Assembly: GCA_017512365.1 (NCBI GenBank)
Contig: JAFWGQ010000073.1
Location: forward strand, 1 to 64,000
Direction of reading: 5' to 3'
Length of the DNA stretch: 64,000 nt
DNA from: Mogibacterium sp.
Lineage (GTDB): Bacteria; Bacillota; Clostridia; Peptostreptococcales; Anaerovoracaceae
The stretch's first letter is position 1, and each line of letters begins with the position of its first letter. Shown in pieces: positions 1 through 64,000 of the stretch. Both the position numbers and the translations under genes were made by a program. The notes under the pieces were generated by a model. The model ran no database searches, had not been told where the DNA came from, and worked only from the letters and a program-made list of their open reading frames with translations.

Positions 1-224
1 CAACGGACGTAAGAATCCAGAGAGTGTATAGTCAGACCGATTGCCTTCTCATTCTAACAGCTTAAGCAACGAGATGGATAACATCCCAACTGGATGTTAG
101 GAGTATTAACCACAAATACATTGTAGTAGAGTGTAAGACGCCGAGTCTTCGGACAGGGCGCAGTTCTCTGAGAAGCAGGAATCCCCCACTTCTAAGCATC
201 AGCGTAAGTGGAGGGAGCGTTCAA
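1..224 (+). mobile_element. Right (3') end of an IS200/IS605-family element
   Basis: The stretch up to position 224 has the typical layout of an IS605-group right end: a run CCCCCACTT (182-190), a short loop, then AAGTGGAGGG, ending in GCGTTCAA. In this family the terminal TTCAA marks the cleaved right end, and the subterminal hairpin is bound by the Y1 transposase TnpA. Frames at positions 1-60 are closed within about 20 codons, although one begins with residues resembling the late TnpB segment (NGRKNPES), so any tnpB coding part is degraded here or lies mostly left of the window. The host reading frame resumes at 225, which supports the boundary. Confidence 0.75.
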
Positions 225-244
225 GTGAACCGCTGCGGGTTCCG
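130..244 (+). ncRNA. omega-RNA scaffold 3' end plus presumptive guide
   Basis: In IS605-type elements the transcript of the right end forms the omega-RNA that directs the TnpB nuclease, and the bases just beyond the element act as guide. Visible here are a small hairpin GCCGAGTCTTCGG, the conserved-looking segment CTGAGAAGCAGGAATC, and the closing hairpin formed by CCACTT and AAGTGG, followed by TTCAA at 220-224. The first about 20 bases after 224 would be the guide and belong to a GNAT gene. The 5' boundary is unknown, and without a visible intact tnpB the RNA may be inactive. Confidence 0.6.
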
Positions 245-362
245 TATAGTTGAATACTATAACAGGTTTCATAAAGATCCCAGCGAACATGAGGAAACGG
301 GCGAATGCATGCAGGACAGCATGGACGGGATGTTCAGATTTGAGAAGCGGATGAAGCAGTAA
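225..362 (+). pseudogene. GNAT acetyltransferase, C-terminal remnant cut by the IS
   Basis: From the first base after the IS right end one frame stays open for 45 codons to a TAA at 360-362. It reads like the C-terminal end of a GNAT N-acetyltransferase: NRCGFRIVEYYNRFHKDP resembles the late beta-strand ('k.GFri.eyyn..h.dP') and the protein ends in FEKRMKQ. No start codon or ribosome binding site belongs to it, and the acetyl-CoA-binding part must lie left of the element or be lost. I infer an insertional disruption. The family assignment rests on a short stretch, so the exact enzyme cannot be named. Confidence 0.6.
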
Positions 363-397
363 TTTCGCAGGTACATATGACACATGAAGATGAGAAG

Positions 398-426
398 CGG
401 CTGCTGATACAGACAGCCGTTTTTTA
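398..426 (+). terminator. Rho-independent terminator after the GNAT remnant
   Basis: CGGCTG and CAGCCG form a six-pair stem around a CTGATACAGA loop and are followed by a run of six to seven T. It lies 36 bases after the stop of the disrupted gene, so it is probably the original terminator of that gene. Confidence 0.75.
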
Positions 427-465
427 TATCCAGTTTTTTATAGCTATATTCTTTGATCCGCATTC

Positions 466-492
466 TTGATTTTATTGTGGAAGAAATATAAT
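466..492 (+). promoter_or_regulatory. Probable promoter of the ZIP transporter operon
   Basis: A perfect -10 hexamer TATAAT lies at 487-492. The best -35 is TTGATT at 466-471 with a 15-base spacer, or TCTTGA two bases earlier with 17. Surrounding DNA is very AT-rich. The predicted start of transcription falls just before the palindrome at 503-518. Confidence 0.55.
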
Positions 493-502
493 ATTAAGTC
501 AA

Positions 503-518
503 GTTAGAATTAACTAAC
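503..518 (+). promoter_or_regulatory. GTTAG-N6-CTAAC operator before the ZIP gene
   Basis: GTTAGAATTAACTAAC is an inverted repeat with five- to six-base arms (AGTTAG / CTAACT) immediately downstream of the -10 box, where a bound repressor would block transcription. The same arm-and-spacer arrangement occurs twice before the ABC exporter near 31.85 kb. The regulator is not identified. The spacing differs from the IdeR/DtxR box (arms almost adjacent) and the arm order is opposite to the AdcR box. Confidence 0.5.
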
Positions 519-552
519 TAAAGCCATATGGGTCAGACAGGAAAGCGGAACC

Positions 553-1338
553 ATGTTTACTAATGAGATCATAGCGGGTTTATTGATCCCTTTTGCCGGG
601 ACCGCAGCGGGAAGCGCCTGTGTCTTCTTCATGAAAAAAGGCCTTGACATACGGCTGCAGAAAGCACTCTCGGGGTTTGCCGGAGGAGTGATGGTCGCTG
701 CATCCGTGTGGAGCCTTATCATCCCTGCGATGGAGCAGTCGGCTGACATGGGCAGACTGGCATTCCTGCCTGCTTTTATCGGTTTCTGGCTCGGGATCCT
801 GTTCCTGCTCATATTGGATAACACTATTCCGCACCTGCACCTCAATGCAGAAGAGGCAGAAGGACCGGGAAGTCATCTGGCAAGAACTACCATGATGGTC
901 CTTGCTGTAGTGCTGCACAATATACCTGAAGGTATGGCGGTCGGAGTCGTATATGCAGGATATATTTCCGGTTCTGCAGATATAACAGCAGGAGGCGCTC
1001 TGGCGCTGTCGCTGGGGATTGCCATACAGAACTTTCCTGAAGGCGCGATCATATCCATGCCTTTATACGCAGCGGGAAAAAGCAAAGGCAGAGCATTCAT
1101 GGACGGAGTGCTTTCAGGAGCTGTCGAGCCGCTCGCGGGTTTGCTGACGATACTGGCAGCAGCAGTGATAGTTCCTGCCATGCCGTATCTGCTGAGTTTT
1201 GCAGCAGGCGCAATGATATATGTTGTAGTGGAGGAACTGATCCCCGAAATGGCGGAAGGAGAACACTCGCACATAGGGGTGCTGCTTTTCGCGGTAGGAT
1301 TCACAGTCATGATGGCGCTTGATGTAGCGCTAGGATAA
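553..1338 (+). CDS. ZIP-family metal ion transporter (GufA/ZupT-like)
   Basis: This 261-residue integral membrane protein belongs to the ZIP family, which imports Zn2+, Fe2+ or Mn2+ down a gradient. Two signature metal-site motifs are visible: HNIPEG at the end of one helix (about residue 122) and QNFPEG in the next (about 158), followed by EELIPE. Eight hydrophobic segments are apparent and there is no long His-rich loop, as in the bacterial GufA type. The start has AGGAAAGCGG upstream. A palindromic operator precedes it, so metal-responsive control is likely. The next genes encode a metal-binding HMA protein and the tail of a P-type ATPase, giving a metal-homeostasis context. The metal cannot be told from sequence. 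Confidence 0.9.
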   Translation: MFTNEIIAGLLIPFAGTAAGSACVFFMKKGLDIRLQKALSGFAGGVMVAASVWSLIIPAMEQSADMGRLAFLPAFIGFWLGILFLLILDNTIPHLHLNAEEAEGPGSHLARTTMMVLAVVLHNIPEGMAVGVVYAGYISGSADITAGGALALSLGIAIQNFPEGAIISMPLYAAGKSKGRAFMDGVLSGAVEPLAGLLTILAAAVIVPAMPYLLSFAAGAMIYVVVEELIPEMAEGEHSHIGVLLFAVGFTVMMALDVALG

Positions 1339-1354
1339 GCAGAAGAAGGGAGAA

Positions 1355-1765
1355 ATGAGAATAATGACTGCAAACCTGATAATCGTAACAGGAATACTGC
1401 TGATCGCATATGCTGTATATGCGACAGTGCAGAAGGCGAGGGGAAAGTCCGGATCAAGCTGCTGCGGCGGCCCGGAGGCAGTGCTGCCAAAGCCGGTAGC
1501 GGATACGGATGAATCGCACTATCCATACAAGTATTATGTATCGGTGGACGGCATGAAGTGCAGCAACTGTGCGGCGAATGTAGAGAACGCCATCAATGCG
1601 GCAGGCGACACATGGGCCAGTGTGAATCTGGGACGAAAGAGAGCAGAGGTCCTTTCAAAGACAGAGAAAAGCGAAGAGGATTTCGCAAAAGCCCTCAAAG
1701 GCACCGGCTACAAGGTGACAGACTGCGAGCAAATTAAAAAAATAAAGCGGGATGACAGTACATGA
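1355..1765 (+). CDS. Membrane-anchored HMA-domain metal-binding protein
   Basis: Of 136 residues, about 5-24 form one transmembrane helix, followed by a short basic stretch with a double Cys (SSCCGG, reminiscent of the FeoB-associated Cys-rich proteins), a linker, and a heavy-metal-associated domain (about 53-125) with the binding motif GMKCSNC. Such domains hold Cu+ or Zn2+ through the two Cys and pass it to partners such as P1B-type ATPases. It starts 16 bases after the ZIP stop with GAAGGGAG as ribosome site, so it is in the same operon. A second ATG three codons in is possible. The truncated ATPase downstream may once have been its partner. Confidence 0.8.
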   Translation: MRIMTANLIIVTGILLIAYAVYATVQKARGKSGSSCCGGPEAVLPKPVADTDESHYPYKYYVSVDGMKCSNCAANVENAINAAGDTWASVNLGRKRAEVLSKTEKSEEDFAKALKGTGYKVTDCEQIKKIKRDDST

Positions 1766-1827
1766 ATTCGGAAAAGAACGATTAGCGCTGTTGACTTCAA
1801 ATATGAAGTGATTTAAAATACATTGGG

Positions 1828-2139
1828 ATAAATGATTCGCCGGCGCTTTCAGAGGCTGATGCGGGCGTGGCTGTCAATACCGGAGCCGCCATCGCAAGGG
1901 AAATCGCGGATATAACGATAGAGGCAGAGGATCTCGGAGAACTGCTGGTGCTGAGAGATATCTCCAAAGCACTGATGCGCAGGATAGACGCCGATTACCG
2001 GGTGATCATATCATTGAACTCGATGCTGATACTGCTCGGAGCATTCGGGATCATAGCACCTGCAGCTTCAGCAACGATGCATAATCTGTCGACGATAGGC
2101 ATCAGTCTGTATAATATGACAGACCTGATCGAAGCATAG
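1828..2139 (+). pseudogene. Heavy-metal P1B-type ATPase, C-terminal remnant
   Basis: The frame carries INDSPALSEADAGVAV, the hinge motif of P-type ATPases (normally GDGINDSPAL), and then about 100 residues matching the last part of heavy-metal translocating ATPases: AIAREIADITI, then two final transmembrane helices. The first half of the hinge motif is changed to YIG, an in-frame TGA stands at 1804-1806, and the actuator, phosphorylation (DKTGT) and nucleotide domains are absent. A start at GTG 1867 is conceivable but has no ribosome site. I read it as the remainder of a CopA/ZntA-like gene after a large deletion whose left joint is near 1.8 kb. Confidence 0.8.
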
Positions 2140-2155
2140 AGGACTCCGATAAAAG

Positions 2156-3034
2156 TCAGTCCTGAGATGAAAGCTGTCCAATGTTTTCTCTGATGAAGCT
2201 GATCACGGAGCGGGCGAGCGGGCCCGCTTCTTTTATTGACCTTATACCGATCCCGAGAGTTCTGTTGACCTGCGGGTCCAGCAGGCGGTATTCATAGTCT
2301 CCCGGAAACTGTTTCAGTATGAGCTCAGGCAGAACGGAAACTCCGACACCATGCTGCACCATGGAAAGTATTGCAATGCAGTCTTTTGAGTAGTGCTTTG
2401 CAACAGGTGTGATGCCGGCCTTTTCAAACACGGCATAGGTATCCTGATCGAACGACTCTATTATAAGAGGATAATCGTTGAGCTCCCTGATCGGAACGCG
2501 GTCATAGCGCGCGAGCTCATATTTGTCAGAGAATACAGCATACATAGGTTCTTCGGAAACAGGAATGAAATCTATCTCTTCTGTTCCCAGACTGCTCATC
2601 AGGGCAAGGTCCATGGTCCCGGCAGAGATGCCCTCGACCATCTGGCTTTGACTGCACTCCGTGATGTCGAAAACTATTTCCGGATAATTGTTCTGGTAAT
2701 ACTCCAGCACTCTCGGGAGCCAGTAGATAGATGTGCTGGCGAAAGTGCCTATCCGTACAGTACCCTTACGTATCCCGAGTATCTCATTGACCTCCTGGCC
2801 GAGCTTTTCCTCATCGCTGAGTATCTGCCGCATGGTCGGTATCAATAAGCCTGCTTCCATGGTAGGCTCTACACCATGGCGCGACTTTATCAGGAGAGGG
2901 AAACCTGTCTCGCTTTCCAGCGAGCGCATCATCTGCGTCATGGCCGGCTGGGTATAGCCCAGTTCATCTCCGGCAGCTGTGAGACTGCCGAGTTCTATAG
3001 CTGTAAGAAAAGCCCTGATCTTCTGGGTGTTCAT
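2156..3034 (-). CDS. LysR-family transcriptional regulator
   Basis: The protein has 292 residues, the normal length for the family. Residues 1-60 form the winged helix-turn-helix (IRAFLTAIELGSLTAAGDELGYTQ and onward), and residues about 90-290 the periplasmic-binding-protein-like effector domain. The start has GGAGGT eight bases upstream. It points away from the small peptide and BrnQ carrier at 3.2-4.8 kb, with 184 bases between the divergent starts. The usual LysR logic would make that transporter its target, but this is an inference. The effector is unknown. Confidence 0.88.
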   Translation of the reverse strand: MNTQKIRAFLTAIELGSLTAAGDELGYTQPAMTQMMRSLESETGFPLLIKSRHGVEPTMEAGLLIPTMRQILSDEEKLGQEVNEILGIRKGTVRIGTFASTSIYWLPRVLEYYQNNYPEIVFDITECSQSQMVEGISAGTMDLALMSSLGTEEIDFIPVSEEPMYAVFSDKYELARYDRVPIRELNDYPLIIESFDQDTYAVFEKAGITPVAKHYSKDCIAILSMVQHGVGVSVLPELILKQFPGDYEYRLLDPQVNRTLGIGIRSIKEAGPLARSVISFIRENIGQLSSQD

Positions 3035-3218
3035 GCATGACCTCCGGTTATTTATGAATGATGATCTTGCTGCGTATCCAATCTAATATTAACATAAGGC
3101 GATGTTATGTAAAATATAATAATCATTCATTTTACTTATCCATATGAAAAGACTATATTGTAATCAGAAAGAAGGACCGCAGAGGTCTTGGAGATAAAAC
3201 AAGATAAGGAGGTACAAA

Positions 3219-3308
3219 ATGGATATTCTCATCACAATGGCTTACACAGCGCTCATGACATTCATCATGGTAAAGGTCACCGAACATGTACCGACAGAAC
3301 GCAAATAG
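3219..3308 (+). CDS. 29-residue hydrophobic peptide
   Basis: A near-perfect ribosome site AGGAGGT lies eight bases before ATG. The peptide starts MDILITMAYTALMTFIMV and ends in a polar tail VPTERK, fitting a single membrane-spanning micropeptide. A strong terminator follows at 3339. Its position in front of the BrnQ carrier and divergent from a LysR gene suggests either a transporter-associated micropeptide or a leader peptide whose translation affects the terminator. The same AGGAGGTACAAAATG start context recurs at 18.5 kb before another small membrane protein. No family recognised. Confidence 0.6.
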   Translation: MDILITMAYTALMTFIMVKVTEHVPTERK

Positions 3309-3338
3309 CAGATCCAGGTATTCACCAACCAAGGGAAG

Positions 3339-3369
3339 GGCGGCGGCAGCAGAACTGCCGCCGCCTTTC
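3339..3369 (+). terminator. GC-rich terminator between micropeptide and BrnQ gene
   Basis: GGCGGCGGCAG pairs with CTGCCGCCGCC across a five-base loop (eleven pairs), followed by TTT and a mixed tail. The T-run is short, so read-through into the BrnQ gene or regulated attenuation is possible. Confidence 0.7.
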
Positions 3370-3422
3370 TCACAGGGTATCCGGGATGAAGTACGCAAAT
3401 GCGATCAGTGAGGTGAATGGTG

Positions 3423-4790
3423 ATGAAAAAGGATCTGAGTAAAAAAGAATTGATGGTAATGGGCGGCGCGCTGTTTTCGATGCACTTCGGAGCGGCCTGC
3501 ATGCTCTTTCCTGTTCAGTGGGGCAAAGACGCAGGTACAGCTCTGTGGCCGATGTTCATCGGCGTGGTCCTTTCCGGAGTCATACTTCCGTATTTCGGGT
3601 ATCTGGCGCTGGTGAAAGGAAACGGTACGTTCCTTTCTCTCACGCAGAAGCTTGCGGGAAACTTCGGAACTTTCTTTGCGGCGCTGACAATAATCGTCAT
3701 AGGACCGCTGTATATGGTGCCGCGCATGAGCGCTGCTGCATGGGCTGCCATAGTCCAGATCACAGGGCTTAAGACCGGCAGCGATCTGCCTGCAGTCATC
3801 TTTGCGGTCCTGTTCTATCTGATCACATACTGGTTCGTGGCAAGCCCGGGAAAAGTAATAGACAAAATAGGCAATATACTTTTCCCGGTACTTGTCGTAG
3901 TTGTCGCGGCAGTGATCATAAAGAGCATCGTTTCTCCGATATCCGCCGAATGGACAGCGCCGTCTTTCAAACAGAATCCTGTAGTGTATGGATTCCTTCA
4001 GGGTTATGCGACTGCAGATCTCCAGTGCGCCCTGCTTTTTGGCATTATCGTTGTACAGGGAATAAGGAATGCCGGCATAGCGGAAAAGGCTGTCAACCGA
4101 AATCTCATAAAGATAGGCATAATTGGACTCGGGCTGCTGATGATCACGATACTCGGTCACATGATAGCCGGCGCAAACACGGGCGGGACTATCGATCTTA
4201 CACTTTCAGCACTGTACACGGAGATGGTCCTGCAGCTGTGGGGAAACGCAGGCGGCATACTGTTCAATATAGCGCTGATCGCCGCGGCGCTTACTACTGC
4301 AGTCGGAGCGGTCTCATCGACTTCAGAGATATGGGAAGAGATACTGCGTGAAAAGAATGAAAGGGTATTTACATACAGAAACTTCTGCATTGCATCATGC
4401 GTGATGTCGTGTGTGGTATCTTTTGCAGATCTGGATACGATCGTCAAGATAATCGGACCTGTGCTGGATGCATGCTATCCTGCAGCTATCGTGATAGCTA
4501 TGTACTACTGTCTGTGCAGAAAGACCGATGCACCGGCAAACCTCAAAGCTGGAAAGTGGGCGGTGATAAGCGCATTCCTGATCAGCGTTATGCAGCTTGC
4601 TGTCAGGTACAGCGAGATGTTCGGACTTGGCTGGAATGTATTGAGTAAAGCATATTATTCGCTTCCTCTGGCAGAATACAGTCTGGCGTGGCTGCCTGTC
4701 TGCGTCATAGTGTTCTTTGTGCTGAGGTTATTCCTGCTGCTGAGACAGGAGAGATCCGGCAGTACCGGAGACACCGCAGTGAGATCATGA
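3423..4790 (+). CDS. brnQ: Branched-chain amino acid carrier (BrnQ/LIVCS family)
   Basis: The 455-residue protein has twelve or so hydrophobic segments and LIVCS-family features: LFSMHFGAACMLFP near the N-terminus (family pattern 'lf.FGAGNlifP') and a cytoplasmic loop LFGIIVVQGIRNAG. Members import leucine, isoleucine and valine with Na+ or H+. An ATG at 3417 is in frame, but 3423 has the better-spaced GAGGTG upstream, so I take 3423. The gene is preceded by a micropeptide and a divergent LysR regulator that may control it. The FGA(G)N region reads FGAA here, so substrate choice could differ from classical BrnQ. Confidence 0.8.
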   Translation: MKKDLSKKELMVMGGALFSMHFGAACMLFPVQWGKDAGTALWPMFIGVVLSGVILPYFGYLALVKGNGTFLSLTQKLAGNFGTFFAALTIIVIGPLYMVPRMSAAAWAAIVQITGLKTGSDLPAVIFAVLFYLITYWFVASPGKVIDKIGNILFPVLVVVVAAVIIKSIVSPISAEWTAPSFKQNPVVYGFLQGYATADLQCALLFGIIVVQGIRNAGIAEKAVNRNLIKIGIIGLGLLMITILGHMIAGANTGGTIDLTLSALYTEMVLQLWGNAGGILFNIALIAAALTTAVGAVSSTSEIWEEILREKNERVFTYRNFCIASCVMSCVVSFADLDTIVKIIGPVLDACYPAAIVIAMYYCLCRKTDAPANLKAGKWAVISAFLISVMQLAVRYSEMFGLGWNVLSKAYYSLPLAEYSLAWLPVCVIVFFVLRLFLLLRQERSGSTGDTAVRS

Positions 4791-4843
4791 AAAAGAGCAA
4801 TGTCTCTTCAACTCTGCTATAATTGTATAACCAGCGAAGGCAG

Positions 4844-4933
4844 ATGCCTGACCGCACATGCAGGGTCGAAGAAGTAGGAAGCTGGGATCCGGACAACGAG
4901 ATCTGCAGAACCTGCGGCTGGAGAGCATGGTAG
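4844..4933 (+). CDS. 29-residue Cys/Trp peptide, possible mini zinc knuckle
   Basis: ATG follows GAAGG by three to four bases. The peptide contains one early Cys, WDPDNE, then CRTCGW and ends RAW. The CxxCGW pair looks like half of a zinc ribbon. A TATAAT -10 box lies at 4818-4823 just upstream, without a clear -35, and a perfect terminator begins eight bases after the stop, so this is a discrete transcription unit of about 130 bases. It could equally be a small RNA. The coding call depends only on the open frame, ribosome site and Cys pattern. Confidence 0.4.
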   Translation: MPDRTCRVEEVGSWDPDNEICRTCGWRAW

Positions 4934-4940
4934 GAACCGG

Positions 4941-4970
4941 ACGTGTGCATAACCTGCACACGTTTTTATT
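4941..4970 (+). terminator. Terminator after the Cys/Trp peptide
   Basis: ACGTGTGC and GCACACGT form a perfect eight-pair stem with a seven-base loop followed by four to five T. It also overlaps the stop end of the opposing LysR gene and could act in both directions. Confidence 0.85.
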
Positions 4971-5850
4971 GCTTCGAGAAAGACCGGGTCACCTGTGTCA
5001 GGAATCTTTCGGCGATAGGGGTTAGCACCTGATACCTGCCCCATATAAGATAGAAACTGGATTCCTTGACCGGATCAAGTGGCCTGAAAACCAGGCCGCT
5101 TCCTTCAGAACAGTCGACAAGATGCTCGAATGTCAGGAGTACCCCAAGTCCTTCGAGTGCAAACATTGAGCCGTTGTATGAAAGGCGGAATGATCCCTCA
5201 AGACGGAGATCCCTGAAATGATCTCCCGCCCACTCACTGATCTCACGATCCCAGCTCTGCTCCGAGGAGAATAACGGCACACCGGTAAGGTCATCAGCTG
5301 TGATGGCCTTTTTCTTTGCCAGCGGATGTGAGTCGGCCATTACAGCTCCCCAGATATCTGTATGAGGGAAGGTGATGTAATTATATTTGCGGGCGTCCGG
5401 GATCTCGCTGGTTATCACGGCGAAATCGAGCAGCCCCTTGTCGAGCTTCTCCGTGACCTGCTCGGTGTCCCCGCTGGTGATGTGGTAGTTCAGTCCCGGA
5501 TATGCAGCCTTGAACCTGCCGATCTCCCTTGCGAGGTATCTGATCTGATAGGATTCCGCAAGTCCGAAGTACAGATCTCCTCCGGTGATGTCATCGAGCG
5601 ACATGAATTCCTGCTCTATCTTGTCGGCCATTGCCACAAGGTCCTCAGCTCTGTCACGCAGAAGAATTCCTTCTTCAGTCAGCTGGATGCTGAAACTTCT
5701 GCGGATGAACAGCTTCTTGCCGAGTTCACCCTCCAGGGACTTGAGAGTCTTGGAAAGGGTGGGCTGGGTCACATGCAGCAGCTCTGCCGCCCTTGTCATG
5801 TTTTCTTCTCTTGCGACCGCGAGAAAGTATCTGAGACTGCGAATATCCAT
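4966..5850 (-). CDS. LysR-family transcriptional regulator
   Basis: At 294 residues it has an N-terminal helix-turn-helix (LRYFLAVAREENMTRAAELL, then QPTLSKTLKSLE) and a C-terminal effector domain with typical FDPD-type sensing folds. Ribosome site AAGGAG precedes the ATG. It is divergent from the 74-residue protein and hydrolase genes at 5.9-7.2 kb, with 95 bases between, so these are the likely targets. Not close to the other two LysR proteins in the window beyond the common fold. Confidence 0.88.
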   Translation of the reverse strand: MDIRSLRYFLAVAREENMTRAAELLHVTQPTLSKTLKSLEGELGKKLFIRRSFSIQLTEEGILLRDRAEDLVAMADKIEQEFMSLDDITGGDLYFGLAESYQIRYLAREIGRFKAAYPGLNYHITSGDTEQVTEKLDKGLLDFAVITSEIPDARKYNYITFPHTDIWGAVMADSHPLAKKKAITADDLTGVPLFSSEQSWDREISEWAGDHFRDLRLEGSFRLSYNGSMFALEGLGVLLTFEHLVDCSEGSGLVFRPLDPVKESSFYLIWGRYQVLTPIAERFLTQVTRSFSKQ

Positions 5851-5945
5851 ATATGATGCTCCTTGCTAAGATATGCATAATTCGAATATCACGATATTCA
5901 TTATAACCATTAGCGAATAACAAAGCAAACGGCTAAGATATAGCC

Positions 5946-6170
5946 ATGAAGAACACAGACATAGAAAAACTGCTGATCAGTATGGGAGATGCGGGCTGTC
6001 CGGATTCGGATATCGAGAGGGTGCGCAGCTTGCATGAGGCGGGCCTTGACGATGATATCGTCAGATGCCTTCGCAGGTGCAGGTGCGACCTGATGGAGGA
6101 ACTGCACAGGAGCCAGCGCAGAGTGGACTGCATGGATCAGCTGATCAGAGCAGCAGAAAACGGACTTTGA
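5946..6170 (+). CDS. Small conserved-looking helical protein (74 aa)
   Basis: The protein is short, charged and helical, with a Cys triad around CLRRCRC and a Leu/Arg-rich second half (MEELHRSQRRVDCMDQL) that could be a coiled coil. No domain recognised. It has only a weak ribosome site but codon use like its neighbours. It stands 31 bases ahead of the hydrolase gene and opposite a LysR regulator, so it is probably co-transcribed with the hydrolase. Cys pairs could bind metal or sense redox state; that is speculation. Confidence 0.6.
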   Translation: MKNTDIEKLLISMGDAGCPDSDIERVRSLHEAGLDDDIVRCLRRCRCDLMEELHRSQRRVDCMDQLIRAAENGL

Positions 6171-6201
6171 TCAATAAAGGGTCACTGAAAGGAGAACTGA
6201 A

Positions 6202-7200
6202 ATGATAAAGAAAGAAGAACTCACGCTTGTACAGGACTGGGACAAGACTTTCGCGAAAAGCGGGAAGGTGGATCACAGCAAGGTCACATTTGTCAATCGT
6301 TACGGCATCACTCTTGCCGCGGACATGTATATGCCTAAGGAGACAGAGGGCAGGCTCCCGGCGATCGCGGTAAGCGGACCGTTCGGCGCAGTCAAGGAGC
6401 AGTGTTCCGGACTCTATGCGCAGACGATGGCTGAGAGAGGATTCCTCACTATAGCGTTCGATCCGTCCTTTACCGGCGAGAGCGGCGGTCTACCGAGGTA
6501 CATGGCATCGCCTGACATCAATACAGAGGACTTCATGGCAGCTGTGGATTTTCTGTCACTCAATGACAAAGCTGACGCTGAGCGTATCGGCATCATCGGC
6601 ATCTGCGGATGGGGCGGCATGGCAATAAACACAGCAGCTCTGGATACAAGGATAAAGGCGACTGTCGCTTCAACTATGTATGACATGACGAGAGTCAACG
6701 CAAACGGCTACTTTGATTCCGAGGACAGTGAAGAGCAGCGCTATGAGAAAAGAGCCGCGATGTGCGCGCAGAGACTGGCGGATCTCAGGGCGGGAGAGTA
6801 TGCACGCGCAGGCGGAGTCATCGATCCGCTTCCGGAGGATGCTCCTTATTTCGTAAAGGATTATCACAGCTACTATAAGACTGACAGAGGTTATCATGAA
6901 AGATCGCTCAACTCGAACAGCGGCTGGAACGTGATCGGATGCGAGTCATTCATGAACCAGCCTATCCTGAAGTACTCAAACGAGATCAGAAGTGCGGTGA
7001 TGGTCATGCACGGAGACAAGGCTCATTCATTCTATTTCGGCAGGGATGCTTATGATAACATGGTGAGTGGCAGCAAGTATGCAGACAACAAGGAACTGCT
7101 CGTTATCGAGGGAGCATCCCACACCGATCTTTACGATGGCGGTGAGAACGGAGCTATCCCGTTCGACAAACTGCAGGCTTTCTTCGAGAGATATCTGTAA
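6202..7200 (+). CDS. Alpha/beta hydrolase with non-Ser nucleophile elbow
   Basis: This 332-residue protein has the alpha/beta-hydrolase order: oxyanion strand near AIAVSGPFG (55-63), nucleophile elbow region GICGWGG (133-139), acid near MVMHGDKAH (about 273) and late His in EGASHTDLY (about 308). Related bacterial hydrolases carry ICGSGG here. In this one the Ser position is Trp and a Cys lies two residues earlier (C135), so the canonical nucleophile is missing or Cys replaces it as in dienelactone hydrolase. GGAGAAC precedes the start. It is followed within 12 bases by the flavoprotein gene. Substrate unknown. Confidence 0.8.
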   Translation: MIKKEELTLVQDWDKTFAKSGKVDHSKVTFVNRYGITLAADMYMPKETEGRLPAIAVSGPFGAVKEQCSGLYAQTMAERGFLTIAFDPSFTGESGGLPRYMASPDINTEDFMAAVDFLSLNDKADAERIGIIGICGWGGMAINTAALDTRIKATVASTMYDMTRVNANGYFDSEDSEEQRYEKRAAMCAQRLADLRAGEYARAGGVIDPLPEDAPYFVKDYHSYYKTDRGYHERSLNSNSGWNVIGCESFMNQPILKYSNEIRSAVMVMHGDKAHSFYFGRDAYDNMVSGSKYADNKELLVIEGASHTDLYDGGENGAIPFDKLQAFFERYL

Positions 7201-7212
7201 CAGGAGCACCGC

Positions 7213-7734
7213 ATGAAAGTATTAGTGCTTAACGGAAGCCCGCGCCCGCAGGGCAATACCTCAAAAATGACTGCCGCCTTCAAAGAGGCGGCTGAGGCTG
7301 CAGGCCACGATGTCAGGGAGTTCAGGGCAGCCGGAATGAATATCAGGGGCTGTCTGGCCTGTGAATACTGTCACGGAAAAGGCGCAGGAGCATGTGCGCA
7401 GAAGGATGACATGCAAAAGATATACAGTGAGCTGAAGGACACAGAGATGATCGTCCTGGCTTCGCCGATCTACTATCACGGCATCAGCGGGCAGCTCAAA
7501 TGCGTGATCGACAGATTCTACTCGGCGCTGTACCCGAAGGCTCCTGAGAGCCTGAAGTACATCTCGATGTTCCTGGCATCGGGGGACAAGGATCAGTACA
7601 CCGGCGCGAGGTTCTCATTCGACGGGGACTTCCTCGGATATCTCGGACTTGAAGATAAGGGATTCTTCTCGTGTGCAGGTGAAATGAAGGACGAAGTGCT
7701 CGATGAGATAAGAGCCATGGCAAAAGGACTGTAA
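7213..7734 (+). CDS. Iron-sulfur flavoprotein (NADPH-dependent FMN reductase fold)
   Basis: The 173-residue flavodoxin-like protein starts with the FMN phosphate loop LNGSPRPQGNTS and has SPIYYHGISGQLK (about 90-102), both typical of the flavodoxin_2/NADPH-dependent FMN reductase clan. Cys residues are arranged CX2CX2CX7C (starting about residue 47), the compact cluster motif of archaeal/clostridial Isf proteins that carry a 4Fe-4S cluster. It therefore probably moves electrons between ferredoxin-like donors and FMN. Its stop overlaps the ATG of the lipoprotein frame (TAATG), so the genes are coupled. Confidence 0.8.
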   Translation: MKVLVLNGSPRPQGNTSKMTAAFKEAAEAAGHDVREFRAAGMNIRGCLACEYCHGKGAGACAQKDDMQKIYSELKDTEMIVLASPIYYHGISGQLKCVIDRFYSALYPKAPESLKYISMFLASGDKDQYTGARFSFDGDFLGYLGLEDKGFFSCAGEMKDEVLDEIRAMAKGL

Positions 7735-7751
7735 TGAAGGGCAAACGGGCT

Positions 7752-8276
7752 ATGAAGAAGATATTTATCATAATGCTGATAATGACATTGAGCTTGTTTT
7801 CGGCCGCGTGTGCTGATAAGAAAGAGACACAGAAGGCAGCTGCGTCTGAAGATACACTGCAGACTGAAAATACTGATAATGAAGAGGAGAGAGGAGCGGC
7901 CGGGATGAGACTGAAGATCAATGATGAAGAAGTCGATGTGAAATGGGAAGACAATGATGCGGTAAGAGCCCTGGCGGATCTTGCGTCAGAAGGACCGGTC
8001 ACTGTCGATACATCCCTGTACGGCGGATTCGAGCAGGTGGGCAGTCTGGGTACTGATCTTCCGAACGATGATGTCGATACAACGACAGAACCCGGAGATA
8101 TCGCATTATACTCCGGCAGCAGCATAGTGGTGTTCTTCGGGACGAATACCTGGGCATACACCAGGCTTGGTCATATAGAGGGCAAAAGCGTGGACGAACT
8201 GAGAAATATGCTTGGAGGCAATAACGCAGTTCTGACGATCACTTCAGAAGGGAACGGATGGGAAAATCAGCAATGA
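7752..8276 (+). CDS. Lipoprotein with cyclophilin-like domain
   Basis: A signal peptide MKKIFIIMLIMTLSLFSAAC ends in a lipobox Cys. A charged linker follows, and from about residue 58 to the end a cyclophilin-like domain (MRLKINDEEVDVKWEDN ... DIALYSGSSIVVFFG) seen in many Firmicute secreted proteins, often near flavodoxins. An in-frame ATG at 7734 overlaps the upstream stop, but 7752 gives the clean signal peptide. This non-prolyl-isomerase cyclophilin fold has no established activity. The neighbours (flavoprotein, aldo/keto reductase lipoprotein) suggest a role in redox work at the outer face of the membrane. Confidence 0.8.
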   Translation: MKKIFIIMLIMTLSLFSAACADKKETQKAAASEDTLQTENTDNEEERGAAGMRLKINDEEVDVKWEDNDAVRALADLASEGPVTVDTSLYGGFEQVGSLGTDLPNDDVDTTTEPGDIALYSGSSIVVFFGTNTWAYTRLGHIEGKSVDELRNMLGGNNAVLTITSEGNGWENQQ

Positions 8277-9226
8277 AAAGAATCGCAATAAGGGGAGTTG
8301 TCCTGCTGCTGGTCCTTTTCCTGACCGGATGCGGAGTAAAAGAAGCCGGACAGCAAAGCCCGGATACACAGAAGCAGGATGGAACAAAAGAAGCAGAAAT
8401 GTTTGACTTTGAAAAGAAAACTGTGAAGCTGAACAGCGGGTATGAAATGCCCATCATTGGTTTAGGCACATGGACGCTTTCCGATGAGGAAGCAGAGGAG
8501 TCCGTATATCAGGCATTGAAAGTCGGCATGAGGCTGATAGATACAGCCAGATACTATGGAAATGAAGTGGGCGTTGGGCGGGGCCTTCAAAGAGCGATCG
8601 ATGAAGGGATCGTGACAAGAGAAGAAGTTTTTATCACAAGCAAAATCTATGGCGGAGATCATGAAAGCGCAAAGGGGATCATAAATGATGCGCTTAAAGA
8701 CCTTAATGTAGATTACATTGATCTTATGCTGATCCATCAGCCCGGTGCAGATGATGAGGGGGTCTACAAAGCCATGGAGGACGCGGTAAGCGATGGAAGA
8801 CTTCATTCCATCGGCATATCCAACTACTACACACGGGAACAGGTAGACAAGGTCCTTTCCTTTGCGAATATCACTCCTGCCGTGATACAGAATGAGAATC
8901 ACATATATTATCAGAACCGCGAGCTGCAGGATTATGTCCGGAAATACGGGATCGTGATCGAATCATGGTATCCGTTCGGAGGCAGAGGGCATACTTCGGA
9001 AAGCTTTGATAATGAGACGATATCTGAAATAGCCGACGACCATAATGTAACATCCGCGCAGGTGATCCTCAGGTGGCAGATACAGGACGGTTATATAGCG
9101 ATCCCGGGCTCATCCAATGCAGAGCATATTGCAGAAAACTATGACATCTTCGGCTTTGGATTGTCTGACGAAGAAATGCAGGCGATAAGAGATATCGATG
9201 AACAAAAAAGATACGAGAACTGGTGA
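8273..9226 (+). CDS. Lipid-anchored aldo/keto reductase
   Basis: The start ATGA overlaps the preceding stop by four bases. Residues 1-21 form a lipoprotein signal (ending LTGC). The rest is a full aldo/keto reductase barrel with catalytic Asp and Tyr in DTARYYGNE, Lys in TSKIYG and His in LIHQPG, and late NADPH contacts (AIPGSSNAEH). The enzymes reduce carbonyls with NADPH, which is a cytosolic cofactor, so an exported member is odd. A recent fusion of a cytosolic enzyme to a signal peptide, or use of another reductant outside the cell, could explain it. A second ATG at 8258 only lengthens the leader. Confidence 0.85.
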   Translation: MKRIAIRGVVLLLVLFLTGCGVKEAGQQSPDTQKQDGTKEAEMFDFEKKTVKLNSGYEMPIIGLGTWTLSDEEAEESVYQALKVGMRLIDTARYYGNEVGVGRGLQRAIDEGIVTREEVFITSKIYGGDHESAKGIINDALKDLNVDYIDLMLIHQPGADDEGVYKAMEDAVSDGRLHSIGISNYYTREQVDKVLSFANITPAVIQNENHIYYQNRELQDYVRKYGIVIESWYPFGGRGHTSESFDNETISEIADDHNVTSAQVILRWQIQDGYIAIPGSSNAEHIAENYDIFGFGLSDEEMQAIRDIDEQKRYENW

Positions 9227-9246
9227 GGTAACACAAGTGTTACCTC
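9225..9246. terminator. Bidirectional terminator shared by two convergent stops
   Basis: GAGGTAACAC and GTGTTACCTC form a perfect ten-pair stem with an AA loop. It contains the stop region of the aldo/keto reductase on one strand and of the flavin reductase on the other, so both genes end inside the hairpin. T-runs are short. Confidence 0.65.
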
Positions 9247-9806
9247 TTCAGCTTCAACCCGTCTTTGAAAGCGTCGCCGACACGATCGGACACTTTGTAG
9301 TAGCCGTGTGTATATGGATCAAATGCTATTGCGTTGACAAGTGACATATCAGGTTTTCCGTTGACCAGAACATTTTCGTCGGCAGTGACATTTACGACTT
9401 TGCCGATCACACCGCATCCGTATTCGTTATCCTGATATTCAATGAACTCGCACTCAAGGCAGAGGGGGAATTCGTTGATCACCGGAGCATCTACCTTCGA
9501 TGCTTTGCAGGCGGTGAGGCCGCTTCGCGCGAATTTATCAGGCACTCTGTTGCCGGATTCAACGCCGAAATAGTCGGCTTCGACCAGGTGGTCCGCATCC
9601 GCTATGCTTACCGTGAATGCGCCTTTCTCTTTGATGTTCTGCACCGTTTTGTGAGACTCCGTCAGATTGAGTGCAACGTGTCCTCTTTCCTGCATCGTTC
9701 CCCACGCAGCGTTCATTACGTTAACACTGCCGTCCTCGTTGTATGTTGCGACCATAAGCACAGGCATAGGGAAAATGCCTTCCGTGATATCAAGCTGTTT
9801 TCTCAT
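9240..9806 (-). CDS. Flavin reductase-like FMN-binding protein (flavoredoxin type)
   Basis: The 188-residue protein starts at an ATG with AGGAGAGGTC upstream; longer in-frame sequence before it is AT-rich and unlikely to be coding. It has the split-barrel flavin reductase fold: MRKQLDITEGIFPMPVLMVAT, then a loop ALNLTESHKTVQNI (FMN phosphate contacts) and a conserved-looking FDPYTHGYYKVSD end. Flavoredoxins bind FMN and pass electrons from ferredoxin or NAD(P)H in anaerobes. It is alone on this strand and converges on the aldo/keto reductase operon. Confidence 0.85.
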   Translation of the reverse strand: MRKQLDITEGIFPMPVLMVATYNEDGSVNVMNAAWGTMQERGHVALNLTESHKTVQNIKEKGAFTVSIADADHLVEADYFGVESGNRVPDKFARSGLTACKASKVDAPVINEFPLCLECEFIEYQDNEYGCGVIGKVVNVTADENVLVNGKPDMSLVNAIAFDPYTHGYYKVSDRVGDAFKDGLKLKR

Positions 9807-9986
9807 TTTTTGACCTCTCCTCTGTATTTGGTTGACAGGGATAAACACCCTCAATAAAATTTTAACATCATAGGAATAAAAAGCAAGGACTGATACTAAT
9901 TCTGAATGATAAAGCTTTTGATCAGGCGGCCGGATCACGGACTGAAAGTCAGTGCCGTACCGGGCGAGGACGTAAATGACGTAAAC

Positions 9987-10106
9987 ATGGAAAAGAAGTA
10001 CTATAAATTTGAGATATACATTCCGGAATCACACTTTGATGAACTGAGAGAGGAGCCCGTGATCAATGTGATCGAGCTTTACAGAACAGGCTTGCAGGAG
10101 TGTTAA
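9987..10106 (+). pseudogene. YqfO/NIF3-C-terminal-like gene with internal in-frame deletion
   Basis: The frame begins MEKKYYKFEIYIPESHFDEL and jumps after ELREE directly to PVINVIELYRTG. Full-length relatives of about 100-110 residues have the same beginning, a middle with GHIGNYD, and an end HPYEEPVINVI, as far as I recall the family. The joint EE|PVIN therefore looks like a precise in-frame loss of about 65-70 codons, leaving 39. A second damaged copy lies at 18886 with a nearly identical start. Whether the mini-protein is made is unknown. The AT-rich DNA from 9807 to 9986 holds only flanking sequence. Confidence 0.65.
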
Positions 10107-10125
10107 CAGAAAGCAGGTGACAGGG

Positions 10126-12084
10126 ATGATCCAGAAAACATACCACATAACAGAATATACTGAAGCTAAACTGTCTGCCGTGCTTGATGAAGTCGCTGCA
10201 ATGACTGAATACGATGCTTCTGCACAGATCCTTGCAGTCATGCTCGAACAGGGATGGGACAGGGATGTCATCGAAAGCAAGACTACGATGATGATGAAAA
10301 GACTGCCAAAGGTGCAGATCGCGGGCGCTACGCATTTCGACGATCTGATGCTGCTGGACGGACCTGTACCGAACCACTGCATACTGAGCTTCATGTTCTT
10401 CGATAACAGGGCGTTTGAGATAGAACGCTTTGAACTGGGCGGAGCCTGTGAAGAGGAGGCGGGAAAAAGTCTTGGGCAGCTGATCGGACGGCACGATGAT
10501 CCAAGGTGTCTGATGACACTGATCTCAGGTATGCCGATTGACATCGAAAAGCTGCTGACGGAAGCGGAGAGCGGGCGGGAAGACATCCCGGTGTTCGGCG
10601 CGACGGCCGGCCTTGATTCTCTGATCCTCGAGGACGGAGCGAGATCATTCGTGATCGACTGTGACGGAGCGCATGAAAGCTCTCTCGTCGCAGTGATCTT
10701 TTACGGAAAGGATCTTCACGTAAAAGCGTCGTACAATTTCGGCTGGACCGAAGTCGGCCGCACGATGACCATCACAGGCATGAGAGACCCGTATACTGTC
10801 ACTGAGATAGACGGAATGCCTGCTGCTGACATATATCAGAAATACCTCGGCATACCATGGAGAAGTATCGACATGGTGACAGAGAACATCTGCGAATTCC
10901 CGCTTTCCGTCACGCGCACAGAATGCGGAGAAGGTGCAGAAGAACGCAAGATGGCGAGGATACCGTTTTCGTGGACTGACGACGGAAGCCTTCATTTTGC
11001 GATCGCGATGCACGAAGGTGAAGAGATACGGTTCACGTACGGGCTGCCTCAGCATATACTCGAACTGATCAGAGAAGATGCTGACGGCTTCATGAGCTTT
11101 GCACCTCAGGCCATGCTTATGGTGATATGCATGAACCGCCTTATTTTCCTGAGGGATGTCGAACATATCGAGACCGACTGCTTCAGGAATCTTGTTCCGG
11201 AAGCCGCGTTCATGCACGGCAATTCGGAGATCTTCAGATCAAAGGGAGCAGGCGGGGAGGTCCACAGCGCTCTTGTCGCGGTCGGATTCCGCGAAGGAAG
11301 CGATATGACGGGAGCGAGATCCCCTCTCAAGTGGCCGTTCGAGGAGGGGGATATAGACGGAAACACGGTGATACCTCTCGATCTGAGGCTGATGTCCTTC
11401 ATGAGATCTGTGACTTACGATCTGGAGCAGGCAACAGATGAGCTGCTGCAGCTGAAGAACAATCTCGAGGATGAGGTCGAAAAGAAAACTAGAGAAAATG
11501 AAGGACTGTCGCTGCATGTGGTGCAGACGCTTGCCGATGCGATAGATGCCAAGGATACCTATACCAACGGCCATTCGGGACGCGTGGCAAATTACTCCAG
11601 AGAGATAGCAAGGCGCTGCGGATACAGCGAAAAGGAACAGAATGAGATATACATGATGGGTCTGCTCCACGATGTAGGAAAGATAGGAGTTCCGGATGCC
11701 GTGATCAACAAGCCGGGCAAACTTACTGACGAGGAGTTTGCGGCGATGAAGAACCATCCTGTGATGGGGGCTAAGATACTCGGAAATATCAAGGAGAGAC
11801 CTGAACTTGTGACAGGCGCGAGATGGCACCATGAGCGCTGGGACGGCAGGGGATACCCTGACGGGATCGGGGGCACAGAGATCCCTGAACAGGCGCGCAT
11901 CATAGCCGTGGCCGATGCATACGACGCGATGACAAGCAACAGAAGTTACCGCGGCGCGATGGAGCAGTCTAGGGTCCGCGCACAGATAGAGGGCGGCCGC
12001 GGCACGCAGTTCGACGAGCGCTTCGCTGACATCATGCTCCAGATGATAGATGAGGACACCGGATACGACATGCGTGAGAAGTAA
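10126..12084 (+). CDS. FIST-domain sensor with HD-GYP phosphodiesterase
   Basis: The protein has 652 residues. Residues about 40-360 form FIST N and C domains, a predicted small-ligand (possibly amino acid) sensing module. A short coiled segment (about 435-460) leads to an HD-GYP domain: HSGRVANYS, LLHDVGKIG, HH, GRGYP and VADAYDAMTS are all present, so the metal site looks intact. HD-GYP enzymes hydrolyse c-di-GMP to GMP via pGpG. No transmembrane helix is visible. GTG 10117 is in frame, but 10126 suits AGGTGACAG better. With the diguanylate cyclases at 19.8 and 53.5 kb it forms the c-di-GMP tool set of this region. Confidence 0.9.
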   Translation: MIQKTYHITEYTEAKLSAVLDEVAAMTEYDASAQILAVMLEQGWDRDVIESKTTMMMKRLPKVQIAGATHFDDLMLLDGPVPNHCILSFMFFDNRAFEIERFELGGACEEEAGKSLGQLIGRHDDPRCLMTLISGMPIDIEKLLTEAESGREDIPVFGATAGLDSLILEDGARSFVIDCDGAHESSLVAVIFYGKDLHVKASYNFGWTEVGRTMTITGMRDPYTVTEIDGMPAADIYQKYLGIPWRSIDMVTENICEFPLSVTRTECGEGAEERKMARIPFSWTDDGSLHFAIAMHEGEEIRFTYGLPQHILELIREDADGFMSFAPQAMLMVICMNRLIFLRDVEHIETDCFRNLVPEAAFMHGNSEIFRSKGAGGEVHSALVAVGFREGSDMTGARSPLKWPFEEGDIDGNTVIPLDLRLMSFMRSVTYDLEQATDELLQLKNNLEDEVEKKTRENEGLSLHVVQTLADAIDAKDTYTNGHSGRVANYSREIARRCGYSEKEQNEIYMMGLLHDVGKIGVPDAVINKPGKLTDEEFAAMKNHPVMGAKILGNIKERPELVTGARWHHERWDGRGYPDGIGGTEIPEQARIIAVADAYDAMTSNRSYRGAMEQSRVRAQIEGGRGTQFDERFADIMLQMIDEDTGYDMREK

Positions 12085-12124
12085 TATCGGGACATGGATC
12101 TCACATATAAAGGGGGGACCTGCG

Positions 12125-12958
12125 ATGGAAAAGAATATGGATCAGAAGCAAAGGCTTGACTATCTTGTAGAGAGCTTCAAGGCTGAGTCACCTGAGTACA
12201 AAAGGGTAAAGATACCGGAAGATACCGAAGGCAAGCAGCGCCTTCTCAGATCACTTATGAATGTGAGGATGCCAAAGCCTGCGTCTGCAGCTGTTCTGGC
12301 AGTTCAGGACAGCTATCTGAAGGGCCGTGCGCTTGAAAAGGGAATAGTCAATATCTCAGAAATGCCGACAGTCAGGGAGAGCCTTGGAAGCACACATCCG
12401 CTCGCTGACAATATATCCATCTGGCAGGGAGATATAACCCGCATCGCAGCGGACGCCATAGTAAACGCGGCGAATTCCCAGATGCTCGGGTGCTTCATAC
12501 CGATGCACACATGCATAGATAACTGCATCCATACGTATGCAGGAGTACAGCTCCGCGAAGACTGTGCCAGACGCATGAATTCTCTGAGACTTCAGTTCGG
12601 CGAGGGATATGAACAGCCGACAGCGGTCCCTATGCTGACAGATGCATATAATCTTCCGGCAAAAAAAGTCATACATATAGTCGGACCGGTCGTTCAGTAC
12701 GGACTGACGCCGCAGCTTGAACAGGATCTGGCAGACTGCTACAGAAATATCTTGAACATGTGCAAAGATAACGGGCTCAGGAGCGTTGCATTCTGTTGCA
12801 TTTCCACCGGGGTATTCCGCTTTCCGAATAAACGTGCCGCCGCGATCGCAGTGCAGACTGTGACTGAGTGGATGGCCGGGGATCCGGGCAGCCTGGACAG
12901 GGCGGTGTTCAATGTGTTCAAGGATGAGGACAAAAGATATTACGAGGAACTCTTCTGA
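12125..12958 (+). CDS. Zinc-dependent macrodomain protein-ADP-ribose hydrolase
   Basis: The start has AAGGGGGG upstream. The 277-residue protein carries an N-terminal helical extension (1-90) and a macrodomain (about 95-275) with NAAN at 114-117 and the zinc-macrodomain signature around C123, H128 and C130 (CFIPMHTCIDNCIH). In Staphylococcus and Streptococcus such enzymes remove ADP-ribose from proteins and usually sit with a class M sirtuin, GcvH-L and LplA2. Here none of those is adjacent, but a sirtuin-macrodomain pair lies at 46-48 kb. The gene follows the HD-GYP gene by 40 bases and ends at a good terminator. Confidence 0.9.
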   Translation: MEKNMDQKQRLDYLVESFKAESPEYKRVKIPEDTEGKQRLLRSLMNVRMPKPASAAVLAVQDSYLKGRALEKGIVNISEMPTVRESLGSTHPLADNISIWQGDITRIAADAIVNAANSQMLGCFIPMHTCIDNCIHTYAGVQLREDCARRMNSLRLQFGEGYEQPTAVPMLTDAYNLPAKKVIHIVGPVVQYGLTPQLEQDLADCYRNILNMCKDNGLRSVAFCCISTGVFRFPNKRAAAIAVQTVTEWMAGDPGSLDRAVFNVFKDEDKRYYEELF

Positions 12959-13004
12959 CATGCCGGGAGACGGTACTGTATCAATTGCGTTAAACATCTG
13001 AAGG

Positions 13005-13030
13005 CACAGCCGCTAACGGCTGTGTTTTTA
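13005..13030 (+). terminator. Terminator after the zinc macrodomain gene
   Basis: CACAGCCG and CGGCTGTG form an eight-pair stem with a CTAA loop, followed by TTTTTA. Confidence 0.9.
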
Positions 13031-13054
13031 TATGTCAAAGGTTCAGAAAAAATA

Positions 13055-13107
13055 GTTGACATGGTGTCAATCGGGTGTTATCATTCAGATGTTGACACGG
13101 TGTCAAC
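13055..13107 (+). promoter_or_regulatory. TetR promoter with two operator palindromes
   Basis: A near-consensus promoter (TTGACA 13056-13061, 17-base spacer, TATCAT 13079-13084) is framed by two copies of one palindrome: GTTGACATGGTGTCAA at 13055-13070 over the -35 box and GTTGACACGGTGTCAAC at 13091-13107 at the expected transcription start. Centres are about 36 bases apart. The arrangement predicts autorepression by the TetR protein encoded next and co-regulation of the redox genes behind it. Confidence 0.85.
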
Positions 13108-13126
13108 TACGTGAAAGGGGATAATC

Positions 13127-13750
13127 ATGTTCAAGGGAACACCGGAGACAGTCGCACAGAGAAGAGATGAGATCGTCGCTGCGTGTGAGCAGCTCTATCA
13201 GACGATGAGCTTCAAAGACATCACGCTCAAGGAGATCAGCGGTGTCACATCTTTCTCGAGGCCGACGATATATAACTACTTCCAGACCAAAGAGGAGATC
13301 TTCCTTGCGCTGTTCGAAAGAGAGTATGACAGATGGAACGAAGACCTTGAGAAGATACTCAGCAGCGATAAGGCGTTCTCCCGCACGGAACTTGCAGGAC
13401 AGATCGCAAAGTCACTTGAGAGAAGAACGCAGCTTCTCAGGCTCCTCTCGATGAACAACTATGACATGGAGGAGAACAGTCGCGAAGAGCTTCTCGCTTC
13501 ATTCAAGAGGGCTTACGGAAAGTCGCTGATGATGTTTAGGGAGATTCTTCGGAAACACGTTTCCGGCATGAGTGATGCTGAAATCGAACAGATAATGTAT
13601 GTGTTCTTCCCGTTCATGTTCGGCATCTATCCCTATGCTGAGGTGACGGCCAAGCAGAAGGATGCCATGAAGGAAGCGGAGATCGATTATAAATATCAGT
13701 CGATATATGAAATAACTTATAACTGCCTGATAAGGCTTTTGAAGAATTGA
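13127..13750 (+). CDS. TetR-family repressor of the flavodoxin operon
   Basis: The 207-residue protein has the TetR helix-turn-helix at about 15-60 (ITLKEISGVTSFSRPTIYNY, then FQTKEEIF) and a helical ligand domain. AAGGGG precedes the start. Two palindromes matching a TetR dimer footprint overlap its promoter. It is followed at 17-25 base gaps by flavodoxin, ABM monooxygenase and carboxymuconolactone-decarboxylase-like genes, so the inducer is probably a quinone, electrophile or similar redox-active compound; that is inference from context. Confidence 0.9.
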   Translation: MFKGTPETVAQRRDEIVAACEQLYQTMSFKDITLKEISGVTSFSRPTIYNYFQTKEEIFLALFEREYDRWNEDLEKILSSDKAFSRTELAGQIAKSLERRTQLLRLLSMNNYDMEENSREELLASFKRAYGKSLMMFREILRKHVSGMSDAEIEQIMYVFFPFMFGIYPYAEVTAKQKDAMKEAEIDYKYQSIYEITYNCLIRLLKN

Positions 13751-13767
13751 AGAAGGAGATGAAATAA

Positions 13768-14244
13768 ATGAGCAAGACATTGGTAGCAGTATTCTCGGCA
13801 AGCGGAGTGACAAAGCGCGTCGGCGAGGAGATCGCAAGGGTAAGCGGAGGAGATTTTTACGAGATCGTTCCGAAGGAGAAGTACACTAGCGCTGACCTCA
13901 ACTACATGAACAAAACAAGCCGCAGCAGCGTTGAGATGAACGATCCTTCCTCAAGACCTGAGATCGCAGGCAGCGTGGAAAACATGGATTCGTATGACAC
14001 GGTGATCATCGGCTTCCCGATCTGGTGGGGCGTTGCGCCTCGCATAGTCGAGACCTTCCTCGAGAGTTATGACTTCTCCGGAAAGACGATCATCCCGTTC
14101 TGCACTTCCGGCGGCAGCGGTGTCGGCAGAAGCGACACTGCCCTGCACAAGAATGTAAGCGGCGATGTGAAATGGGCCAAGGGCGTCCAGATCAACCGTC
14201 CGGATGAGGCAGCGATCAAAATAATGCTGGAGAATGCACAGTAA
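13768..14244 (+). CDS. Flavodoxin-like protein
   Basis: Its 158 residues start with TLVAVFSASGVTKRVGEEIA, the FMN phosphate-binding loop, and include IIGFPIWWGVAPRIVETFLE and FCTSGGSGVGRS, the other FMN contacts, typical of the flavodoxin_4 clan. It should carry electrons or reduce quinones with FMN. AAGGAGATG lies upstream. It is the first enzyme gene behind the TetR repressor. A second, lipid-anchored flavodoxin of the same type is four genes on; the two share the ADLN/ADLD...W and GYPIWWG-type motifs, pointing to a duplication with addition of a signal peptide. Confidence 0.88.
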   Translation: MSKTLVAVFSASGVTKRVGEEIARVSGGDFYEIVPKEKYTSADLNYMNKTSRSSVEMNDPSSRPEIAGSVENMDSYDTVIIGFPIWWGVAPRIVETFLESYDFSGKTIIPFCTSGGSGVGRSDTALHKNVSGDVKWAKGVQINRPDEAAIKIMLENAQ

Positions 14245-14258
14245 GCAGAGGTAAAGAC

Positions 14259-14591
14259 ATGAGCATAACGGTGAATCTTTATTACAAGGGCAGCAACGGA
14301 AGTGCGAGAGCCTTTGCAGATGAAATGGAAGCGCGCGGGATCGCAGATGCCATCAGAGCAGAGGAGGGAAACGAAAGATACGAATACTTCATTCCTCTCA
14401 AGGATCCTGAGACTGTGCTGCTCATCGACAGCTGGAAGGATCAGGAGTCGCTCGACAGACATCACGCTTCTGCAATGATGAGTGAACTGGCTGAGCTGCG
14501 TGAGAAATATGATCTGCATATGAGCGTGGAAAGATATGTTTCAGATGAAGAGGGAGTGCCTGACAGGGATCAGACCTTCATCAGAAAGTAG
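14259..14591 (+). CDS. Antibiotic biosynthesis monooxygenase (ABM/YgiN-like) protein
   Basis: The 110-residue protein has a dimeric ferredoxin-like ABM fold: an opening strand (ITVNLYYKG), a helix, a strand with RYEYFIPLKDPETVLLIDSW and the helix start H-H-A-S followed by a closing strand (MSVERY). Relatives act as quinol monooxygenases or cofactor-free oxygenases. In an anaerobe a quinone-related role is more likely. It lies 14 bases after the flavodoxin with AGAGGT upstream and belongs to the TetR operon. Confidence 0.82.
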   Translation: MSITVNLYYKGSNGSARAFADEMEARGIADAIRAEEGNERYEYFIPLKDPETVLLIDSWKDQESLDRHHASAMMSELAELREKYDLHMSVERYVSDEEGVPDRDQTFIRK

Positions 14592-14610
14592 GCAAGAGAG
14601 GAGATAAAAA

Positions 14611-14937
14611 ATGAGTGAGAAAATCGTACAGACAGCAGGAAGAGATCAGCTGGGAGAGTTCGCCCCTATGTTTGCGCATCTCAATGACGACGTTCTCTTC
14701 GGCGAAGTATGGAACGAGGAAGCGATCGATGTGAAGACAAAGTGCATCATCACCGTCGTTTCGCTGATGGCATCCGGGATCACGGATTCATCCCTGACAT
14801 ATCACCTGCAGAACGCGAAGGCGCACGGCGTTACCAAAGACGAGATCGCTGCTATCATCACACATGCAACGATGTATGTCGGCTGGCCTAAGGGCTGGGC
14901 GGTGTTCCGTCTAGCAAAGGAAGTCTGGAATGACTAA
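14611..14937 (+). CDS. Carboxymuconolactone decarboxylase/AhpD-family protein
   Basis: At 108 residues it has the all-helical CMD fold (FGEVWNEEAIDVKTKCIITVVSLMA and HATMYVGWPKGWAVFRLA). The CxxC pair of peroxidase-type AhpD is missing; one Cys remains near residue 46. It is therefore closer to the 4-carboxymuconolactone decarboxylase branch, whose members in such operons are of unknown activity. Good ribosome site GAGGAGA. Sits between the ABM and flavodoxin-lipoprotein genes. Confidence 0.85.
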   Translation: MSEKIVQTAGRDQLGEFAPMFAHLNDDVLFGEVWNEEAIDVKTKCIITVVSLMASGITDSSLTYHLQNAKAHGVTKDEIAAIITHATMYVGWPKGWAVFRLAKEVWND

Positions 14938-14952
14938 AAGAGGAGGAGACTT

Positions 14953-15579
14953 ATGAGAAAGTACATAAGGATCATAACTGCGCTGATGCTGATCATGTCT
15001 GTTCTGGTACTGACCGGATGCGGAGGAAATAATGACTCTTCGGAGAAGGTTGATGCATCTGAAGATGTCCAGACGGAGCAGGATGCAGCATCTGGTGCAG
15101 GCAGTGGCGATACGCTTGTTGTGTACTTCTCGGCAACTGGCATCACAAAAGGAGTAGCGGAGAAGATAGCGTCCATAACAGGCGCGGATACATACGAGAT
15201 CAAGGCGGCTAAGGAATATACTGATGCGGATCTCGACTGGAACGATCCGGACAGCCGCACGACACATGAGCAGAATGACGCTTCCGTTCGCCCTGAGATC
15301 GGAAGCGATCCGGTATCGCTCGAAGGCTATAAGACCATCTACATCGGCTATCCTATCTGGTGGGGCGAAGAGCCGCGTATAATGGATACATTTGTGGAGA
15401 GCCATGACTTTGACGGCATCACCATGATACCGTTCTGCACATCGGGCAGCAGCGACATCGGCAAGAGTGCGAAAAACCTCGCAGATAAAGCCGGTAGCGG
15501 CAAATGGCTCGATGGAGAAAGATTCGACGGAGGAGTTTCGGAAGAAGAACTGAAGTCGTGGATCGAAGGGCTGAAGTAA
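14953..15579 (+). CDS. Lipid-anchored flavodoxin
   Basis: A signal peptide ends in the lipobox LTGCGG (about residue 25), followed by an acidic linker and a flavodoxin domain (about 55-208): VVYFSATGITKGVAEKIA, YIGYPIWWGEEPRIMDTF and FCTSGSSDIGKS. It is a relative of the cytosolic flavodoxin at 13.8 kb with a membrane anchor. An FMN protein outside the membrane would need flavin added there or export with cofactor. It could take part in extracellular flavin electron transfer, but no FMN-threonine signature context is visible. Ribosome site GAGGAGGAG. Confidence 0.88.
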   Translation: MRKYIRIITALMLIMSVLVLTGCGGNNDSSEKVDASEDVQTEQDAASGAGSGDTLVVYFSATGITKGVAEKIASITGADTYEIKAAKEYTDADLDWNDPDSRTTHEQNDASVRPEIGSDPVSLEGYKTIYIGYPIWWGEEPRIMDTFVESHDFDGITMIPFCTSGSSDIGKSAKNLADKAGSGKWLDGERFDGGVSEEELKSWIEGLK

Positions 15580-15591
15580 GGAAAGCTTAAA

Positions 15592-16419
15592 ATGAAAAGA
15601 CAGAATCATTACGGAAAGAATGTATTTGTGACCGGTGCATCTTCAGGCATCGGGCAGGCATGTGCCCGGATGTTTGCAGAAAACGGCTGCAATGTCACGG
15701 GGGTATCACGGAATACTGAGGAGAAGACAGAAGTCTTCCCGGGAGGCGGCAGCCTTACGCTGAAGCGTCTCGATGTCACGGACGAAGCGGCGGTAAAAGA
15801 GTTCGTGGATGATCTTCCGGGTGTTGACATAGCGGTGCTGTGCGCCGGCATGGGAGTAGCGGGTCCTGCAGAGACTACCGCATCCGAACTGACACGCAGA
15901 CAGATGGAGGTCAACTACTTCGGGACACTCAACGCAGCTCAGCCATGCCTCACCAGAATGCGGGAGCAGCACAGAGGCCTTCTGGTGGTGATCGGTTCCA
16001 TTGCAGGCAGGGTATCCATACCTATGCAGAGCCAGTATTCGGCGAGCAAGTATGCCCTGGAGGCCTTTACGGATGCGGTCCGTATGGAGATGAAACAATA
16101 TGGCGTCAGGGCCTGTATCATTGAACCGGGAGATACAAAGACAGGCTTTACAGCTGCCAGGATCATGCAGAACTCTGACAACAGATCTGATACTTACGGC
16201 ATCAGATTGAAAAAGAGTGTGGCTAAAATGGCTGCGGATGAACAAGGCGGCAGATCGCCCGAAAGTGTTGCGAAGACCGCGCTGGCGCTGGCGGGCAGGA
16301 AGGACCCTCCGGCAAGAGTTCCGGTGGGAATAGAGTACAAAGCGCTGATGCAGCTGCTTCGCATCATGCCTGACCGGGGCAAAGAGTTCATATTGAGCAA
16401 ACTATATCTGCCGAAATAG
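15592..16419 (+). CDS. Short-chain dehydrogenase/reductase
   Basis: This classical SDR has 275 residues: cofactor loop TGASSGIGQA (about 13-22), an Arg after the second strand (SRN, suggesting NADP(H)), catalytic Ser in VIGSIAG and Tyr-Lys in SQYSASKYAL. It follows the flavodoxin lipoprotein by 12 bases and the GNAT gene starts 12 bases after it, so it is probably the distal part of the TetR-controlled unit. Substrate unknown; similar proteins are often annotated as oxidoreductases of lipids or steroids. Confidence 0.88.
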   Translation: MKRQNHYGKNVFVTGASSGIGQACARMFAENGCNVTGVSRNTEEKTEVFPGGGSLTLKRLDVTDEAAVKEFVDDLPGVDIAVLCAGMGVAGPAETTASELTRRQMEVNYFGTLNAAQPCLTRMREQHRGLLVVIGSIAGRVSIPMQSQYSASKYALEAFTDAVRMEMKQYGVRACIIEPGDTKTGFTAARIMQNSDNRSDTYGIRLKKSVAKMAADEQGGRSPESVAKTALALAGRKDPPARVPVGIEYKALMQLLRIMPDRGKEFILSKLYLPK

Positions 16420-16431
16420 AGGTACCGATAA

Positions 16432-16908
16432 ATGATCAGACAATACAGACAGGATGATATACCTGATATGATCCGCATATGGAATGAAGTGATTGAGGAG
16501 GGCAACGCTTTTCCGTGGGAGGAGTGCCTGGATACGGAAAGCGGCAAGGCCTTTTTCGCGGAACAAAGTTATACAGGGGTCGCCGAGACCGATGGGAAGA
16601 TAGCGGGACTGTATATCCTTCATCCCAATAATCTGGGAAGATGCGGACACCTTTGCAATGCCAGCTATGCGGTTTCATCAGACATGCGGGGCCGGCATAT
16701 AGGAGAACAGCTGGTGAAGGACAGCCTGAAGATCGGAAGAAGACTCGGCTTCCGTGTCCTGCAGTTCAACGCGGTAGTCGAGAGCAACATCCACGCCAGA
16801 CATCTTTACGAACGCCTGGGTTTCATACAGCTTGGAGCGATACCCGGGGGATTCCGGATGAAGGACGGACATTACGAAAACATCTATCCGTACTACCGCG
16901 AACTGTAA
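16432..16908 (+). CDS. GNAT-family N-acetyltransferase
   Basis: The protein has 158 residues with GNAT motif A at about 86-105 (VSSDMRGRHIGEQLV) and a late LYERLGF. The first residues MIRQYRQDDIPDMIRIWNE match the common GNAT opening. It transfers acetyl from acetyl-CoA to an unknown amine. Ribosome site GAGGT. It converges on the LysR gene, with nine bases between stops. Confidence 0.88.
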   Translation: MIRQYRQDDIPDMIRIWNEVIEEGNAFPWEECLDTESGKAFFAEQSYTGVAETDGKIAGLYILHPNNLGRCGHLCNASYAVSSDMRGRHIGEQLVKDSLKIGRRLGFRVLQFNAVVESNIHARHLYERLGFIQLGAIPGGFRMKDGHYENIYPYYREL

Positions 16909-16917
16909 AACGAAGTT

Positions 16918-17814
16918 TCACTTATCAGTACAATGCGCCTGTACGATGCGGATGAATTCTTTCATCACAGGATTGATCCAGCGGTCAGGGCTGCAGATGT
17001 ACGATGCATATAATTCGACGGATATCTCATCCTTAAGCTTAAGGGCGGCCAGTTCGCCCTTTTTTATTTGCTCGCGGACTGTGAACTCGGGAAGGAAGGA
17101 GACGCCGTACCCGCTCAGCAGCATATTGATGATCGCTCCGACTGAGCCGATATCCATGACCGGACTGAATTCTATCCCCCGGGATACGAACTCCCGCTCA
17201 AGCTGTGCGCTGTAGCTTATATTCCTGCCGGAAACAATAAAGTCTGCCTGCGCAATATCTGAAAGAGTGAGGCTCCTCTTCTTAAGCAGCGGACTGCCCG
17301 GCCATGTGACGAAGACAAGATCTTCCCGTCTGCCGGCTGCAGTCAGCAGCTCGGGGTGAGGCATTTGTCTGTCGAGACGTACCAGAAAGTCGATCTCGCT
17401 CCGGTTCAACTTCTGCAGTGAGTCCTCTATGAAGTCGGAAGCGTTCAGGCTTATGCTGACGTGAGGATGCAGCTTCCTGAATTCCAGAAGGAGGGACGGC
17501 ATAACGCTCATTGCATAGGAAGAAGGCGCGCATATTCGCAGTTCTCCCCACAGATTGTTCTGAGGACGCACGCTGTTTACGGCCTCTTCTTCAGCTTTCA
17601 GCATGTTCAGCGCATGCGGCAGAAATGTTTTGCCTTCCTGTGTGAGGTAGACTTTCCTGTTTATCCTGTCAAAAAGGGGAACCCCCAGCTCGCTTTCCAT
17701 GGCTTTGATCTGAGCGGTAACGGCAGCCTGAGAATAGCCGAGATTCTCAGCCGCCCTGGTGAAGCTCCCGGATTCAACGATCTTTACAAATGTAGTGACG
17801 TTTCTGATCTCCAT
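16918..17814 (-). CDS. LysR-family transcriptional regulator
   Basis: The third LysR protein of the window has 298 residues with N-terminal MEIRNVTTFVKIVESGSFTR and QAAVTAQIKAMESELG. The effector domain is complete. It is divergent from a YgjV-like membrane protein gene (118 bases between), its probable target by usual logic, and it converges on the SDR/GNAT genes. No strong ribosome site is visible before the ATG. Confidence 0.88.
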   Translation of the reverse strand: MEIRNVTTFVKIVESGSFTRAAENLGYSQAAVTAQIKAMESELGVPLFDRINRKVYLTQEGKTFLPHALNMLKAEEEAVNSVRPQNNLWGELRICAPSSYAMSVMPSLLLEFRKLHPHVSISLNASDFIEDSLQKLNRSEIDFLVRLDRQMPHPELLTAAGRREDLVFVTWPGSPLLKKRSLTLSDIAQADFIVSGRNISYSAQLEREFVSRGIEFSPVMDIGSVGAIINMLLSGYGVSFLPEFTVREQIKKGELAALKLKDEISVELYASYICSPDRWINPVMKEFIRIVQAHCTDK

Positions 17815-17931
17815 AATGATTCAAAAATATTTATCGATATAATAAAAACGATTAGTTTTACAGAATGATTATATCGTGTTATCTTTCAATTGCAAGAGAT
17901 AAGAAAGCAGACGATCAAAGGAGAAAACGGG

Positions 17932-18462
17932 ATGAGAGAGTTTCTGATACAGGCGGTGGGGTTTGCAGGAGTTGCGTTTTTCATAGCATCCTACCAGATG
18001 AGATCAAACCGCAGGCTGTTCCTGCTTCAGCTTATGGGCTGCCTGATATTCGTCGCACAGTTCTCTCTGCTCGGAGCATACACCGGGGCGCTCAGCCTGA
18101 TGGTAAATGTGATACGTAACACGCTTCTGCTGAAAATCGATGAGTGGAAATGGGTGAAGAGCAGGATGACCATGGCGGCGATCACAGCACTGCTGGCTCT
18201 GGTGACAGCAGTGACATGGGCCGGTCCGCTGAGCCTGCTGCCGTTCATCTCGGTCGGAGTGACCACCGCAGGCTACTGGACCAATAACGCACAGAAGATA
18301 AGACTGTCGCAGATGATAGGATCCCCGTTCACCCTGGTGTATGACGTGCTGATACATTCGTGGGGAGGCGCTCTCAATGAGTCGATAGCACTGCTGTCGA
18401 TCCTGATCTCGATCTTCCGCTTTGGCTGGCATGATCTGGCAGAATGCCGGGCAGAGGCATAA
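17932..18462 (+). CDS. YgjV-like inner membrane protein
   Basis: Its 176 residues hold five to six hydrophobic helices. The pattern (FLIQAVGFAGVAFFIASYQM, then LFLLQLMGCLIFVAQFSLLG) fits the YgjV family (bacterial inner membrane protein of unknown function). The start with AAAGGAGA upstream is better than longer in-frame options. Opposite a LysR regulator. Function not known; no catalytic residues seen. Confidence 0.75.
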   Translation: MREFLIQAVGFAGVAFFIASYQMRSNRRLFLLQLMGCLIFVAQFSLLGAYTGALSLMVNVIRNTLLLKIDEWKWVKSRMTMAAITALLALVTAVTWAGPLSLLPFISVGVTTAGYWTNNAQKIRLSQMIGSPFTLVYDVLIHSWGGALNESIALLSILISIFRFGWHDLAECRAEA

Positions 18463-18523
18463 AAAACCGTTAAACCGGGCAATGCCCTTACTCATGGAAA
18501 CTAATATATTCAGGAGGTACAAA

Positions 18524-18745
18524 ATGAACATGAAGGTAGTAGTGATGTGCGGTGCAGCTGCAGTAGTATTTGACCTTATCGCATGCCTGGGAGACAGCAA
18601 TGCGGTCGTATACAGCCTGTTCATGTGGCTTTGCATAGCATCGTTCTGTGCATATGTATACGGCCTGCTGCACATGGGTTACTCGAAGAATTATGAAAAA
18701 GCCGAAAGAAAAGATGCTGATCCGGCTGAATCAAAAGCAGCATAG
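18524..18745 (+). CDS. Two-helix small membrane protein (73 aa)
   Basis: AGGAGGT eight bases before the ATG gives a strong ribosome site, in the same AGGAGGTACAAAATG context as the micropeptide at 3.2 kb. Two hydrophobic helices (about 4-20 and 25-48) precede a charged tail rich in Lys and Glu. No family recognised. It may be co-transcribed with the YgjV-like gene 61 bases upstream. Confidence 0.65.
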   Translation: MNMKVVVMCGAAAVVFDLIACLGDSNAVVYSLFMWLCIASFCAYVYGLLHMGYSKNYEKAERKDADPAESKAA

Positions 18746-18885
18746 GAAAGAACCATAACAAATACCATACAATACTTCACGGGGAGAGGGCAGCTTCGAC
18801 AGCGGCCTTTTCTTCTGTATCCTCAATGACTATTGTCTGCTTCATATCAGAAGGAAGAAAGACTATTTGTGCTATACTTCGTGAT

Positions 18886-19047
18886 ATGGAGAAGAAGTAC
18901 TATAAGCTTGAGATATACATTCCTGAATCACACTTTGACGTTCTGAAACAGGCGCTGATGAGTGCTGAAGTAGGGCATATCGGTAATTACGACTGCTGCC
19001 TGCATACGAGGGGGCCGTTTCCGCTTCATTCCGGAAGCAGAATTTAA
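18886..19047 (+). pseudogene. YqfO/NIF3-C-terminal-like gene, frameshifted copy
   Basis: It starts MEKKYYKLEIYIPESHFDVL, almost identical to the gene at 9987, and continues into the family middle SAEVGHIGNYDCCL before breaking down into HTRGPFPLHSGSRI and a stop. Sequence in another frame continues with GRFRFIPEAEF, so a frameshift or rearrangement lies near 19005. The conserved end (HPYEEPVINVI) is not found here, whereas the copy at 9987 keeps it, so neither copy is whole. DNA from 18746 to 18885 and from 19048 to 19219 shows no other supported gene. Confidence 0.6.
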
Positions 19048-19219
19048 AAACGGCGGACAGTGGATAGACAGCATGAGAGAAAAAGATGATCGGATTCGGT
19101 TTCGTGATAATAAAAAAAGAACATATTGAGGCAATCTATTTGTCATTGAATAATGCAGTTTATACACTTAATCTGATGGAATTATTGACAGTTTACAGAA
19201 AGATGAAGGAGGCATAAAA

Positions 19220-19633
19220 ATGTCGATCGAACTGGAATACGCATTGGAACATAAAAACGACCCTGCAGTACTTTGCTGCAGGATGGAGCCGGGCGAGATC
19301 TCGCACCATAATCTCGAAGATCCGGCCATCTTCCCGGACCTCGTGGATACGGGACTTCTGAGTCTGGACGGAGCCCTGACCATAGGTCAGTGCCTCGGCG
19401 CTACGCTCAAGGAGGTACAGGACTCCCTGACACCGCTCACAGCAGATCTCGTGGACAATATCCAGGATCCTGACGCAGCGGGCGGAGACGCTCCTGCAGA
19501 GGAGGGCGGCGATGCTGAAGCTGCAGTACCTGCAGTGGCTGTACCTGCCGGCACACAGATGACGTTCGCAGGCGGAGTGGTAAAACTGTATATCGCAGAA
19601 GGAAAAGACATCGCTATCGAATTCCCGGTATAA
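19220..19633 (+). CDS. Hypothetical acidic protein (137 aa)
   Basis: I do not recognise this protein. It has a structured N-terminal part (1-85, with LTIGQCLGATLKEVQDSL), an Ala/Gly/Glu-rich linker (about 86-103) and a short hydrophobic C-terminal strand pair (MTFAGGVVKLYIAEGKDIAIEF). No signal peptide or transmembrane helix. AAGGAGG upstream and a terminator 31 bases after the stop show a real single-gene unit. The linker suggests two modules, perhaps an assembly protein. Confidence 0.6.
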   Translation: MSIELEYALEHKNDPAVLCCRMEPGEISHHNLEDPAIFPDLVDTGLLSLDGALTIGQCLGATLKEVQDSLTPLTADLVDNIQDPDAAGGDAPAEEGGDAEAAVPAVAVPAGTQMTFAGGVVKLYIAEGKDIAIEFPV

Positions 19634-19663
19634 TACATAAGAGAAATCGCAGACTTTATGTAT

Positions 19664-19703
19664 GAGCCTTTGGCAAAACTCCTGCCGAAGGCTCTGTTTT
19701 TTT
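19664..19703 (+). terminator. Terminator after the acidic protein
   Basis: GAGCCTT and AAGGCTC pair around a 17-base loop that itself contains GGCAAAACTCCTGCC (GGCA/TGCC), followed by seven or more T. Confidence 0.85.
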
Positions 19704-19800
19704 GTCCCTGCGGACGGGGAGATATTGTATAATAAGCGAGGAGATGCATAGGATCAAAGCAAACAAAAAACATGAAGCATCTCTGTACCGGGAGATATAA

Positions 19801-21156
19801 ATGTCATTGAAACAAAAGCGCGAAGAAGGTATTTCACTACGGACCACTCAGATATTGCTTGTGATCGGGGCAGTTATTATATCCTGCCTCATGCTCTTTT
19901 CCACATATCATCTGTCTGTCAGCTTCAGAAACCTGGCGGATACCTCCGAGGAACAGATAGAAATGAGAAAGGCGGCGCGCGAGCTGATGGATGCTTCGGA
20001 TTATCTGACGGAAAACGTCCAGCGTTTCACTGTCAACGGTGACACGCGTTTTATGGATAAATACTTTACCGAGGCGTTTGAGTCGAACCGGAGGGAGGAT
20101 GCTCTTTCGACAATGGCGAGAGACGCCGGCAAAACAGATGCGCTCAAACACCTTCAGACTGCGATGGATGACTCCGTAAAGCTGATGGAGACGGAATACT
20201 ATGCAATGCGTCTGGTGATAGAGGCGAAGGGATATACAGACTATCCCGACGTCCTGAAGGATACAGTACTGTCAGACGAGGACAAGGCGCTCAGTCCCGG
20301 AAGGAAGATGCGCCGCGCGAACGAAATGGTCCTCAGCGACGAGTACTATGAACAGAAGGAACAGATAAGAGAAAACATGAGAGCCAGCCTGGATGATCTT
20401 GAGAGGATGGCTTACGACACGGATGAGGAGGCGCTTGATTCATTGCGCAGCGAAATGACTGCTGTCCGCGTGATAATAGTGATCCAGATAATCGGCATAC
20501 TGATACTGGTGCTGCTGACATCACGTCTGGGGATCGATCCGGTCCTGAACGCGGTGGACCGCATCAAGGCAGACAGTCCTATCCCGGAAGTCGGCGCGAA
20601 TGAATTCCGCTATCTGGCACGTACATACAACAAGATGTATGAGGCGTACAAGAGAAGTCTGGAACGCCTCAATTTCAAAGCTTCCCATGATGAACTGACA
20701 GGAGCATATAACCGCTCGGGGTACGAGCTCATGGTGTCGGGCCTTGACCTGAACAGCACCTTCATGATGCTTGTCGATGTAGACAATTTTAAAGATATCA
20801 ACGACACGTACGGACACGAGACCGGGGACAAGGTCCTGATCAGACTGGTGGATGCGCTGAAAAACAACTTCCGCTCCGACGACTATATCTGCCGCATGGG
20901 CGGAGATGAATTCGCAGTGTTCATGGTGCATGTTCCGGAAACACAGCGACAGCAGATCGTTCAGAAGATCGAAGCGGTAAACAGGACGCTTGGGGAGTCG
21001 CAGGACGGACTTCCGCCTGCCTCCATCAGCGCCGGCATCGCGCACGGCTCGAGTGCTGCAGATATCGAAGACCTGTACGGGAAAGCGGACGAGGCCATGT
21101 ACAGGGCGAAACACAGCGGCAAGCATACTTATGCGTTCTATGAGGACAAAGCCTGA
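19801..21156 (+). CDS. Membrane-bound diguanylate cyclase (GGDEF)
   Basis: It has 451 residues: transmembrane helix about 14-35, an extracytoplasmic helical sensor of about 190 residues, a second helix near 222-241, then a GGDEF domain with the motif intact (about 367) and an RxxD inhibitory site five residues before it (RSDD). It should make c-di-GMP from two GTP and be feedback-inhibited. The sensor is not a PAS or CACHE that I recognise. It ends 157 bases before the phosphatase gene. The gap holds a hairpin CATGTCT/AGACATG (21209-21230) but no strong T-run, so co-transcription is possible. Confidence 0.92.
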   Translation: MSLKQKREEGISLRTTQILLVIGAVIISCLMLFSTYHLSVSFRNLADTSEEQIEMRKAARELMDASDYLTENVQRFTVNGDTRFMDKYFTEAFESNRREDALSTMARDAGKTDALKHLQTAMDDSVKLMETEYYAMRLVIEAKGYTDYPDVLKDTVLSDEDKALSPGRKMRRANEMVLSDEYYEQKEQIRENMRASLDDLERMAYDTDEEALDSLRSEMTAVRVIIVIQIIGILILVLLTSRLGIDPVLNAVDRIKADSPIPEVGANEFRYLARTYNKMYEAYKRSLERLNFKASHDELTGAYNRSGYELMVSGLDLNSTFMMLVDVDNFKDINDTYGHETGDKVLIRLVDALKNNFRSDDYICRMGGDEFAVFMVHVPETQRQQIVQKIEAVNRTLGESQDGLPPASISAGIAHGSSAADIEDLYGKADEAMYRAKHSGKHTYAFYEDKA

Positions 21157-21313
21157 CAGAGCCGCGGGCCACACGCCTGTCCGCGGGGCTCCGTGCCCGG
21201 ACTCAAGTCATGTCTTTTACTATAGACATGAGGGTGACAATAAAATAAAATTATAGCAATATGCAACAGTTCTGCAGACTGTATTTTTTTGAAAAGAGTA
21301 AAGGTAACTGTAA

Positions 21314-22807
21314 ATGAAGAAAACGACCGAAGGAACAAAGAAGGAAAGCAAGACTTTTGTGGGCAAGCTGAGGGAGGAATTCCTGCATACTACGGAAACT
21401 CTCTGGAACAACGAGGTCCAGGCAAACCTCTTCGTTGCGAGGATCCTCCTCTATACGGCGGTGATCGCCTTCATCATCATCGTGCTGTCGGTGCTGCATG
21501 TTTTTTCGATCAGCAACGCCGTCATGATGCGTGCTCTCACGATCGCCATAATCGAGATGATGGCGGCCGCCCTGATCTGCTTCTATTTCAAAGGCGAGAA
21601 GCCATGGCTCAAGATACTGCTGATGACCGCGTATGTGGTAGTGCTTGCGCGGCTGCACATGGTGCTGGGGCATAACATAGTCCTCTGCCTGGTATTCCCT
21701 GTCGCGCTGTCGGTCAGGTATTATTCGCGTCCTCTGACTTCATATGTCTCGGGACTTACTGTAATAACGTACCTGCTTGCAAGCTGGTACGGCATCACCC
21801 ACGCGATCACAAGGGTGGATCTCAACATGGTCGAGCTGCCGGGCGGCACGGTGCTGGAATTCCCGGAAGACACCCAGCTCAGAAATGTGATAGACCCGTC
21901 TCTTATCGACTATAACAAGCTGTTCATTCGTTTTCTGCAGCACAGCTTCCTGCCGAAATTCATACTGTTCATGATGATCGCCATAATCTGCGCGCTGATC
22001 GCGGAACGCGGCAGGCAGGCAATATACGCTCAGAAGGAAGAGACGGAAAAGACCGAGAGACTGGCGACAGAGCTGGATCTCGCGAGCAATATACAGACAA
22101 ATGTGCTCCCTAACATATTCCCGGTATTCCCGGACCGCAAGGAGTTTTCACTGCATGCGTCGATGACTCCGGCAAAGGAGGTCGGCGGCGACTTCTATGA
22201 CTTTTTCTTCGTGGACGATGACCACATTGCTCTTGTGATGGCTGATGTTTCGGGCAAGGGCATACCTGCGGCTCTGTTCATGATGGTAGCGCGTACGATC
22301 ATCAAGAACAGGACAATGATGGGAGGTTCTCCTTCAGAGATCCTTCACGATGTGAACGACCAGCTCTGCGAGGGAAATGTAGCAGAACTCTTCGTTACTG
22401 TATGGCTCTGTATCCTCGAGATATCCACGGGCAAAGGCGTCGCCGCGAATGCCGGTCACGAGCACCCGGTCCTCCGCAGAAAAGGCGATGAGTACGCTCT
22501 TGTAGTCTACAAGCATTCACCTGCTGTTGCCGCGATCGAGGGTATGAGATTCAAGGATCACGGATTCGAGCTGAAACCGGGAGACAGCATTTTCGTTTAT
22601 ACCGACGGAGTCGCCGAAGCGACCAATTCATCGGATGAGCTTTTCGGCACGGACCGCATGCTCGATGCTCTCAACAGGGACCCTGACGCCATGCCTGAGC
22701 AGGTACTGAAAAATGTGCTGGACGGGGTCAACGAATTCGTCAGGGGAGCGGAGCAGTTCGATGACCTGACCATGCTGGGACTGAAGTACTTCGGTCCGGA
22801 GAGATAA
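21314..22807 (+). CDS. Membrane-anchored SpoIIE/RsbU-type protein phosphatase
   Basis: The protein has 497 residues. About 40-230 hold six or so hydrophobic helices, then a helical linker and a PP2C-type phosphatase (about 255-497) with metal-binding motifs EVGGDFYDFF, MADVSGKG and the late FVYTDGVAEA and QFDDLTML. This domain dephosphorylates Ser/Thr phosphate, classically on STAS anti-sigma antagonists that are phosphorylated by RsbW-like kinases. The next two genes encode proteins starting with RsbW-like domains, so the phosphatase and kinase fold sit in one operon. A close relative with a different membrane part lies at 56.7 kb. Confidence 0.92.
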   Translation: MKKTTEGTKKESKTFVGKLREEFLHTTETLWNNEVQANLFVARILLYTAVIAFIIIVLSVLHVFSISNAVMMRALTIAIIEMMAAALICFYFKGEKPWLKILLMTAYVVVLARLHMVLGHNIVLCLVFPVALSVRYYSRPLTSYVSGLTVITYLLASWYGITHAITRVDLNMVELPGGTVLEFPEDTQLRNVIDPSLIDYNKLFIRFLQHSFLPKFILFMMIAIICALIAERGRQAIYAQKEETEKTERLATELDLASNIQTNVLPNIFPVFPDRKEFSLHASMTPAKEVGGDFYDFFFVDDDHIALVMADVSGKGIPAALFMMVARTIIKNRTMMGGSPSEILHDVNDQLCEGNVAELFVTVWLCILEISTGKGVAANAGHEHPVLRRKGDEYALVVYKHSPAVAAIEGMRFKDHGFELKPGDSIFVYTDGVAEATNSSDELFGTDRMLDALNRDPDAMPEQVLKNVLDGVNEFVRGAEQFDDLTMLGLKYFGPER

Positions 22808-22822
22808 CAGATCGGGGTTTCT

Positions 22823-24427
22823 ATGGATATTTCAAACATAAGAAGTCAGGAGAATAAGTTCCTGCTCAACGCGGAAGAGATCGACCGGATCACGGAAGAA
22901 CTCATGGAAGTGCTGTCGAATGAACCGGTCGACCGTAAGGACGCCCTGCGGCTGAAGTTTATTCTGGAAGAGGCGCTGCTGAACTACAGAGATTCCTTCC
23001 CTGAAGGGACTCTCGCGTCCCTGCGTTTCTCCCGCGGCCTCGGGACGTTCAGGATCTCCCTGAAGGTCGAAGGGGAAAGCATGGATCCTTTCGCGGAGAA
23101 TGATTCATCCGTTACTTCTGTCATGGGGTCGCTTCTCGCCAATTCAGACATGCTGAACAGGGCCTGGAAGTACCGGGGCGGTGCTAATCTGGTGACCTTC
23201 ACCCTGATGAAAAAGCGCAAGCTCGGACAGATCGTCACTATCCTCATTGGAGTTCTGGGCGGTGCTGCGTGCGGAATTCTGCTCAAGGCGCTGGTACCGT
23301 CTCATGCCGGGGATATCGCGACGCGGATCATCATGCCGATCACGAATGCCTATGTAGGCCTTCTCTGCGTCATGGCGACTCTGATGTGCTTTGCGGCCAT
23401 TGCCCTGGGCATCGTACGGCTCGGAGACATATCGACATTCAGTACCGTAGGAAAGAAGATGATCCGGAGTTTTCTCTGGGTCGCGTTTTTCCTGACACTG
23501 ATCTGCACCATCTGCATGGTGCCGGGGATGCACTTCGGGCGTTCGGCTGAGATGTCGCTCGACTTCTTCGACTTTTTCGACATAATCATCAGCTTTGTCC
23601 CGAACAATATCCTGACGCCTATTCTGGAGTTCAACTCCGTCCATATAATCATCATAGGCATCATGTTCGGCGTGGCTATGCTGCACATGGGACAGAAGGC
23701 GGATCAGCTGACAGAGATCTTCGATGAGGTCAATATCGTGGCCATACTCTCGAATTCCTACCTGACCCGCTTCATCCCGGCTTATGTCGGGCTGATGGTC
23801 TGCGAACAGATCCTGTCCGGATCCTTCTCGGCTCTTTCGGGCTTCCTGAAGCTGTTCCTGATGGTGCTCGCGGCCGATTTCGTAACGCTTGCGGCCTACA
23901 CCGCAGTCGTCTGCATCCGCCTCAGAGTCAGCGTGCGGACCTTTGTACACAAGATGCTGCCGTCCTTTATCATCGCTCTGACGAGCGCCAGTGTCGGTGC
24001 GGTATTCATGCCTGCGATCGATGTCCTGATAGGAGATCTCGGTGTGGACGGCGATTATGCGCCTCTGGCATATAATCTGGGCAGCATCCTGTTCAGGCCT
24101 GGCTACTGCATCGTCTTTATCGCATGCAGCCTTTTCACGGCAGGCATGTACGGTATCGAGGTCACCTGGTCGTGGGTAGCTGCGGCATTTTTCCTTTCCT
24201 TCATCCTTTCGGTGGCTACGCCGCCTGTGGTCGGAGGGACCACGGTATGTTTCTCGATACTGTTTTCCCAGCTGGGGCTTCAGTCGCAGGCTCTGGCCAT
24301 GATAATATCGATCAATGCGTTCCTCGAGTTCATGACGGTCGCTGTCAATACATACAGCCTGCAGAGCCAGATCGTCCTGCTCGGGAATTCCATCGGTGAA
24401 CTGGACATCGACAAACTCAGAAGCTGA
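22823..24427 (+). CDS. RsbW-like domain fused to DAACS-type symporter, copy 1
   Basis: Residues 1-130 resemble an RsbW-like GHKL domain: an N-box-like helix KFILEEALLNYRD, a G1-like ESMDPF and a closing strand YRGGANLVTFTLMKK, as in anti-sigma kinases. From about 138 to 510 the protein is an eight-helix glutamate/dicarboxylate symporter (SDF) fold with two hairpin regions. Transport motifs are altered: HP1 reads TSASVGAVF instead of a Ser-rich loop, the NMDGT motif of helix 7 is replaced (YNLGSILFRPG), and helix 8 keeps the last Asn (AVN) but not the substrate Arg. It may be a receptor or a carrier with new specificity. Starts 15 bases after the phosphatase. Confidence 0.8.
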   Translation: MDISNIRSQENKFLLNAEEIDRITEELMEVLSNEPVDRKDALRLKFILEEALLNYRDSFPEGTLASLRFSRGLGTFRISLKVEGESMDPFAENDSSVTSVMGSLLANSDMLNRAWKYRGGANLVTFTLMKKRKLGQIVTILIGVLGGAACGILLKALVPSHAGDIATRIIMPITNAYVGLLCVMATLMCFAAIALGIVRLGDISTFSTVGKKMIRSFLWVAFFLTLICTICMVPGMHFGRSAEMSLDFFDFFDIIISFVPNNILTPILEFNSVHIIIIGIMFGVAMLHMGQKADQLTEIFDEVNIVAILSNSYLTRFIPAYVGLMVCEQILSGSFSALSGFLKLFLMVLAADFVTLAAYTAVVCIRLRVSVRTFVHKMLPSFIIALTSASVGAVFMPAIDVLIGDLGVDGDYAPLAYNLGSILFRPGYCIVFIACSLFTAGMYGIEVTWSWVAAAFFLSFILSVATPPVVGGTTVCFSILFSQLGLQSQALAMIISINAFLEFMTVAVNTYSLQSQIVLLGNSIGELDIDKLRS

Positions 24428-24431
24428 CAGG

Positions 24432-25994
24432 ATGAGACAGAAACTGACGAACGACAACATCAACATAGCCTGCGGGGAGGCGGGGGAGTTCCTTAAGGGG
24501 CGCGGCTGCGCGTCAAAGGAAGTCCTCAGAGTCACCTTCAGCCTGGAAGAGGTGTTGCTGAACTATCAGAGAATGCTCGGGCCGGATGCGGAATTCATAA
24601 TGGATACCGGCAGCGGGCTCGGCAGGAGCAGGATCCGGATCACGGTGCCGGGAGAAGAGACCGACCCGTACGCGGACATCGGATCTTTCTCTGATGAGGA
24701 TACCTTCATAAGGAACGCGCTGAACCAGATGGGAAGGCTCCCCAGATGGAGCTACAGGCGCGGCGCAAATACAGTACTGTTCACTACGGACAGAAAAAAG
24801 ATGCCGGAGTGGATGAAGCTCTGCATCGCGATAGCGGCGGCAGTGCTCTTCGGCTTAGCGATAAGACTGCTGCCCGCAGACATTGGGGCGCTGATCCGCG
24901 ACGGGATCGTGGCTCCGCTGATCAGTACTTTCCTGGGCTTTCTCAACGCCGTAGCCGGACCGATGATATTCCTTGCCGTCGTGTGGGGCATATACAGCAT
25001 AGGTGACGCGGCGACCTTCAGTGAGGTCGGAAAGCGTCTCAGCAGGAACGCGGCCGTACTTCTTGTGGCCATGACTTCCGCTGTCGCCCTCGTGACCATG
25101 CCGCTGTTCAGGCTGAACTACAGCGGCGGAAAGGCAGGCGGCGATTTCTCATCGCTTTATCAGATGGTGCTCGATATAATCCCGTCCAATCTGTTCACGC
25201 CGTTTTCTCGCGGCAATACGCTGCAGATACTGTTCGTAGCCGTGATCGTGGGCATAGCGATGCTTCTCATCGGCAAGAACACTCAGGCGGTGGCTGAACT
25301 GGCGGAGCAGCTGGGCTTCATAGTCAACGGCATCATGAACGTTATCAGCAGCCTTGTCCCTGCATTCGTATTCGGGAGCCTTTTCACCATAGTGGCTTCG
25401 AGCGATTTCAGCAGGCTTGCGTCCGGAGGCAAATTCTTCATCGTCTCCGCGGCAGGTTGCGCTCTGCTTCTCATCATGCACACGGCCTGTACCTGTCTGA
25501 GATGCAGGATCAGCCCGGCGATGCTGTGGAAGGCCGCGATGTCGACTTTCGTCATTGCGATCACCACTGCATCATCATCCGCGGCGTTCTCGGATAACCT
25601 GCACACCTGCACGGATAAACTCGGCATCAGCAGCAGGCTTGCCAATTTCGGAGTGCCGTTCGGCCAGATACTGTACAAACCCGGCGTAGCGGTGCTCTTC
25701 TGGTTCTCCGCCGTCAGTACCGCGGAGTCGGAACACATAGACGCTTCCCTGACATGGATAATCACGGCACTCTTCATGTGCATCGTGCTTTCGGCCGCGG
25801 CGCCGCCTGTCCCGGGAGGCATGAGCGCGAGCTTCACGATACTGTTTGCGCAGCTGGGCCTTCCGGCGGCAAGCATAGCCATTATCCTGTCGCTCACATC
25901 GATACTGGATTTTCTGGTCACGGGGACCAATATATTCTCCGGTCAGTGCCTTCTCAGGATGACATCAGAGTCGTACGGCGAGGGGAGACAATGA
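24432..25994 (+). CDS. RsbW-like domain fused to DAACS-type symporter, copy 2
   Basis: Same architecture as the preceding gene, from which it is separated by four bases. Residues about 1-118 hold the RsbW-like part (FSLEEVLLNYQRML, TDPYADIG, YRRGANTVLF), the rest an SDF-type transporter. This copy keeps a Ser-rich HP1 loop (TASSSAAFSDN) and PPVPGG in HP2, and helix 8 has LDF...GTN, so Asp and Asn positions remain but the substrate Arg is Val. NMDGT is again absent. GTG 24396 is an in-frame alternative start overlapping copy 1. The pair could form a heteromer. Substrate unknown; an acidic amino acid is less likely without the Arg. Confidence 0.8.
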   Translation: MRQKLTNDNINIACGEAGEFLKGRGCASKEVLRVTFSLEEVLLNYQRMLGPDAEFIMDTGSGLGRSRIRITVPGEETDPYADIGSFSDEDTFIRNALNQMGRLPRWSYRRGANTVLFTTDRKKMPEWMKLCIAIAAAVLFGLAIRLLPADIGALIRDGIVAPLISTFLGFLNAVAGPMIFLAVVWGIYSIGDAATFSEVGKRLSRNAAVLLVAMTSAVALVTMPLFRLNYSGGKAGGDFSSLYQMVLDIIPSNLFTPFSRGNTLQILFVAVIVGIAMLLIGKNTQAVAELAEQLGFIVNGIMNVISSLVPAFVFGSLFTIVASSDFSRLASGGKFFIVSAAGCALLLIMHTACTCLRCRISPAMLWKAAMSTFVIAITTASSSAAFSDNLHTCTDKLGISSRLANFGVPFGQILYKPGVAVLFWFSAVSTAESEHIDASLTWIITALFMCIVLSAAAPPVPGGMSASFTILFAQLGLPAASIAIILSLTSILDFLVTGTNIFSGQCLLRMTSESYGEGRQ

Positions 25995-27307
25995 TGAAAG
26001 AACGTAATTCTTTGTCAGAATATCAGAAAGAGTTTCTTGCAAGGATCATCGGCATCCCGTCAGTGGGAGGAGATCCTTCGGAAGGGGCTCCCTACGGGGA
26101 AAGAGCCAGGGAAGTCCTGCGGGCGTTCCTCGATGAAGCAGAGGCAAAAGGCTTCAGGACAGGAGTCACAGGCGACAGGGCCGGCTGGGCGGAGTTCGGC
26201 GAAGGAGACAGGCTCCTGGGCATCATATGCCATCTTGATGTAGTTCCTGTCGGAGACGGATGGAGATCAGATCCGTTCACGCTCGATATCAGGGAGGATG
26301 AAGCCGGCAGGGAGATCATGTACGCGCGGGGGATCGTCGATGATAAAGGTCCTGCCTGCGCCGCTTTTTTTGCCATGCTTGAGCTTGCGGATGAAAGACT
26401 GATCCCGGATGATCACAGGGTGAGACTGATACTGGGAACAGATGAGGAGCGGACCTGCTCATGCATACAGTATTACGCCGCCCATGAGGAGATACCGGAC
26501 TTTTCCGTCACGCCTGATTCGATATTCCCTGTCGTATACTGCGAAAAGGGGATCCTGCACCTGAAGTTTTCCGGAGAGAACACGAATGGACTGGATGCTC
26601 ACGGAGGCAGCGCTGTCAACATAGTGCCTGTATCAGCCCGCTGCGTTGCTGACGGCAGGACGATAACAGCAGAAGGAAAGGCCGCGCACGCTTCCAGGCC
26701 GGAGCTCGGGGTCAATGCCATAGAGTTGCTGGCAAAAGCCATGGAGGAACAGGGGCTGGATCTCAGCAGGCATCCCGTCATGAAGTTCGTAAGGGATTTC
26801 GACGCAGAAAGCTTTACCGGGTGTGATGCTTCAGGAGAATACGGGGAACTCAGCTGCAATTTCGGCGTGCTCAGCGCGGATAAAAACGGCTGTGAGCTTG
26901 AGCTCGATCTCAGGATACCAAGCGATGCGGATAACGGCAGAGTGACAGACAGTCTTGCAGGGAAAGCATCGGAATACGGACTTGAGACACAGGTGACACT
27001 CGATATGCCTCCTTTCCTTAAGGATAAGAATTCTCCGCAGGTCAGGGCTCTTACGGAAATATGGAAAAGGCATATGGACGGGTTTACCGGCTTTAAGGAA
27101 GAGTACAGGGATATCCACGCCGGGCCGAAGGTCGTAGGCGTAGGGACCTACTCGCGGCATATGCCGAATACGATAGCTTTCGGGATACAGGCGCCGTGGC
27201 ATACAGATCAGTGCCATCAGGCCGATGAGCACGCGGCGGTCACCGATTTTCTGCAATGGATCCGGATGATCAAAGAATTCATCATGGAGGCGGAGAAGTA
27301 CCTTTAA
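25991..27307 (+). CDS. M20-family dipeptidase (PepV/Sapep-like)
   Basis: ATG overlaps the transporter stop (ATGA), so translation is coupled. The 438-residue protein shows the M20 zinc residues: HLDVVPVGDGW, RGIVDDKGP and GTDEER, plus the lid domain and a late DQCHQADEHA (final His region). PepV-type enzymes cleave dipeptides, often with an acidic or beta-Ala residue. Its position directly behind the double transporter suggests that the imported ligand is a dipeptide or acylated amino acid that this enzyme splits. That is inference from context. Confidence 0.88.
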   Translation: MMKERNSLSEYQKEFLARIIGIPSVGGDPSEGAPYGERAREVLRAFLDEAEAKGFRTGVTGDRAGWAEFGEGDRLLGIICHLDVVPVGDGWRSDPFTLDIREDEAGREIMYARGIVDDKGPACAAFFAMLELADERLIPDDHRVRLILGTDEERTCSCIQYYAAHEEIPDFSVTPDSIFPVVYCEKGILHLKFSGENTNGLDAHGGSAVNIVPVSARCVADGRTITAEGKAAHASRPELGVNAIELLAKAMEEQGLDLSRHPVMKFVRDFDAESFTGCDASGEYGELSCNFGVLSADKNGCELELDLRIPSDADNGRVTDSLAGKASEYGLETQVTLDMPPFLKDKNSPQVRALTEIWKRHMDGFTGFKEEYRDIHAGPKVVGVGTYSRHMPNTIAFGIQAPWHTDQCHQADEHAAVTDFLQWIRMIKEFIMEAEKYL

Positions 27308-27358
27308 GTACTTCAGGCAGCGGACACATCGCAGGGAGCCGGATCGGAGCAGGGGAAA

Positions 27359-28222
27359 ATGAAGAAGATAACAGCGGTCATTACAGCATTATTGATCATG
27401 GTGTTTGGTATGAGTTCATGCGCAGATACAAATCAATATACGATCGATTCATCGCATGAGGTGGACGGACGTCAGGGCATAGCCTGGGAGAACGGCCTGT
27501 ACTATGTGAGCGGCAGCACGTCGCTTTCGGTCTATGACGCGGAATGGAACAGGATCAGTACTGCAACTGAGCCGTTCGCAGGATTCGATGCTGAAGTAAA
27601 CCATATCGGCGATATCGATGTGTATCACGGGGAGATCTACGCCGGCGTGGAATACTTCATGGACGGCGAGGCATCCAATATCCAGATGGCGGTATACGAC
27701 GCGGAGACGCTCAGACTGTCAAGGACATACATGTTCGATCCCGAAAGCGGACAGACGGAAGTCTCGGGCCTCGCAGTCGATCCCGACCACGGATACATGT
27801 GGATGTGCTCCTGGGCCGAAGACGACAGCGGAAGCTATCTGTACAGATACGATCTTGAAAGCGGCGCGTATCTGGGAAAAGTGCGGATGAAAGAGCCTCC
27901 GCAGCTCATACAGGGCATCGCGTACTATGAGGGATGCATATACATAACAGCGGATGACGGGTCTGCGGATGATGATGAGCCGGATCATGTGTATAAGTGC
28001 AGGGTCGACCCGGATGCTGAGGAGTTTGCCGTGACCACGGAAAAAACGCTTGACGATGTCACCCGTCAGGGAGAGATAGAGGGGATATCCTTCGATAAAG
28101 ACAGGAAGCAGATGCTGATCAGCTATAACAGAGGCGCCATTATCGTGAAAGGAATGCCTAAAGGGTTCTATGAGGGATATGACTCGGAGATCCATGAGGT
28201 GTTTGTCTACAACATAACATAA
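27359..28222 (+). CDS. Secreted beta-propeller-like lipoprotein
   Basis: The signal peptide ends in MSSC (lipobox about residue 21). The 287-residue protein has repeated segments with pattern 'GIAW..GLYYVSG', 'GDIDVYHGEIYAGVEYF', 'GLAVDPDHGYMWMCSW', 'GIAYYEGCIYITADD' and 'EGISFDKDRKQMLISY', spaced about 40-50 residues, as blades of a propeller. A binding role outside the membrane is likely. It follows the peptidase gene by 51 bases and may belong to the same transcript. No enzyme motif seen. Confidence 0.75.
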   Translation: MKKITAVITALLIMVFGMSSCADTNQYTIDSSHEVDGRQGIAWENGLYYVSGSTSLSVYDAEWNRISTATEPFAGFDAEVNHIGDIDVYHGEIYAGVEYFMDGEASNIQMAVYDAETLRLSRTYMFDPESGQTEVSGLAVDPDHGYMWMCSWAEDDSGSYLYRYDLESGAYLGKVRMKEPPQLIQGIAYYEGCIYITADDGSADDDEPDHVYKCRVDPDAEEFAVTTEKTLDDVTRQGEIEGISFDKDRKQMLISYNRGAIIVKGMPKGFYEGYDSEIHEVFVYNIT

Positions 28223-28249
28223 AGAATCCACAGCGGATCTGTATGTTAT

Positions 28250-28425
28250 AACAGACGCCGGATGTCCCCCGCCTCAATGTGCGCATAGGCGGCGGGTTCC
28301 ATAGTCGATCGTCAGTGGCGGGTCGCAATCCCCGACTGACGATCTCAAAAGCTGAAGCTCCCGGCGTCTGTTGACGGCGTCGCTCGCTCCAACCAAGCGA
28401 GCTTGATGGAGCTTCGCTCCTGGTT
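28250..28425. other. Cloverleaf-like structured element
   Basis: A perfect 12-base inverted repeat (AACAGACGCCGG 28250-28261, CCGGCGTCTGTT 28361-28372) encloses two further hairpins: CCGCCT/AGGCGG at 28269-28292 and GATCGTCAGT/ACTGACGATC at 28307-28344. Directly after it come two overlapping alternatives, GCTCGCT/AGCGAGC (28382-28403) and GGAGC-TTC-GCTCC (28408-28420) framed by AACCA/TGGTT. No open frame or T-run fits a simple terminator. It may be a structured RNA, a REP/MITE-like mobile palindrome, or both. Confidence 0.6.
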
Positions 28426-28464
28426 GAAATAATCAGCAGCATGGAAAGAAAAAGAAATGCGAAA

Positions 28465-28706
28465 ATGAAAAACCTTCAGGCTTGTTTTTCGGCATCGCTC
28501 TGATCATGATGCTTTCACTTGCCTCATGCAGCTGCCACGTGAGCTGCATGACGAAGAGCGGGGAAACATACGGTCAGGTCATGTTATACCGGAAGGACTT
28601 CACATATGGCCTGAAAGTACCCGCGGACTTCGATTACAATGTGACGCTGGTGACTGACATGGACAGTGACGGATACTTTAAAAGATATCCGGAAGCGATC
28701 AGATAA
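28465..28706 (+). pseudogene. Small Cys-rich lipoprotein with start-proximal frameshift
   Basis: Downstream sequence encodes a typical lipoprotein signal (LFFGIALIMMLSLASC) and about 55 mature residues with Cys in SCSCHVSC. The natural ATG at 28465 with a run of five A (28468-28472) reads into a different frame and stops after 13 codons. One extra A would give MKKPSGLFFGIAL in frame. TTG at 28482 is the only in-frame start otherwise. So it is either frameshifted, phase-variable, a sequence error, or uses TTG. Function unknown. Confidence 0.5.
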
Positions 28707-28755
28707 GAAAAAGGAAAACGGGGGATCGGGGAAATGAACAAAAGATACTTTTCGA

Positions 28756-31119
28756 TCACTCAGTCCCCTTGAGGGCTTCGACCATGTCTATGCGGCGGTT
28801 CTTGCGTGCTATCAGGAATCCGACCAGGATGGATACGCCGAAGTTCAGCGCAGTGCTGATCAGTATCGATGACGGTCCGATCATGACATCCATTTCATAC
28901 TCTCCGGCGAGCAGCTTCATCAGGAGCCTGAGGACCCAGATGCCGGCAGGGATGCCGAGTATCGTTCCGGCCGCGGATATCCACAGATTCTGCGATATCA
29001 GGAGCCTGCCTATGGCCTTGTCCCTGAAGCCGAGCACCTTGAGTGTCGCCATCTCGCGGTAGCGCTCCATGTAGCTCATAACTCCCAGGTTGTAGAGAAC
29101 GATAAGGCAGAGCAGCACAGACGCGGCGACCAGGACAACTACGAAGAAGTTGAAGATCTCCATGAATGTGTCGAACGAGTCTATGATGTCCTGCTTGCTC
29201 TGGATGCTGGTGATGGTGCTGTCCGGACTTATCTGATCCTTAGGTGTCATCGTGTAGACACAATTGATCCTGTACGCTTCGCTGCCGGTCAGACCGAGTT
29301 TTTCGGCGTACTTCTCAGATACAGAGATGCTTTCAGTCAGGGATCTGTTGATCCCTGATATTTTTATTTCATAGCTTTCACTGGTCCCGTACGGCTCAAT
29401 GGTGACAGTATCGCCCGGGCCGACTCCGAATCTGTCAGCGAGCCGTATGCATATCAGGCCGCCGTCATCCGGAAGACCAATGATATTGCTGTCCTCATCT
29501 ATGAACTGGCATGTTCCGTGTCTGATGTCATATACATCCACAGAGATCGCCTTATCGCCGACCTTTGAGCTGACGGAAGCCGAAAGGTCCCCGTTCAGGG
29601 AATCCGCAAGCGCAACAGCGTCATCGTTCTCCGCGTCGGATGACATGAACACCTTCGAGGAATACAGGGTCGTTTTGTCATAGAAGGTATCGAGAAATCC
29701 CGCCATCGTCTCGTTCATCCCGAATGAAGCCACAAGAAGCAGCATGCAGCCGAAGGTCCCGATGAAGGACATGGCGCTCCTGGCTCTGTGGCGCGCGATG
29801 TCGCGCAGATTCCATCTGGTGCCGAACCTCATCCTGCTCCAAAGGGCTGTACGCTCCAGAGCTATGCGGCGTATGTGCCTCGGAGTATACGGACGAAGGG
29901 CCTCGGACGCGGTGCCTTTCAGCAGATCCCTGACCGACAGATAGCCTGTAAGTATCGTGAACAAGACCATCAGGACCGCGATGGCCCATATCCAGAAAGG
30001 AATATGGATCTTCCAGTCAGGCATCACAAAGTATGTGCCCATCATGCCGTCCTGACTCATGACCGCTTTGCAGAAATAGTAGCCCAGCACCATCCCGAGC
30101 GCGGCTCCGGTCACTGCGATGACTGCGGCGTATGAGGTATAGTGGCGGAGTATGCGACTGTCTCTGAAGCCCAGCGCCTTGAGAGTTCCGATCTGTGTCT
30201 TCTCGCTGATGGTGATCCTGTTCATGGTGGTGATCATCGTCAGTATGGCGATGGCGAGGAAGAGGATCGGAAGGAGTGATCCCATGGTCTTTCCCTCGTT
30301 CATCTCGCCCTTTGCTTCGGCATACGAGACGACCTCGTCTTTCGACAGTATGAGAAGGGTGCGTCCCAGCGTTTCGTCTATGGTTTTCTGGAATTCCTCC
30401 CTGTCCATGGATGAATTGACATTGATCTGAGGGAAGATCTCATCGTAGACTTCCTTGACCGCGATGCTTACCACATCATCATCTATATCAGGCTCTTCGT
30501 TGCGCACTCTCTGCTCTATGACGTTTCTGAGCATGGCGGGCGTGACGTATACATATCCGAAAGTGCTGAAATCCGGCATCACCTGAGACTCATCGCGCAC
30601 GCAGACCAGGTATTCACCGGCTTCGATCAGACCTCTGACCCTGCCCGTGAATTCCATGTCCTCAAATGAAACAGTCAGCTCATCGCCGATGTGTATATCG
30701 TTCATCTCGGCATACTTGTCCATAAGCCACATGCCTTCAGCATCGGTTCGGTCATACTTTTCGCCTTCCATGAGGACAAATCCGGAGGTATGTTCGGATT
30801 CCGTGACTGTCAGGGCCAGCTGATCATCGCTGCCCCTGACATCAGCATTGACTGAAAGGAACCTGCTTACTCCGGCGACTCCCTCGATGTTGCGTATCAG
30901 GCGCGTGTCTTCGGACGAAAACCCGTCTTCATCTATGATCCTGTAGTCGGCGAATCCGCTGTCTGCAAAAAATGAAGAAGTATCTTCGCGTATCGTTACC
31001 CACTCGGCATTGAATCCTACGAAGACGCCGATGCCCAGAGCGATCATCAGTATCATGGAAATGAACTGGACCCTGTATACTATTGCTGTTCTCCAGAGCT
31101 TTCGTCTCAGCATCACCAT
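28756..31119 (-). CDS. ABC transporter permease, MacB/FtsX type
   Basis: The protein has 787 residues with an N-terminal helix, a large extracytoplasmic domain, three helices (about 270-400, first FtsX core), another helix near 455, a second extracytoplasmic part and three final helices (about 660-780, second FtsX core). This duplicated FtsX layout is typical of Firmicute exporters or mechanotransmission complexes for peptides and antibiotics. Its start overlaps the end of the ATPase gene by seven bases. Control by the palindromes at 31.84-31.91 kb is likely. Confidence 0.9.
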   Translation of the reverse strand: MVMLRRKLWRTAIVYRVQFISMILMIALGIGVFVGFNAEWVTIREDTSSFFADSGFADYRIIDEDGFSSEDTRLIRNIEGVAGVSRFLSVNADVRGSDDQLALTVTESEHTSGFVLMEGEKYDRTDAEGMWLMDKYAEMNDIHIGDELTVSFEDMEFTGRVRGLIEAGEYLVCVRDESQVMPDFSTFGYVYVTPAMLRNVIEQRVRNEEPDIDDDVVSIAVKEVYDEIFPQINVNSSMDREEFQKTIDETLGRTLLILSKDEVVSYAEAKGEMNEGKTMGSLLPILFLAIAILTMITTMNRITISEKTQIGTLKALGFRDSRILRHYTSYAAVIAVTGAALGMVLGYYFCKAVMSQDGMMGTYFVMPDWKIHIPFWIWAIAVLMVLFTILTGYLSVRDLLKGTASEALRPYTPRHIRRIALERTALWSRMRFGTRWNLRDIARHRARSAMSFIGTFGCMLLLVASFGMNETMAGFLDTFYDKTTLYSSKVFMSSDAENDDAVALADSLNGDLSASVSSKVGDKAISVDVYDIRHGTCQFIDEDSNIIGLPDDGGLICIRLADRFGVGPGDTVTIEPYGTSESYEIKISGINRSLTESISVSEKYAEKLGLTGSEAYRINCVYTMTPKDQISPDSTITSIQSKQDIIDSFDTFMEIFNFFVVVLVAASVLLCLIVLYNLGVMSYMERYREMATLKVLGFRDKAIGRLLISQNLWISAAGTILGIPAGIWVLRLLMKLLAGEYEMDVMIGPSSILISTALNFGVSILVGFLIARKNRRIDMVEALKGTE

Positions 31120-31814
31120 TCCACCTCGTCAACTGCCAGCGGAGCAGGCTGTTCTTCTATCGAAGTGACCTTGCCGCTTCGTATGCGGATCACGACATCC
31201 GCCATTTTTGCGATGTTCTGATTATGAGTCACGATGATGATGGTCTTGCCGTAGTCCCTGGCCATTTTGAGGAGCAGCCTGAGAACGATGACTCCGGTCT
31301 CGGAATCCAGCGCTCCGGTAGGCTCGTCGCAGAGCAGGATCTTCGGATTCTTGGCAAGAGCGCGGCATATGGACACACGCTGCTGCTCGCCTCCGGAAAG
31401 CTCGTGAGGGAACTGATGGCTGTGATCAGACAGTCCGACTTCAGAGAGAAGCTCTTCGGGCTTCATGTGGTCCGGAGCGATCTCCTCGACAAGACTTACA
31501 TTCTCAAAGACCGTAAGAGTAGGGATCAGATTGTATGACTGGAAAATGAAGCCTACTTTCGCGGCTCTGTAGTCTGCCAGCTCATCACCTGACAGCGTGG
31601 ATATGTCTGTGCCGTCGACTATGATCTGACCGCCGGAAGGGTTGTCGAGCCCGCCAAGCAGATTCAGAAAGGTGCTCTTGCCGGCGCCGGAAGGGCCGAG
31701 TATGACGACGAACTTACCCTCGTCAAGCTCCAGATCCACATCAGATAACGCGTTCTGAACGTGATCTCCGGCCGTATATGTTTTGGTGACTTTCTTGAAT
31801 TGGACTATCTTCAT
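31113..31814 (-). CDS. ABC transporter ATP-binding protein, MacB/LolD type
   Basis: From the ATG with AAGGAG ten bases upstream the protein has 233 residues: Walker [11 protein letters not shown]-loop [10 protein letters not shown], signature LSGGEQQR, Walker [13 protein letters not shown] and switch His in IVTHNQ. The line [19 protein letters not shown] is typical of the MacB/LolD group that works with FtsX-type permeases. A start seven codons earlier (31835) is possible but less well placed. It is the first gene of a two-gene operon. Confidence 0.93.
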
Positions 31815-31837
31815 AGGATCAGTGCTCCTTGTCATAA

Positions 31838-31907
31838 GTTAGATAATTCTAACCAAATGATACCGAAATAAATATCTCATTTCAATACAAAGTTAGAAAT
31901 ATCTAAC
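31838..31907 (-). promoter_or_regulatory. ABC operon promoter flanked by two GTTAG-N6-CTAAC palindromes
   Basis: On the minus strand TTGAAA and TATCAT are 17 bases apart and form a good promoter. GTTAGAAATATCTAAC (31892-31907) lies just upstream of the -35 box and GTTAGATAATTCTAAC (31838-31853) just downstream of the -10 box. Arms GTTAGA/TCTAAC are perfect in both. Spacing and position fit a dimeric repressor of MarR or similar type. A third site precedes the ZIP gene at 503. The regulator gene is not in the immediate neighbourhood. Confidence 0.75.
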
Positions 31908-32352
31908 AGAGCAAAGACGTCCGCCTGTAATGTCAGTTTGTACTGTCCGTTCGCCCTGTTTGCGGCTGCCCCACGCCTTCATTTGTGTATTTTTTGAGCA
32001 TTTTCTCCCGATCATACACAAATTTGCCGGTCTGTGACCTGCAGATAACTCATGATTCAGTTGACTTGTGTATTATTCAACTGAAATAAAAAACTCATAA
32101 GACGAATTTATTGGCCTGCGAGAATACCTGCAGGCTCTCTTTTTATGTCCGGATTTTTATAGTAAAATACGTCTTGCCGAGAGTAGTAAAAAATCGAGTA
32201 GTAATTACTACGATTCTTACTACTTTTCATGTCGAAGATGAACGACATTGTGCGAAGTTATGCGAAATAAGGCTGAAATTACAATGTTATCCTGATAGAC
32301 AAACAAGTCGCATAATTCCGCATAAATACGCGTAAAGGAGCATAGAACTGAC
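31908..32352. other. Gene-free stretch with hairpins and a long palindrome
   Basis: No supported gene. It holds TTTGTGTAT/ATACACAAA arms near 31.98-32.03 kb, CAGTTGA/TCAACTG near 32.06-32.08 kb, a terminator-like hairpin GCCTGC/GCAGGC with a T-run (32114-32146) that follows no visible gene, and an imperfect 43-base palindrome at 32182-32224 centred on GTAGTAATTACTAC. The hairpin could close an unseen small RNA. The palindrome may be an operator of the phosphatase/deaminase genes. Confidence 0.5.
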
Positions 32353-32823
32353 ATGATCAAGATACTTTTCGTCTGCCATGGCAATATATGCAGAAGTCCG
32401 ATGGCTGAATTCGTTCTCAAAGACATGGTGCGGAAAAGGGGTCTCGAGGATTTGTTTGAGATCGCTTCTGCCGCGACAAGCCGCGAGGAGATAGGGAATC
32501 CCGTCTATCCTCCGGCCAGGAGGAAGCTCGCAGAATACGGCATCGCGTGCAGCGGACACCATGCGCGGCAGATGGCAAAAGAGGACTACGACCGCTACGA
32601 CATGATCATCTGCATGGATGACAACAATAAGCGGAACATCATGCGTATTACCGGGGGAGATCCGGACAGCAAGATCAGTCTTATGCTTGATTTCACGGAA
32701 AGAGCGGGTCAGCAGGTGGCGGACCCGTGGTATACGGGCAACTTTGACGCCACATGGAGTGATGTGAACGAGGGCTGCGAAGGCCTTATCATGGGGGTAA
32801 TGGATGCGGATAATACACGCTGA
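32353..32823 (+). CDS. Low-molecular-weight protein tyrosine phosphatase
   Basis: The 156-residue protein has the P-loop VCHGNICRSPMAEF with nucleophile C8 and R14, and the late general acid in DPWYTGNF. It removes phosphate from Tyr (or Arg) of proteins. AAGGAGC precedes the ATG. Its end overlaps the deaminase start by 20 bases, indicating translational coupling although the activities look unrelated. An extended palindrome at 32182-32224 lies upstream. Confidence 0.93.
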   Translation: MIKILFVCHGNICRSPMAEFVLKDMVRKRGLEDLFEIASAATSREEIGNPVYPPARRKLAEYGIACSGHHARQMAKEDYDRYDMIICMDDNNKRNIMRITGGDPDSKISLMLDFTERAGQQVADPWYTGNFDATWSDVNEGCEGLIMGVMDADNTR

Positions 32824-34048
32824 TATCGTTTATTCAAAAGACAGAGAGAATCTTGCCGTCCACCGCGGCAGTTTTATCGCAGTGGAAAACGGAAAGGTAA
32901 AATGCATCTGGACCGAGATCCCTGAGGAATACCGGGATGTCCCGGTGACAGATCACGGCAGTGATGTCCTCATACCTGCGTTTTCCGATCTTCATGTGCA
33001 TGCTCCGCAATATCCGAACCGCGGATTCGGGATGGACATGCTTCTTGCTGACTGGCTCGAAAAGTTCACATTCCCGATGGAAGCCAGATACGCGGATCCG
33101 GAGTTCGCGAAGCTTGTCTACGATGCTTTTGTCGATAATCTGCTCGCCTGCGGGACCATGCATGCCTGCGTCTACGGCACAGTACATACGGAGGCGACAT
33201 CCTATCTGATCGAACGCATGGACAAAAAAGGGATAAAGGGCTTTGTCGGGAAAATAGGCATGGACCGGAATGCCCGGGAGGATCTTCTCGAGGAGCCGGG
33301 AAAAGCGCTCCGTGAGACGGAGGCTTTCCTCGAAAAATACAGCGGAAACAAGAATACCCGGCCGATACTCACGCCGAGGTTCGCTCCCTCGTGTACGGGC
33401 GAGCTCATCAACGGACTCGGAAGGCTCGGAAAAAAATATAATACCGGCATGCAGACCCACCTCGTAGAATCGCGCTGGGAGGCCGAGCAGGCGAGGCTGC
33501 TCTTCCCTGAGTGCGCCTGCGATACGGAGATATATGAAAGAGCGGGTCTGATGGACAACGGCCCGGTAATCGGAGGGCACTTCATATTCCCTTCGGAGGA
33601 TGACATACGTATACTGAAGAAATACGACTGCTATGCAGCGCACTGCCCGGATGCGACGGTGAGCGTCATCGCGGGGATAATGCCGGCGGGAGCTCTGCTC
33701 GACAGAGGAATCAGGATCGGTCTTGGGACCGACATCTCTGCTGGGCACCATACAGGCGTCTATACACAGGCGGGGCGCTCGGTCCAGCTGTCAAAGCTAA
33801 AGCATTTCTATGAACCTGACGGCAACCGCGCGATCACATTCCCCGAGGCTTTCTGGATGGCGACAAAACAGAGCGGTCAGCTCTTCGGCGGCACCGGCTC
33901 GCTGGAGCCGGGCTCGGTATTCGACGCGATCGTGATAAGAGACATGTCTGATGCTGCAGTGAAACTCACGCCGGAACAGACCGTTGAAAGATTCTGCTAT
34001 GCCGGAACAAAGGAAGATATCAGAGAACGCTACATGAGCAGTATATAA
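32804..34048 (+). CDS. guaD: Guanine deaminase-like amidohydrolase
   Basis: This amidohydrolase has 414 residues with metal ligands in SDLHVHAPQYPNRG, QTHLVESRWE, GGHFIFP and GTDISAG, a pattern that matches guanine deaminase (HVHAPQ and the late GLGTD). The reaction is guanine to xanthine plus ammonia. It starts inside the phosphatase gene and is followed 47 bases later by a PreA-like enzyme, giving a nucleobase salvage or breakdown context. SsnA-like relatives cannot be excluded, but the HAPQ pattern favours guanine deaminase. Confidence 0.82.
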   Translation: MRIIHADIVYSKDRENLAVHRGSFIAVENGKVKCIWTEIPEEYRDVPVTDHGSDVLIPAFSDLHVHAPQYPNRGFGMDMLLADWLEKFTFPMEARYADPEFAKLVYDAFVDNLLACGTMHACVYGTVHTEATSYLIERMDKKGIKGFVGKIGMDRNAREDLLEEPGKALRETEAFLEKYSGNKNTRPILTPRFAPSCTGELINGLGRLGKKYNTGMQTHLVESRWEAEQARLLFPECACDTEIYERAGLMDNGPVIGGHFIFPSEDDIRILKKYDCYAAHCPDATVSVIAGIMPAGALLDRGIRIGLGTDISAGHHTGVYTQAGRSVQLSKLKHFYEPDGNRAITFPEAFWMATKQSGQLFGGTGSLEPGSVFDAIVIRDMSDAAVKLTPEQTVERFCYAGTKEDIRERYMSSI

Positions 34049-34095
34049 ATAGGAAGTTATCACACTGTCTGAGACGATATAAAGGGGGAAAAAGA

Positions 34096-35622
34096 ATGGG
34101 ATCCGGAAAATATGACTGCTATTTCAAACACGATCCAGCGGAGGTAAGCAAGTGCCTTCTGTGCTACGATCCTGAATGCTCCAGGGCATGTCCGCAGAGC
34201 GCGGATATCGGCGGGATAATCAGATCGCTGTACTTCAAGGACTACATGGCTGCGGCCAGAAAACTCAACTGTGACTGCACTTACTGCAACGCACCGTGCG
34301 AAAAAGCCTGTCTGCTCTGCAAAGAGAACCGGCCGGTTGCCATCAGGGAGCTCCTGACAAATGTAAAAATCGACAAGGATCTGCTTCCAAAGCACAGGAT
34401 CGAAGCTGTCGATATGTCGACAGATATCTGCGGCGTAAAGCTGGAGAATCCGTTCCTGCTTTCATCGTCCGTCGTCGCCAGCTCATATGACATGTGCAGG
34501 CGTGCCTTCGAGGCCGGCTGGGCCGGAGCCGCGTTCAAGACGATATGCAGTTTCACGCAGCATGAGGCTTCTCCGAGGTTTTCCGCTCTCAAGAACCATG
34601 CCAATGCGTTCTGCGGTTTCAAGAACATAGAGCAGCTCTCAGTGCGGACCGTAGAGGAGGATCTGCAGATCATAGAGAAACTTCATAAAGAATTCCCGTC
34701 GAAAGTAATGATCGCCTCCATCATGGGACGGAACGAGAAGGAATGGACAGAGCTGGCCTCAAAATGCGAGAAGGCCGGAGCCTCTGTGATAGAATGCAAC
34801 TTCTCCTGTCCAAACTTGGAGAACGCTGATCTCGGTGTCACCATAGGGTTATCGGAAGAACTGACGGAGAGGTTCACAAGAGCGGTCAGACACGGAACGG
34901 ACCTGCCTGTGCTGGCCAAGCTCACGCCTAATATCACGGACATGGTCCCTGTAGCGCTCGCTGCAAAGAGGGGAGGAGCCGACGGTCTTGCCGCCATCAA
35001 CACGATCAATTCGATCACCGGCGTGGATATAGATACGCTTGTCGCGGAGCCTTCCGTAAGAGGCAAGTCCATAGTCGGAGGATACTCGGGGGCCGCGGTA
35101 AAGCCGATCGCCCTGAGGTTCATCGCGGATCTTTGCAGAAGCAAAGAACTTGCCGGCATGCATATAAGCGGCATGGGAGGCATAGAGACCTGGATCGACG
35201 CGCTCGAATTCATGCTGCTCGGAGCGGGAAGCGTTCAGGTCACTACCGCGGTGATGCAGTACGGATACAGGATCATCGATGATCTGATCGAGGGCCTGAG
35301 TGAATATCTTAAGGGAAGGGGCATCGCCTCGGTCAGAGACCTGGTCGGAGGCGCGGCGGAAACGATAGTCGACCGCAACAGCATAGAAAGGGATACCATA
35401 GTCTTCCCGGTCTTCGACTATGAGCGCTGCAACGGCTGCGGAAGATGCTATATATCCTGCATGGACGGAGGACATCAGGCCATAAAATTCGATTCGGAAA
35501 GCAGAAGGCCTAAGCTTGATGGGAAAAAATGCGTCGGGTGTCATCTGTGCCGCCTGGTGTGTCCGGAAATGGCGGTCATGACGGCCGGAAAGGTCCTTGA
35601 CGCAGAAGCCATCGGAAGATAG
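34096..35622 (+). CDS. PreA-like dihydropyrimidine dehydrogenase with extra Fe-S domain
   Basis: At 508 residues it is about 100 longer than E. coli PreA. Residues 1-95 form a Cys-rich module (CLLCYDPECSRACP ... CDCTYCNAPCEKAC) like the N-terminal Fe-S part of PreT/GltD-type proteins. About 105-420 form the FMN dihydroorotate-dehydrogenase-like barrel (NFSCPNLENADLG; LAKLTPNI; GGADG; GMGGIETW). The end carries two 4Fe-4S motifs, CNGCGRCYISC and CVGCHLCRLVC. The FAD/NAD domain of PreT is absent, so an outside electron partner is expected. Role: reduction or oxidation of uracil/thymine or a similar ring. AAGGGGG upstream. Confidence 0.82.
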   Translation: MGSGKYDCYFKHDPAEVSKCLLCYDPECSRACPQSADIGGIIRSLYFKDYMAAARKLNCDCTYCNAPCEKACLLCKENRPVAIRELLTNVKIDKDLLPKHRIEAVDMSTDICGVKLENPFLLSSSVVASSYDMCRRAFEAGWAGAAFKTICSFTQHEASPRFSALKNHANAFCGFKNIEQLSVRTVEEDLQIIEKLHKEFPSKVMIASIMGRNEKEWTELASKCEKAGASVIECNFSCPNLENADLGVTIGLSEELTERFTRAVRHGTDLPVLAKLTPNITDMVPVALAAKRGGADGLAAINTINSITGVDIDTLVAEPSVRGKSIVGGYSGAAVKPIALRFIADLCRSKELAGMHISGMGGIETWIDALEFMLLGAGSVQVTTAVMQYGYRIIDDLIEGLSEYLKGRGIASVRDLVGGAAETIVDRNSIERDTIVFPVFDYERCNGCGRCYISCMDGGHQAIKFDSESRRPKLDGKKCVGCHLCRLVCPEMAVMTAGKVLDAEAIGR

Positions 35623-35664
35623 ACTGCATCAGGGGAAATATCTGCCGCGACCTGAAGATTTGCG

Positions 35665-37812
35665 ATGAAAGAAAAGATAAGAAGGATCGTAAATAATGTG
35701 GGCACACGGAGCGTAGCTGCTCTGGTGCTGGTATTTCTGCTTACCATCGCCGTTACGGGCCTTGGCTGCTATCAGCTGTACAGGTCCACTAAGGAGAGCA
35801 TCCATCTGCAGGGCAGAGTGAACGCGGTGCAGTCGGCCAAGGATTTCGACAGCTACCTCATCGTAAGAAAGAATACCGTTACCCTCGCCGCGCATGTAGT
35901 GGACGGGATGATGACCGGGGGAGATACGAATGAGGATATCCTCGACTATATCACCGCTGAATCGGAGAGCATAAAAGTTTCCATAGACATGGACTACACC
36001 GGCATTTACGGCTGGATCAACGGGGAATACCTCGACGGCGTCGGATGGGTGCCTGACAAGGATTATGTCCCGACCGAGCGCCCGTGGTATACGGAGACCA
36101 TCGCCGACGCTTCCGATGAAGCCGATCATATCACCTTCGTCAGTCCGTATCTTGATGAGCAGACAGGGACTGTCCTCACGACAATGGCAAAGGAATTATC
36201 CGACGGCGAGAGCGTGATCGCGCTCGATGTCACCCTGAGCCGTATTGAGGAAATAACGAAGGAAGTGGCTTACCGGACGCCGGGCAGCATGTGCCTCGTA
36301 CTGGACAGCAGCGGCCAGGTGATCGCGCACTCGGAAAGCTCCGAACTGGGCAAGAATTATCTTCAAGAGGAGGATACCTTCGGAGCTGCGCTCGCCCGCA
36401 AACTGTATAAAGGCAGCGGCAGCGAATTCGAGCTGGAATACGGAAGAGACAAATATATCGTATTTACAGAACCGATAGAAGGCAACTGGAAATCGCTGTC
36501 TGTCATAGACACAAAGTACTTTTACAGGCCTCTCAAGATAATACTGCTGCTTTCGATACTCTTCACGCTCCTCGAGGCGATCGTATTCGCCGCGATACTC
36601 TATAATCAGAGTGAAAAGAATCTTGCGATCGCGTCCGCGGAGGAGGCTCAGAGCGCCAGTCTGGCAAAGACGCGCTTTCTGTCCAGGATGAGTCACGAGA
36701 TCCGCACGCCTATCAACGCGATCGTCGGACTCGACAATCTCGCCCTCAGGGATGAGGCCATATCCGAGCGCACGCGCGAGGATCTGGAGAAGATCGGTTC
36801 GAGCGCCAGACATCTGCTCTCGATAGTCAATGACATCCTTGACATGAGCCGCATAGAGTCCGGACACATGGAGCTGAAGGAAGAGGTCTTCTCTTTCACG
36901 GAGCTGATAGAACAGATATGCATCATAGCGGACGGACAGTGCGAAGAAAAGGACCTCAGCTTTGTCTGCAACAGGCGCGGAGAACTGGACGAATACTATG
37001 TCGGAGACAACCTCAAATTGAAACAGGCGATCATCAACATACTCGGCAATTCAGTCAAGTTCACCGATCCGCCGGGAGAGATCACTTTAGGGATCGAGCA
37101 GACTGCATGCGATGACAGACATGCGACGCTCTGCTTCACGATGAAGGATACCGGCATAGGCATGGACGAGGATTTCATACCTAAGCTGTTCGAAGCATTC
37201 TCCCAGGAGGATACCGACAACACCAGCCGCTACGGCGGCAGCGGCCTGGGAATGGCCATCACAAAGAACTTCGTGGAGATGATGGGCGGAGATATCAGCG
37301 TCGAGAGCGAAAAGGGAGCCGGCACGACCTTCCGTGTCACCGTGACTCTCGGCAGGGCCGACGGCGACCTCATCCCTGCTGCCGAAGAAACTGATGAGTG
37401 TGAGGCAGCGGAGGTGCTTGAAGGAAAGCACGTACTGGTCGTGGAGGATCAGGGGATGAACGCCGAGATCCTGATAGATCTGCTCGAGCTCGAGGGCGTA
37501 AGCTCCGAGTGGGCGATAAACGGGCGGATCGCGCTGGCCATGTTCGAGGACAGTGAAGAAGGATATTTCGACGCCGTGCTCATGGACATGAGGATGCCTG
37601 TCATGGACGGCCTGACCGCGACCAGGGAGATCCGCAAGCTGGACAGAACTGATGCCGCGTCGATACCTATCATAGCCCTTACGGCAAACGCGTTCGAAGA
37701 GGATGTACGGGAATGTCTCGAGGCGGGGATGGACGCGCATCTGTCAAAGCCGGTAGACATCGAGCTGCTTAAAGAAACTCTCAGAAGGCTGATGAGCGGG
37801 AAACAGCAATAG
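35665..37812 (+). CDS. Hybrid sensor histidine kinase with receiver
   Basis: This 715-residue protein has a transmembrane helix (about 13-35), an extracytoplasmic double-CACHE-like sensor (about 40-285, with YTGIYGWINGEYLDG and ERPWYTE), a second helix (about 290-312), HisKA with H344 (RMSHEIRTP), a GHKL ATPase (NILGNSVKF; DTGIGM; GGSGLGM) and a receiver with D641 (LMDMRMPVMDG). There is no output domain, so it must pass phosphate on to another protein. No partner regulator is adjacent. It stands 42 bases after the PreA-like gene. Confidence 0.92.
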   Translation: MKEKIRRIVNNVGTRSVAALVLVFLLTIAVTGLGCYQLYRSTKESIHLQGRVNAVQSAKDFDSYLIVRKNTVTLAAHVVDGMMTGGDTNEDILDYITAESESIKVSIDMDYTGIYGWINGEYLDGVGWVPDKDYVPTERPWYTETIADASDEADHITFVSPYLDEQTGTVLTTMAKELSDGESVIALDVTLSRIEEITKEVAYRTPGSMCLVLDSSGQVIAHSESSELGKNYLQEEDTFGAALARKLYKGSGSEFELEYGRDKYIVFTEPIEGNWKSLSVIDTKYFYRPLKIILLLSILFTLLEAIVFAAILYNQSEKNLAIASAEEAQSASLAKTRFLSRMSHEIRTPINAIVGLDNLALRDEAISERTREDLEKIGSSARHLLSIVNDILDMSRIESGHMELKEEVFSFTELIEQICIIADGQCEEKDLSFVCNRRGELDEYYVGDNLKLKQAIINILGNSVKFTDPPGEITLGIEQTACDDRHATLCFTMKDTGIGMDEDFIPKLFEAFSQEDTDNTSRYGGSGLGMAITKNFVEMMGGDISVESEKGAGTTFRVTVTLGRADGDLIPAAEETDECEAAEVLEGKHVLVVEDQGMNAEILIDLLELEGVSSEWAINGRIALAMFEDSEEGYFDAVLMDMRMPVMDGLTATREIRKLDRTDAASIPIIALTANAFEEDVRECLEAGMDAHLSKPVDIELLKETLRRLMSGKQQ

Positions 37813-37821
37813 CAGAATAAA

Positions 37822-38385
37822 ATGATACTTACGACTGAAAGGCTGATACTGCGTCCGTGGGAAGAATCGGACGCGGAGCCGCTGTACGAATATGCAAAGG
37901 ATGAAAGGGTCGGTCCCATGGCCGGATGGCCCGCACACGCCGACGTCAATGAAAGTCTGCAGGTCATCAGGACTGTGTTTGGGGCGCCCGAAACATATGC
38001 TGTCTGCCTCAAAGAGGACAAGAGAGCGATAGGCTGTGTCGGGCTGACTACAGGTGAGAAGAGCAACCTGGATCTTCCGGAAGGAGAAGGCGAGATCGGA
38101 TACTGGATAGGCGTTCCGTTCTGGGGGCAGGGCCTTATCCCAGAGGCTGTAAGGGAAGTGGTCCGCAGGGCTTTTGAGGATCTGGGCTATGAAGTGCTGT
38201 GGTGCGGCTACATGGACGGCAACGACAGATCGAGGCGGGTCCAGGAAAAATGCGGATTCAGATACCATCACACGGATAAGGACATTCACTGGAAATTGAT
38301 GGACGACATAAGGACAGAACACATCATGAGGCTGACCAAAGAAGAATGGCTTAGAAGCAGGTCATCTGAAAAAGAAAGGGAGTAG
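37822..38385 (+). CDS. GNAT acetyltransferase, RimJ/RimL-like
   Basis: This GNAT has 187 residues: TERLILRPWEESDAEPLYEYA is the classical opening of the RimJ/RimL-like subgroup (Acetyltransf_3), followed by GEIGYWIGVPFWGQGLIPEAV and VQEKCGF. It acetylates an unknown amine, often a protein N-terminus. Weak ribosome site. It ends two bases before the radical SAM gene, implying coupled translation. Confidence 0.88.
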   Translation: MILTTERLILRPWEESDAEPLYEYAKDERVGPMAGWPAHADVNESLQVIRTVFGAPETYAVCLKEDKRAIGCVGLTTGEKSNLDLPEGEGEIGYWIGVPFWGQGLIPEAVREVVRRAFEDLGYEVLWCGYMDGNDRSRRVQEKCGFRYHHTDKDIHWKLMDDIRTEHIMRLTKEEWLRSRSSEKERE

Positions 38386-38387
38386 TA

Positions 38388-39479
38388 ATGGACGAGAGAT
38401 TTGATCTTCAGAAATACCTGACGGACGGTGTCGAACAGGTGATAAAGGATGCGCTCAAAGCTACGCTGAAGGATCCGCGCGAGAGTGCATTCCTGGCGAA
38501 GTTCGCGCTGGCGTGCAAGGCGGCCGATAAAAAGAGAGAGAGAAACGAGAAGCAGGGACTTCATGTGCCTTCGTACCTCATCGCGAGCATAACATCCGTA
38601 TGCAATCTGCACTGCGAAGGCTGCTACTCGAGGGCGAACGACGCGACTACAGACTGCGAGCCGTCGATGCAGCTGACAGAAGAAGAGTGGCTCAGGATAT
38701 TCAAAGAAGCCGAAGAGCTGGGCGTCAGTTTCATACTGCTCGCAGGCGGCGAGCCTATGCTCAGATGGGACGTGATCGAGACCGCGGGACAGATGAAGGA
38801 TATCCTGTTCCCGGTATTCACCAACGGCACATTCATGAGCGATAAACACCTTGACCTGCTCGACAGATGCCGCAATATCGTGCCTGTCATAAGCATGGAG
38901 GGCGGCCGCGAAGTGACGGATGCCAGAAGAGGCGGGGGCGTATACGATACCGTCACGGAAAAGATGGTGAAGCTCCGCGAAAAGGGCATCATCTACGGAA
39001 TATCCGTCACCGTCACAAAAGAGAACATGAAGGAAGTCCTTTCGGATGATTTCCTCGATACGATGAGAGAGCGCGGATGCAAGGCTGTGTTCTACATAGA
39101 ATACGTTCCTGTTGACGATGAAGGGTCGCACCTCGCTCCGGACGACGCTGACCGCGAAGTCATGGCGGCGAGGATCGAAGAGCTCCGCAGCAGCAGGACC
39201 GAAATGATATACATATCGTTTCCGGGAGATGAGAAGAGCTCGGGAGGCTGCCTTGCTGCCGGACGCGGATTCTTCCATATCAATTCGCACGGAGGCGCTG
39301 AGCCTTGTCCGTTCTCTCCGTACTCGGACATAAATGTAAAGGACACATCGCTGAAAGAGGCTCTGCAGTCGGATCTGTTCACAGCCCTCAGGAGCGGAGA
39401 CATCCTCTCGGGTGAGCACATAGGAGGCTGCGTCCTCCACGAAAAGAGGGACCAGGTCGAAGCGCTGCTGCAGCACTGA
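38388..39479 (+). CDS. Radical SAM protein
   Basis: The protein has 363 residues with the radical SAM cluster motif CNLHCEGC (CX3CX2C, about residue 71) and GGEP, then a C-terminal region with several Cys (GGCLAAGRG; EPCPFSPY; GGCVLH), as in SPASM or twitch auxiliary cluster domains. An N-terminal 60-residue helical extension precedes the core. GGGAG stands before the start. Such proteins often modify peptides or cofactors, but no precursor peptide gene is seen next to it. Substrate unknown. Confidence 0.85.
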   Translation: MDERFDLQKYLTDGVEQVIKDALKATLKDPRESAFLAKFALACKAADKKRERNEKQGLHVPSYLIASITSVCNLHCEGCYSRANDATTDCEPSMQLTEEEWLRIFKEAEELGVSFILLAGGEPMLRWDVIETAGQMKDILFPVFTNGTFMSDKHLDLLDRCRNIVPVISMEGGREVTDARRGGGVYDTVTEKMVKLREKGIIYGISVTVTKENMKEVLSDDFLDTMRERGCKAVFYIEYVPVDDEGSHLAPDDADREVMAARIEELRSSRTEMIYISFPGDEKSSGGCLAAGRGFFHINSHGGAEPCPFSPYSDINVKDTSLKEALQSDLFTALRSGDILSGEHIGGCVLHEKRDQVEALLQH

Positions 39480-39543
39480 AAGGATAAACCATGACGCAAA
39501 AGAGCTGATGGTGTAAAAGGGTCATGCTGCAGAAGCTCTAAAG

Positions 39544-39569
39544 AGAAGCTGAAGAAGCTTCTTTTTTTG
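39544..39569 (+). terminator. Terminator after the radical SAM gene
   Basis: AGAAGCT and AGCTTCT pair with a GAAGA loop, followed by seven T. The DNA between 39480 and 39543 carries no supported gene. Confidence 0.85.
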
Positions 39570-39571
39570 TC

Positions 39572-39624
39572 TTGACTTCAGGGACAAGAAATATTATATA
39601 TGTTATATAACGAATGTTATATAA
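39572..39624 (+). promoter_or_regulatory. Promoter and operator of the TetR-CPBP operon
   Basis: TTGACT (39572-39577) and TATATA (39595-39600) are 17 bases apart. Downstream lie the palindrome GTTATATAAC (39602-39611) and the related GTTATATAAG (39616-39625); TGTTATATA repeats at 14-base spacing. This is a likely autoregulatory site of the TetR protein encoded 18 bases further on. Confidence 0.75.
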
Positions 39625-39642
39625 GTAATGAGGAGGAAGAAT

Positions 39643-40206
39643 ATGCCGCCGAAAGTGAAAGTGACAAAAGAGATGGTGCAGGATGCCGCTTTCGATATCG
39701 TGCGCTCGGACGGTCATGAGAACCTGAATGTCAGGACGATAGCCGGCCGCCTGGGGTGCTCGACGCAGCCTGTCCTATACAAATTCAGAACGATGGAAGA
39801 TATACGCGATGCCGCCTATGAAAAGGCTGACGCGTTCCATACGGCATATATCATGCCGAAGGAAACGGACAAAGATCCGATGCTGGCACTCGGTCTGAAT
39901 TATGTGAGGTTCGGGCACGAAGAGAGCAATCTCTTCCGCTTCCTGTTTCAGACGGACAAATTCAGGGGCATGGACATGGATGATCTGATGAGCGATCCGG
40001 ATCTGTCCGGGGTGATAGGCATAATGGCTGCTGGACTGGGAGTGGATACCACCGCGGCAGAGGAGATGTTCAGGACATTCTTCTGTGCTGCACACGGTCT
40101 TGCGAGCCTGCTTGCAAACAACGCGATGGATTATAACGAGGAGGAGAGCAGGAACATGCTGACCTCCGTGTTCTATGGTATGGCGGCATCCAGGAAAGGC
40201 CGATGA
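39643..40206 (+). CDS. TetR-family regulator
   Basis: The ATG at 39643 has AGGAGG seven bases upstream; the earlier ATG at 39628 overlaps that site. The 187-residue protein starts with a TetR helix-turn-helix (MVQDAAFDIVRSDGHENLNV, IAGRLGCSTQPVLYKF) and continues with a helical ligand domain of the WHG type. It overlaps the CPBP gene by four bases. Palindromic AT-rich operators precede it. Confidence 0.88.
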   Translation: MPPKVKVTKEMVQDAAFDIVRSDGHENLNVRTIAGRLGCSTQPVLYKFRTMEDIRDAAYEKADAFHTAYIMPKETDKDPMLALGLNYVRFGHEESNLFRFLFQTDKFRGMDMDDLMSDPDLSGVIGIMAAGLGVDTTAAEEMFRTFFCAAHGLASLLANNAMDYNEEESRNMLTSVFYGMAASRKGR

Positions 40207-40952
40207 AAGATATGTCAAAACTGAGGGAACTGTATGAGAAGAACGGAGTGATGTTCGCTGTACTGTGGATAATCCTGTACTGTGCCATAATGACGCCCGT
40301 AAAGGGGGATCATGGTGAGGACAGTCCTGTCATGATGCTGGCGCTGCTGGTCGTTGCCGGACTCATTTTCGCGTTCGTGAAAACGAACCGTCTGGAAGCG
40401 GAGACCGGACTTGACGGCTGGCCGAAGGACAGTCGGAGGTATCTGTATTTCATCCCGATGTGGATACTCGCGACCGGAAATCTGTGGGGAGGAATGAGCC
40501 TGAATTACAAAGGCATGGGCCAGGTGATCGCGATAATATCCATGATGCTCATAGGATTTATAGAAGAGATGATCTTCAGAGGATTCCTTTTCAGGTCGCT
40601 CCTGAAAACGAATAAGGTCTCATCTGCGGTCATCATCTCGGCAGCCACCTTCGGGATGGGACATCTGGTCAATCTGCTTTCAGGACAGGCGACTAAGGAA
40701 ACTGTGATACAGGTCTTCTTTGCGATATCGCTCGGATTCGTCTTTACGATGGTCTATTACAAGAGCGGAAAGCTGCTTCCGTGCATCATAGCGCACAGTC
40801 TGATCGATGCTTTTTCGACGGTCGCGGCAGACAGTCATATGGGGGACATGATCTACGTATGGACGACTATAATAGTGTCGGCAGTTTACTGCATATACCT
40901 GTGGAAACTGCCGGGAAGCGGTTTTGAGGAGGACAGAAATGAGCAAAAGTGA
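40203..40952 (+). CDS. CPBP-family intramembrane glutamic endopeptidase
   Basis: The 249-residue membrane protein has about seven helices and the three CPBP motifs: EEMIFR (EExxxR), FGMGH (FxxxH) and HSLIDA (HxxxD). Family members cleave prenylated or other membrane-associated peptides, and in Firmicutes often protect against bacteriocins or process them. The start overlaps the TetR stop (ATGA), so it is probably the direct target of that repressor. Confidence 0.92.
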   Translation: MKDMSKLRELYEKNGVMFAVLWIILYCAIMTPVKGDHGEDSPVMMLALLVVAGLIFAFVKTNRLEAETGLDGWPKDSRRYLYFIPMWILATGNLWGGMSLNYKGMGQVIAIISMMLIGFIEEMIFRGFLFRSLLKTNKVSSAVIISAATFGMGHLVNLLSGQATKETVIQVFFAISLGFVFTMVYYKSGKLLPCIIAHSLIDAFSTVAADSHMGDMIYVWTTIIVSAVYCIYLWKLPGSGFEEDRNEQK

Positions 40953-41565
40953 CTGTGTGATCCGTCCGGAAAGAAAAGAAGATGAAAGGGCGGTCGAAGA
41001 ACTTATCAGGGAATCGTTCTGGAACGTATACCGCCCTGGCTGCAGCGAGCATTATGTGATGCATGTGCTCCGGGATGACCCGGACTTCGTGAAGGAACTC
41101 GACTTCGTGATGGAAAAGAACGGCCGTCTGATCGGTCAGAACATATTCATGAGGGCAATAATAAACGGCGATGACGGAAAGGACGTGCCCGTCCTTGCGA
41201 TGGGTCCGATCTGTATCGCGAACGATCTGAAGCGCAAAGGCTGCGGCAAAAAACTGCTCGACTATTCGCTTGAGAAGGCGGCGGAGATGGGCTTCGGAGC
41301 CGTACTGTTCGAGGGCAATATCGATTTCTACGGCAAGAGCGGGTTCAGCTATGCAAGAAACTTCGGCATAAGATATCACGATCTGCCGGAAGGAGCCGAT
41401 GACTCGTTTTTCCTTTGCAGGGAACTGAAGCCGGGATATCTTGATGATGTGACCGGGGTGTATCAGACGCCGAAGGGATATTATGTGGACGACAAGGACG
41501 TGGAAGAGTTCGACAGGGATTTCCCTCCGAAAGAAAAACTGAAGCTTCCGGGTCAGATGTTCTGA
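40939..41565 (+). CDS. GNAT-family N-acetyltransferase
   Basis: The start at 40939 has GAGGAGG upstream and overlaps the end of the CPBP gene by 14 bases. The 208-residue protein opens with CVIRPERKEDERAVEELIRESF, has the acetyl-CoA loop PICIANDLKRKGCGKKLLDY and FYGKSGF, as in YhbS-like GNATs. Third gene of the TetR operon; a terminator follows at 41648. Substrate unknown. Confidence 0.9.
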   Translation: MSKSDCVIRPERKEDERAVEELIRESFWNVYRPGCSEHYVMHVLRDDPDFVKELDFVMEKNGRLIGQNIFMRAIINGDDGKDVPVLAMGPICIANDLKRKGCGKKLLDYSLEKAAEMGFGAVLFEGNIDFYGKSGFSYARNFGIRYHDLPEGADDSFFLCRELKPGYLDDVTGVYQTPKGYYVDDKDVEEFDRDFPPKEKLKLPGQMF

Positions 41566-41647
41566 TACGATATCCATGCAGGATCGCAGCAGAGGCTCGA
41601 AGATACCGCGGGCTGTGTGTAATGCCTGGTGTAAGTAATTGACGGAC

Positions 41648-41680
41648 AGAGCCGTTTTCAGTGAAGCGGCTCTTTATTAT
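41648..41680 (+). terminator. Terminator after the TetR-CPBP-GNAT operon
   Basis: AGAGCCG and CGGCTCT pair around a 12-base loop, followed by TTATTATT. Because it covers 41648-41680, an upstream in-frame ATG at 41661 of the next gene is unlikely to be used. Confidence 0.8.
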
Positions 41681-41714
41681 TGGGGAAAAAAATGAGATAA
41701 TAAACTTCGGTAAA

Positions 41715-42899
41715 ATGCAGATGCGGGAAGGAATGAAGAAAGGCATGAGAAAAGGTCTTAAAAGCATATATGACGATTTCTACGGAACGGGAAACAGCGA
41801 GCTCGAGATGCACGCGGATACATCAGGCGCTCCGGCGCAGCCGTACAGAAGGAACGCCGTACCTGAAGTCGAGACAGAGGTCGTGACAGAGACTCAGCAG
41901 CCTGTGGCAACAGCGACGGCAGCATCTGAAAAAGAGCCCGAAAAGCCAAAGGAACCCGAGAAGTCCGGCATGGAAGAACTGAACGAACTCATCGGACTTA
42001 AGACGGTAAAGCACGACGTCGAAGAGATGATCAGCCTCGCCAAGGTCAGGAAGATGCGCGAAGAGAAGGGCATGAGGACGGCGCCTGTCTCGCTGCATCT
42101 GGTGTTCTCGGGGAATCCGGGAACGGGCAAGACGACGGTCGCGAGGATACTCGCAAAGCTATACAAGGAGATAGGCATACTGTCCGAAGGCCAGCTCGTA
42201 GAGACCGACCGCTCGGGACTCGTCGCCGGCTATGTCGGCCAGACCGCCATCAAAACAAAAAAGAAGATAGATGAGGCCATGGGCGGAGTGCTCTTCATTG
42301 ATGAGGCATACATGCTGAATCAGGAAGGAGAGAACTACGGCCAGGAGGCCATAGACACCATACTCAAGGCCATGGAGGACCACCGCGACGAGTTCATAGT
42401 CATAGTCGCGGGGTATACCGATCTGATGAAGGAATTCATCGAGAGCAACCCGGGACTGAAGTCCAGATTCAACAAGTTTTTCGAATTCCCGGACTACACG
42501 GTGGATGAGCTGCAGCAGATATTCGACCTGCAGTGCAAAAAATACCAGTACAAGCTGGACGAGGACGCGGAGAAGGCCGTAAAGGAAGAGATAATAAAAC
42601 TGGAAGCCGAAAAAGGGGAGAACTTCGCGAACGCCAGGGAAGTGCGCAACCTTTTCGAAAAGATCATCACAAACCAGGCTACAAGGGTAGCCGCCATAGA
42701 GGATGTGGATGAAGAGACGCTTTCGACCATCACCATGGAGGACCTCAGGGACCTCGACGAGCTCTCGGCGCCGGGAAAAACAAACAAGCCTAAGAGTGAC
42801 GAGGAACTCGGAGAGATGATCGACGGCATTCTTAAGGATGTTCCGGAAGAGAAAAAGAAGAAAAGGGACATAATACCGAAAACGATAATCAGACGGTAG
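41715..42899 (+). CDS. AAA ATPase of the CbbX/SpoVK type
   Basis: About 394 residues: a basic start, a flexible acidic/Pro segment (about 30-85) and one AAA module with Walker A GNPGTGKT (133-140), pore loop region AGYVGQTA, Walker B VLFIDEAY, sensor and Arg-finger LKSRFNKFFEF, then the lid. SpoVK is a sporulation ATPase and CbbX a Rubisco activase; the same module also occurs in secretion and phage contexts. The start is uncertain between 41715, 41733 and 41742. It stands alone, so its client protein is not evident. A weak terminator follows. Confidence 0.85.
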   Translation: MQMREGMKKGMRKGLKSIYDDFYGTGNSELEMHADTSGAPAQPYRRNAVPEVETEVVTETQQPVATATAASEKEPEKPKEPEKSGMEELNELIGLKTVKHDVEEMISLAKVRKMREEKGMRTAPVSLHLVFSGNPGTGKTTVARILAKLYKEIGILSEGQLVETDRSGLVAGYVGQTAIKTKKKIDEAMGGVLFIDEAYMLNQEGENYGQEAIDTILKAMEDHRDEFIVIVAGYTDLMKEFIESNPGLKSRFNKFFEFPDYTVDELQQIFDLQCKKYQYKLDEDAEKAVKEEIIKLEAEKGENFANAREVRNLFEKIITNQATRVAAIEDVDEETLSTITMEDLRDLDELSAPGKTNKPKSDEELGEMIDGILKDVPEEKKKKRDIIPKTIIRR

Positions 42900-42909
42900 G
42901 GCAGCAGGG

Positions 42910-42935
42910 GCAGCATCGATTATGCTGCTCTTTCA
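42910..42935 (+). terminator. Weak terminator after the AAA gene
   Basis: GCAGCAT and ATGCTGC pair with a five-base loop followed by TCTTTCATTT. The interrupted T-run makes it a weak site. Confidence 0.5.
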
Positions 42936-42956
42936 TTTGCACCAAAGGAGACATCG

Positions 42957-43196
42957 ATGAAAGACTTCAGCTGGGAATGCAGGACGAAGGTGAGGTTCGG
43001 GCAGTGCTGCGTCAGGGAGTACCTTGCGGATCTCGTGAAGGAGTTCGCCCTGCCGGCAACGCTGAGAGAGCTCGGCTTCGGGGAGGAGGAGCACGCGCTC
43101 CTGCCGGAGATCGCGGAGTCGTGCTTCATCTCGGAAGGAGTGTTCAGGCAGCTGACAAACGAAGAGATACTTGAGATTTATGAGGAGTGCTGGTAA
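42957..43196 (+). CDS. Stand-alone Fe-alcohol-dehydrogenase C-terminal-like protein (79 aa)
   Basis: The protein has a good start (AAAGGAG) and an end overlapping the next ATG by one base (TAATG). Its sequence EFALPATLRELGFGEEEHAL and FRQLTNEEILEIYEEC resembles the last helical segment of iron-containing alcohol dehydrogenases ('iGlPttL.elGi... LT.edileI'). The NAD- and iron-binding parts are absent. It is either a relic that kept its operon place or a small partner protein of the following MEMO-AMMECR1 gene. Cys residues (C8, C17, C18) are noticeable. The family match is from memory. Confidence 0.55.
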   Translation: MKDFSWECRTKVRFGQCCVREYLADLVKEFALPATLRELGFGEEEHALLPEIAESCFISEGVFRQLTNEEILEIYEECW

Positions 43197-44581
43197 TGGG
43201 GATCATTGCAGGATTCATGGTGCCGCATCCGCCGATGATAGTTCCGCGGGTCGGAAGGGGCAGCGAGGCACAGGTAGAGGATACAATAAAGGCATACGAG
43301 AGGGTCGCTGATGAGATCGCTTCTCTCAGGCCGGAAACGATAGTGATCACAAGTCCGCATTCGATAATGTATGCGGACTGGTTCCACATCTCGCCGGGCA
43401 GCGGGGCGAGGGGGAGCTTCGCTTCGTTCGGAGCGCCGGAGGTCAGCTTCGATGAGAGCTATGATGAGGAGCTCGTCGGAGAGATATGCAGACTTGCCGG
43501 GGAAGAGGATTTTCCTGCGGGCACGGAGGGCGAACGCAGCCCGGAACTCGATCACGGAACGATGGTGCCGCTGTGGTTCATCAGAAACAAATATGAGGAA
43601 GGCAGTATAGTCCGGATCGGGCTTTCGGGCCTGCCTCTCATCGACCACTACAGGCTCGGACAGCTCATACAGAAGGCTGCAGACAACACCGGCCGCAGAG
43701 TCGTGTTCGTCGGAAGCGGGGACCTCTCTCACAAGCTGCAGGACTACGGTCCTTACGGCTTTGCAAAGGAAGGTCCGGAATACGATGAGCGCATCATGGA
43801 CGTGATGGGAAGGGCAGCCTTCGGAGAACTGTTCGACTTTGACGAGGGCTTCTGCGACAGGGCTGCGGAGTGCGGCCACAGATCATTTGTGATCATGGCG
43901 GGTGCGTTCGACGGGCTCGCGGTAAGGGCTGAGAAGCTCGTCCATCAGGATGTTACGGGAGTAGGATACGGAATCTGCACCTTCTATCCTGAAGGCAGCG
44001 ACGATAGCAGGCGTTTTCCGGACGCGAGGCTCGGGAACCCGGAAGAGGAGATCGCCGATAAGCACGAAAACTCGGATGAATATGTAAGGCTCGCCTACGC
44101 GTCGGTCGAAGCGTATGTATCGAGGCGTGAGGCTATCCCTGTGCCGGAAGGCCTTCCTGAGGAGCTGACCGGCAGGAGGGCGGGCGCCTTCGTATCCATA
44201 CACGAGCACGGAGCGCTGCGCGGCTGCATAGGCACGATCGCCCCGACGAGAGCTTCGCTTGCCGAGGAGATAATCGCCAACGCCATAAGCGCATCCACGA
44301 GGGATCCGAGGTTCACCCCGATAAAACCTGATGAGCTGCCGTGGCTCGAGATAAGCGTCGATGTGCTCGGCGAGCCTGAAGACATTGATTCGAAGGACAT
44401 GCTCGATGTGAAGAGGTACGGCGTGATCGTCACGTCAGGCAGGAAGAGGGGCTTGCTTCTTCCTGATCTTGAAGGCGTGGATACGGTCGATCAGCAGATA
44501 GATATAGCCCGTCAGAAGGCAGGCATACACAGATACGAAAAGTACAGCCTGCAGAGATTCGAGGTCATAAGGCATTACTGA
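43196..44581 (+). CDS. MEMO-AMMECR1 fusion (AmmeMemoRadiSam proteins B+A)
   Basis: Residues about 1-265 form a MEMO-like domain of the class III extradiol dioxygenase fold (MVPHPPMIVPRVGRG; SPHSIMYADWF; SGDLSHKL), and about 285-461 an AMMECR1 domain (GAFVSIHEHGALRGCIGTI, with the conserved LRGCIG). In other genomes these are separate proteins that co-occur with a radical SAM enzyme, the AmmeMemoRadiSam system, whose chemistry is not settled. Here both are one chain and the radical SAM gene follows after one base. ATG 43196 is preferred over GTG 43187. Confidence 0.92.
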   Translation: MGIIAGFMVPHPPMIVPRVGRGSEAQVEDTIKAYERVADEIASLRPETIVITSPHSIMYADWFHISPGSGARGSFASFGAPEVSFDESYDEELVGEICRLAGEEDFPAGTEGERSPELDHGTMVPLWFIRNKYEEGSIVRIGLSGLPLIDHYRLGQLIQKAADNTGRRVVFVGSGDLSHKLQDYGPYGFAKEGPEYDERIMDVMGRAAFGELFDFDEGFCDRAAECGHRSFVIMAGAFDGLAVRAEKLVHQDVTGVGYGICTFYPEGSDDSRRFPDARLGNPEEEIADKHENSDEYVRLAYASVEAYVSRREAIPVPEGLPEELTGRRAGAFVSIHEHGALRGCIGTIAPTRASLAEEIIANAISASTRDPRFTPIKPDELPWLEISVDVLGEPEDIDSKDMLDVKRYGVIVTSGRKRGLLLPDLEGVDTVDQQIDIARQKAGIHRYEKYSLQRFEVIRHY

Positions 44582-44582
44582 T

Positions 44583-45443
44583 ATGGCAAGGTGCGAGGTA
44601 TGTTTCAGACACTGCGAGATACCCGAAGGCGGACTCGGCTTCTGCGGAGCCAGGACCTGCGAGGGAGGGACCGTTAAGGCTGCCGGTTACGGCAGGGTCA
44701 CTTCGCTCGCTCTGGATCCGATAGAAAAAAAGCCTCTTTCGCGCTTTTACCCCGGATCCATGATAGTTTCGGCGGGCAGCTACGGCTGCAACCTGAGATG
44801 TCCGTTCTGCCAGAACAACAGCATTTCCTGGTCGGACGAGGCATTGTCTCTTGCCGGAAGAGTCCGGTACATGCCGCCTGAAGAGCTTGCATCGGCAGCA
44901 TCGTCAGCCCGGATCAGGGGAAACATCGGGGTCGCGTTCACATACAACGAGCCGCTTGTGGGATGGGAATATGTGAGAGATACCGCGAGGCTCGTTCATG
45001 AGGCGGGGATGGTCAATGTGATGGTCACAAACGGCACGGCAGAGCTCAGTGTGCTCGGTGAGCTGGCGCCGTACATCGACGCCATGAATATAGACCTGAA
45101 GGGCTTCACGAATGCATATTACAGGGATCTTCTGGGAGGCGATCTTTCGATGGTGAAAAGCTTTATCAGAGAAGCTGCGAAGGTCTGCCACATAGAACTT
45201 ACGACGCTCATAATCCCGGGAGAGAACGATTCCGATGAAGAGATGCGGGAGATGACTTCGTGGATAGCCGGTCTGAAAAACGGAAAAGGCGATGTCACGG
45301 GGACGGATATACCGCTTCACATATCGAGGTTCTTCCCGCAGTTCCGCATGACGGACAGGGATGCCACGGACGTGAGGCGGATATACAGGCTTGCTGACAT
45401 CGCCCGCGAAAGACTCAGATACGTATACACAGGCAACTGCTAG
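44583..45443 (+). CDS. AmmeMemoRadiSam system radical SAM enzyme
   Basis: The 286-residue protein has Cys pairs near the start (CEVCFRHCEI ... GFCGART), the cluster motif CNLRCPFC (CX3CX2C, about residue 76) and FTYNEPLVGWE, typical of the PflA-like (COG1180) group that accompanies MEMO and AMMECR1 domains. It should make the 5'-deoxyadenosyl radical to act on a partner or substrate not yet known. Directly behind the fusion gene and 9 bases before the methyltransferase gene. Confidence 0.92.
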   Translation: MARCEVCFRHCEIPEGGLGFCGARTCEGGTVKAAGYGRVTSLALDPIEKKPLSRFYPGSMIVSAGSYGCNLRCPFCQNNSISWSDEALSLAGRVRYMPPEELASAASSARIRGNIGVAFTYNEPLVGWEYVRDTARLVHEAGMVNVMVTNGTAELSVLGELAPYIDAMNIDLKGFTNAYYRDLLGGDLSMVKSFIREAAKVCHIELTTLIIPGENDSDEEMREMTSWIAGLKNGKGDVTGTDIPLHISRFFPQFRMTDRDATDVRRIYRLADIARERLRYVYTGNC

Positions 45444-45452
45444 AGGTGTGAC

Positions 45453-46040
45453 ATGGACAAAAGCACGATCGACTACTACAACAGAAACGCTGACATGTAT
45501 TACTGGACCACTGTAGGACTGGACATGGACGCGCTGAGAAAGACATTCGCGTCATATCTGCCGAACGAAGCATCTGTCATAGACATGGGCTGCGGGAGCG
45601 GACGGGATGTCATGGCGTTCTCGGACATGGGGCACGACGCTCTCGGTCTTGACGCGGCAAAGGAGCTTCTGAAGCTCGCGGAGGAGAGGCTGGAGATCAG
45701 AACGACGGCCGCCGACATGTCTCAGTATAAAGCGGTATCGCCGTATGACGGCATCTGGTGCTGCGCATCCCTGATCCATCTGAACGACAGGGAGAAGAAG
45801 AGCTTTTTCGGAAATCTCGACCGGAACCTTAAGCCTGGCGGGGTCATATACATATCGGTAAAAGAGGGCATCGAGACAGGCACTGACAGTGAGGGCCTGT
45901 ACATGAGCAACTGCACCGAAGCGGAGCTCGGGAAGTATCTTGAGGATGCCGGCTGCGAGATCCTCGAGACGAAGGAGACAGAGGATGCGCAGGGCAGAGG
46001 CGGCGTCAGATGGCTCAACGTATTTGCGAGGAAGAAATGA
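45453..46040 (+). CDS. Class I SAM-dependent methyltransferase
   Basis: In 195 residues it has motif I VIDMGCGSGRDVMAFS (about 40-55), an acidic residue after strand 2 (LGLDAAKELL), and motif IV/V (GIWCCASLIHL; KPGGVIYISVKEG). Starts with GAGGTG upstream, nine bases after the radical SAM stop. Small molecule methylation of unknown target. Its end lies 14 bases before the preferred sirtuin start, so it belongs to the same operon. Confidence 0.9.
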   Translation: MDKSTIDYYNRNADMYYWTTVGLDMDALRKTFASYLPNEASVIDMGCGSGRDVMAFSDMGHDALGLDAAKELLKLAEERLEIRTTAADMSQYKAVSPYDGIWCCASLIHLNDREKKSFFGNLDRNLKPGGVIYISVKEGIETGTDSEGLYMSNCTEAELGKYLEDAGCEILETKETEDAQGRGGVRWLNVFARKK

Positions 46041-46054
46041 GGCCGGTCCCGATC

Positions 46055-46780
46055 ATGAGTGACAGTATTGCGGAACTAAAGAAAATAATAGAGCGTTCGA
46101 GACGCATCGTCTTTTTCGGAGGCGCCGGCGTATCGACGGCAAGCGGGATCCCGGACTTCCGCTCGGAGGACGGGATCTGTTCTCTTGATACGGGAGGAGC
46201 ATCTCCCGAGGAGATCCTGAGCGCGGTATATTTTACCCTGCATACCGCAGAGTTCTTTGATTTCTACCGCAGATACATGGTGCATCCGGAGGCTGAACCG
46301 AACGTGATACACCGGTATCTGTACAGGCTCGAAAAGGAGGACAGGCTGCGCGGGATAGTCACACAGAACATCGACGGCCTGCACAGGATGGCGGGAAACA
46401 AAAGGGTCTATGAGCTCCACGGCAGCATACATGAAAACTACTGTGTCGACTGCGAGAAGTCATATCCTCTCGAAAAGATCATGGAGAGCGGCGGGGTGCC
46501 GCGCTGCGACAAATGCGGCGGTATCGTCAGGCCGTGGGTCGTTCTCTACGGAGAGATGCCCGATAAATACACGGGGATAGGCGCGTGCAGAGAGATATCG
46601 GGCGCTGACTGCCTCATAGTCGCGGGGACATCGCTTCAGGTCGAGCCGGCGGCTTCATATATCGATTACTTCACGGGCAGGGATCTCGTGGTCATAAACA
46701 AAGAGCCCACGCCCGCAGACGAAAGGGCGAACCTCGTCATAAGGGGCGACGCAGCCGAAGTCTTTGCTCAGCTCACATGA
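46055..46780 (+). CDS. Sirtuin NAD-dependent protein deacylase
   Basis: From 46055 the protein has 241 residues with the complete sirtuin set: FFGGAGVSTASGIPDFRS, TQNIDGLH, catalytic His in YELHGSIHENYC, four zinc Cys (CVDC, CDKC), VLYGE, GTSLQVEPA and INKEPTP. It removes acetyl or other acyl groups from Lys with NAD+, yielding O-acyl-ADP-ribose. It looks like the common bacterial CobB type and not the class M type that ADP-ribosylates lipoylated GcvH-L. Starts at 46010 and 46037 are in frame but overlap the methyltransferase. A macrodomain gene follows. Confidence 0.9.
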   Translation: MSDSIAELKKIIERSRRIVFFGGAGVSTASGIPDFRSEDGICSLDTGGASPEEILSAVYFTLHTAEFFDFYRRYMVHPEAEPNVIHRYLYRLEKEDRLRGIVTQNIDGLHRMAGNKRVYELHGSIHENYCVDCEKSYPLEKIMESGGVPRCDKCGGIVRPWVVLYGEMPDKYTGIGACREISGADCLIVAGTSLQVEPAASYIDYFTGRDLVVINKEPTPADERANLVIRGDAAEVFAQLT

Positions 46781-46836
46781 TATGCACATAAAAAGCCGGC
46801 ATGCCCGAAAAGCTGTGCCGGCATCCGGAGGTAAAA

Positions 46837-47907
46837 ATGGCGCTTCAGATAATACGCAACAACATAGTCGATGTCGAGGCCGACGCGATAGTCAATACCG
46901 CCAATCCGTCCGTTGCTGTCGGACCCGGTGTCGATGAAGCCGTTTATACGGCCGCGGGACGGGACAGGCTGCTCGAGGACAGACGGGCCATAGGACCTAT
47001 GAAGCCGGGCGAGGTCGCGTGCACGCCCGCTCACGAACTCAGAGCGAAGTACATAATACACGCCATAGGACCCGCCTGGAGAGGCGGCGGACACGGCGAG
47101 AGGGAGACCGTAGCGAAGTGCTACAGCGGCGCTCTGGCCCTGGCTCTTGAGCTCGGCTGCGAATCGATCGCCTTCCCGCTGATAGCGACGGGGACCTACG
47201 GATTTCCGAAGGACGAGGCTCTAAGGATCGCGATCAGAGAGATAAGCGGCTTCCTTCTGGTAAACGAGATGGAGGTCATGCTCGTCGTTTATGACAGGGA
47301 GTCCTTCGAGGTGTCGGGCAAACTGTTCTCGGACATCCGCTCGTTCATCGAAGAGGATGAAGTAAAGGAGATGCCGCAGGGCAGGAGGGTGAGAAGGAGA
47401 CGCGTTGTCAGAGACAGCGGCCCGGACTTATACGGGATTCATTCAGATGCTGACGTCTATGCCGGATCCGGAATGATGCCGGACGAGATGAAGTATTCGG
47501 TCCAGCCGGAATCACTTCAGCAAAAGATCCCGGCGGACGAGTCTCTGAGAAGCCGGCTGGCTCACATGGACAGGACTTTCCAGGAGCATCTTTTCTGGCT
47601 CATAGATCACAGGGGGATGACGGATCCGCAGGTATATAAAAAGGCCAATATAGACAGAAAGCACTTTTCCAAGATCAGGAGCGATATCAATTACTCTCCG
47701 TCAAAGAAGACCGCGCTGGCTCTTGCGGTCGCGCTCGAGCTGAACATGGATGAGACTGCAGATCTCCTGAAAAGGGCGGGGCTCGCGCTGTCGCCGGCGA
47801 GCAAGTCAGACAAGATAATCGGATACTGCATAGAACACGGGAATTATGACATCTACGAGATAAACAGCATACTGTTCGCATACGACCAGCCGACGCTGGG
47901 TGCGTAA
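46837..47907 (+). CDS. Macrodomain protein with C-terminal HTH-like domain
   Basis: The start has GGAGGT upstream; an in-frame ATG at 46801 lies in a hairpin region and is less likely. Residues about 1-165 form a macrodomain (DAIVNTANPSVAVGPGVDEAV; FPLIATGTYGFP), able to bind or hydrolyse ADP-ribose or O-acyl-ADP-ribose, the product of the adjacent sirtuin. A linker with RRVRRRRVVR follows. Residues about 235-356 form a helical domain (FQEHLFWLIDHRGMTDPQVY ... KIRSDINYSPSKKTALALAV) that resembles an XRE-type helix-turn-helix in pattern. It may link NAD/ADP-ribose state with DNA or protein binding; that is inference. Confidence 0.85.
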   Translation: MALQIIRNNIVDVEADAIVNTANPSVAVGPGVDEAVYTAAGRDRLLEDRRAIGPMKPGEVACTPAHELRAKYIIHAIGPAWRGGGHGERETVAKCYSGALALALELGCESIAFPLIATGTYGFPKDEALRIAIREISGFLLVNEMEVMLVVYDRESFEVSGKLFSDIRSFIEEDEVKEMPQGRRVRRRRVVRDSGPDLYGIHSDADVYAGSGMMPDEMKYSVQPESLQQKIPADESLRSRLAHMDRTFQEHLFWLIDHRGMTDPQVYKKANIDRKHFSKIRSDINYSPSKKTALALAVALELNMDETADLLKRAGLALSPASKSDKIIGYCIEHGNYDIYEINSILFAYDQPTLGA

Positions 47908-47930
47908 GGGCGTCAGATCAGAGCAATACA

Positions 47931-47978
47931 AAACCGCTGCACGGTGATGGACGCTGCGCAGCGGTTTGCCGCTTTTTT
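47931..47978 (+). terminator. Terminator at the end of the sirtuin-macrodomain operon
   Basis: AAACCGCTGC and GCAGCGGTTT form a ten-pair stem over a 17-base loop, followed after GCCGC by six T. It stands between two convergent genes. Confidence 0.85.
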
Positions 47979-48001
47979 GAGATCCGTCTGTCAGAAGATC
48001 A

Positions 48002-49168
48002 TCAGGATTCGTTTACATATCCTCCGTTGTTTGCGGAGATCCAGCCGATCCAGGTCTTGCCCTTGTTGAGAGGCTGCGCCGCATAGGCTCTTGCCGCTGC
48101 GTCTTCCTCGGTCTCGTCTTCCTCCGGTTCAGGAGTGACTATGATGGCTGTGCTTTCCTTGTCCTTCTGCGCTTCCTCGATATCCACGCCCGGATCCTTG
48201 AGGACCAGCTTTCCGTGATCCCTTTCCCATTCTATCTCCTTTACGGTGCCTTTGCTGTAGAGCTTTGCCTTGCCGCCGCTGAAGAGGTAATCACAGTATG
48301 TTACGCTTCCGCCGGTCATCTCGTAATATTCCTTTGTTATGTATTCGGTGTTGTCCTCAAGCACCAGCAGGTTGTCTCTCGTGAAGTCATTGTCGAATGC
48401 AGAGGTATGATACAGACCGTCTTCTTCGTTGTAGGTCCATGTGACGACCTCATCCGCGACCTCGGAGAATCTTACATTGACAGTGGTTGCGCTGTCCTCG
48501 CTGACCGGACCCGGCTCATCGTTGAAGTAGAGCCTGGTATACTCCTCAGGTTCAGTTCTTATGCCTTCATTTTCGATGGTCTGAGGGACCTTGCTGCCGT
48601 TGATGATCCCGGTGTGCTCTACATTGACCGCTCTGGTATCGTCTCTTCCGTACATGCCTTCCTTGTCGTCGAGGTACATCTGGTCGATATGATCGATACC
48701 ATACCACTCGAAGATCTTGTTTGCTCCGACGTAGTTTTCGCTCGAATGGCTCATTCCCCAGTGGATGAATATGGAATCGAAGAACCTTGAGAACTGGACG
48801 AACGGCGGACGCGCGCTTCTTGTCGGTCCCAGCACTTCAGGAAGCTTGTTGTAGTCAGCGTAGAACCACAGCATCCTTGTGATGCCGCCCTCGACCTCGC
48901 CCTGCAGGACCATGTCAGGTGAGTATTCCTGATCATCCATTCCCCACTGAGGCCTTGCGTCAGGCGCGTTCTCTATGACGATCGCAACAGTACGCCTTTC
49001 CAGAGCGTCCGTATCGAAACCGTCATCGGCATACTCTCCTGTGAAAGGATTGTGAGGAGGGACCTGCGGCTCGTCAGTTTTTTTTCCGCATGCTGACAGC
49101 ACCAGAGTACCGACCATGGCGATGATCAGCAGCATGACGAGAGATATTCTGTACTTGTTCTTCTTCAT
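48002..49168 (-). CDS. DUF3048 (YerB-like) lipoprotein
   Basis: The protein has 388 residues with a signal peptide ending in LSAC (about residue 27) and the DUF3048 pattern: TVAIVIENAPDARPQWGMD, QGEVEGGITRMLWFYADY, LGPTRSARPPFVQFSRFFD and IFIHWGMSH. Bacillus YerB is of this type; function is not settled, probably at the outer face of the membrane. GGAGGAT stands nine bases before the ATG. It is alone and converges on the macrodomain operon. Confidence 0.9.
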   Translation of the reverse strand: MKKNKYRISLVMLLIIAMVGTLVLSACGKKTDEPQVPPHNPFTGEYADDGFDTDALERRTVAIVIENAPDARPQWGMDDQEYSPDMVLQGEVEGGITRMLWFYADYNKLPEVLGPTRSARPPFVQFSRFFDSIFIHWGMSHSSENYVGANKIFEWYGIDHIDQMYLDDKEGMYGRDDTRAVNVEHTGIINGSKVPQTIENEGIRTEPEEYTRLYFNDEPGPVSEDSATTVNVRFSEVADEVVTWTYNEEDGLYHTSAFDNDFTRDNLLVLEDNTEYITKEYYEMTGGSVTYCDYLFSGGKAKLYSKGTVKEIEWERDHGKLVLKDPGVDIEEAQKDKESTAIIVTPEPEEDETEEDAAARAYAAQPLNKGKTWIGWISANNGGYVNES

Positions 49169-49386
49169 TTTTTATCCTCCGCAATTCACGCATCGATTCT
49201 GATTCGGAGTAATAATACATTATTACAGCTGCGAATTGCCAAGTCTTAAAGAAAATTCAGTGTTTGACAACCTGAGAAAGTTGACAATTTCCCTGTTAAA
49301 TTTCACAGGCAAAAGTGTTATTATAACGGGGGTAAGACATCCTGCATGCGCGGGATGTTCAGACAGGAGCTAAGGAGAAAAGGGAA

Positions 49387-50211
49387 ATGAAAAGGATACT
49401 TACGGTACAGGACATATCATGCCTGGGCAAATGCTCGATAACGATCGCGCTTCCGGTCATATCCGCTCTGGGGACAGAGTGCGTGATACTGCCGACGGCA
49501 GTGCTTTCGAACCATACGCTCTTCAAAAGCTTTACGGTAAAGGATCTGTCCGACCAGATCGAGCCTATATGCGAAAAGTGGCTTGATGAGGATGTGAAGT
49601 TCGACGGCGTATATACCGGATATCTCGGTACTGTCGAGCAGATCGAGATGATGAAGAAGCTCTTCGATACTTTCGGAAAGGACGGCATCGTTTTCGTCGA
49701 TCCGGTCATGGCCGACAACGGCAGGCTCTATCCGGCCTTCGACATGGAATACGCAAAAAAGAATACGGAGCTGTGCTCCCATGCTGACATCATCGTGCCT
49801 AACATCACAGAGGCATGCTTCATGACAGGCATGGACTACCGTGAGGAGTACGACGAGAGCTACATCAGGGAGCTGCTCGAAAGGCTCACGAAGCTCGGCG
49901 CCGGGATCACGGTGCTGACGGGAGTGTCGCTGTCCGAGGGCAAGACGGGCGTAATGGGATACGACAGAGAGCACGACGAATTCTACATCTACCAGAATGA
50001 CAAGGTCGGAGCGATGTTCCACGGAACAGGCGACCTCTTCTCTAGTACGGTGATAGGAGAGATAATGAAGGGAAGAGACTGGAAAGACGCAATGAGGATC
50101 GCCGCCGACTACACGGCACACACCATACAGGTGACTCTGGATGACCCTAAGAAGCCGTGGTACGGGGTAGATTTCGAAGCTACTATCCCTTATCTGATAA
50201 ACATGGAATGA
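49387..50211 (+). CDS. pdxY: Pyridoxamine kinase (PfkB/ribokinase-like)
   Basis: The protein has 274 residues. LTVQDISCLGKCSITIALPV is the start typical of Firmicute pyridoxamine kinases; FVDPVMADNGRLYPAF is the family's DPVMGD-type motif, and GTGDLFSS is the anion hole with catalytic Asp. It phosphorylates pyridoxal/pyridoxamine to make the PLP cofactor with ATP. Ribosome site AAGGAGAAAAGGG is strong. The leader has a hairpin ACATCC/GGATGT (49337-49358). Single gene followed by a repeat that may serve as terminator. Confidence 0.88.
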   Translation: MKRILTVQDISCLGKCSITIALPVISALGTECVILPTAVLSNHTLFKSFTVKDLSDQIEPICEKWLDEDVKFDGVYTGYLGTVEQIEMMKKLFDTFGKDGIVFVDPVMADNGRLYPAFDMEYAKKNTELCSHADIIVPNITEACFMTGMDYREEYDESYIRELLERLTKLGAGITVLTGVSLSEGKTGVMGYDREHDEFYIYQNDKVGAMFHGTGDLFSSTVIGEIMKGRDWKDAMRIAADYTAHTIQVTLDDPKKPWYGVDFEATIPYLINME

Positions 50212-50268
50212 GTCAAAAGGTGAGTCAAAAGGGACGGTTCTTTTTGACTCATTGTGAACCTTTTTTAA
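50210..50268. repeat. REP-like palindrome with GAGTCAAAAGG motif
   Basis: After the kinase stop, GAGTCAAAAGG is given twice in direct order (50210-50220 and 50222-50232) and then inverted: TGAGTCAAAA (50221-50230) pairs with TTTTGACTCA (50242-50251) around GGGACGGTTCT. A run of six T follows at 50261. I recall palindromes of the type GTCAAAAGGGACGGTTC as dispersed repeats in Firmicute genomes, so it is probably a REP-type element that also ends transcription. Only one site was noticed in this window. Confidence 0.7.
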
Positions 50269-50278
50269 CGAGGCACCG

Positions 50279-51985
50279 ATGATAAAATTCTCTGAAATGA
50301 AATACGAAAGACCTGACATGGACGCAGTGAAGGCCTGGATCGCACGGCTTGTCACTGCGTTCAGAGCGTGCGGGTCCTATGAGGAGGCGAGAGAGCTTTT
50401 TATCGAAAAGGACAGGCTCGAAAGGCATGTCGATTCGATGGCGACTCTGTCGAATATCCGACACTCGATAGATACAAGAGACGAGTTCTACGACAGGGAG
50501 GCGGCATACTGGGACGACGCCATGCCGGAGCTTGAAGAGGCTTACCACAGCTGGACTCTGGCGCTGCTGGAGTCTCCATTCCGCGACAGGCTGGCGGAGG
50601 AGTTCGGCGATGTCATCTTCATAAACGCAGAACTCGAAAAAAAGAGCTTCGATCCTTCGATCGTGCCTCTCATGCAGGAGGAGAACTCCCTGACGACGGA
50701 ATACAGCAAGCTGCTTGCGAGCGCTCAGATCCCTTTCCGCGGCAAGGTCTACACCATAGCTCAGCTCGGAAAGTTCAAGACGGACGCTGACGATGAACTC
50801 AGACTCGATGCATGGAAGGCTGAGGGCAGATGGTACAGGGACAATCATGCAAAGCTGGATGAAATATACGACAGGCTTGTAAAGCTTCGTCATGAGATGA
50901 GCTGCAGACTCGGCCTGAAGGACGCAGTCGAGCTCGGATACTGCCGCATGATGCGGAACTGCTACGACAGGGACGATGTCGAGAGGTTCCGCGATGCCGT
51001 GGTCAGATACCTCGTGCCGCTCGCGGATTCGGTCAAACGCGCCCAGGCGGAGCGTATAGGAGCGCCATATCCCATGAGCTTCGCCGACGCTGCGCTCAGC
51101 TTCAGATCCGGCAACCCGAGACCGGCGGGATCGGCGGATGACATACTCGAAGCAGGACGCAGGTTCTACGACTCGATGTCGCCTGAGACGAGCCGGTTCT
51201 TCAGGATGATGCTGGAAGGAGAACGCATGGACGTCCTGGCAAAGGAAGGCAAGGAGGGCGGCGGCTACTGCACGACGATATACGATTACGAGACGCCGTT
51301 CATCTTCGCCAACTTCAACGGAACGGCCGATGACGTCGAGACCGTGACGCACGAGGCGGGACACGCCTTTGCCGACTGGGCAAACAGAAAGCGCGTGCCG
51401 ATGTCGACCGTATGGCCGACGCTCGAGGGCTGCGAGGTCCATTCGATGAGCATGGAGTTCTTCGCGTGGAAGAGCGCGGATGACTTCTTCGGAAAAGACA
51501 GGAGGAAGTTCCTCTACAGCCATCTCGCGGGAGCTCTCACCTTCATCCCTTACGGTACGATGGTTGACCACTTCCAGCACAGCGTGTACGAGCATCCGGA
51601 GATGACGCCTGCCGAAAGGCACGCTGAGTGGAAGCGTCTGCTCGGGATATACATGCCGTGGCTCAGGCTCGACGGAGAGATACCATTCTATTCTGAAGGC
51701 ATGGGCTGGCAGAGACAGCATCACATATATGTGTCGCCTTTCTACTACATAGATTACTGCCTGGCGCAGACTGCAGCGCTTGAGTTCTGGAAGATGATAC
51801 AGGAAGATCCTGACGCTGCATGGGAGAAGTACATGGCCTATACAGAACAGGGAGGCTCGGACGTATTCACCAGGCTGCTCGAAAAGGCGGAGCTCGGAAG
51901 CCCTTTCGATGAGGCTATGCTCCGGGGCGTATGCGAAAAGGCTGGAGAGTGGCTTGCGTCATATGACCTGAGTGGAATAGAATGA
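50279..51985 (+). CDS. M3-family oligoendopeptidase
   Basis: The 568-residue protein has the M3 zinc motif HEAGHAFADW with a downstream E (WPTLEGCEVHSMSMEFF) and the N-terminal helical half of the PepF/thimet-like fold. M3 peptidases cut peptides of about 6-20 residues inside the cell and supply amino acids. The gene starts 68 bases after the kinase, behind the palindromic repeat, with CGAGGC as ribosome site. Late GMGWQRQHHIYVSPFYYIDY is also typical of the family. Confidence 0.92.
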   Translation: MIKFSEMKYERPDMDAVKAWIARLVTAFRACGSYEEARELFIEKDRLERHVDSMATLSNIRHSIDTRDEFYDREAAYWDDAMPELEEAYHSWTLALLESPFRDRLAEEFGDVIFINAELEKKSFDPSIVPLMQEENSLTTEYSKLLASAQIPFRGKVYTIAQLGKFKTDADDELRLDAWKAEGRWYRDNHAKLDEIYDRLVKLRHEMSCRLGLKDAVELGYCRMMRNCYDRDDVERFRDAVVRYLVPLADSVKRAQAERIGAPYPMSFADAALSFRSGNPRPAGSADDILEAGRRFYDSMSPETSRFFRMMLEGERMDVLAKEGKEGGGYCTTIYDYETPFIFANFNGTADDVETVTHEAGHAFADWANRKRVPMSTVWPTLEGCEVHSMSMEFFAWKSADDFFGKDRRKFLYSHLAGALTFIPYGTMVDHFQHSVYEHPEMTPAERHAEWKRLLGIYMPWLRLDGEIPFYSEGMGWQRQHHIYVSPFYYIDYCLAQTAALEFWKMIQEDPDAAWEKYMAYTEQGGSDVFTRLLEKAELGSPFDEAMLRGVCEKAGEWLASYDLSGIE

Positions 51986-52006
51986 CGCGCCTGTAATGAG
52001 GCATCA

Positions 52007-52036
52007 AAAAACAGCGGCAGCGCGCCTCTGTTTTTC
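52007..52036. terminator. Weak bidirectional terminator between convergent genes
   Basis: AAAACAG and CTGTTTT (52007-52013, 52028-52034) can pair around a GC-rich loop, giving A-rich and T-rich flanks on both strands. Lies between the M3 peptidase and a small membrane protein gene. Confidence 0.5.
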
Positions 52037-52331
52037 AGTCGATATTGTGCTCATTCTTTATGAACAGGCATACCTGTCCCCAAATATACCAGAAAAGGGC
52101 GACAAGCATGAGCGCGAGGGCTCTTGCGGGCTTCCAGCCGAAATGCGCAGCGACCGCAGCGTAGGCGCGTGTCACGAGGAAATAGATCAGGACAAAGCCT
52201 ATGAGGACTATGATCATGAATATGCCCCATCTTTTATCTCCGCCCTGTTTCTTCTCTTCCGTTTCCTCTGTATTGATTTTTTCAATTGCTTCTGCATTTT
52301 CAACAGGTTTGTTCTCTTTGTTCCCGTCCAT
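52035..52331 (-). CDS. Small two-helix membrane protein (98 aa)
   Basis: The start has GAGGAGA eight bases upstream. An acidic N-terminal third (NKENKPVENAEAIEKINTE) precedes two hydrophobic helices (about 38-58 and 68-90). No family recognised. Frames further upstream are AT-rich and probably non-coding. It is divergent from the next membrane protein gene, with 134 bases between. Function unknown. Confidence 0.65.
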   Translation of the reverse strand: MDGNKENKPVENAEAIEKINTEETEEKKQGGDKRWGIFMIIVLIGFVLIYFLVTRAYAAVAAHFGWKPARALALMLVALFWYIWGQVCLFIKNEHNID

Positions 52332-52465
52332 CTGCGTGATCTCCTCTCTGTCCAGCATAGTATACCACAGATGTGTGATTTTTCGCTTTTTTCGGGATTT
52401 GTCATGTGACGGAGTGTATAATAACAATGATGACAAACAGAAACTGAACAGATGAGGAAGGAACG

Positions 52466-53377
52466 ATGTCAAAGAAGAAAAAGAGACAGAGACAGGCTAA
52501 GATCAGGAAGCTTATGGCGGACAACAAGTGGGATCAGGTGCATCGGGAGCGCGACGGTCTCAAGGCCGACGGGATCAAAAATCTCGGAGCGCGCAGCAAG
52601 GTGGATGTCCTGATCGGAGGACTGTTTGCGTTTGCGGCATACAGCTCTCTTATCGATATGATAAAGATCATGAGCGCAAATGTGAAAGGAAAAGACGCCG
52701 GCCGGGCTTTCGGCGTCCATGATCTGATAAAAGGTATACAGACGAATGAGCTTGTCTGGATCGTGCTGTTTGCAATAGCAGCGATGGTGTTCTTTTTCCT
52801 CGCCATGAGCAAAAATGAGACTATCGACAAGCTGACTGCGGCAAGATACAGATGGATGCCAGACAAGGCTGAGACCGAATATATCGAAAAACGGTTCGAC
52901 AACGATTTCGTCAGATCCATCCTTTCAAAAATATCAGCTGAGGATACGCATTCCATAAATGCAGGTCTTGAAGCTGTTACGGTCAATAACAATACCGGAC
53001 CTGAAGTCTTCAATTTCAACAAATGCGGATTCAGCAGGCTTGCGAATTATGATACCAAGCAGCTGGCATACTACCTGGCTTCACATTCATTCCCGGAAGG
53101 CTTCGTAATCTATCAGATCAGGATCGCAGCTGCGGGATCGGAAAAATACATAGGCGGGACTACAGACTTTCCTGTTGATCCGCCGCCGGAAGAAGATGAA
53201 AAAAAGCACGCCATGAAAATGTACGCCAGACTGTATGAACAGCTGCGGGAGTTCGTCAGGATCAAGAATCCGTTCAAGACGTATCTCAGGGAGGCGGGCC
53301 CGAGCCCTGTCGATAACGGTCAGCTCGTTCTGAACAAGGGCTTCAGGGCTGACAGGGAAGGTTATGAAGAGCTCTGA
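52466..53377 (+). CDS. Hypothetical membrane protein (303 aa)
   Basis: A strongly basic start (KKKKRQRQAKIRK) is followed by two hydrophobic helices (about 46-68 and 95-115) and a soluble domain of about 185 residues with a Pro/Glu stretch (DFPVDPPPEEDEKK). The topology resembles a cytoplasm-facing domain on a hairpin anchor. I do not recognise the domain. AAGGAAC precedes the ATG. Single gene. Confidence 0.65.
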   Translation: MSKKKKRQRQAKIRKLMADNKWDQVHRERDGLKADGIKNLGARSKVDVLIGGLFAFAAYSSLIDMIKIMSANVKGKDAGRAFGVHDLIKGIQTNELVWIVLFAIAAMVFFFLAMSKNETIDKLTAARYRWMPDKAETEYIEKRFDNDFVRSILSKISAEDTHSINAGLEAVTVNNNTGPEVFNFNKCGFSRLANYDTKQLAYYLASHSFPEGFVIYQIRIAAAGSEKYIGGTTDFPVDPPPEEDEKKHAMKMYARLYEQLREFVRIKNPFKTYLREAGPSPVDNGQLVLNKGFRADREGYEEL

Positions 53378-53492
53378 TAACCGCCGGATCTTAGAGCGGC
53401 CGGGATGTTGAACTGCGTAATCCTTTGATATATAATTAGCGGGAATTTGCGCAATTCGGGAAAAACCGGCAAAAAGGAGAGTTTTTTATCCT

Positions 53493-54872
53493 ATGTGGCA
53501 AACTGATAATCAGGCCGAAAAACAGGCGGGCGGCGTTCCTGCGAACAGGATCGCGCTGCCGATAGTCATATTATTCATAATACTTCATCTGCTCGTGGTG
53601 TTCCTGTTCGTCTCGATCAGCAGAGAGAGCAGGGCCATGTCAGCCACGATGCAGAAGATGGGGGAATACACCACTGATGCTACAGATCTGCTGGCCGGAT
53701 CAAGCAAGCTGTCTGAAACATCATCAGGCTTTATTCTGATGCCTGTGACCGAAAACGGAGAGATAAACTACACTCCTCTTATGGCCTATGCCGGAGAGCT
53801 CAAAGAAGACCGCCGCGGATCTGCAGTAGCTGCGCGTTTCGAGACATACGGGGTCAGCGATGAGGACCGTGCGTATATCGACGAAGCAGCGGGATCCGCG
53901 GACGCCATGTATGAAGCACAGCTCCACGCACTTGCTCTGATGAACAGCGTATATCCGTTCACCGATGTTCCGGCGCTGTCATCGATACCACTGCCGGAGC
54001 TCAGCGCGAAAGAGCAGGCGTATCCGGAGGAGCAAAAGATCAGCGCAGCGCGTCAGCTGGTGCTCGGGACGGAATACGCGCTTAACAAGCAGACGGTCTC
54101 AAATGATGTATCTGCCTGTGTGGCAAATCTCAAAAAGGAGAGCGCCGCGAAAGTCGCTGCCATGAATGTAAAGGTCACTCAGTACAGACGCGCACTCTGG
54201 GCTGCCATCATTGCAGTAGTGTCACTTCTGGTATTCACCTTCGCTGTGATATATCAGCAGATACTCGTGCCGATCAGCCGCATAACCCAGCAGATCGGCG
54301 AAGACAAGCCTCTCAGTACGATCAGGGGCATCCGTGAAGTCAGGGAGATGGCGGTCGCATACAATGGACTGCTGCACCGAAGAGATACGCTCGACAGCAT
54401 ACTGCGTTCGGCGGCGGAGACGGATACTCTCACAGGACTTCCGAACAGATACGCGTTCAGACAGTACCTGATAGAATCTCATGATGAAGGATATTCGCTG
54501 GGACTTCTGATGTTCGATGTGAATTACCTCAAGCAGACGAATGACACCCTGGGGCACAAGGCTGGAGATGAGCTCCTCAGAAATGCCGCGGAATGCATAT
54601 CCAGGTGTTTCGGTACAGCCGGGGAGAGCAACTGCTTCCGCCTGGGAGGAGATGAGTTCGCCGCAGTGCTCAAGGATCCTACAACGGATCTTCTCAACAA
54701 CGATATAAAGCTGTTCCTCATGGAACAGCAGAGCAAGCAGATAAGCATATCCTGGGGATACGCTCTGGCAAGTGAACTCATCGGAGCTTCGGTGGAAGAA
54801 CTCATTGACGCTGCCGACAAGCGCATGTATGAGAAGAAGAAGGAGATGCATGCGACAGGCGCTGCGGACTGA
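53493..54872 (+). CDS. Membrane-bound diguanylate cyclase (GGDEF)
   Basis: It has 459 residues with helices at about 18-42 and 238-260 around an extracytoplasmic helical sensor, then a GGDEF domain with the motif intact (385, LGGDEFAAVL) and the Mg-binding FDVNYLKQTND. Unlike the enzyme at 19.8 kb it has no RxxD inhibitory site before the motif (GESN instead), so feedback inhibition is not expected. The layout otherwise matches that protein, suggesting paralogues with different inputs. Confidence 0.92.
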   Translation: MWQTDNQAEKQAGGVPANRIALPIVILFIILHLLVVFLFVSISRESRAMSATMQKMGEYTTDATDLLAGSSKLSETSSGFILMPVTENGEINYTPLMAYAGELKEDRRGSAVAARFETYGVSDEDRAYIDEAAGSADAMYEAQLHALALMNSVYPFTDVPALSSIPLPELSAKEQAYPEEQKISAARQLVLGTEYALNKQTVSNDVSACVANLKKESAAKVAAMNVKVTQYRRALWAAIIAVVSLLVFTFAVIYQQILVPISRITQQIGEDKPLSTIRGIREVREMAVAYNGLLHRRDTLDSILRSAAETDTLTGLPNRYAFRQYLIESHDEGYSLGLLMFDVNYLKQTNDTLGHKAGDELLRNAAECISRCFGTAGESNCFRLGGDEFAAVLKDPTTDLLNNDIKLFLMEQQSKQISISWGYALASELIGASVEELIDAADKRMYEKKKEMHATGAAD

Positions 54873-54892
54873 CAGGTCTGCTGAAGCAGGTG

Positions 54893-55606
54893 TCAGATAA
54901 CAGCTGCAATAACTGCGATGACGATTGCAGGCAGCATATTTGACACCCTTATTTTTTTGTCCCGCACAAGATTCAGACCTATGCAGAAGATAAGGATCGA
55001 TCCTACCAGTGAAATATAGTCCTGCACCTGTACAGTTATGAACGGCCGTATCAAAGCCGCGCAGGCAGTCATCGAACCCTCGAATACGAATACAGGTATT
55101 GCCGAGAACATACATCCCTTTCCGAGCGAGCAGGTCATTACAAGTATTATCACAAAATCAAGCACTGACTTGGCCGCAAGGATCGACCAGTCACCGCTGA
55201 TCCCGTCCTGTATAGCGCCGACTATAGCCATAGCCCCGATCGAAACTGTGAGAGATGCCGTGACGAATCCGTCGACAAAGAGCTTATCCTTTGCGCTGCC
55301 GGTCTTTCTTTTCAGCCATTCGCCGAATCTCTCGAATGCGGCCTCTATATTCAGTATCTCTCCGATCAGAGAACCGAGAGCCATGCTTATCACTATCATC
55401 AGAGACTGTGTGCTTACCAGTCTGCCGTCGCTTATGCTGAGCATCTTCTCCATGGCGCCGCCTATCCCCAGAAACAGGATGCTGACTCCGCATGCCATGT
55501 TAAGCGTCTCCTGATACCGCTCCTTTATCACGTTGCCGGCCAGAAGTCCCACGACTCCGCCTGCGATTATCGCCCCGACATTTATAAGTGTGCCTATCCC
55601 GCTCAT
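54893..55606 (-). CDS. DUF554-family membrane protein
   Basis: A 237-residue protein with seven or so hydrophobic helices starting GTLINVGAIIAGGVVGLLAG, and IGAMAIVGAIQDG in the middle, which are DUF554 hallmarks (YdfK/YqgA-like). Function unknown; a transport role is likely. It converges on the diguanylate cyclase gene. Confidence 0.9.
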   Translation of the reverse strand: MSGIGTLINVGAIIAGGVVGLLAGNVIKERYQETLNMACGVSILFLGIGGAMEKMLSISDGRLVSTQSLMIVISMALGSLIGEILNIEAAFERFGEWLKRKTGSAKDKLFVDGFVTASLTVSIGAMAIVGAIQDGISGDWSILAAKSVLDFVIILVMTCSLGKGCMFSAIPVFVFEGSMTACAALIRPFITVQVQDYISLVGSILIFCIGLNLVRDKKIRVSNMLPAIVIAVIAAVI

Positions 55607-55746
55607 CTTACATTCTCCTTGTTTTGCTGAATGTATCCTATCCCGGGGTCCTGTGCGGCGTCAAAAAAAGAACGTTTTGATTTGAAGACCCCGTTTTTTG
55701 CCTTCGATCCAAAACGTTTTTCAGCAGCATCGGTAATATTGCCTGC

Positions 55747-56442
55747 TTACCATGAACCGAAAATATCAGTCATTCCGTATATATCCCGTTCAATCTGTTT
55801 CTGCGCTGTATCGCTGAACCCCATCCTGATCGCATTTATGACTGACTGATGGATCCTTACCGACAGCAGAATGACAGGCCTGAGAGTCTCCTGTCCGGTC
55901 TTCCGAAACATGTAGTAGCGGTAGTGAAGGACTCTTGGCGAGATCTGCCTGTATATGTCCGTTAATACAGGATTTTCTGAAGCGTCAACTATCAGCTGAT
56001 GAAAGCTGTGGTCACTTTCTATGATCGCGTCAGGATCCCATAGATCACATGCGTTTCTGTACTCTTCGCTAAGCTCATCGAGTTTCCGGAGCTGATCATC
56101 CGTGATGCGTTCGGCGGCTCTCATCGCAGCCTGGCCCTCTACAGCAAGCCTTACTTCCATGAGGTGGCGGCACTCTTCTTCCTTAAGAGGGGCGACCCTG
56201 AACCCCTGACCGGAACTCTTGACGATCAGGCCGTCATCCTGCAATCGCATGAGCGCGTTATGGACCGGAGTCCTGCTGACATCAAGCTCTTTTGCCAGAG
56301 CGGTATCAGAGAGGAGATCATCATCGGGGATATCCATTCTTATTATGCTTTTATAGAGCAGCGAATAGACCGCATCACCGAGATGGGTGAACGGGTTCTC
56401 GCTCATTGTCCTGTCAAATTTGACTTTGAGACTTTTTTCCAT
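55747..56442 (-). CDS. GntR-family regulator with FCD domain
   Basis: The ATG at 56442 has GGGAGG about nine bases upstream. The 231-residue protein has a winged helix (SDTALAKELDVSRTPVHNAL, then MRLQDDGLIVK) and a helical FCD effector domain with potential metal ligands Asp/His (ESDHSFHQLIVDAS; later HYRYYMF, RIHQSVI). FadR-type proteins respond to organic acids. Single gene, 140 bases from the DUF554 gene; it may control that gene or itself. Confidence 0.9.
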   Translation of the reverse strand: MEKSLKVKFDRTMSENPFTHLGDAVYSLLYKSIIRMDIPDDDLLSDTALAKELDVSRTPVHNALMRLQDDGLIVKSSGQGFRVAPLKEEECRHLMEVRLAVEGQAAMRAAERITDDQLRKLDELSEEYRNACDLWDPDAIIESDHSFHQLIVDASENPVLTDIYRQISPRVLHYRYYMFRKTGQETLRPVILLSVRIHQSVINAIRMGFSDTAQKQIERDIYGMTDIFGSW

Positions 56443-56730
56443 ACAATACTGCCTCCCGGACTGTATTTTAGCACAAAAAAGACTCATCGGAAGTCGGCGG
56501 GTTCCAGGGATTCTTTGCCTGAAGCCATAGTTCCTCCTGCGCTGAATAAGAGTATAACATAAATGATCCTGCCCGGAGGCCAGCCGGGCCTGTAGTGCTC
56601 CCGGCGGGACCGTGTAAGAGGAGTCCGGCACTCTGTAAATCCTTCTTGTAACAAGACTGTTTTATTGTTATATTTTGATGATAGGATCGATTTCCGATAA
56701 ACAAATGATGTACGGAAACAGGAGATAAGT
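56443..56730. other. Divergent intergenic stretch with a GC-rich hairpin
   Basis: No gene supported. GCCCGG/CCGGGC (56571-56589) with a further CCCGGCGGG nearby gives a local GC-rich hairpin inside AT-rich DNA, between the GntR and phosphatase genes. Possible promoter elements for both are in the AT-rich flanks, but I cannot fix them. Confidence 0.4.
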
Positions 56731-58266
56731 ATGGAGTATATAAGTAAAAAACAAAAGAGACTGGCTGCAGTCACCGCGATCGTATATGTGTCGATGATCA
56801 TTATATGCATTGCGGGACTGTATCTCAGAGGAGTCAACAACATGGTCCCGATCTATGTGTTCAATGTCGCCATGGAACTGGTCTCTATGGCTACGGGGTG
56901 CGTGCTTTTCCTCTGCTGTCTCATAGATGTGCAGAAATCCGGTTCGAATCTCAGATATTTCATATACATGCTGAATGTCGGCCTTTTCTCTCTGTTTACG
57001 GATGCCGGAGCGTGGATTATGGAAGGAGTCGCGTCGTTATGGCGTCTGAACTACATAGATAATTTCGTACTCTTCCTCTGCGGACCGTTATCTGCGTTCT
57101 GCTTCTGGAAGTATGCAAGCGATGTATTGGTCCTGAACAAACCGTTTGAGCATATACTGGACAAGGCGGTAACATACGGACTTGCCGTGCCTGTGATAAT
57201 GAGGATCATCAACATATTCAACGGCATGTACTTTAAAGTCCTCACATTCGGATTCTACAGAAGGGGCCCGCTGTACCCTCTTTCAAACATGTATGTGGTG
57301 TTCGTGCTTATCGCCGTTACGGTTACGGTGATAGTAGAAAGAAAGCAGCTCGATACCTACCAGTTTGTTGCGGTCATGATGTACATATTCGCTCCGGTCG
57401 CGGCTATAATACTGACTACATTTGTGTACGGCCTTTCGGTGAGCAGCTCTGTTGTGATGCTGGTTCTGCTCCTCATGTACTGCATACTCAATGTATCTCA
57501 GGGCAGAGAAAAAGCAGCGGCTGACAGAGACCTTGCGATGGCATCGAACATACAGGAAACGATCCTTCCGAGGATATTCCCGTATCTGCCGGAGCGTGAT
57601 GAATTCGATATCTACGCCAGCATGACTCCTGCGAAGGAAGTCGGCGGAGACTTCTATGATTTCTTCATGATAGACGATGACCATATCGCGATCGTCATTG
57701 CCGATGTATCCGGTAAAGGCATGCCTGCCGCACTGTTCATGATGGTTGCGCGCACACTTATCAAGAATCAGGCACAGAGCGCATCAAGCGACAAGGATCC
57801 GGGACACATTTTGTCAGAGGTCAACGACCAGCTCTGCGATGGAAACGAAATGGGACTGTTCGTTACGGCATGGCTTGGCATCATCACGCTTTCGACCGGG
57901 CACATGGTCTATTCAAGCGCGGGTCATGAATATCCGGCTCTGAGCGAAAACGGTAAGGAATATGTGCTCCGCGTCGAAAGGAACATGCCGCCTCTCGCGA
58001 CCATGGAAGGGCTCAGGTTCAAAACCAGAGAAATCGACCTTAAACACGGGGATACTCTGTTCATATATACCGACGGTGTGGCAGAGGCTACGGATGTCGA
58101 CGGAGAGCTGTTCGGAACAGACCGGATGCTCGATGCTCTCAACGCAGATCCTTCGGCTGACCTTGAAAAGCTCGATAAGTCTGTCAGAGACAGTATCGAT
58201 GAGTTCGTGGCAGACGCTCCTCAGTTCGATGACATAACCATACTGACATTCAGATACACAGGTTAA
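56731..58266 (+). CDS. Membrane-anchored SpoIIE/RsbU-type protein phosphatase
   Basis: The protein has 511 residues: about 10-255 hold seven or eight hydrophobic helices, about 262-511 a PP2C phosphatase with EVGGDFYDFF, IADVSGKG, SAGHEYPAL, FIYTDGVAEA and QFDDITIL. The catalytic half is closely similar to the phosphatase at 21.3 kb (shared stretches such as ASMTPAKEVGGDFYDF), while the membrane half is different, so the two probably share a type of substrate but sense different inputs. No RsbW-like or STAS gene is next to this copy. Ribosome site CAGGAGA. Confidence 0.92.
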   Translation: MEYISKKQKRLAAVTAIVYVSMIIICIAGLYLRGVNNMVPIYVFNVAMELVSMATGCVLFLCCLIDVQKSGSNLRYFIYMLNVGLFSLFTDAGAWIMEGVASLWRLNYIDNFVLFLCGPLSAFCFWKYASDVLVLNKPFEHILDKAVTYGLAVPVIMRIINIFNGMYFKVLTFGFYRRGPLYPLSNMYVVFVLIAVTVTVIVERKQLDTYQFVAVMMYIFAPVAAIILTTFVYGLSVSSSVVMLVLLLMYCILNVSQGREKAAADRDLAMASNIQETILPRIFPYLPERDEFDIYASMTPAKEVGGDFYDFFMIDDDHIAIVIADVSGKGMPAALFMMVARTLIKNQAQSASSDKDPGHILSEVNDQLCDGNEMGLFVTAWLGIITLSTGHMVYSSAGHEYPALSENGKEYVLRVERNMPPLATMEGLRFKTREIDLKHGDTLFIYTDGVAEATDVDGELFGTDRMLDALNADPSADLEKLDKSVRDSIDEFVADAPQFDDITILTFRYTG

Positions 58267-58321
58267 CAGATAATGCTGCGCAGCACTTGCAAACATTAGT
58301 GCGTTATCCACATAAAATCGG

Positions 58322-58360
58322 AGACGGCGCCTTCCATTAAGGATACCGCCGTCTTTTTCC
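58322..58360 (+). terminator. Terminator after the second phosphatase gene
   Basis: AGACGGC and GCCGTCT pair around a 19-base loop, followed by TTTTCC. Confidence 0.75.
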
Positions 58361-58517
58361 ATCCAACCAAAAGTCCAATCAAATGCCTTACCCCTAAGCA
58401 CTTACGACTTAAACAGATCTGCATGTGATACTCTATTATATAGCACAAAGGAGACACACAACTGCATATGTCGCTAAACTGATAAAATACGAGGTGTACA
58501 TTGGAAAGAAGGAAGGT

Positions 58518-58751
58518 ATGGCAGGTATGATGCCCGCAAACTCTGGAGGAACATTTGCAGCAAGCGCAATCGGGATACAGCCCGACACGATAAGTGGATA
58601 CACATACATCGGGACATCACTTGAAGCAAGTAAGCCAGGGTGTCTCGCGCATTATTGCAGCGACAACACTGTAACATGGCAAAATGTCACTCCAACAAAT
58701 CAGAACGAAGTAAGAATACGCGCATTGCATTTATATCAGAAAAATGTTTAG
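58518..58751 (+). CDS. Phage tail-fibre-like C-terminal fragment
   Basis: Beginning at an ATG with AAAGAAGG upstream, 77 residues rich in Gly/Ser/Thr (MMPANSGGTFAASAIGIQP; LHLYQKNV) with the look of a fibre or host-contact protein end. Position directly before holin and amidase genes fits the tail end of a prophage. The open frame extends upstream to 58425 without a good start, so it may be a truncated larger gene. Assignment is mainly from context. Confidence 0.45.
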   Translation: MAGMMPANSGGTFAASAIGIQPDTISGYTYIGTSLEASKPGCLAHYCSDNTVTWQNVTPTNQNEVRIRALHLYQKNV

Positions 58752-58763
58752 AAAGGACAACAA

Positions 58764-59102
58764 ATGAATATGAACATAATTGATGACTTTAGCATACCTG
58801 TCATAACGGCAGCATCTCTCTGTATAGGCTATGTCATGAAGAAATGGCTGCCGACAGATGACAAATGGATCCCGACGGTCCTTCTGGTTATCGGAGCCAT
58901 TTCGGGGCTCATTTTATTTGGCCTGAATTACGAGGGGGTCGTGAAAGGCATGGTCAGCGGCCTTGCTGCAGTAGGACTGCATCAGGCATTCAAGCAGCAT
59001 CTCAAGCTGCCGATGGGTGATGATGAGATCCACGCAATGGGCGCAGGCAAAATACCGGAAGACGAAGAAAACACCACCGATGAGGAGGGAGGCGAAAAGT
59101 AA
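58764..59102 (+). CDS. Phage holin
   Basis: The 112-residue protein has two to three hydrophobic helices (about 12-27, 38-54 and 58-72) and an acidic tail (DDEIHAMGAGKIPEDEENTT), the layout of Firmicute phage holins. A holin permeabilises the membrane so that the endolysin can reach the wall. It overlaps the amidase gene by one base (TAATG), the typical lysis cassette arrangement. Confidence 0.8.
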   Translation: MNMNIIDDFSIPVITAASLCIGYVMKKWLPTDDKWIPTVLLVIGAISGLILFGLNYEGVVKGMVSGLAAVGLHQAFKQHLKLPMGDDEIHAMGAGKIPEDEENTTDEEGGEK

Positions 59103-59875
59103 TGAGTAACAGCAGCCTTGTGACATATAAGAAGATTGTCAGCAATAAGGACCCGGGACGCGGAGGAAAGAAGATCGATAAAATCTTCGTGCATCACATG
59201 GCAGGCAACCTGACTGTACAGCAGTGCGGGAATGTCCTCTCCTCGAGGCAGGCATCCGCTCACTACGGGGTCAACGGGAAGAACATCGGCCAGTATGTTG
59301 ATGAAGCAGACACGGCCTGGCACTGCGGCAATTACTCGTACAATCAGAGGTCCATCGGCATCGAACTCGCGAATGATGGCGGAGCTTCAAATAACTGGCA
59401 TGTCGCTGATGCGACCATAAATACAGCCATCGAACTCATCGCAGATATCTGCATGAGGAACGGCATCAGCAAACTCAACTTCACAGGTGACCTGAAAGGC
59501 AATCTCTGCATGCACAGCTACTGTGCTGCGACCGCCTGCCCGGGAGGATACCTCAAAACGAAGTTCAAGTACATCGCTGATCAGGTCAACCAAAGGTTGT
59601 CATCGGAGACGCCAGGCAAACCTCCGAACAAAAACAAATGGCTGAATTATCAGCTGCCGTTCACAGTCAAGGTGACAGACAAGGATCTGTATATCAGATC
59701 AGGGCCCGGCACCAACTATAAGACAGTAAAGGTGTCCGGAAGTGCATTCATAAAACCCGGAGTCTATACGATCATACAGGTCAAGGAAGCCGGCGGATAC
59801 ACTTGGGGGAAACTCAAGAGCAGCACCGCGAAGTCACCAAGATGGATCGCGCTCGATTTTACAACTAAAAAGTAA
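59102..59875 (+). CDS. N-acetylmuramoyl-L-alanine amidase (phage endolysin)
   Basis: The protein has 257 residues. About 15-160 form an Amidase_2 (PGRP-like) domain with zinc residues in IFVHHMAGN, a late His region (LCMHSYCAATACPGGY) and the Cys of ACPG; about 180-257 form an SH3-like wall-binding domain (LYIRSGPGTNYKTV). It cleaves the bond between muramic acid and the stem peptide. No signal peptide, so export needs the holin. Confidence 0.92.
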   Translation: MSNSSLVTYKKIVSNKDPGRGGKKIDKIFVHHMAGNLTVQQCGNVLSSRQASAHYGVNGKNIGQYVDEADTAWHCGNYSYNQRSIGIELANDGGASNNWHVADATINTAIELIADICMRNGISKLNFTGDLKGNLCMHSYCAATACPGGYLKTKFKYIADQVNQRLSSETPGKPPNKNKWLNYQLPFTVKVTDKDLYIRSGPGTNYKTVKVSGSAFIKPGVYTIIQVKEAGGYTWGKLKSSTAKSPRWIALDFTTKK

Positions 59876-59895
59876 AGGGAATCGAGGTGATTGAT

Positions 59896-60132
59896 ATGAC
59901 TGAAAAGATATTATTGGCAATACTCGGAGGCGGCAACGCTATCTTGTTCATCAAGTTCCTTATCGAAAGGTATGATGCAAAGCACAGCATAGCCGATAAG
60001 CTCTGCAAACTGGAAAAGGATGTTCTGCGCACGCAGTTGCTTCTGCTCATACTGATGAAGCCCGACGAACAACAGGAGATCCTCACTATAGCGGAGCACT
60101 ACTTTGCCGATTTGAAAGGGAAAACAAATTAA
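59896..60132 (+). CDS. Small phage membrane protein (78 aa)
   Basis: A GAGGTGA site five bases before the ATG, one N-terminal helix (ILLAILGGGNAILFIKFLI) and an amphipathic helical rest (KLCKLEKDVLRTQLLLLILM). Such small anchored coiled-coil proteins commonly close phage lysis modules (a spanin-like or holin-associated role cannot be assigned). Its end overlaps the beginning of the helicase fragment. Confidence 0.6.
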   Translation: MTEKILLAILGGGNAILFIKFLIERYDAKHSIADKLCKLEKDVLRTQLLLLILMKPDEQQEILTIAEHYFADLKGKTN

Positions 60133-60446
60133 AAATACTACGTGGTTATCAGGTTAAAGCTATTAAAGCCGTGCAGAAATCGGCTAGTAATGGTAACAGC
60201 CGATTCTTGTTAGAAATGGCTACCGGTACTGGCAAGACTTTGACTTGTGCAGCAATCATAAAGCTATTCCTCAAAACTAGTAATGCGCAAAGAGTACTCT
60301 TTTTAGTAGACCGTATCGAACTAGAAAATCAAGCAAAGAAGTCGTTTAAGCAATCCATTGGAAAGGATTATGTAGTCAAAATTTGGAAGGAAGATAAAGA
60401 CAACTGGAATACTGCTGATACCCATAATTATGTTAGTGTGATATAA
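60126..60446 (+). pseudogene. Restriction-type DEAD helicase fragment (HsdR/Res-like)
   Basis: The frame reads LRGYQVKAIKAVQKSA, then FLLEMATGTGKTLTCAAI (Walker A, the form typical of type I/III restriction subunits) and VLFLVDRIELENQAK (motif Ia) before ending after about 107 residues. Full proteins continue for another 500-900 residues. There is no start codon with ribosome site, and the base composition is clearly more AT-rich than the flanks, which indicates acquisition from another source and later loss. Borders fall at the prophage remnant on the left and the surface protein on the right. Confidence 0.75.
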
Positions 60447-60494
60447 TTCCAACGTTAAGTACAGACAAAGGCTGAAGAACTGATGAGGTATGTA

Positions 60495-63400
60495 ATGGAA
60501 AGAATGATGAAGCGAATATCTGTAATGATGCTGACTCTGATGGTCTGCATAAGCATGATGCCGTTTGAGGCGTTTGCCAATGGCAGTACCGAAGGCGGAA
60601 GCAGCGAAAACAGTTCTGCGGTCAATTATATCGACAGTGACGGCAGCCCAAAAAGCGTGACGAATTATGCCAGGGTAAAATCGGATAAAAATATGACCGA
60701 CGGTACAGGTGAGAACGCTGGGTGGTATGTGCTGGATGAAAATCAGAACTTTACCAACAGGCTGAAGATCACAGGAAATGTACGGCTTATACTCTGCAAC
60801 GGAAAGACTCTGACCGCAAGCATGGGTATATATGTCCCGGGCAACAGCAGCCTTGAGATATTTGCTCAGACTAAAGACGGCAATATGGGTAAGATCGTCG
60901 CGACTGCCGGCAGCAGAGAGGCGGGCATAGGCGGCAACGAGGACGAATCGAACGGACCTATAACCATAAACGGCGGAGATATCACCGCGACAGGCGGCAA
61001 GTACGCGACCGGTATTGGCGGCGGCGATGAAGGCCACGGCGGCGGAGTCACCATAAACGGCGGCAAAGTGAAGGCGACAGGCGGATACCAGGCGGCCGGC
61101 ATAGGCGGCGGCGATAAGTGCAGCGCCGGAAGCATAAAGATCACAGGCGGTGAGGTAACTGCCACCGGAGGACAGAAGGCGGCCGGCATCGGCGGAGGAC
61201 GCTACGGCAACGCGGGAAGTATAAGCATCACAGGCGGCAATGTTACAGCCGAGAGCTCTTACGGCGGAGCCGGTATCGGATCGGGCAGAGAAAACAGCGG
61301 ATCGTCATATGCTGCTCAGGGAAAATACAAAGGCGGCGAAATAAGGATCGGCGGAGACAGCAGGATACACGCGTCTGCCGGAAAAGGAATATACGAGCTC
61401 AGACCGTCTGTAGCGAATGATCCCATACGTGTGGATGCCGATGACGGCGGAGCCGGGATAGGATCTGGGCGTGAGAGCTACGGGACCAATGTAGAGCTGA
61501 GCGGGAAAGCATACGTGACAGTAACGAATTCACCGGGTGATTTTTCATACTCCACAAAGAAATTCAGTGAAAACAGCGCATGCATAGGTACCGGATATGA
61601 TCCTGAAACCGCAGGCAGAGTATATATAAACGGGAGTGATTCACAGAATCAGCCTAAGATAGATGCAATGATGGACTATGGCACCAATGAGCGGGATTCA
61701 GATTATGATGCACAGGCCATAGGCTATGGCGATGACGGCGATGCCGGATGTGAGGTGGCGTTTGACTATCAGAATGCCATGGTGTTCAGCGGAAACGCTG
61801 ATTCCGCTTCGATCATGTATCTTGCAAAAATGAGCGAGCGATATGACCGCTTAAGGCAGCATCGCAGGGACATCTACGGGCACTACAGGACAGTGCGCAT
61901 CGCGCCGTGCACACATCCGGGCGTGACATTTGAAAAGGGAGAGACGTATCACAGCTTCGTCTGCGAATACTGCGGCAACAGCTGGAACGCTCCGCATGAA
62001 TTCGTTTACGAGCACGACAGCACAGATCACTGGCAGAAGTGCACTGTATGCGGCTATAAGACAGAAAAGAGCAAGCACAGCGCGGAAAGTGATTCGTCGA
62101 ATAAATGCGTCTGCGGCATCGAAGGGAAAAGGATAAGATTCAATGCGGGAGGAGGCAGCGGCAGCATGGAATCCGTATGGTTTGTGGACAGGATAAAGTT
62201 TACATATCCTGAGTGCGGATTTACTCCTCCTGCAGGGCAGAGCTTTATAGGATGGAGCACAGACGGGACGACCGAATCGCTGCACACGCCGGGGACCTAC
62301 GATTATATCTCGGATAATCGTACGCTGAAGGCTCTCTACAGCGCTTCTTGGAGCGACCTTCAGAAGCAGATAAATGTTGCATCAGACGGAGATACCATTA
62401 CTATCGGGTCTCACTATTACGGCAGTGAGAATGACAAACCGCTCACTATAACGAAGAAGATAACGATCGATCTTAATGGCTTCGAGCTTGACAAGCGCTC
62501 AGGCTACAGCAACCAGAGCGAGGCGATAAGAGTAAAGTCCGGCGCCGAGCTCACAATAAAGGACTCATCGACCGGGCAGAAGGGTAAGGTCACAGGCGGA
62601 GCCAGCATGGAAAGCGGCGGAGGCATCGTAGTTGAGAGCGGTGCGAAGCTTACCCTCCAAAGCGGCTCGATATACAATAATTCAGCGACAAAAGGTGCCG
62701 GCGTGTATGTTGACGGCGGCGAGTTCACCATGAGCGGCGGCAGCATTACCGGAAATCTGGCGCAGGAATCCGGAAGTGCCGTTCACGTCGGAAGCGGCAG
62801 CTTCATCATGACGGGCGGCTCTATATCCGGAAACACAGGGCTCAAGAAAACTGCCGGCGCTGTAACCGTAGATCAGGGCAGCTTTAAGGTGTCGGGCTCG
62901 CCTGTAATCGGCGGCAATAACTGTTTCGAGACCGCTGCCGAAAACAATGTATATCTGGATAAGGCGGGGATCATTGGATTTGATGATGACCCCGGTGCTC
63001 TTGACGCAGACGCCAGGATATCCGTTACTCCGGCAGAGGCGCTCTCGGGCAAAGAGACGCTTGCTGTGACATCGGGCTTCAGCAGGAAAACCGTCGGAGG
63101 TGAAAACTATCGCGGCGCTCTTTCAAACTTTGTAAGCAGCAACGGCGACTATGTATTCGGCCTTAATGACTCGGGTGAAGTAATCATGGGCAGTGACAAG
63201 GTGACCGTCAGCTTTGCTGCGGGCGAGGGAGCAACGGGAAGCATGAGCGATATCACGGCCCTCAATAACGCAGGCATCATCCTGCCGGCATGCGGCTTCA
63301 CAGCGCCTGCAGACGAAGGGCAGAATACGATATTCGAAGGATGGCTTAAGGGTGACGATACCGAAATTGTTCACGAGGCTCTCAGCCGTGTTATGATCAG

Positions 63401-64000
63401 CGGTGATACAAAATTTACTGCTAAGTGGATCAACAAAGCCGATCAGACATTCAGAATTACTGTCAGCGCAGGCGAAGGCGGGAGAGCTTATGCCGCCAGG
63501 ACCGCAGCTAAGTCTGGCGAAGTAGTAGGTATTTTTGCAGAGCCTCAAGAGGGCTACACATTCAAGAAGTGGACTGCCACAGATGCGACTGTCGATAAAG
63601 AGACATCTGCTTCGGCTCAGCTGACTATGGGAAGCGCTGCGGCTTCTGTCAGTGCAGAATTTGAAGAAATTAAAGTCACCGGCATATCTCTCGATAAGAC
63701 GGAGCTTGAAATGACAGTCGGCAGGACTGAAAAGCTGACTGCTTCGATAGTTCCGTATAATGCAAAAAACAAGTCTGTTACATGGTCTGTGGTACCTGGT
63801 GGCAGCGATGTTGTCGAAGTCAATGACGGAAATGTTACTGCAAAAAATCCGGGCTCGGCGACTGTGAGAGTCATGACCGCAGATGGATCATATACTGCCG
63901 ACTGCAGGGTCGTGGTCGCTCCGCAGTACACTGTGACTTTCACCGATGGCGGCACAGAAGTAAAGAGCGTGATCCTTAATGAGGGAGAAAAGCTTGCGAA
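60495..64000 (+). CDS. Large secreted repeat protein, partial (runs off the window)
   Basis: From ATG 60495 (or 60483) the frame is open to the window end, at least 1168 residues. Order: signal peptide (MERMMKRISVMMLTLMVCIS ... AFA); Gly-rich repeats with pattern GGxIxATGGxxAAGIGGG (about 142-264), forming a probable beta-solenoid; more such blades; a Cys-pair segment (about 475-540, HSFVCEYCG, WQKCTVCGY, CVCG) of zinc-ribbon look; InlB-like strand pairs (FTYPECGFTPPAGQSFIGWS); a second solenoid (about 670-820, LTLQSGSIYNNSATKGAGVY); further InlB-like units; and a BIG_2 domain near the end (about 1055-1135). Probably a surface adhesin or glycan-binding protein. Confidence 0.85.
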   Translation, partial: MERMMKRISVMMLTLMVCISMMPFEAFANGSTEGGSSENSSAVNYIDSDGSPKSVTNYARVKSDKNMTDGTGENAGWYVLDENQNFTNRLKITGNVRLILCNGKTLTASMGIYVPGNSSLEIFAQTKDGNMGKIVATAGSREAGIGGNEDESNGPITINGGDITATGGKYATGIGGGDEGHGGGVTINGGKVKATGGYQAAGIGGGDKCSAGSIKITGGEVTATGGQKAAGIGGGRYGNAGSISITGGNVTAESSYGGAGIGSGRENSGSSYAAQGKYKGGEIRIGGDSRIHASAGKGIYELRPSVANDPIRVDADDGGAGIGSGRESYGTNVELSGKAYVTVTNSPGDFSYSTKKFSENSACIGTGYDPETAGRVYINGSDSQNQPKIDAMMDYGTNERDSDYDAQAIGYGDDGDAGCEVAFDYQNAMVFSGNADSASIMYLAKMSERYDRLRQHRRDIYGHYRTVRIAPCTHPGVTFEKGETYHSFVCEYCGNSWNAPHEFVYEHDSTDHWQKCTVCGYKTEKSKHSAESDSSNKCVCGIEGKRIRFNAGGGSGSMESVWFVDRIKFTYPECGFTPPAGQSFIGWSTDGTTESLHTPGTYDYISDNRTLKALYSASWSDLQKQINVASDGDTITIGSHYYGSENDKPLTITKKITIDLNGFELDKRSGYSNQSEAIRVKSGAELTIKDSSTGQKGKVTGGASMESGGGIVVESGAKLTLQSGSIYNNSATKGAGVYVDGGEFTMSGGSITGNLAQESGSAVHVGSGSFIMTGGSISGNTGLKKTAGAVTVDQGSFKVSGSPVIGGNNCFETAAENNVYLDKAGIIGFDDDPGALDADARISVTPAEALSGKETLAVTSGFSRKTVGGENYRGALSNFVSSNGDYVFGLNDSGEVIMGSDKVTVSFAAGEGATGSMSDITALNNAGIILPACGFTAPADEGQNTIFEGWLKGDDTEIVHEALSRVMISGDTKFTAKWINKADQTFRITVSAGEGGRAYAARTAAKSGEVVGIFAEPQEGYTFKKWTATDATVDKETSASAQLTMGSAAASVSAEFEEIKVTGISLDKTELEMTVGRTEKLTASIVPYNAKNKSVTWSVVPGGSDVVEVNDGNVTAKNPGSATVRVMTADGSYTADCRVVVAPQYTVTFTDGGTEVKSVILNEGEKLA
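60921..61287 (+). repeat. Tandem 27-30-codon repeats in the surface protein
   Basis: Four to five units with GGCGG(C/A)-rich beginnings encode AGIGG...ITINGGxxTATGG. Units differ at many bases, so they are old or diversified by selection rather than freshly duplicated. This is the stretch most open to slippage or recombination in the gene. Confidence 0.75.

Follow-up and report, generated by a model that had tools for sequence, protein, structure and literature searches.

GHKL-SDF fusion proteins encoded beside partner-switch genes in Mogibacterium and its relatives: a possible variation on partner switching

The operon at positions 21314-27307 of the window (the whole 64,000-nucleotide stretch of Mogibacterium sp. 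DNA that was analysed) encodes a PP2C/SpoIIE phosphatase, two GHKL-SDF fusion proteins and an M20 dipeptidase in close spacing. GHKL-SDF fusions located beside partner-switch genes are best read as a variation on known partner switching that involves transporter-fold proteins. Partner switching is best known for freeing sigma factors. Its parts occur here together with transporter-fold proteins and are encoded alongside them in several lineages, and by the region 3 test most genomes of the host's family show no sigma-B/F-type factor. If true, this reading would imply that phosphatase signalling is connected to the membrane directly, at the level of proteins, that the many SpoIIE-type phosphatases of such bacteria have a target, and that a glutamate-transporter-fold family may have moved from transport to signalling.

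The phosphatase gene is followed after 15 bases by fusion 1 and, after a further 4 bases, by fusion 2, which overlaps the M20 gene at an ATGA. These genes, their spacing and the ATGA coupling had been described in an earlier, sequence-only reading of this DNA, and were confirmed by coordinates and by Pfam and NCBIfam matches. The features are as follows:

21223..21251, + strand: match to a sigma-70-like promoter (TAGACA-17-TAAAAT) upstream of the operon, 10/12 matches
21314..22807, + strand: membrane PP2C/SpoIIE-type phosphatase (P0001), 497 aa, ATG start, catalytic domain at residues 301-491 (Pfam SpoIIE)
22823..24427, + strand: fusion 1 (P0002), 534 aa, pseudo-GHKL residues ~1-130 and SDF residues 138-511, class II
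22823..23218, + strand: fusion 1 pseudo-GHKL domain, retaining EEALLN as N-box, with Val in place of the G1 Asp and without GLG
24432..25994, + strand: fusion 2 (P0003), 520 aa, pseudo-GHKL residues ~1-122 and SDF residues 127-504, class II
24432..24803, + strand: pseudo-GHKL domain of fusion 2 (AlphaFold2 model)
25991..27307, + strand: M20 dipeptidase (Sapep/PepV-like), start overlapping the fusion 2 stop (ATGA) (Pfam, NCBIfam)

The promoter match is suggestive only; the region contained 8 promoter-like sites versus 4.1 (sd 1.9) in shuffles. The phosphatase is a member of PF07228 (SpoIIE, 4.4e-45, 154.4 bits, cut-off 25). The M20 gene was matched by Pfam M20 (1.4e-16) and by the NCBIfam Sapep dipeptidase model (294.8 bits versus a cut-off of 207.95). 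A single-sequence M20 profile matched nothing in the 4 kb around the remaining members of the 68-fusion set described below; the M20 gene was therefore rejected as a functional partner, and the same result disfavors the earlier suggestion that a peptide-like ligand is imported. A defence role was likewise rejected, as none of the four window proteins had a PADLOC match at 0.01. Neither a STAS gene with a phosphorylatable Ser nor a sigma gene was present among the ORFs read in the operon, and to that extent the statement that none is adjacent was correct.

Both window fusions carry the N-box-like EEALLN/EEVLLN motif and the RGGAN/RRGAN closing strand that had been pointed out in their N-terminal domains. 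Pfam barely detected these domains, with a HATPase_c_2 match under the 27.4 gathering cut-off for P0002 (12.2 bits, E=0.19) and none for P0003, and family-level evidence was therefore needed. A profile (A3) built from 20 fusion N-domains alone matched 138-residue frames in two genomes (7e-13 and 3e-12), and these frames proved to encode GHKL proteins adjoining STAS genes. Furthermore, hhalign comparison of 67 fusion N-domains with 20 switch GHKL domains returned a probability of 98.8 (E 5.5e-17, 117 columns), versus 0.4 for a STAS profile used as the negative control. The fusion 2 N-domain was modelled by AlphaFold2 from a 67-sequence alignment (A4) with a pLDDT of 89.2 and a pTM of 0.81, in the order strand-helix-helix-strand-strand-helix-strand-strand. 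When the N-domain profile was run against solved structures by HMM search, the only matches were chance-like, e.g. designed helical proteins and neurolysin. Profile homology and the AlphaFold2 strand and helix order support the N-domain as a GHKL relative of the RsbW type, as the sequence-only reading had held.

The nucleotide site is a different matter. The G1 Asp (DxG) was found in 0/68 fusions versus 19/20 comparison kinase domains, the only motif count that compares freely, since the comparison domains were picked by their GLG pattern among non-MATE, non-fusion matches and their 20/20 for GLG is by construction. GLG (G2) is absent from both window fusions. P0002 and P0003 both retain the N-box Glu and Asn, while across the 68 fusions the first Glu was present in 65 and the Asn in only 10; the closing-strand Asn was conserved in all 68. 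Because the ATP-site Asp is missing throughout, the pseudo-GHKL domain should not be a kinase, and conservation of the closing-strand Asn and first N-box Glu indicates that the domain is under constraint.

Other parts of a switch are encoded elsewhere in this genome. A search for a STAS partner located STAS on contigs C72 (two domains, including a STAS protein of 104 aa) and C17, and in some relatives STAS genes adjoin the fusion. The C72 STAS-APH-HATPase_c_2 protein (HATPase_c_2 2.1e-21) is the putative true GHKL kinase. SpoIIE-type phosphatases were represented by eight strong matches, and two of the five fusion loci have a PP2C gene upstream, at distances of 15 and 605 bases (chance ~1e-5, a rough value with the 700-base limit set after the gaps were seen); on C51, the small ORF that separates PP2C from the fusion had no Pfam match. 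The single Sigma70_r3 match, of 416 aa, was RpoD-like by inspection, and no sigma-B/F/G-type factor was detected by Sigma70_r3 in this genome, which is 92.9% complete, such that a gene may have been missed.

The window fusions are tentatively read, with somewhat less than an even chance of being right, as membrane nodes of a partner-switching network with no alternative sigma target here, in which STAS docks on the pseudo-GHKL domain. This domain would be a relative of RsbW/SpoIIAB that has kept the fold, lost the nucleotide site and is carried on the SDF membrane domain, presumably on the cytoplasmic side given SDF transporter topology. A true GHKL kinase encoded as a protein of its own, in this genome the C72 STAS-APH-GHKL protein, would phosphorylate the conserved Ser of STAS, and phosphorylated STAS would be dephosphorylated by the PP2C encoded directly upstream of the fusions. 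Unphosphorylated STAS would then bind the pseudo-GHKL domain, as on RsbW. The SDF part of the window fusions would most likely be a ligand receptor, not a Na+-coupled importer, and in the direction of signalling that we infer, the state of this receptor would change STAS docking.

The full DAACS fold that had been claimed is borne out by PF00375 (SDF) matches over the cut-off of 27.9 in P0002 (135.4 bits, 3.5e-39) and P0003 (179.1 bits, 1.8e-52), and solved structures of the GltPh type match the window SDF domains. For the 30 fusions of A5, NCBIfam returned only DctA/GltP/SstT-type models, with P0003 far under their cut-offs. The core residues Asn310, Asp394, Asn401 and Asp405 (GltPh numbering) we take to be the Na+ and substrate positions. 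In P0002 these are Phe, Glu, Asn and Leu, with FRP replacing NMD; in P0003 they are Tyr, Asp, Asn and Gly, with YKP replacing NMD. The Na+-site residues Asn310 and Asp405 are thus lost in both window SDF domains and Asn401 is kept, compared with Asn310 in 36/37 plain SDF proteins and Asp394, Asn401 and Asp405 each in 37/37. This loss fits a receptor role of the SDF part, which the sequence-only reading had offered as one option. Positions Asp312 and Arg397 differ too, although plain SDF proteins are themselves variable there; together with the retained Asn401, this makes altered rather than lost transport possible. Among 83 fusions, 59 do not conserve Asn310 and Asp405 (L074, counted among these, ends before Asp405) and 18 retain both; the set of 83 leaves out repeats of G records (L246, L247, L248, L249, L258) and short or broken loci (L260, L261, L262).

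The 18 fusions with both residues favor a second explanation, that the switch regulates transport, with unphosphorylated STAS on the pseudo-GHKL domain opening or closing SDF (or MATE) and coupling other than by the canonical Na+ site. It also draws on the fact that two unrelated transporter folds, SDF and MATE, bear GHKL domains at opposite termini, both here and in related genomes. Like the fusions, two MATE-HATPase_c_2 proteins of this genome (L280, L281; Pfam) join a transporter to a GHKL domain; unlike them, they carry it behind the membrane part, and L280 retains the DxG and GLG motifs. MATE-GHKL genes occur in runs with PP2C (L030, L172), and the MATE-GHKL proteins look more like regulated effectors, which counts against a receptor role. 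However, the window fusions have lost the very residues that plain SDF proteins keep, and regulation of transport is rather unlikely.

The N-domain profile matched in 129/349 genomes of the host's taxonomic family, and the GHKL-like and SDF parts formed a single gene in 68 fusions from 39 genomes, ruling out a fusion artefact. A switch partner, defined as a PP2C, STAS or GHKL protein, was encoded within 3 kb on the same strand in 11/33 unselected fusions versus 0/37 plain SDF genes (Fisher p = 8.9e-5). The unselected fusions (15 + 12 + 6, the last from this genome) were not chosen by neighbourhood, and two broken matches (G557 C36, G924) were left out; the controls were found in the 30 fusion-bearing genomes searched, leaving out this genome's own plain SDF gene (C39). 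Flanks were incomplete near contig ends for fusions L074 and L078 and controls L215, L224 and L244. L066, whose GHKL part is split by an insert, was left out of the 68, and its addition gave 11/34 (p = 1.1e-4); L079 is no fusion. Because some loci (e.g. G388, G394, G480) were fetched for neighbouring GHKL matches, the 68-fusion set is biased and its 20/68 linked loci were not used as evidence.

Whole modules were recovered as fusion-fusion-STAS-PP2C/GHKL (G388), PP2C-fusion-STAS-STAS/APH/GHKL (G408), STAS-fusion-PP2C (G557) and STAS-PP2C/GHKL-fusion (G923), as well as in RUG14601 and RGIG3020, with neighbours labelled by profiles built in this analysis unless Pfam is named. Module types occur in the f1, f50 and f116 families, and a Ser-Ser motif was invariant in 16/16 aligned STAS proteins. 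Switch partners lay beside the fusion in 2/23 annotated named loci, five of which repeat G records. In some relatives, the suggested co-occurrence search found fusions that share operons with STAS, GHKL kinase and PP2C genes. Orthologues of the window genes mostly stood alone: linkage was seen in 1/18 of the P0003 clade, 1/6 of the P0002 clade and 1/7 of the C51 clade (clades delimited on the tree by eye), in each case this genome only.

The unlinked orthologues, the 22/33 unselected fusions with no partner within 3 kb, and the lack of correlation between class II status/Na+-site loss and operon linkage (Fisher p = 0.28) all count against the node reading. The first two also suit a third explanation, in which the pseudo-GHKL domain is a relic aiding only SDF folding or assembly and the PP2C adjoins it by chance or through loose co-regulation. 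This is improbable in view of the significant linkage relative to plain SDF genes, the spread of module types over three families and the constraint on the domain. The N-box Glu and Asn and the matching closing strand might point to a transporter joined to a working serine kinase of the RsbW type that is also an anti-sigma factor, but this is very improbable given the missing G1 Asp and GLG and the RpoD-like nature of the only region-3 sigma factor found in this genome.

Across the host's family, 12 of the 13 genomes with any Sigma70_r3 match had exactly one. Outside it, G557 and G800 had 2 each and G923 had 3, and G388 also had 2; the extra matches make a sigma target of the switch possible in these four. 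A broader form of the node reading, still more tentative, is a widespread partner switch, sigma-free at least in this family, in which SDF/MATE nodes and PP2C inputs converge on one or two STAS hubs. Nucleotide-dead GHKL on SDF and the related GHKL on MATE would then form a family of receptors or gates in the membrane that STAS proteins read, and in certain lineages the operon would also include an alarmone (RelA/SpoT) gene.

In a literature search of open-licence PMC articles, none of the papers returned dealt with GHKL-SDF fusions or with a part played by SDF proteins in partner switching; the comparisons that follow refer to excerpts of the cited articles. As in the RsbU-RsbV-RsbW and SpoIIE-SpoIIAA-SpoIIAB partner switch of Bacillus (PMC11418112), PP2C, STAS with a conserved Ser and the GHKL fold recur together beside the fusions in some relatives. 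Unlike in Bacillus as described there, the GHKL domain of the fusions has no nucleotide site and is joined to SDF, no sigma-B/F-type gene was found here, and the true kinase is separate (STAS-APH-GHKL or PP2C-GHKL). A phosphatase-controlled switch with a non-sigma effector is found in SiaABCD of Pseudomonas aeruginosa, in which SiaC acts on the diguanylate cyclase SiaD (PMC8457831) and SiaA is named a protein phosphatase in NCBIfam; however, that effector is a cyclase whose stalk SiaC binds, and the excerpt describes the system without a transporter or pseudo-GHKL. An SDF protein also takes part in signalling in E. coli, as proposed for the window fusions, where the SDF-family transporter DctA is a co-sensor with the kinase DcuS (PMC8307970, PMC3892338), but these excerpts describe separate proteins in contact via DctA C-terminal helix 8b, and DctA actively transports. 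Finally, SLC26/SulP transporters likewise bear a partner-switch-type domain, which according to the excerpt is STAS rather than GHKL and is carried by another transporter family (PMC8256260).

Re-examination of the window operon (21314-27307) bore out the four genes and the spacing described in the sequence-only reading. The first gene encodes a SpoIIE/PP2C phosphatase (P0001; Pfam 4.4e-45) and the last an M20 dipeptidase (Pfam, NCBIfam). Between them, Pfam matched the DAACS glutamate-transporter fold (SDF) over 374 residues of the first fusion protein (P0002, 534 aa; 3.5e-39) and 378 residues of the second (P0003, 520 aa; 1.8e-52), preceded in each by about 125-135 N-terminal residues. The closest named relative of P0003 (81%) came from a Mogibacterium MAG (Anaerovoracaceae) of goat ileum. 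The source genome is 2.46 Mb, 92.9% complete and 6.94% contaminated. Further genes in the window were as follows.

19801-21156, same strand as the phosphatase operon and directly upstream of it: GGDEF diguanylate cyclase (Pfam 1.3e-34)
56731-58266: second membrane SpoIIE/PP2C phosphatase (Pfam 3.7e-46), no switch partner seen adjoining
59102-59875, after the second phosphatase: amidase-like gene (by eye)

The N-terminal domains of the window proteins were hardly detected by Pfam, and that of a paralogue on contig C24 matched HATPase_c_2 below the cut-off (E = 3.4e-5). A profile built from 20 fusion N-domains alone retrieved 138-residue frames in two compared genomes (G123 and G093), both of which are GHKL (RsbW/SpoIIAB-type) proteins adjoining STAS genes. 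When 68 fusions were aligned with GHKL domains of switch proteins found near STAS, the two Glu residues of the N-box were present in 65/68 (first) and 56/68 (second), the DxG glycine in 66/68, and the closing-strand Asn (GxN) in all 68. The GHKL-like N-domain proposed from the sequence was supported both by hhalign, which aligned 67 fusion N-domains with 20 canonical GHKL domains at a probability of 98.8 over 117 columns (STAS profile control, 0.4), and by an AlphaFold2 model of the P0003 N-domain (pLDDT 89.2). Sequence profiles and the order of secondary-structure elements are the basis for assigning the fold. No M20 gene turned up near any other of the 68 fusions.

The ATP site of this domain looks dead by its motifs, and we refer to it as pseudo-GHKL. 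The DxG aspartate was found in 0/68 fusions versus 19/20 canonical domains; the latter were selected by having GLG, and therefore only the Asp count compares freely. GLG is missing from P0002 and P0003, and a GLG/GIG pattern occurred in the C-terminal part of a single fusion of the 68 (L067), within an insert. The lid-bearing segment was mostly shorter in fusions (median 31 residues with a range of 19-47, against 39), and the N-box Asn was kept in 10/68, including both window proteins.

The membrane halves of P0002 and P0003 were compared with solved aspartate transporters, using GltPh numbering. The NMDGT motif is replaced by FRPGY in P0002 and YKPGV in P0003, and position Asp405 is occupied by Leu and Gly, respectively, with Asn401 retained. 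Among 83 fusions, 59 had neither Asn310 nor Asp405 (class II, to which P0002 and P0003 belong; one member, L074, ends before Asp405), 18 kept both (class I) and six were mixed. Plain SDF proteins retained Asn310 in 36/37 and Asp394, Asn401 and Asp405 in 37/37, while positions 312 and 397 varied among them. A FastTree phylogeny of the SDF part split the 83 fusions from the 37 plain proteins (support 0.928), the pattern that a single old fusion event in this sample would give; class I and mixed forms branched separately from a group that is mainly class II, with the exception of L067.

Six of the seven SDF genes in the genome are fusions. The N-domain profile matched 129/349 genomes of the Anaerovoracaceae at 1e-7, including GHKL domains of other proteins, and at 1e-8 it matched 14/398 genomes drawn across the phylum, own genome counted; SDF fusions in that draw fell in families f15, f37, f50 and f116. 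Pfam and NCBIfam scans matched the separate parts and not the GHKL-SDF combination, for which searches of open-access PMC papers showed no report.

Fusions of some relatives were found in recognisable switch operons, in the gene orders below. Partners adjoined the fusion in 2/23 annotated named loci (RUG14601 and RGIG3020), 5 of the 23 repeating genomes listed by G number. A Ser-Ser motif was common to all 16 STAS proteins aligned.

G388: fusion, fusion, STAS, PP2C-GHKL, overlapping ends
G394: fusion, STAS, STAS-APH-GHKL
G408: PP2C, fusion, STAS, STAS-APH-GHKL
G430 and G415: STAS, STAS-APH-GHKL, fusion
G480: STAS, PP2C-GHKL, fusion
G042: fusion, fusion, RelA_SpoT, HD-APH, STAS
G557 (outside the family): STAS, fusion, PP2C, gaps 41 and 8 bases
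G800 (outside the family): STAS, fusion; at another place PP2C, fusion
G923 (outside the family): STAS, PP2C-GHKL, fusion
RUG14601: MATE, PP2C, STAS, STAS, GHKL, fusion with broken frame, MATE
RGIG3020: PP2C, GHKL, fusion; STAS on the opposite strand

As a guard against selection, linkage (a same-strand switch partner no more than 3 kb away) was counted only in the own genome and two samples not chosen by neighbourhood. Linked fusions numbered 3/15, 5/12 (phylum-wide draw) and 3/6 (own genome), giving 11/33 versus 0/37 plain SDF genes from 30 fusion-bearing genomes (p = 8.9e-5; by locus, p = 1.9e-4). In the own genome a PP2C gene lies upstream at 2/5 fusion loci, at 15 bases in the window and 605 bases on contig C51 (small ORF between), with a chance of about 1e-5 as a rough estimate, the distance limit having been set afterwards. 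Orthologues of these particular fusions were linked in 1/18 (P0003 clade), 1/6 (P0002 clade) and 1/7 (C51 clade), the sole case each time being the own genome; the strongly linked clades were other ones (7/11 and 3/4).

Other switch parts are present in the genome, which has 11 SpoIIE matches, eight of them strong. The search for STAS elsewhere, as the sequence-only reading had proposed, recovered domains on contigs C72 and C17. One STAS-APH-HATPase_c_2 protein has intact motifs; its gene, on C72, is preceded by a STAS gene (L026 5117-7068), and it carries an aminoglycoside-phosphotransferase-like kinase between its STAS and GHKL domains, an arrangement recurring in several genomes of the family. 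Three MATE-GHKL proteins were also identified.

L281 595-3285 (C32): MATE, HATPase_c_2 and HD-CE domain (Pfam)
L280 1492-3255 (C19): MATE and HATPase_c_2 (Pfam), GHKL keeping DxG and GLG
L030 275-2068 (C55): MATE with degenerate C-terminal GHKL domain (purpose-built profile only), in one run with an ATP-grasp-like gene (by eye) and, behind that, a SpoIIE phosphatase (3777-5528)

Sigma70_r3 was matched by only one gene of the genome, which looks RpoD-like on inspection. Sigma70_r3 was matched in 16/18 further fusion-bearing genomes: among 15 in the family, 12 had exactly one and G388 two, with no match in G480 and G430 (59 and 71% complete), and three outside the family had two, two and three. 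A sigma-B/F-type target is therefore mostly not in sight in the family; outside it, the extra matches make one possible.

Homology, motif loss, linkage across the family and the lack of a usual target in the own genome form the basis of the following model. A PP2C phosphatase and a separate GHKL kinase would set the phosphorylation state of STAS, and unphosphorylated STAS would dock on the pseudo-GHKL domain. A switch of such kind acting on a non-sigma output, as proposed here, is already known in SiaABCD (PMC8457831). For the class II proteins P0002 and P0003 we favour a role in sensing, because Na+-site residues are lost, paralogues are many versus few STAS genes, and there is a precedent in the SDF transporter DctA, known as a co-sensor of DcuS (PMC8307970, PMC3892338). 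The main rival, in which the switch gates transport by the transporter-fold proteins, draws support from the existence of MATE and class I fusions. Alternatively, the pseudo-GHKL domain may be a relic.

Several minor features were observed. Fusions of 760 residues in genus relatives (L111 6106-8388, L207 5170-7452, L149 and L152) begin with an additional hydrophobic module, placed before the pseudo-GHKL domain, and each follows a HAD-like gene (by eye). The small ORF on C51 (L022, about 5226-5575) is leader-like with no Pfam match, and at L029 (1582-2037, own genome) a SpoIIE phosphatase gene is preceded by one for a leader peptide of Nif11 type (Pfam 6.9e-7). The runs at L064 631-6860 and L129 5754-11039 combine STAS and HD genes with RelA_SpoT, recognised by Pfam in L064 and by eye in L129, and with two GHKL-SDF fusions or else a PP2C-GHKL protein, which suggests an alarmone link to the switch.
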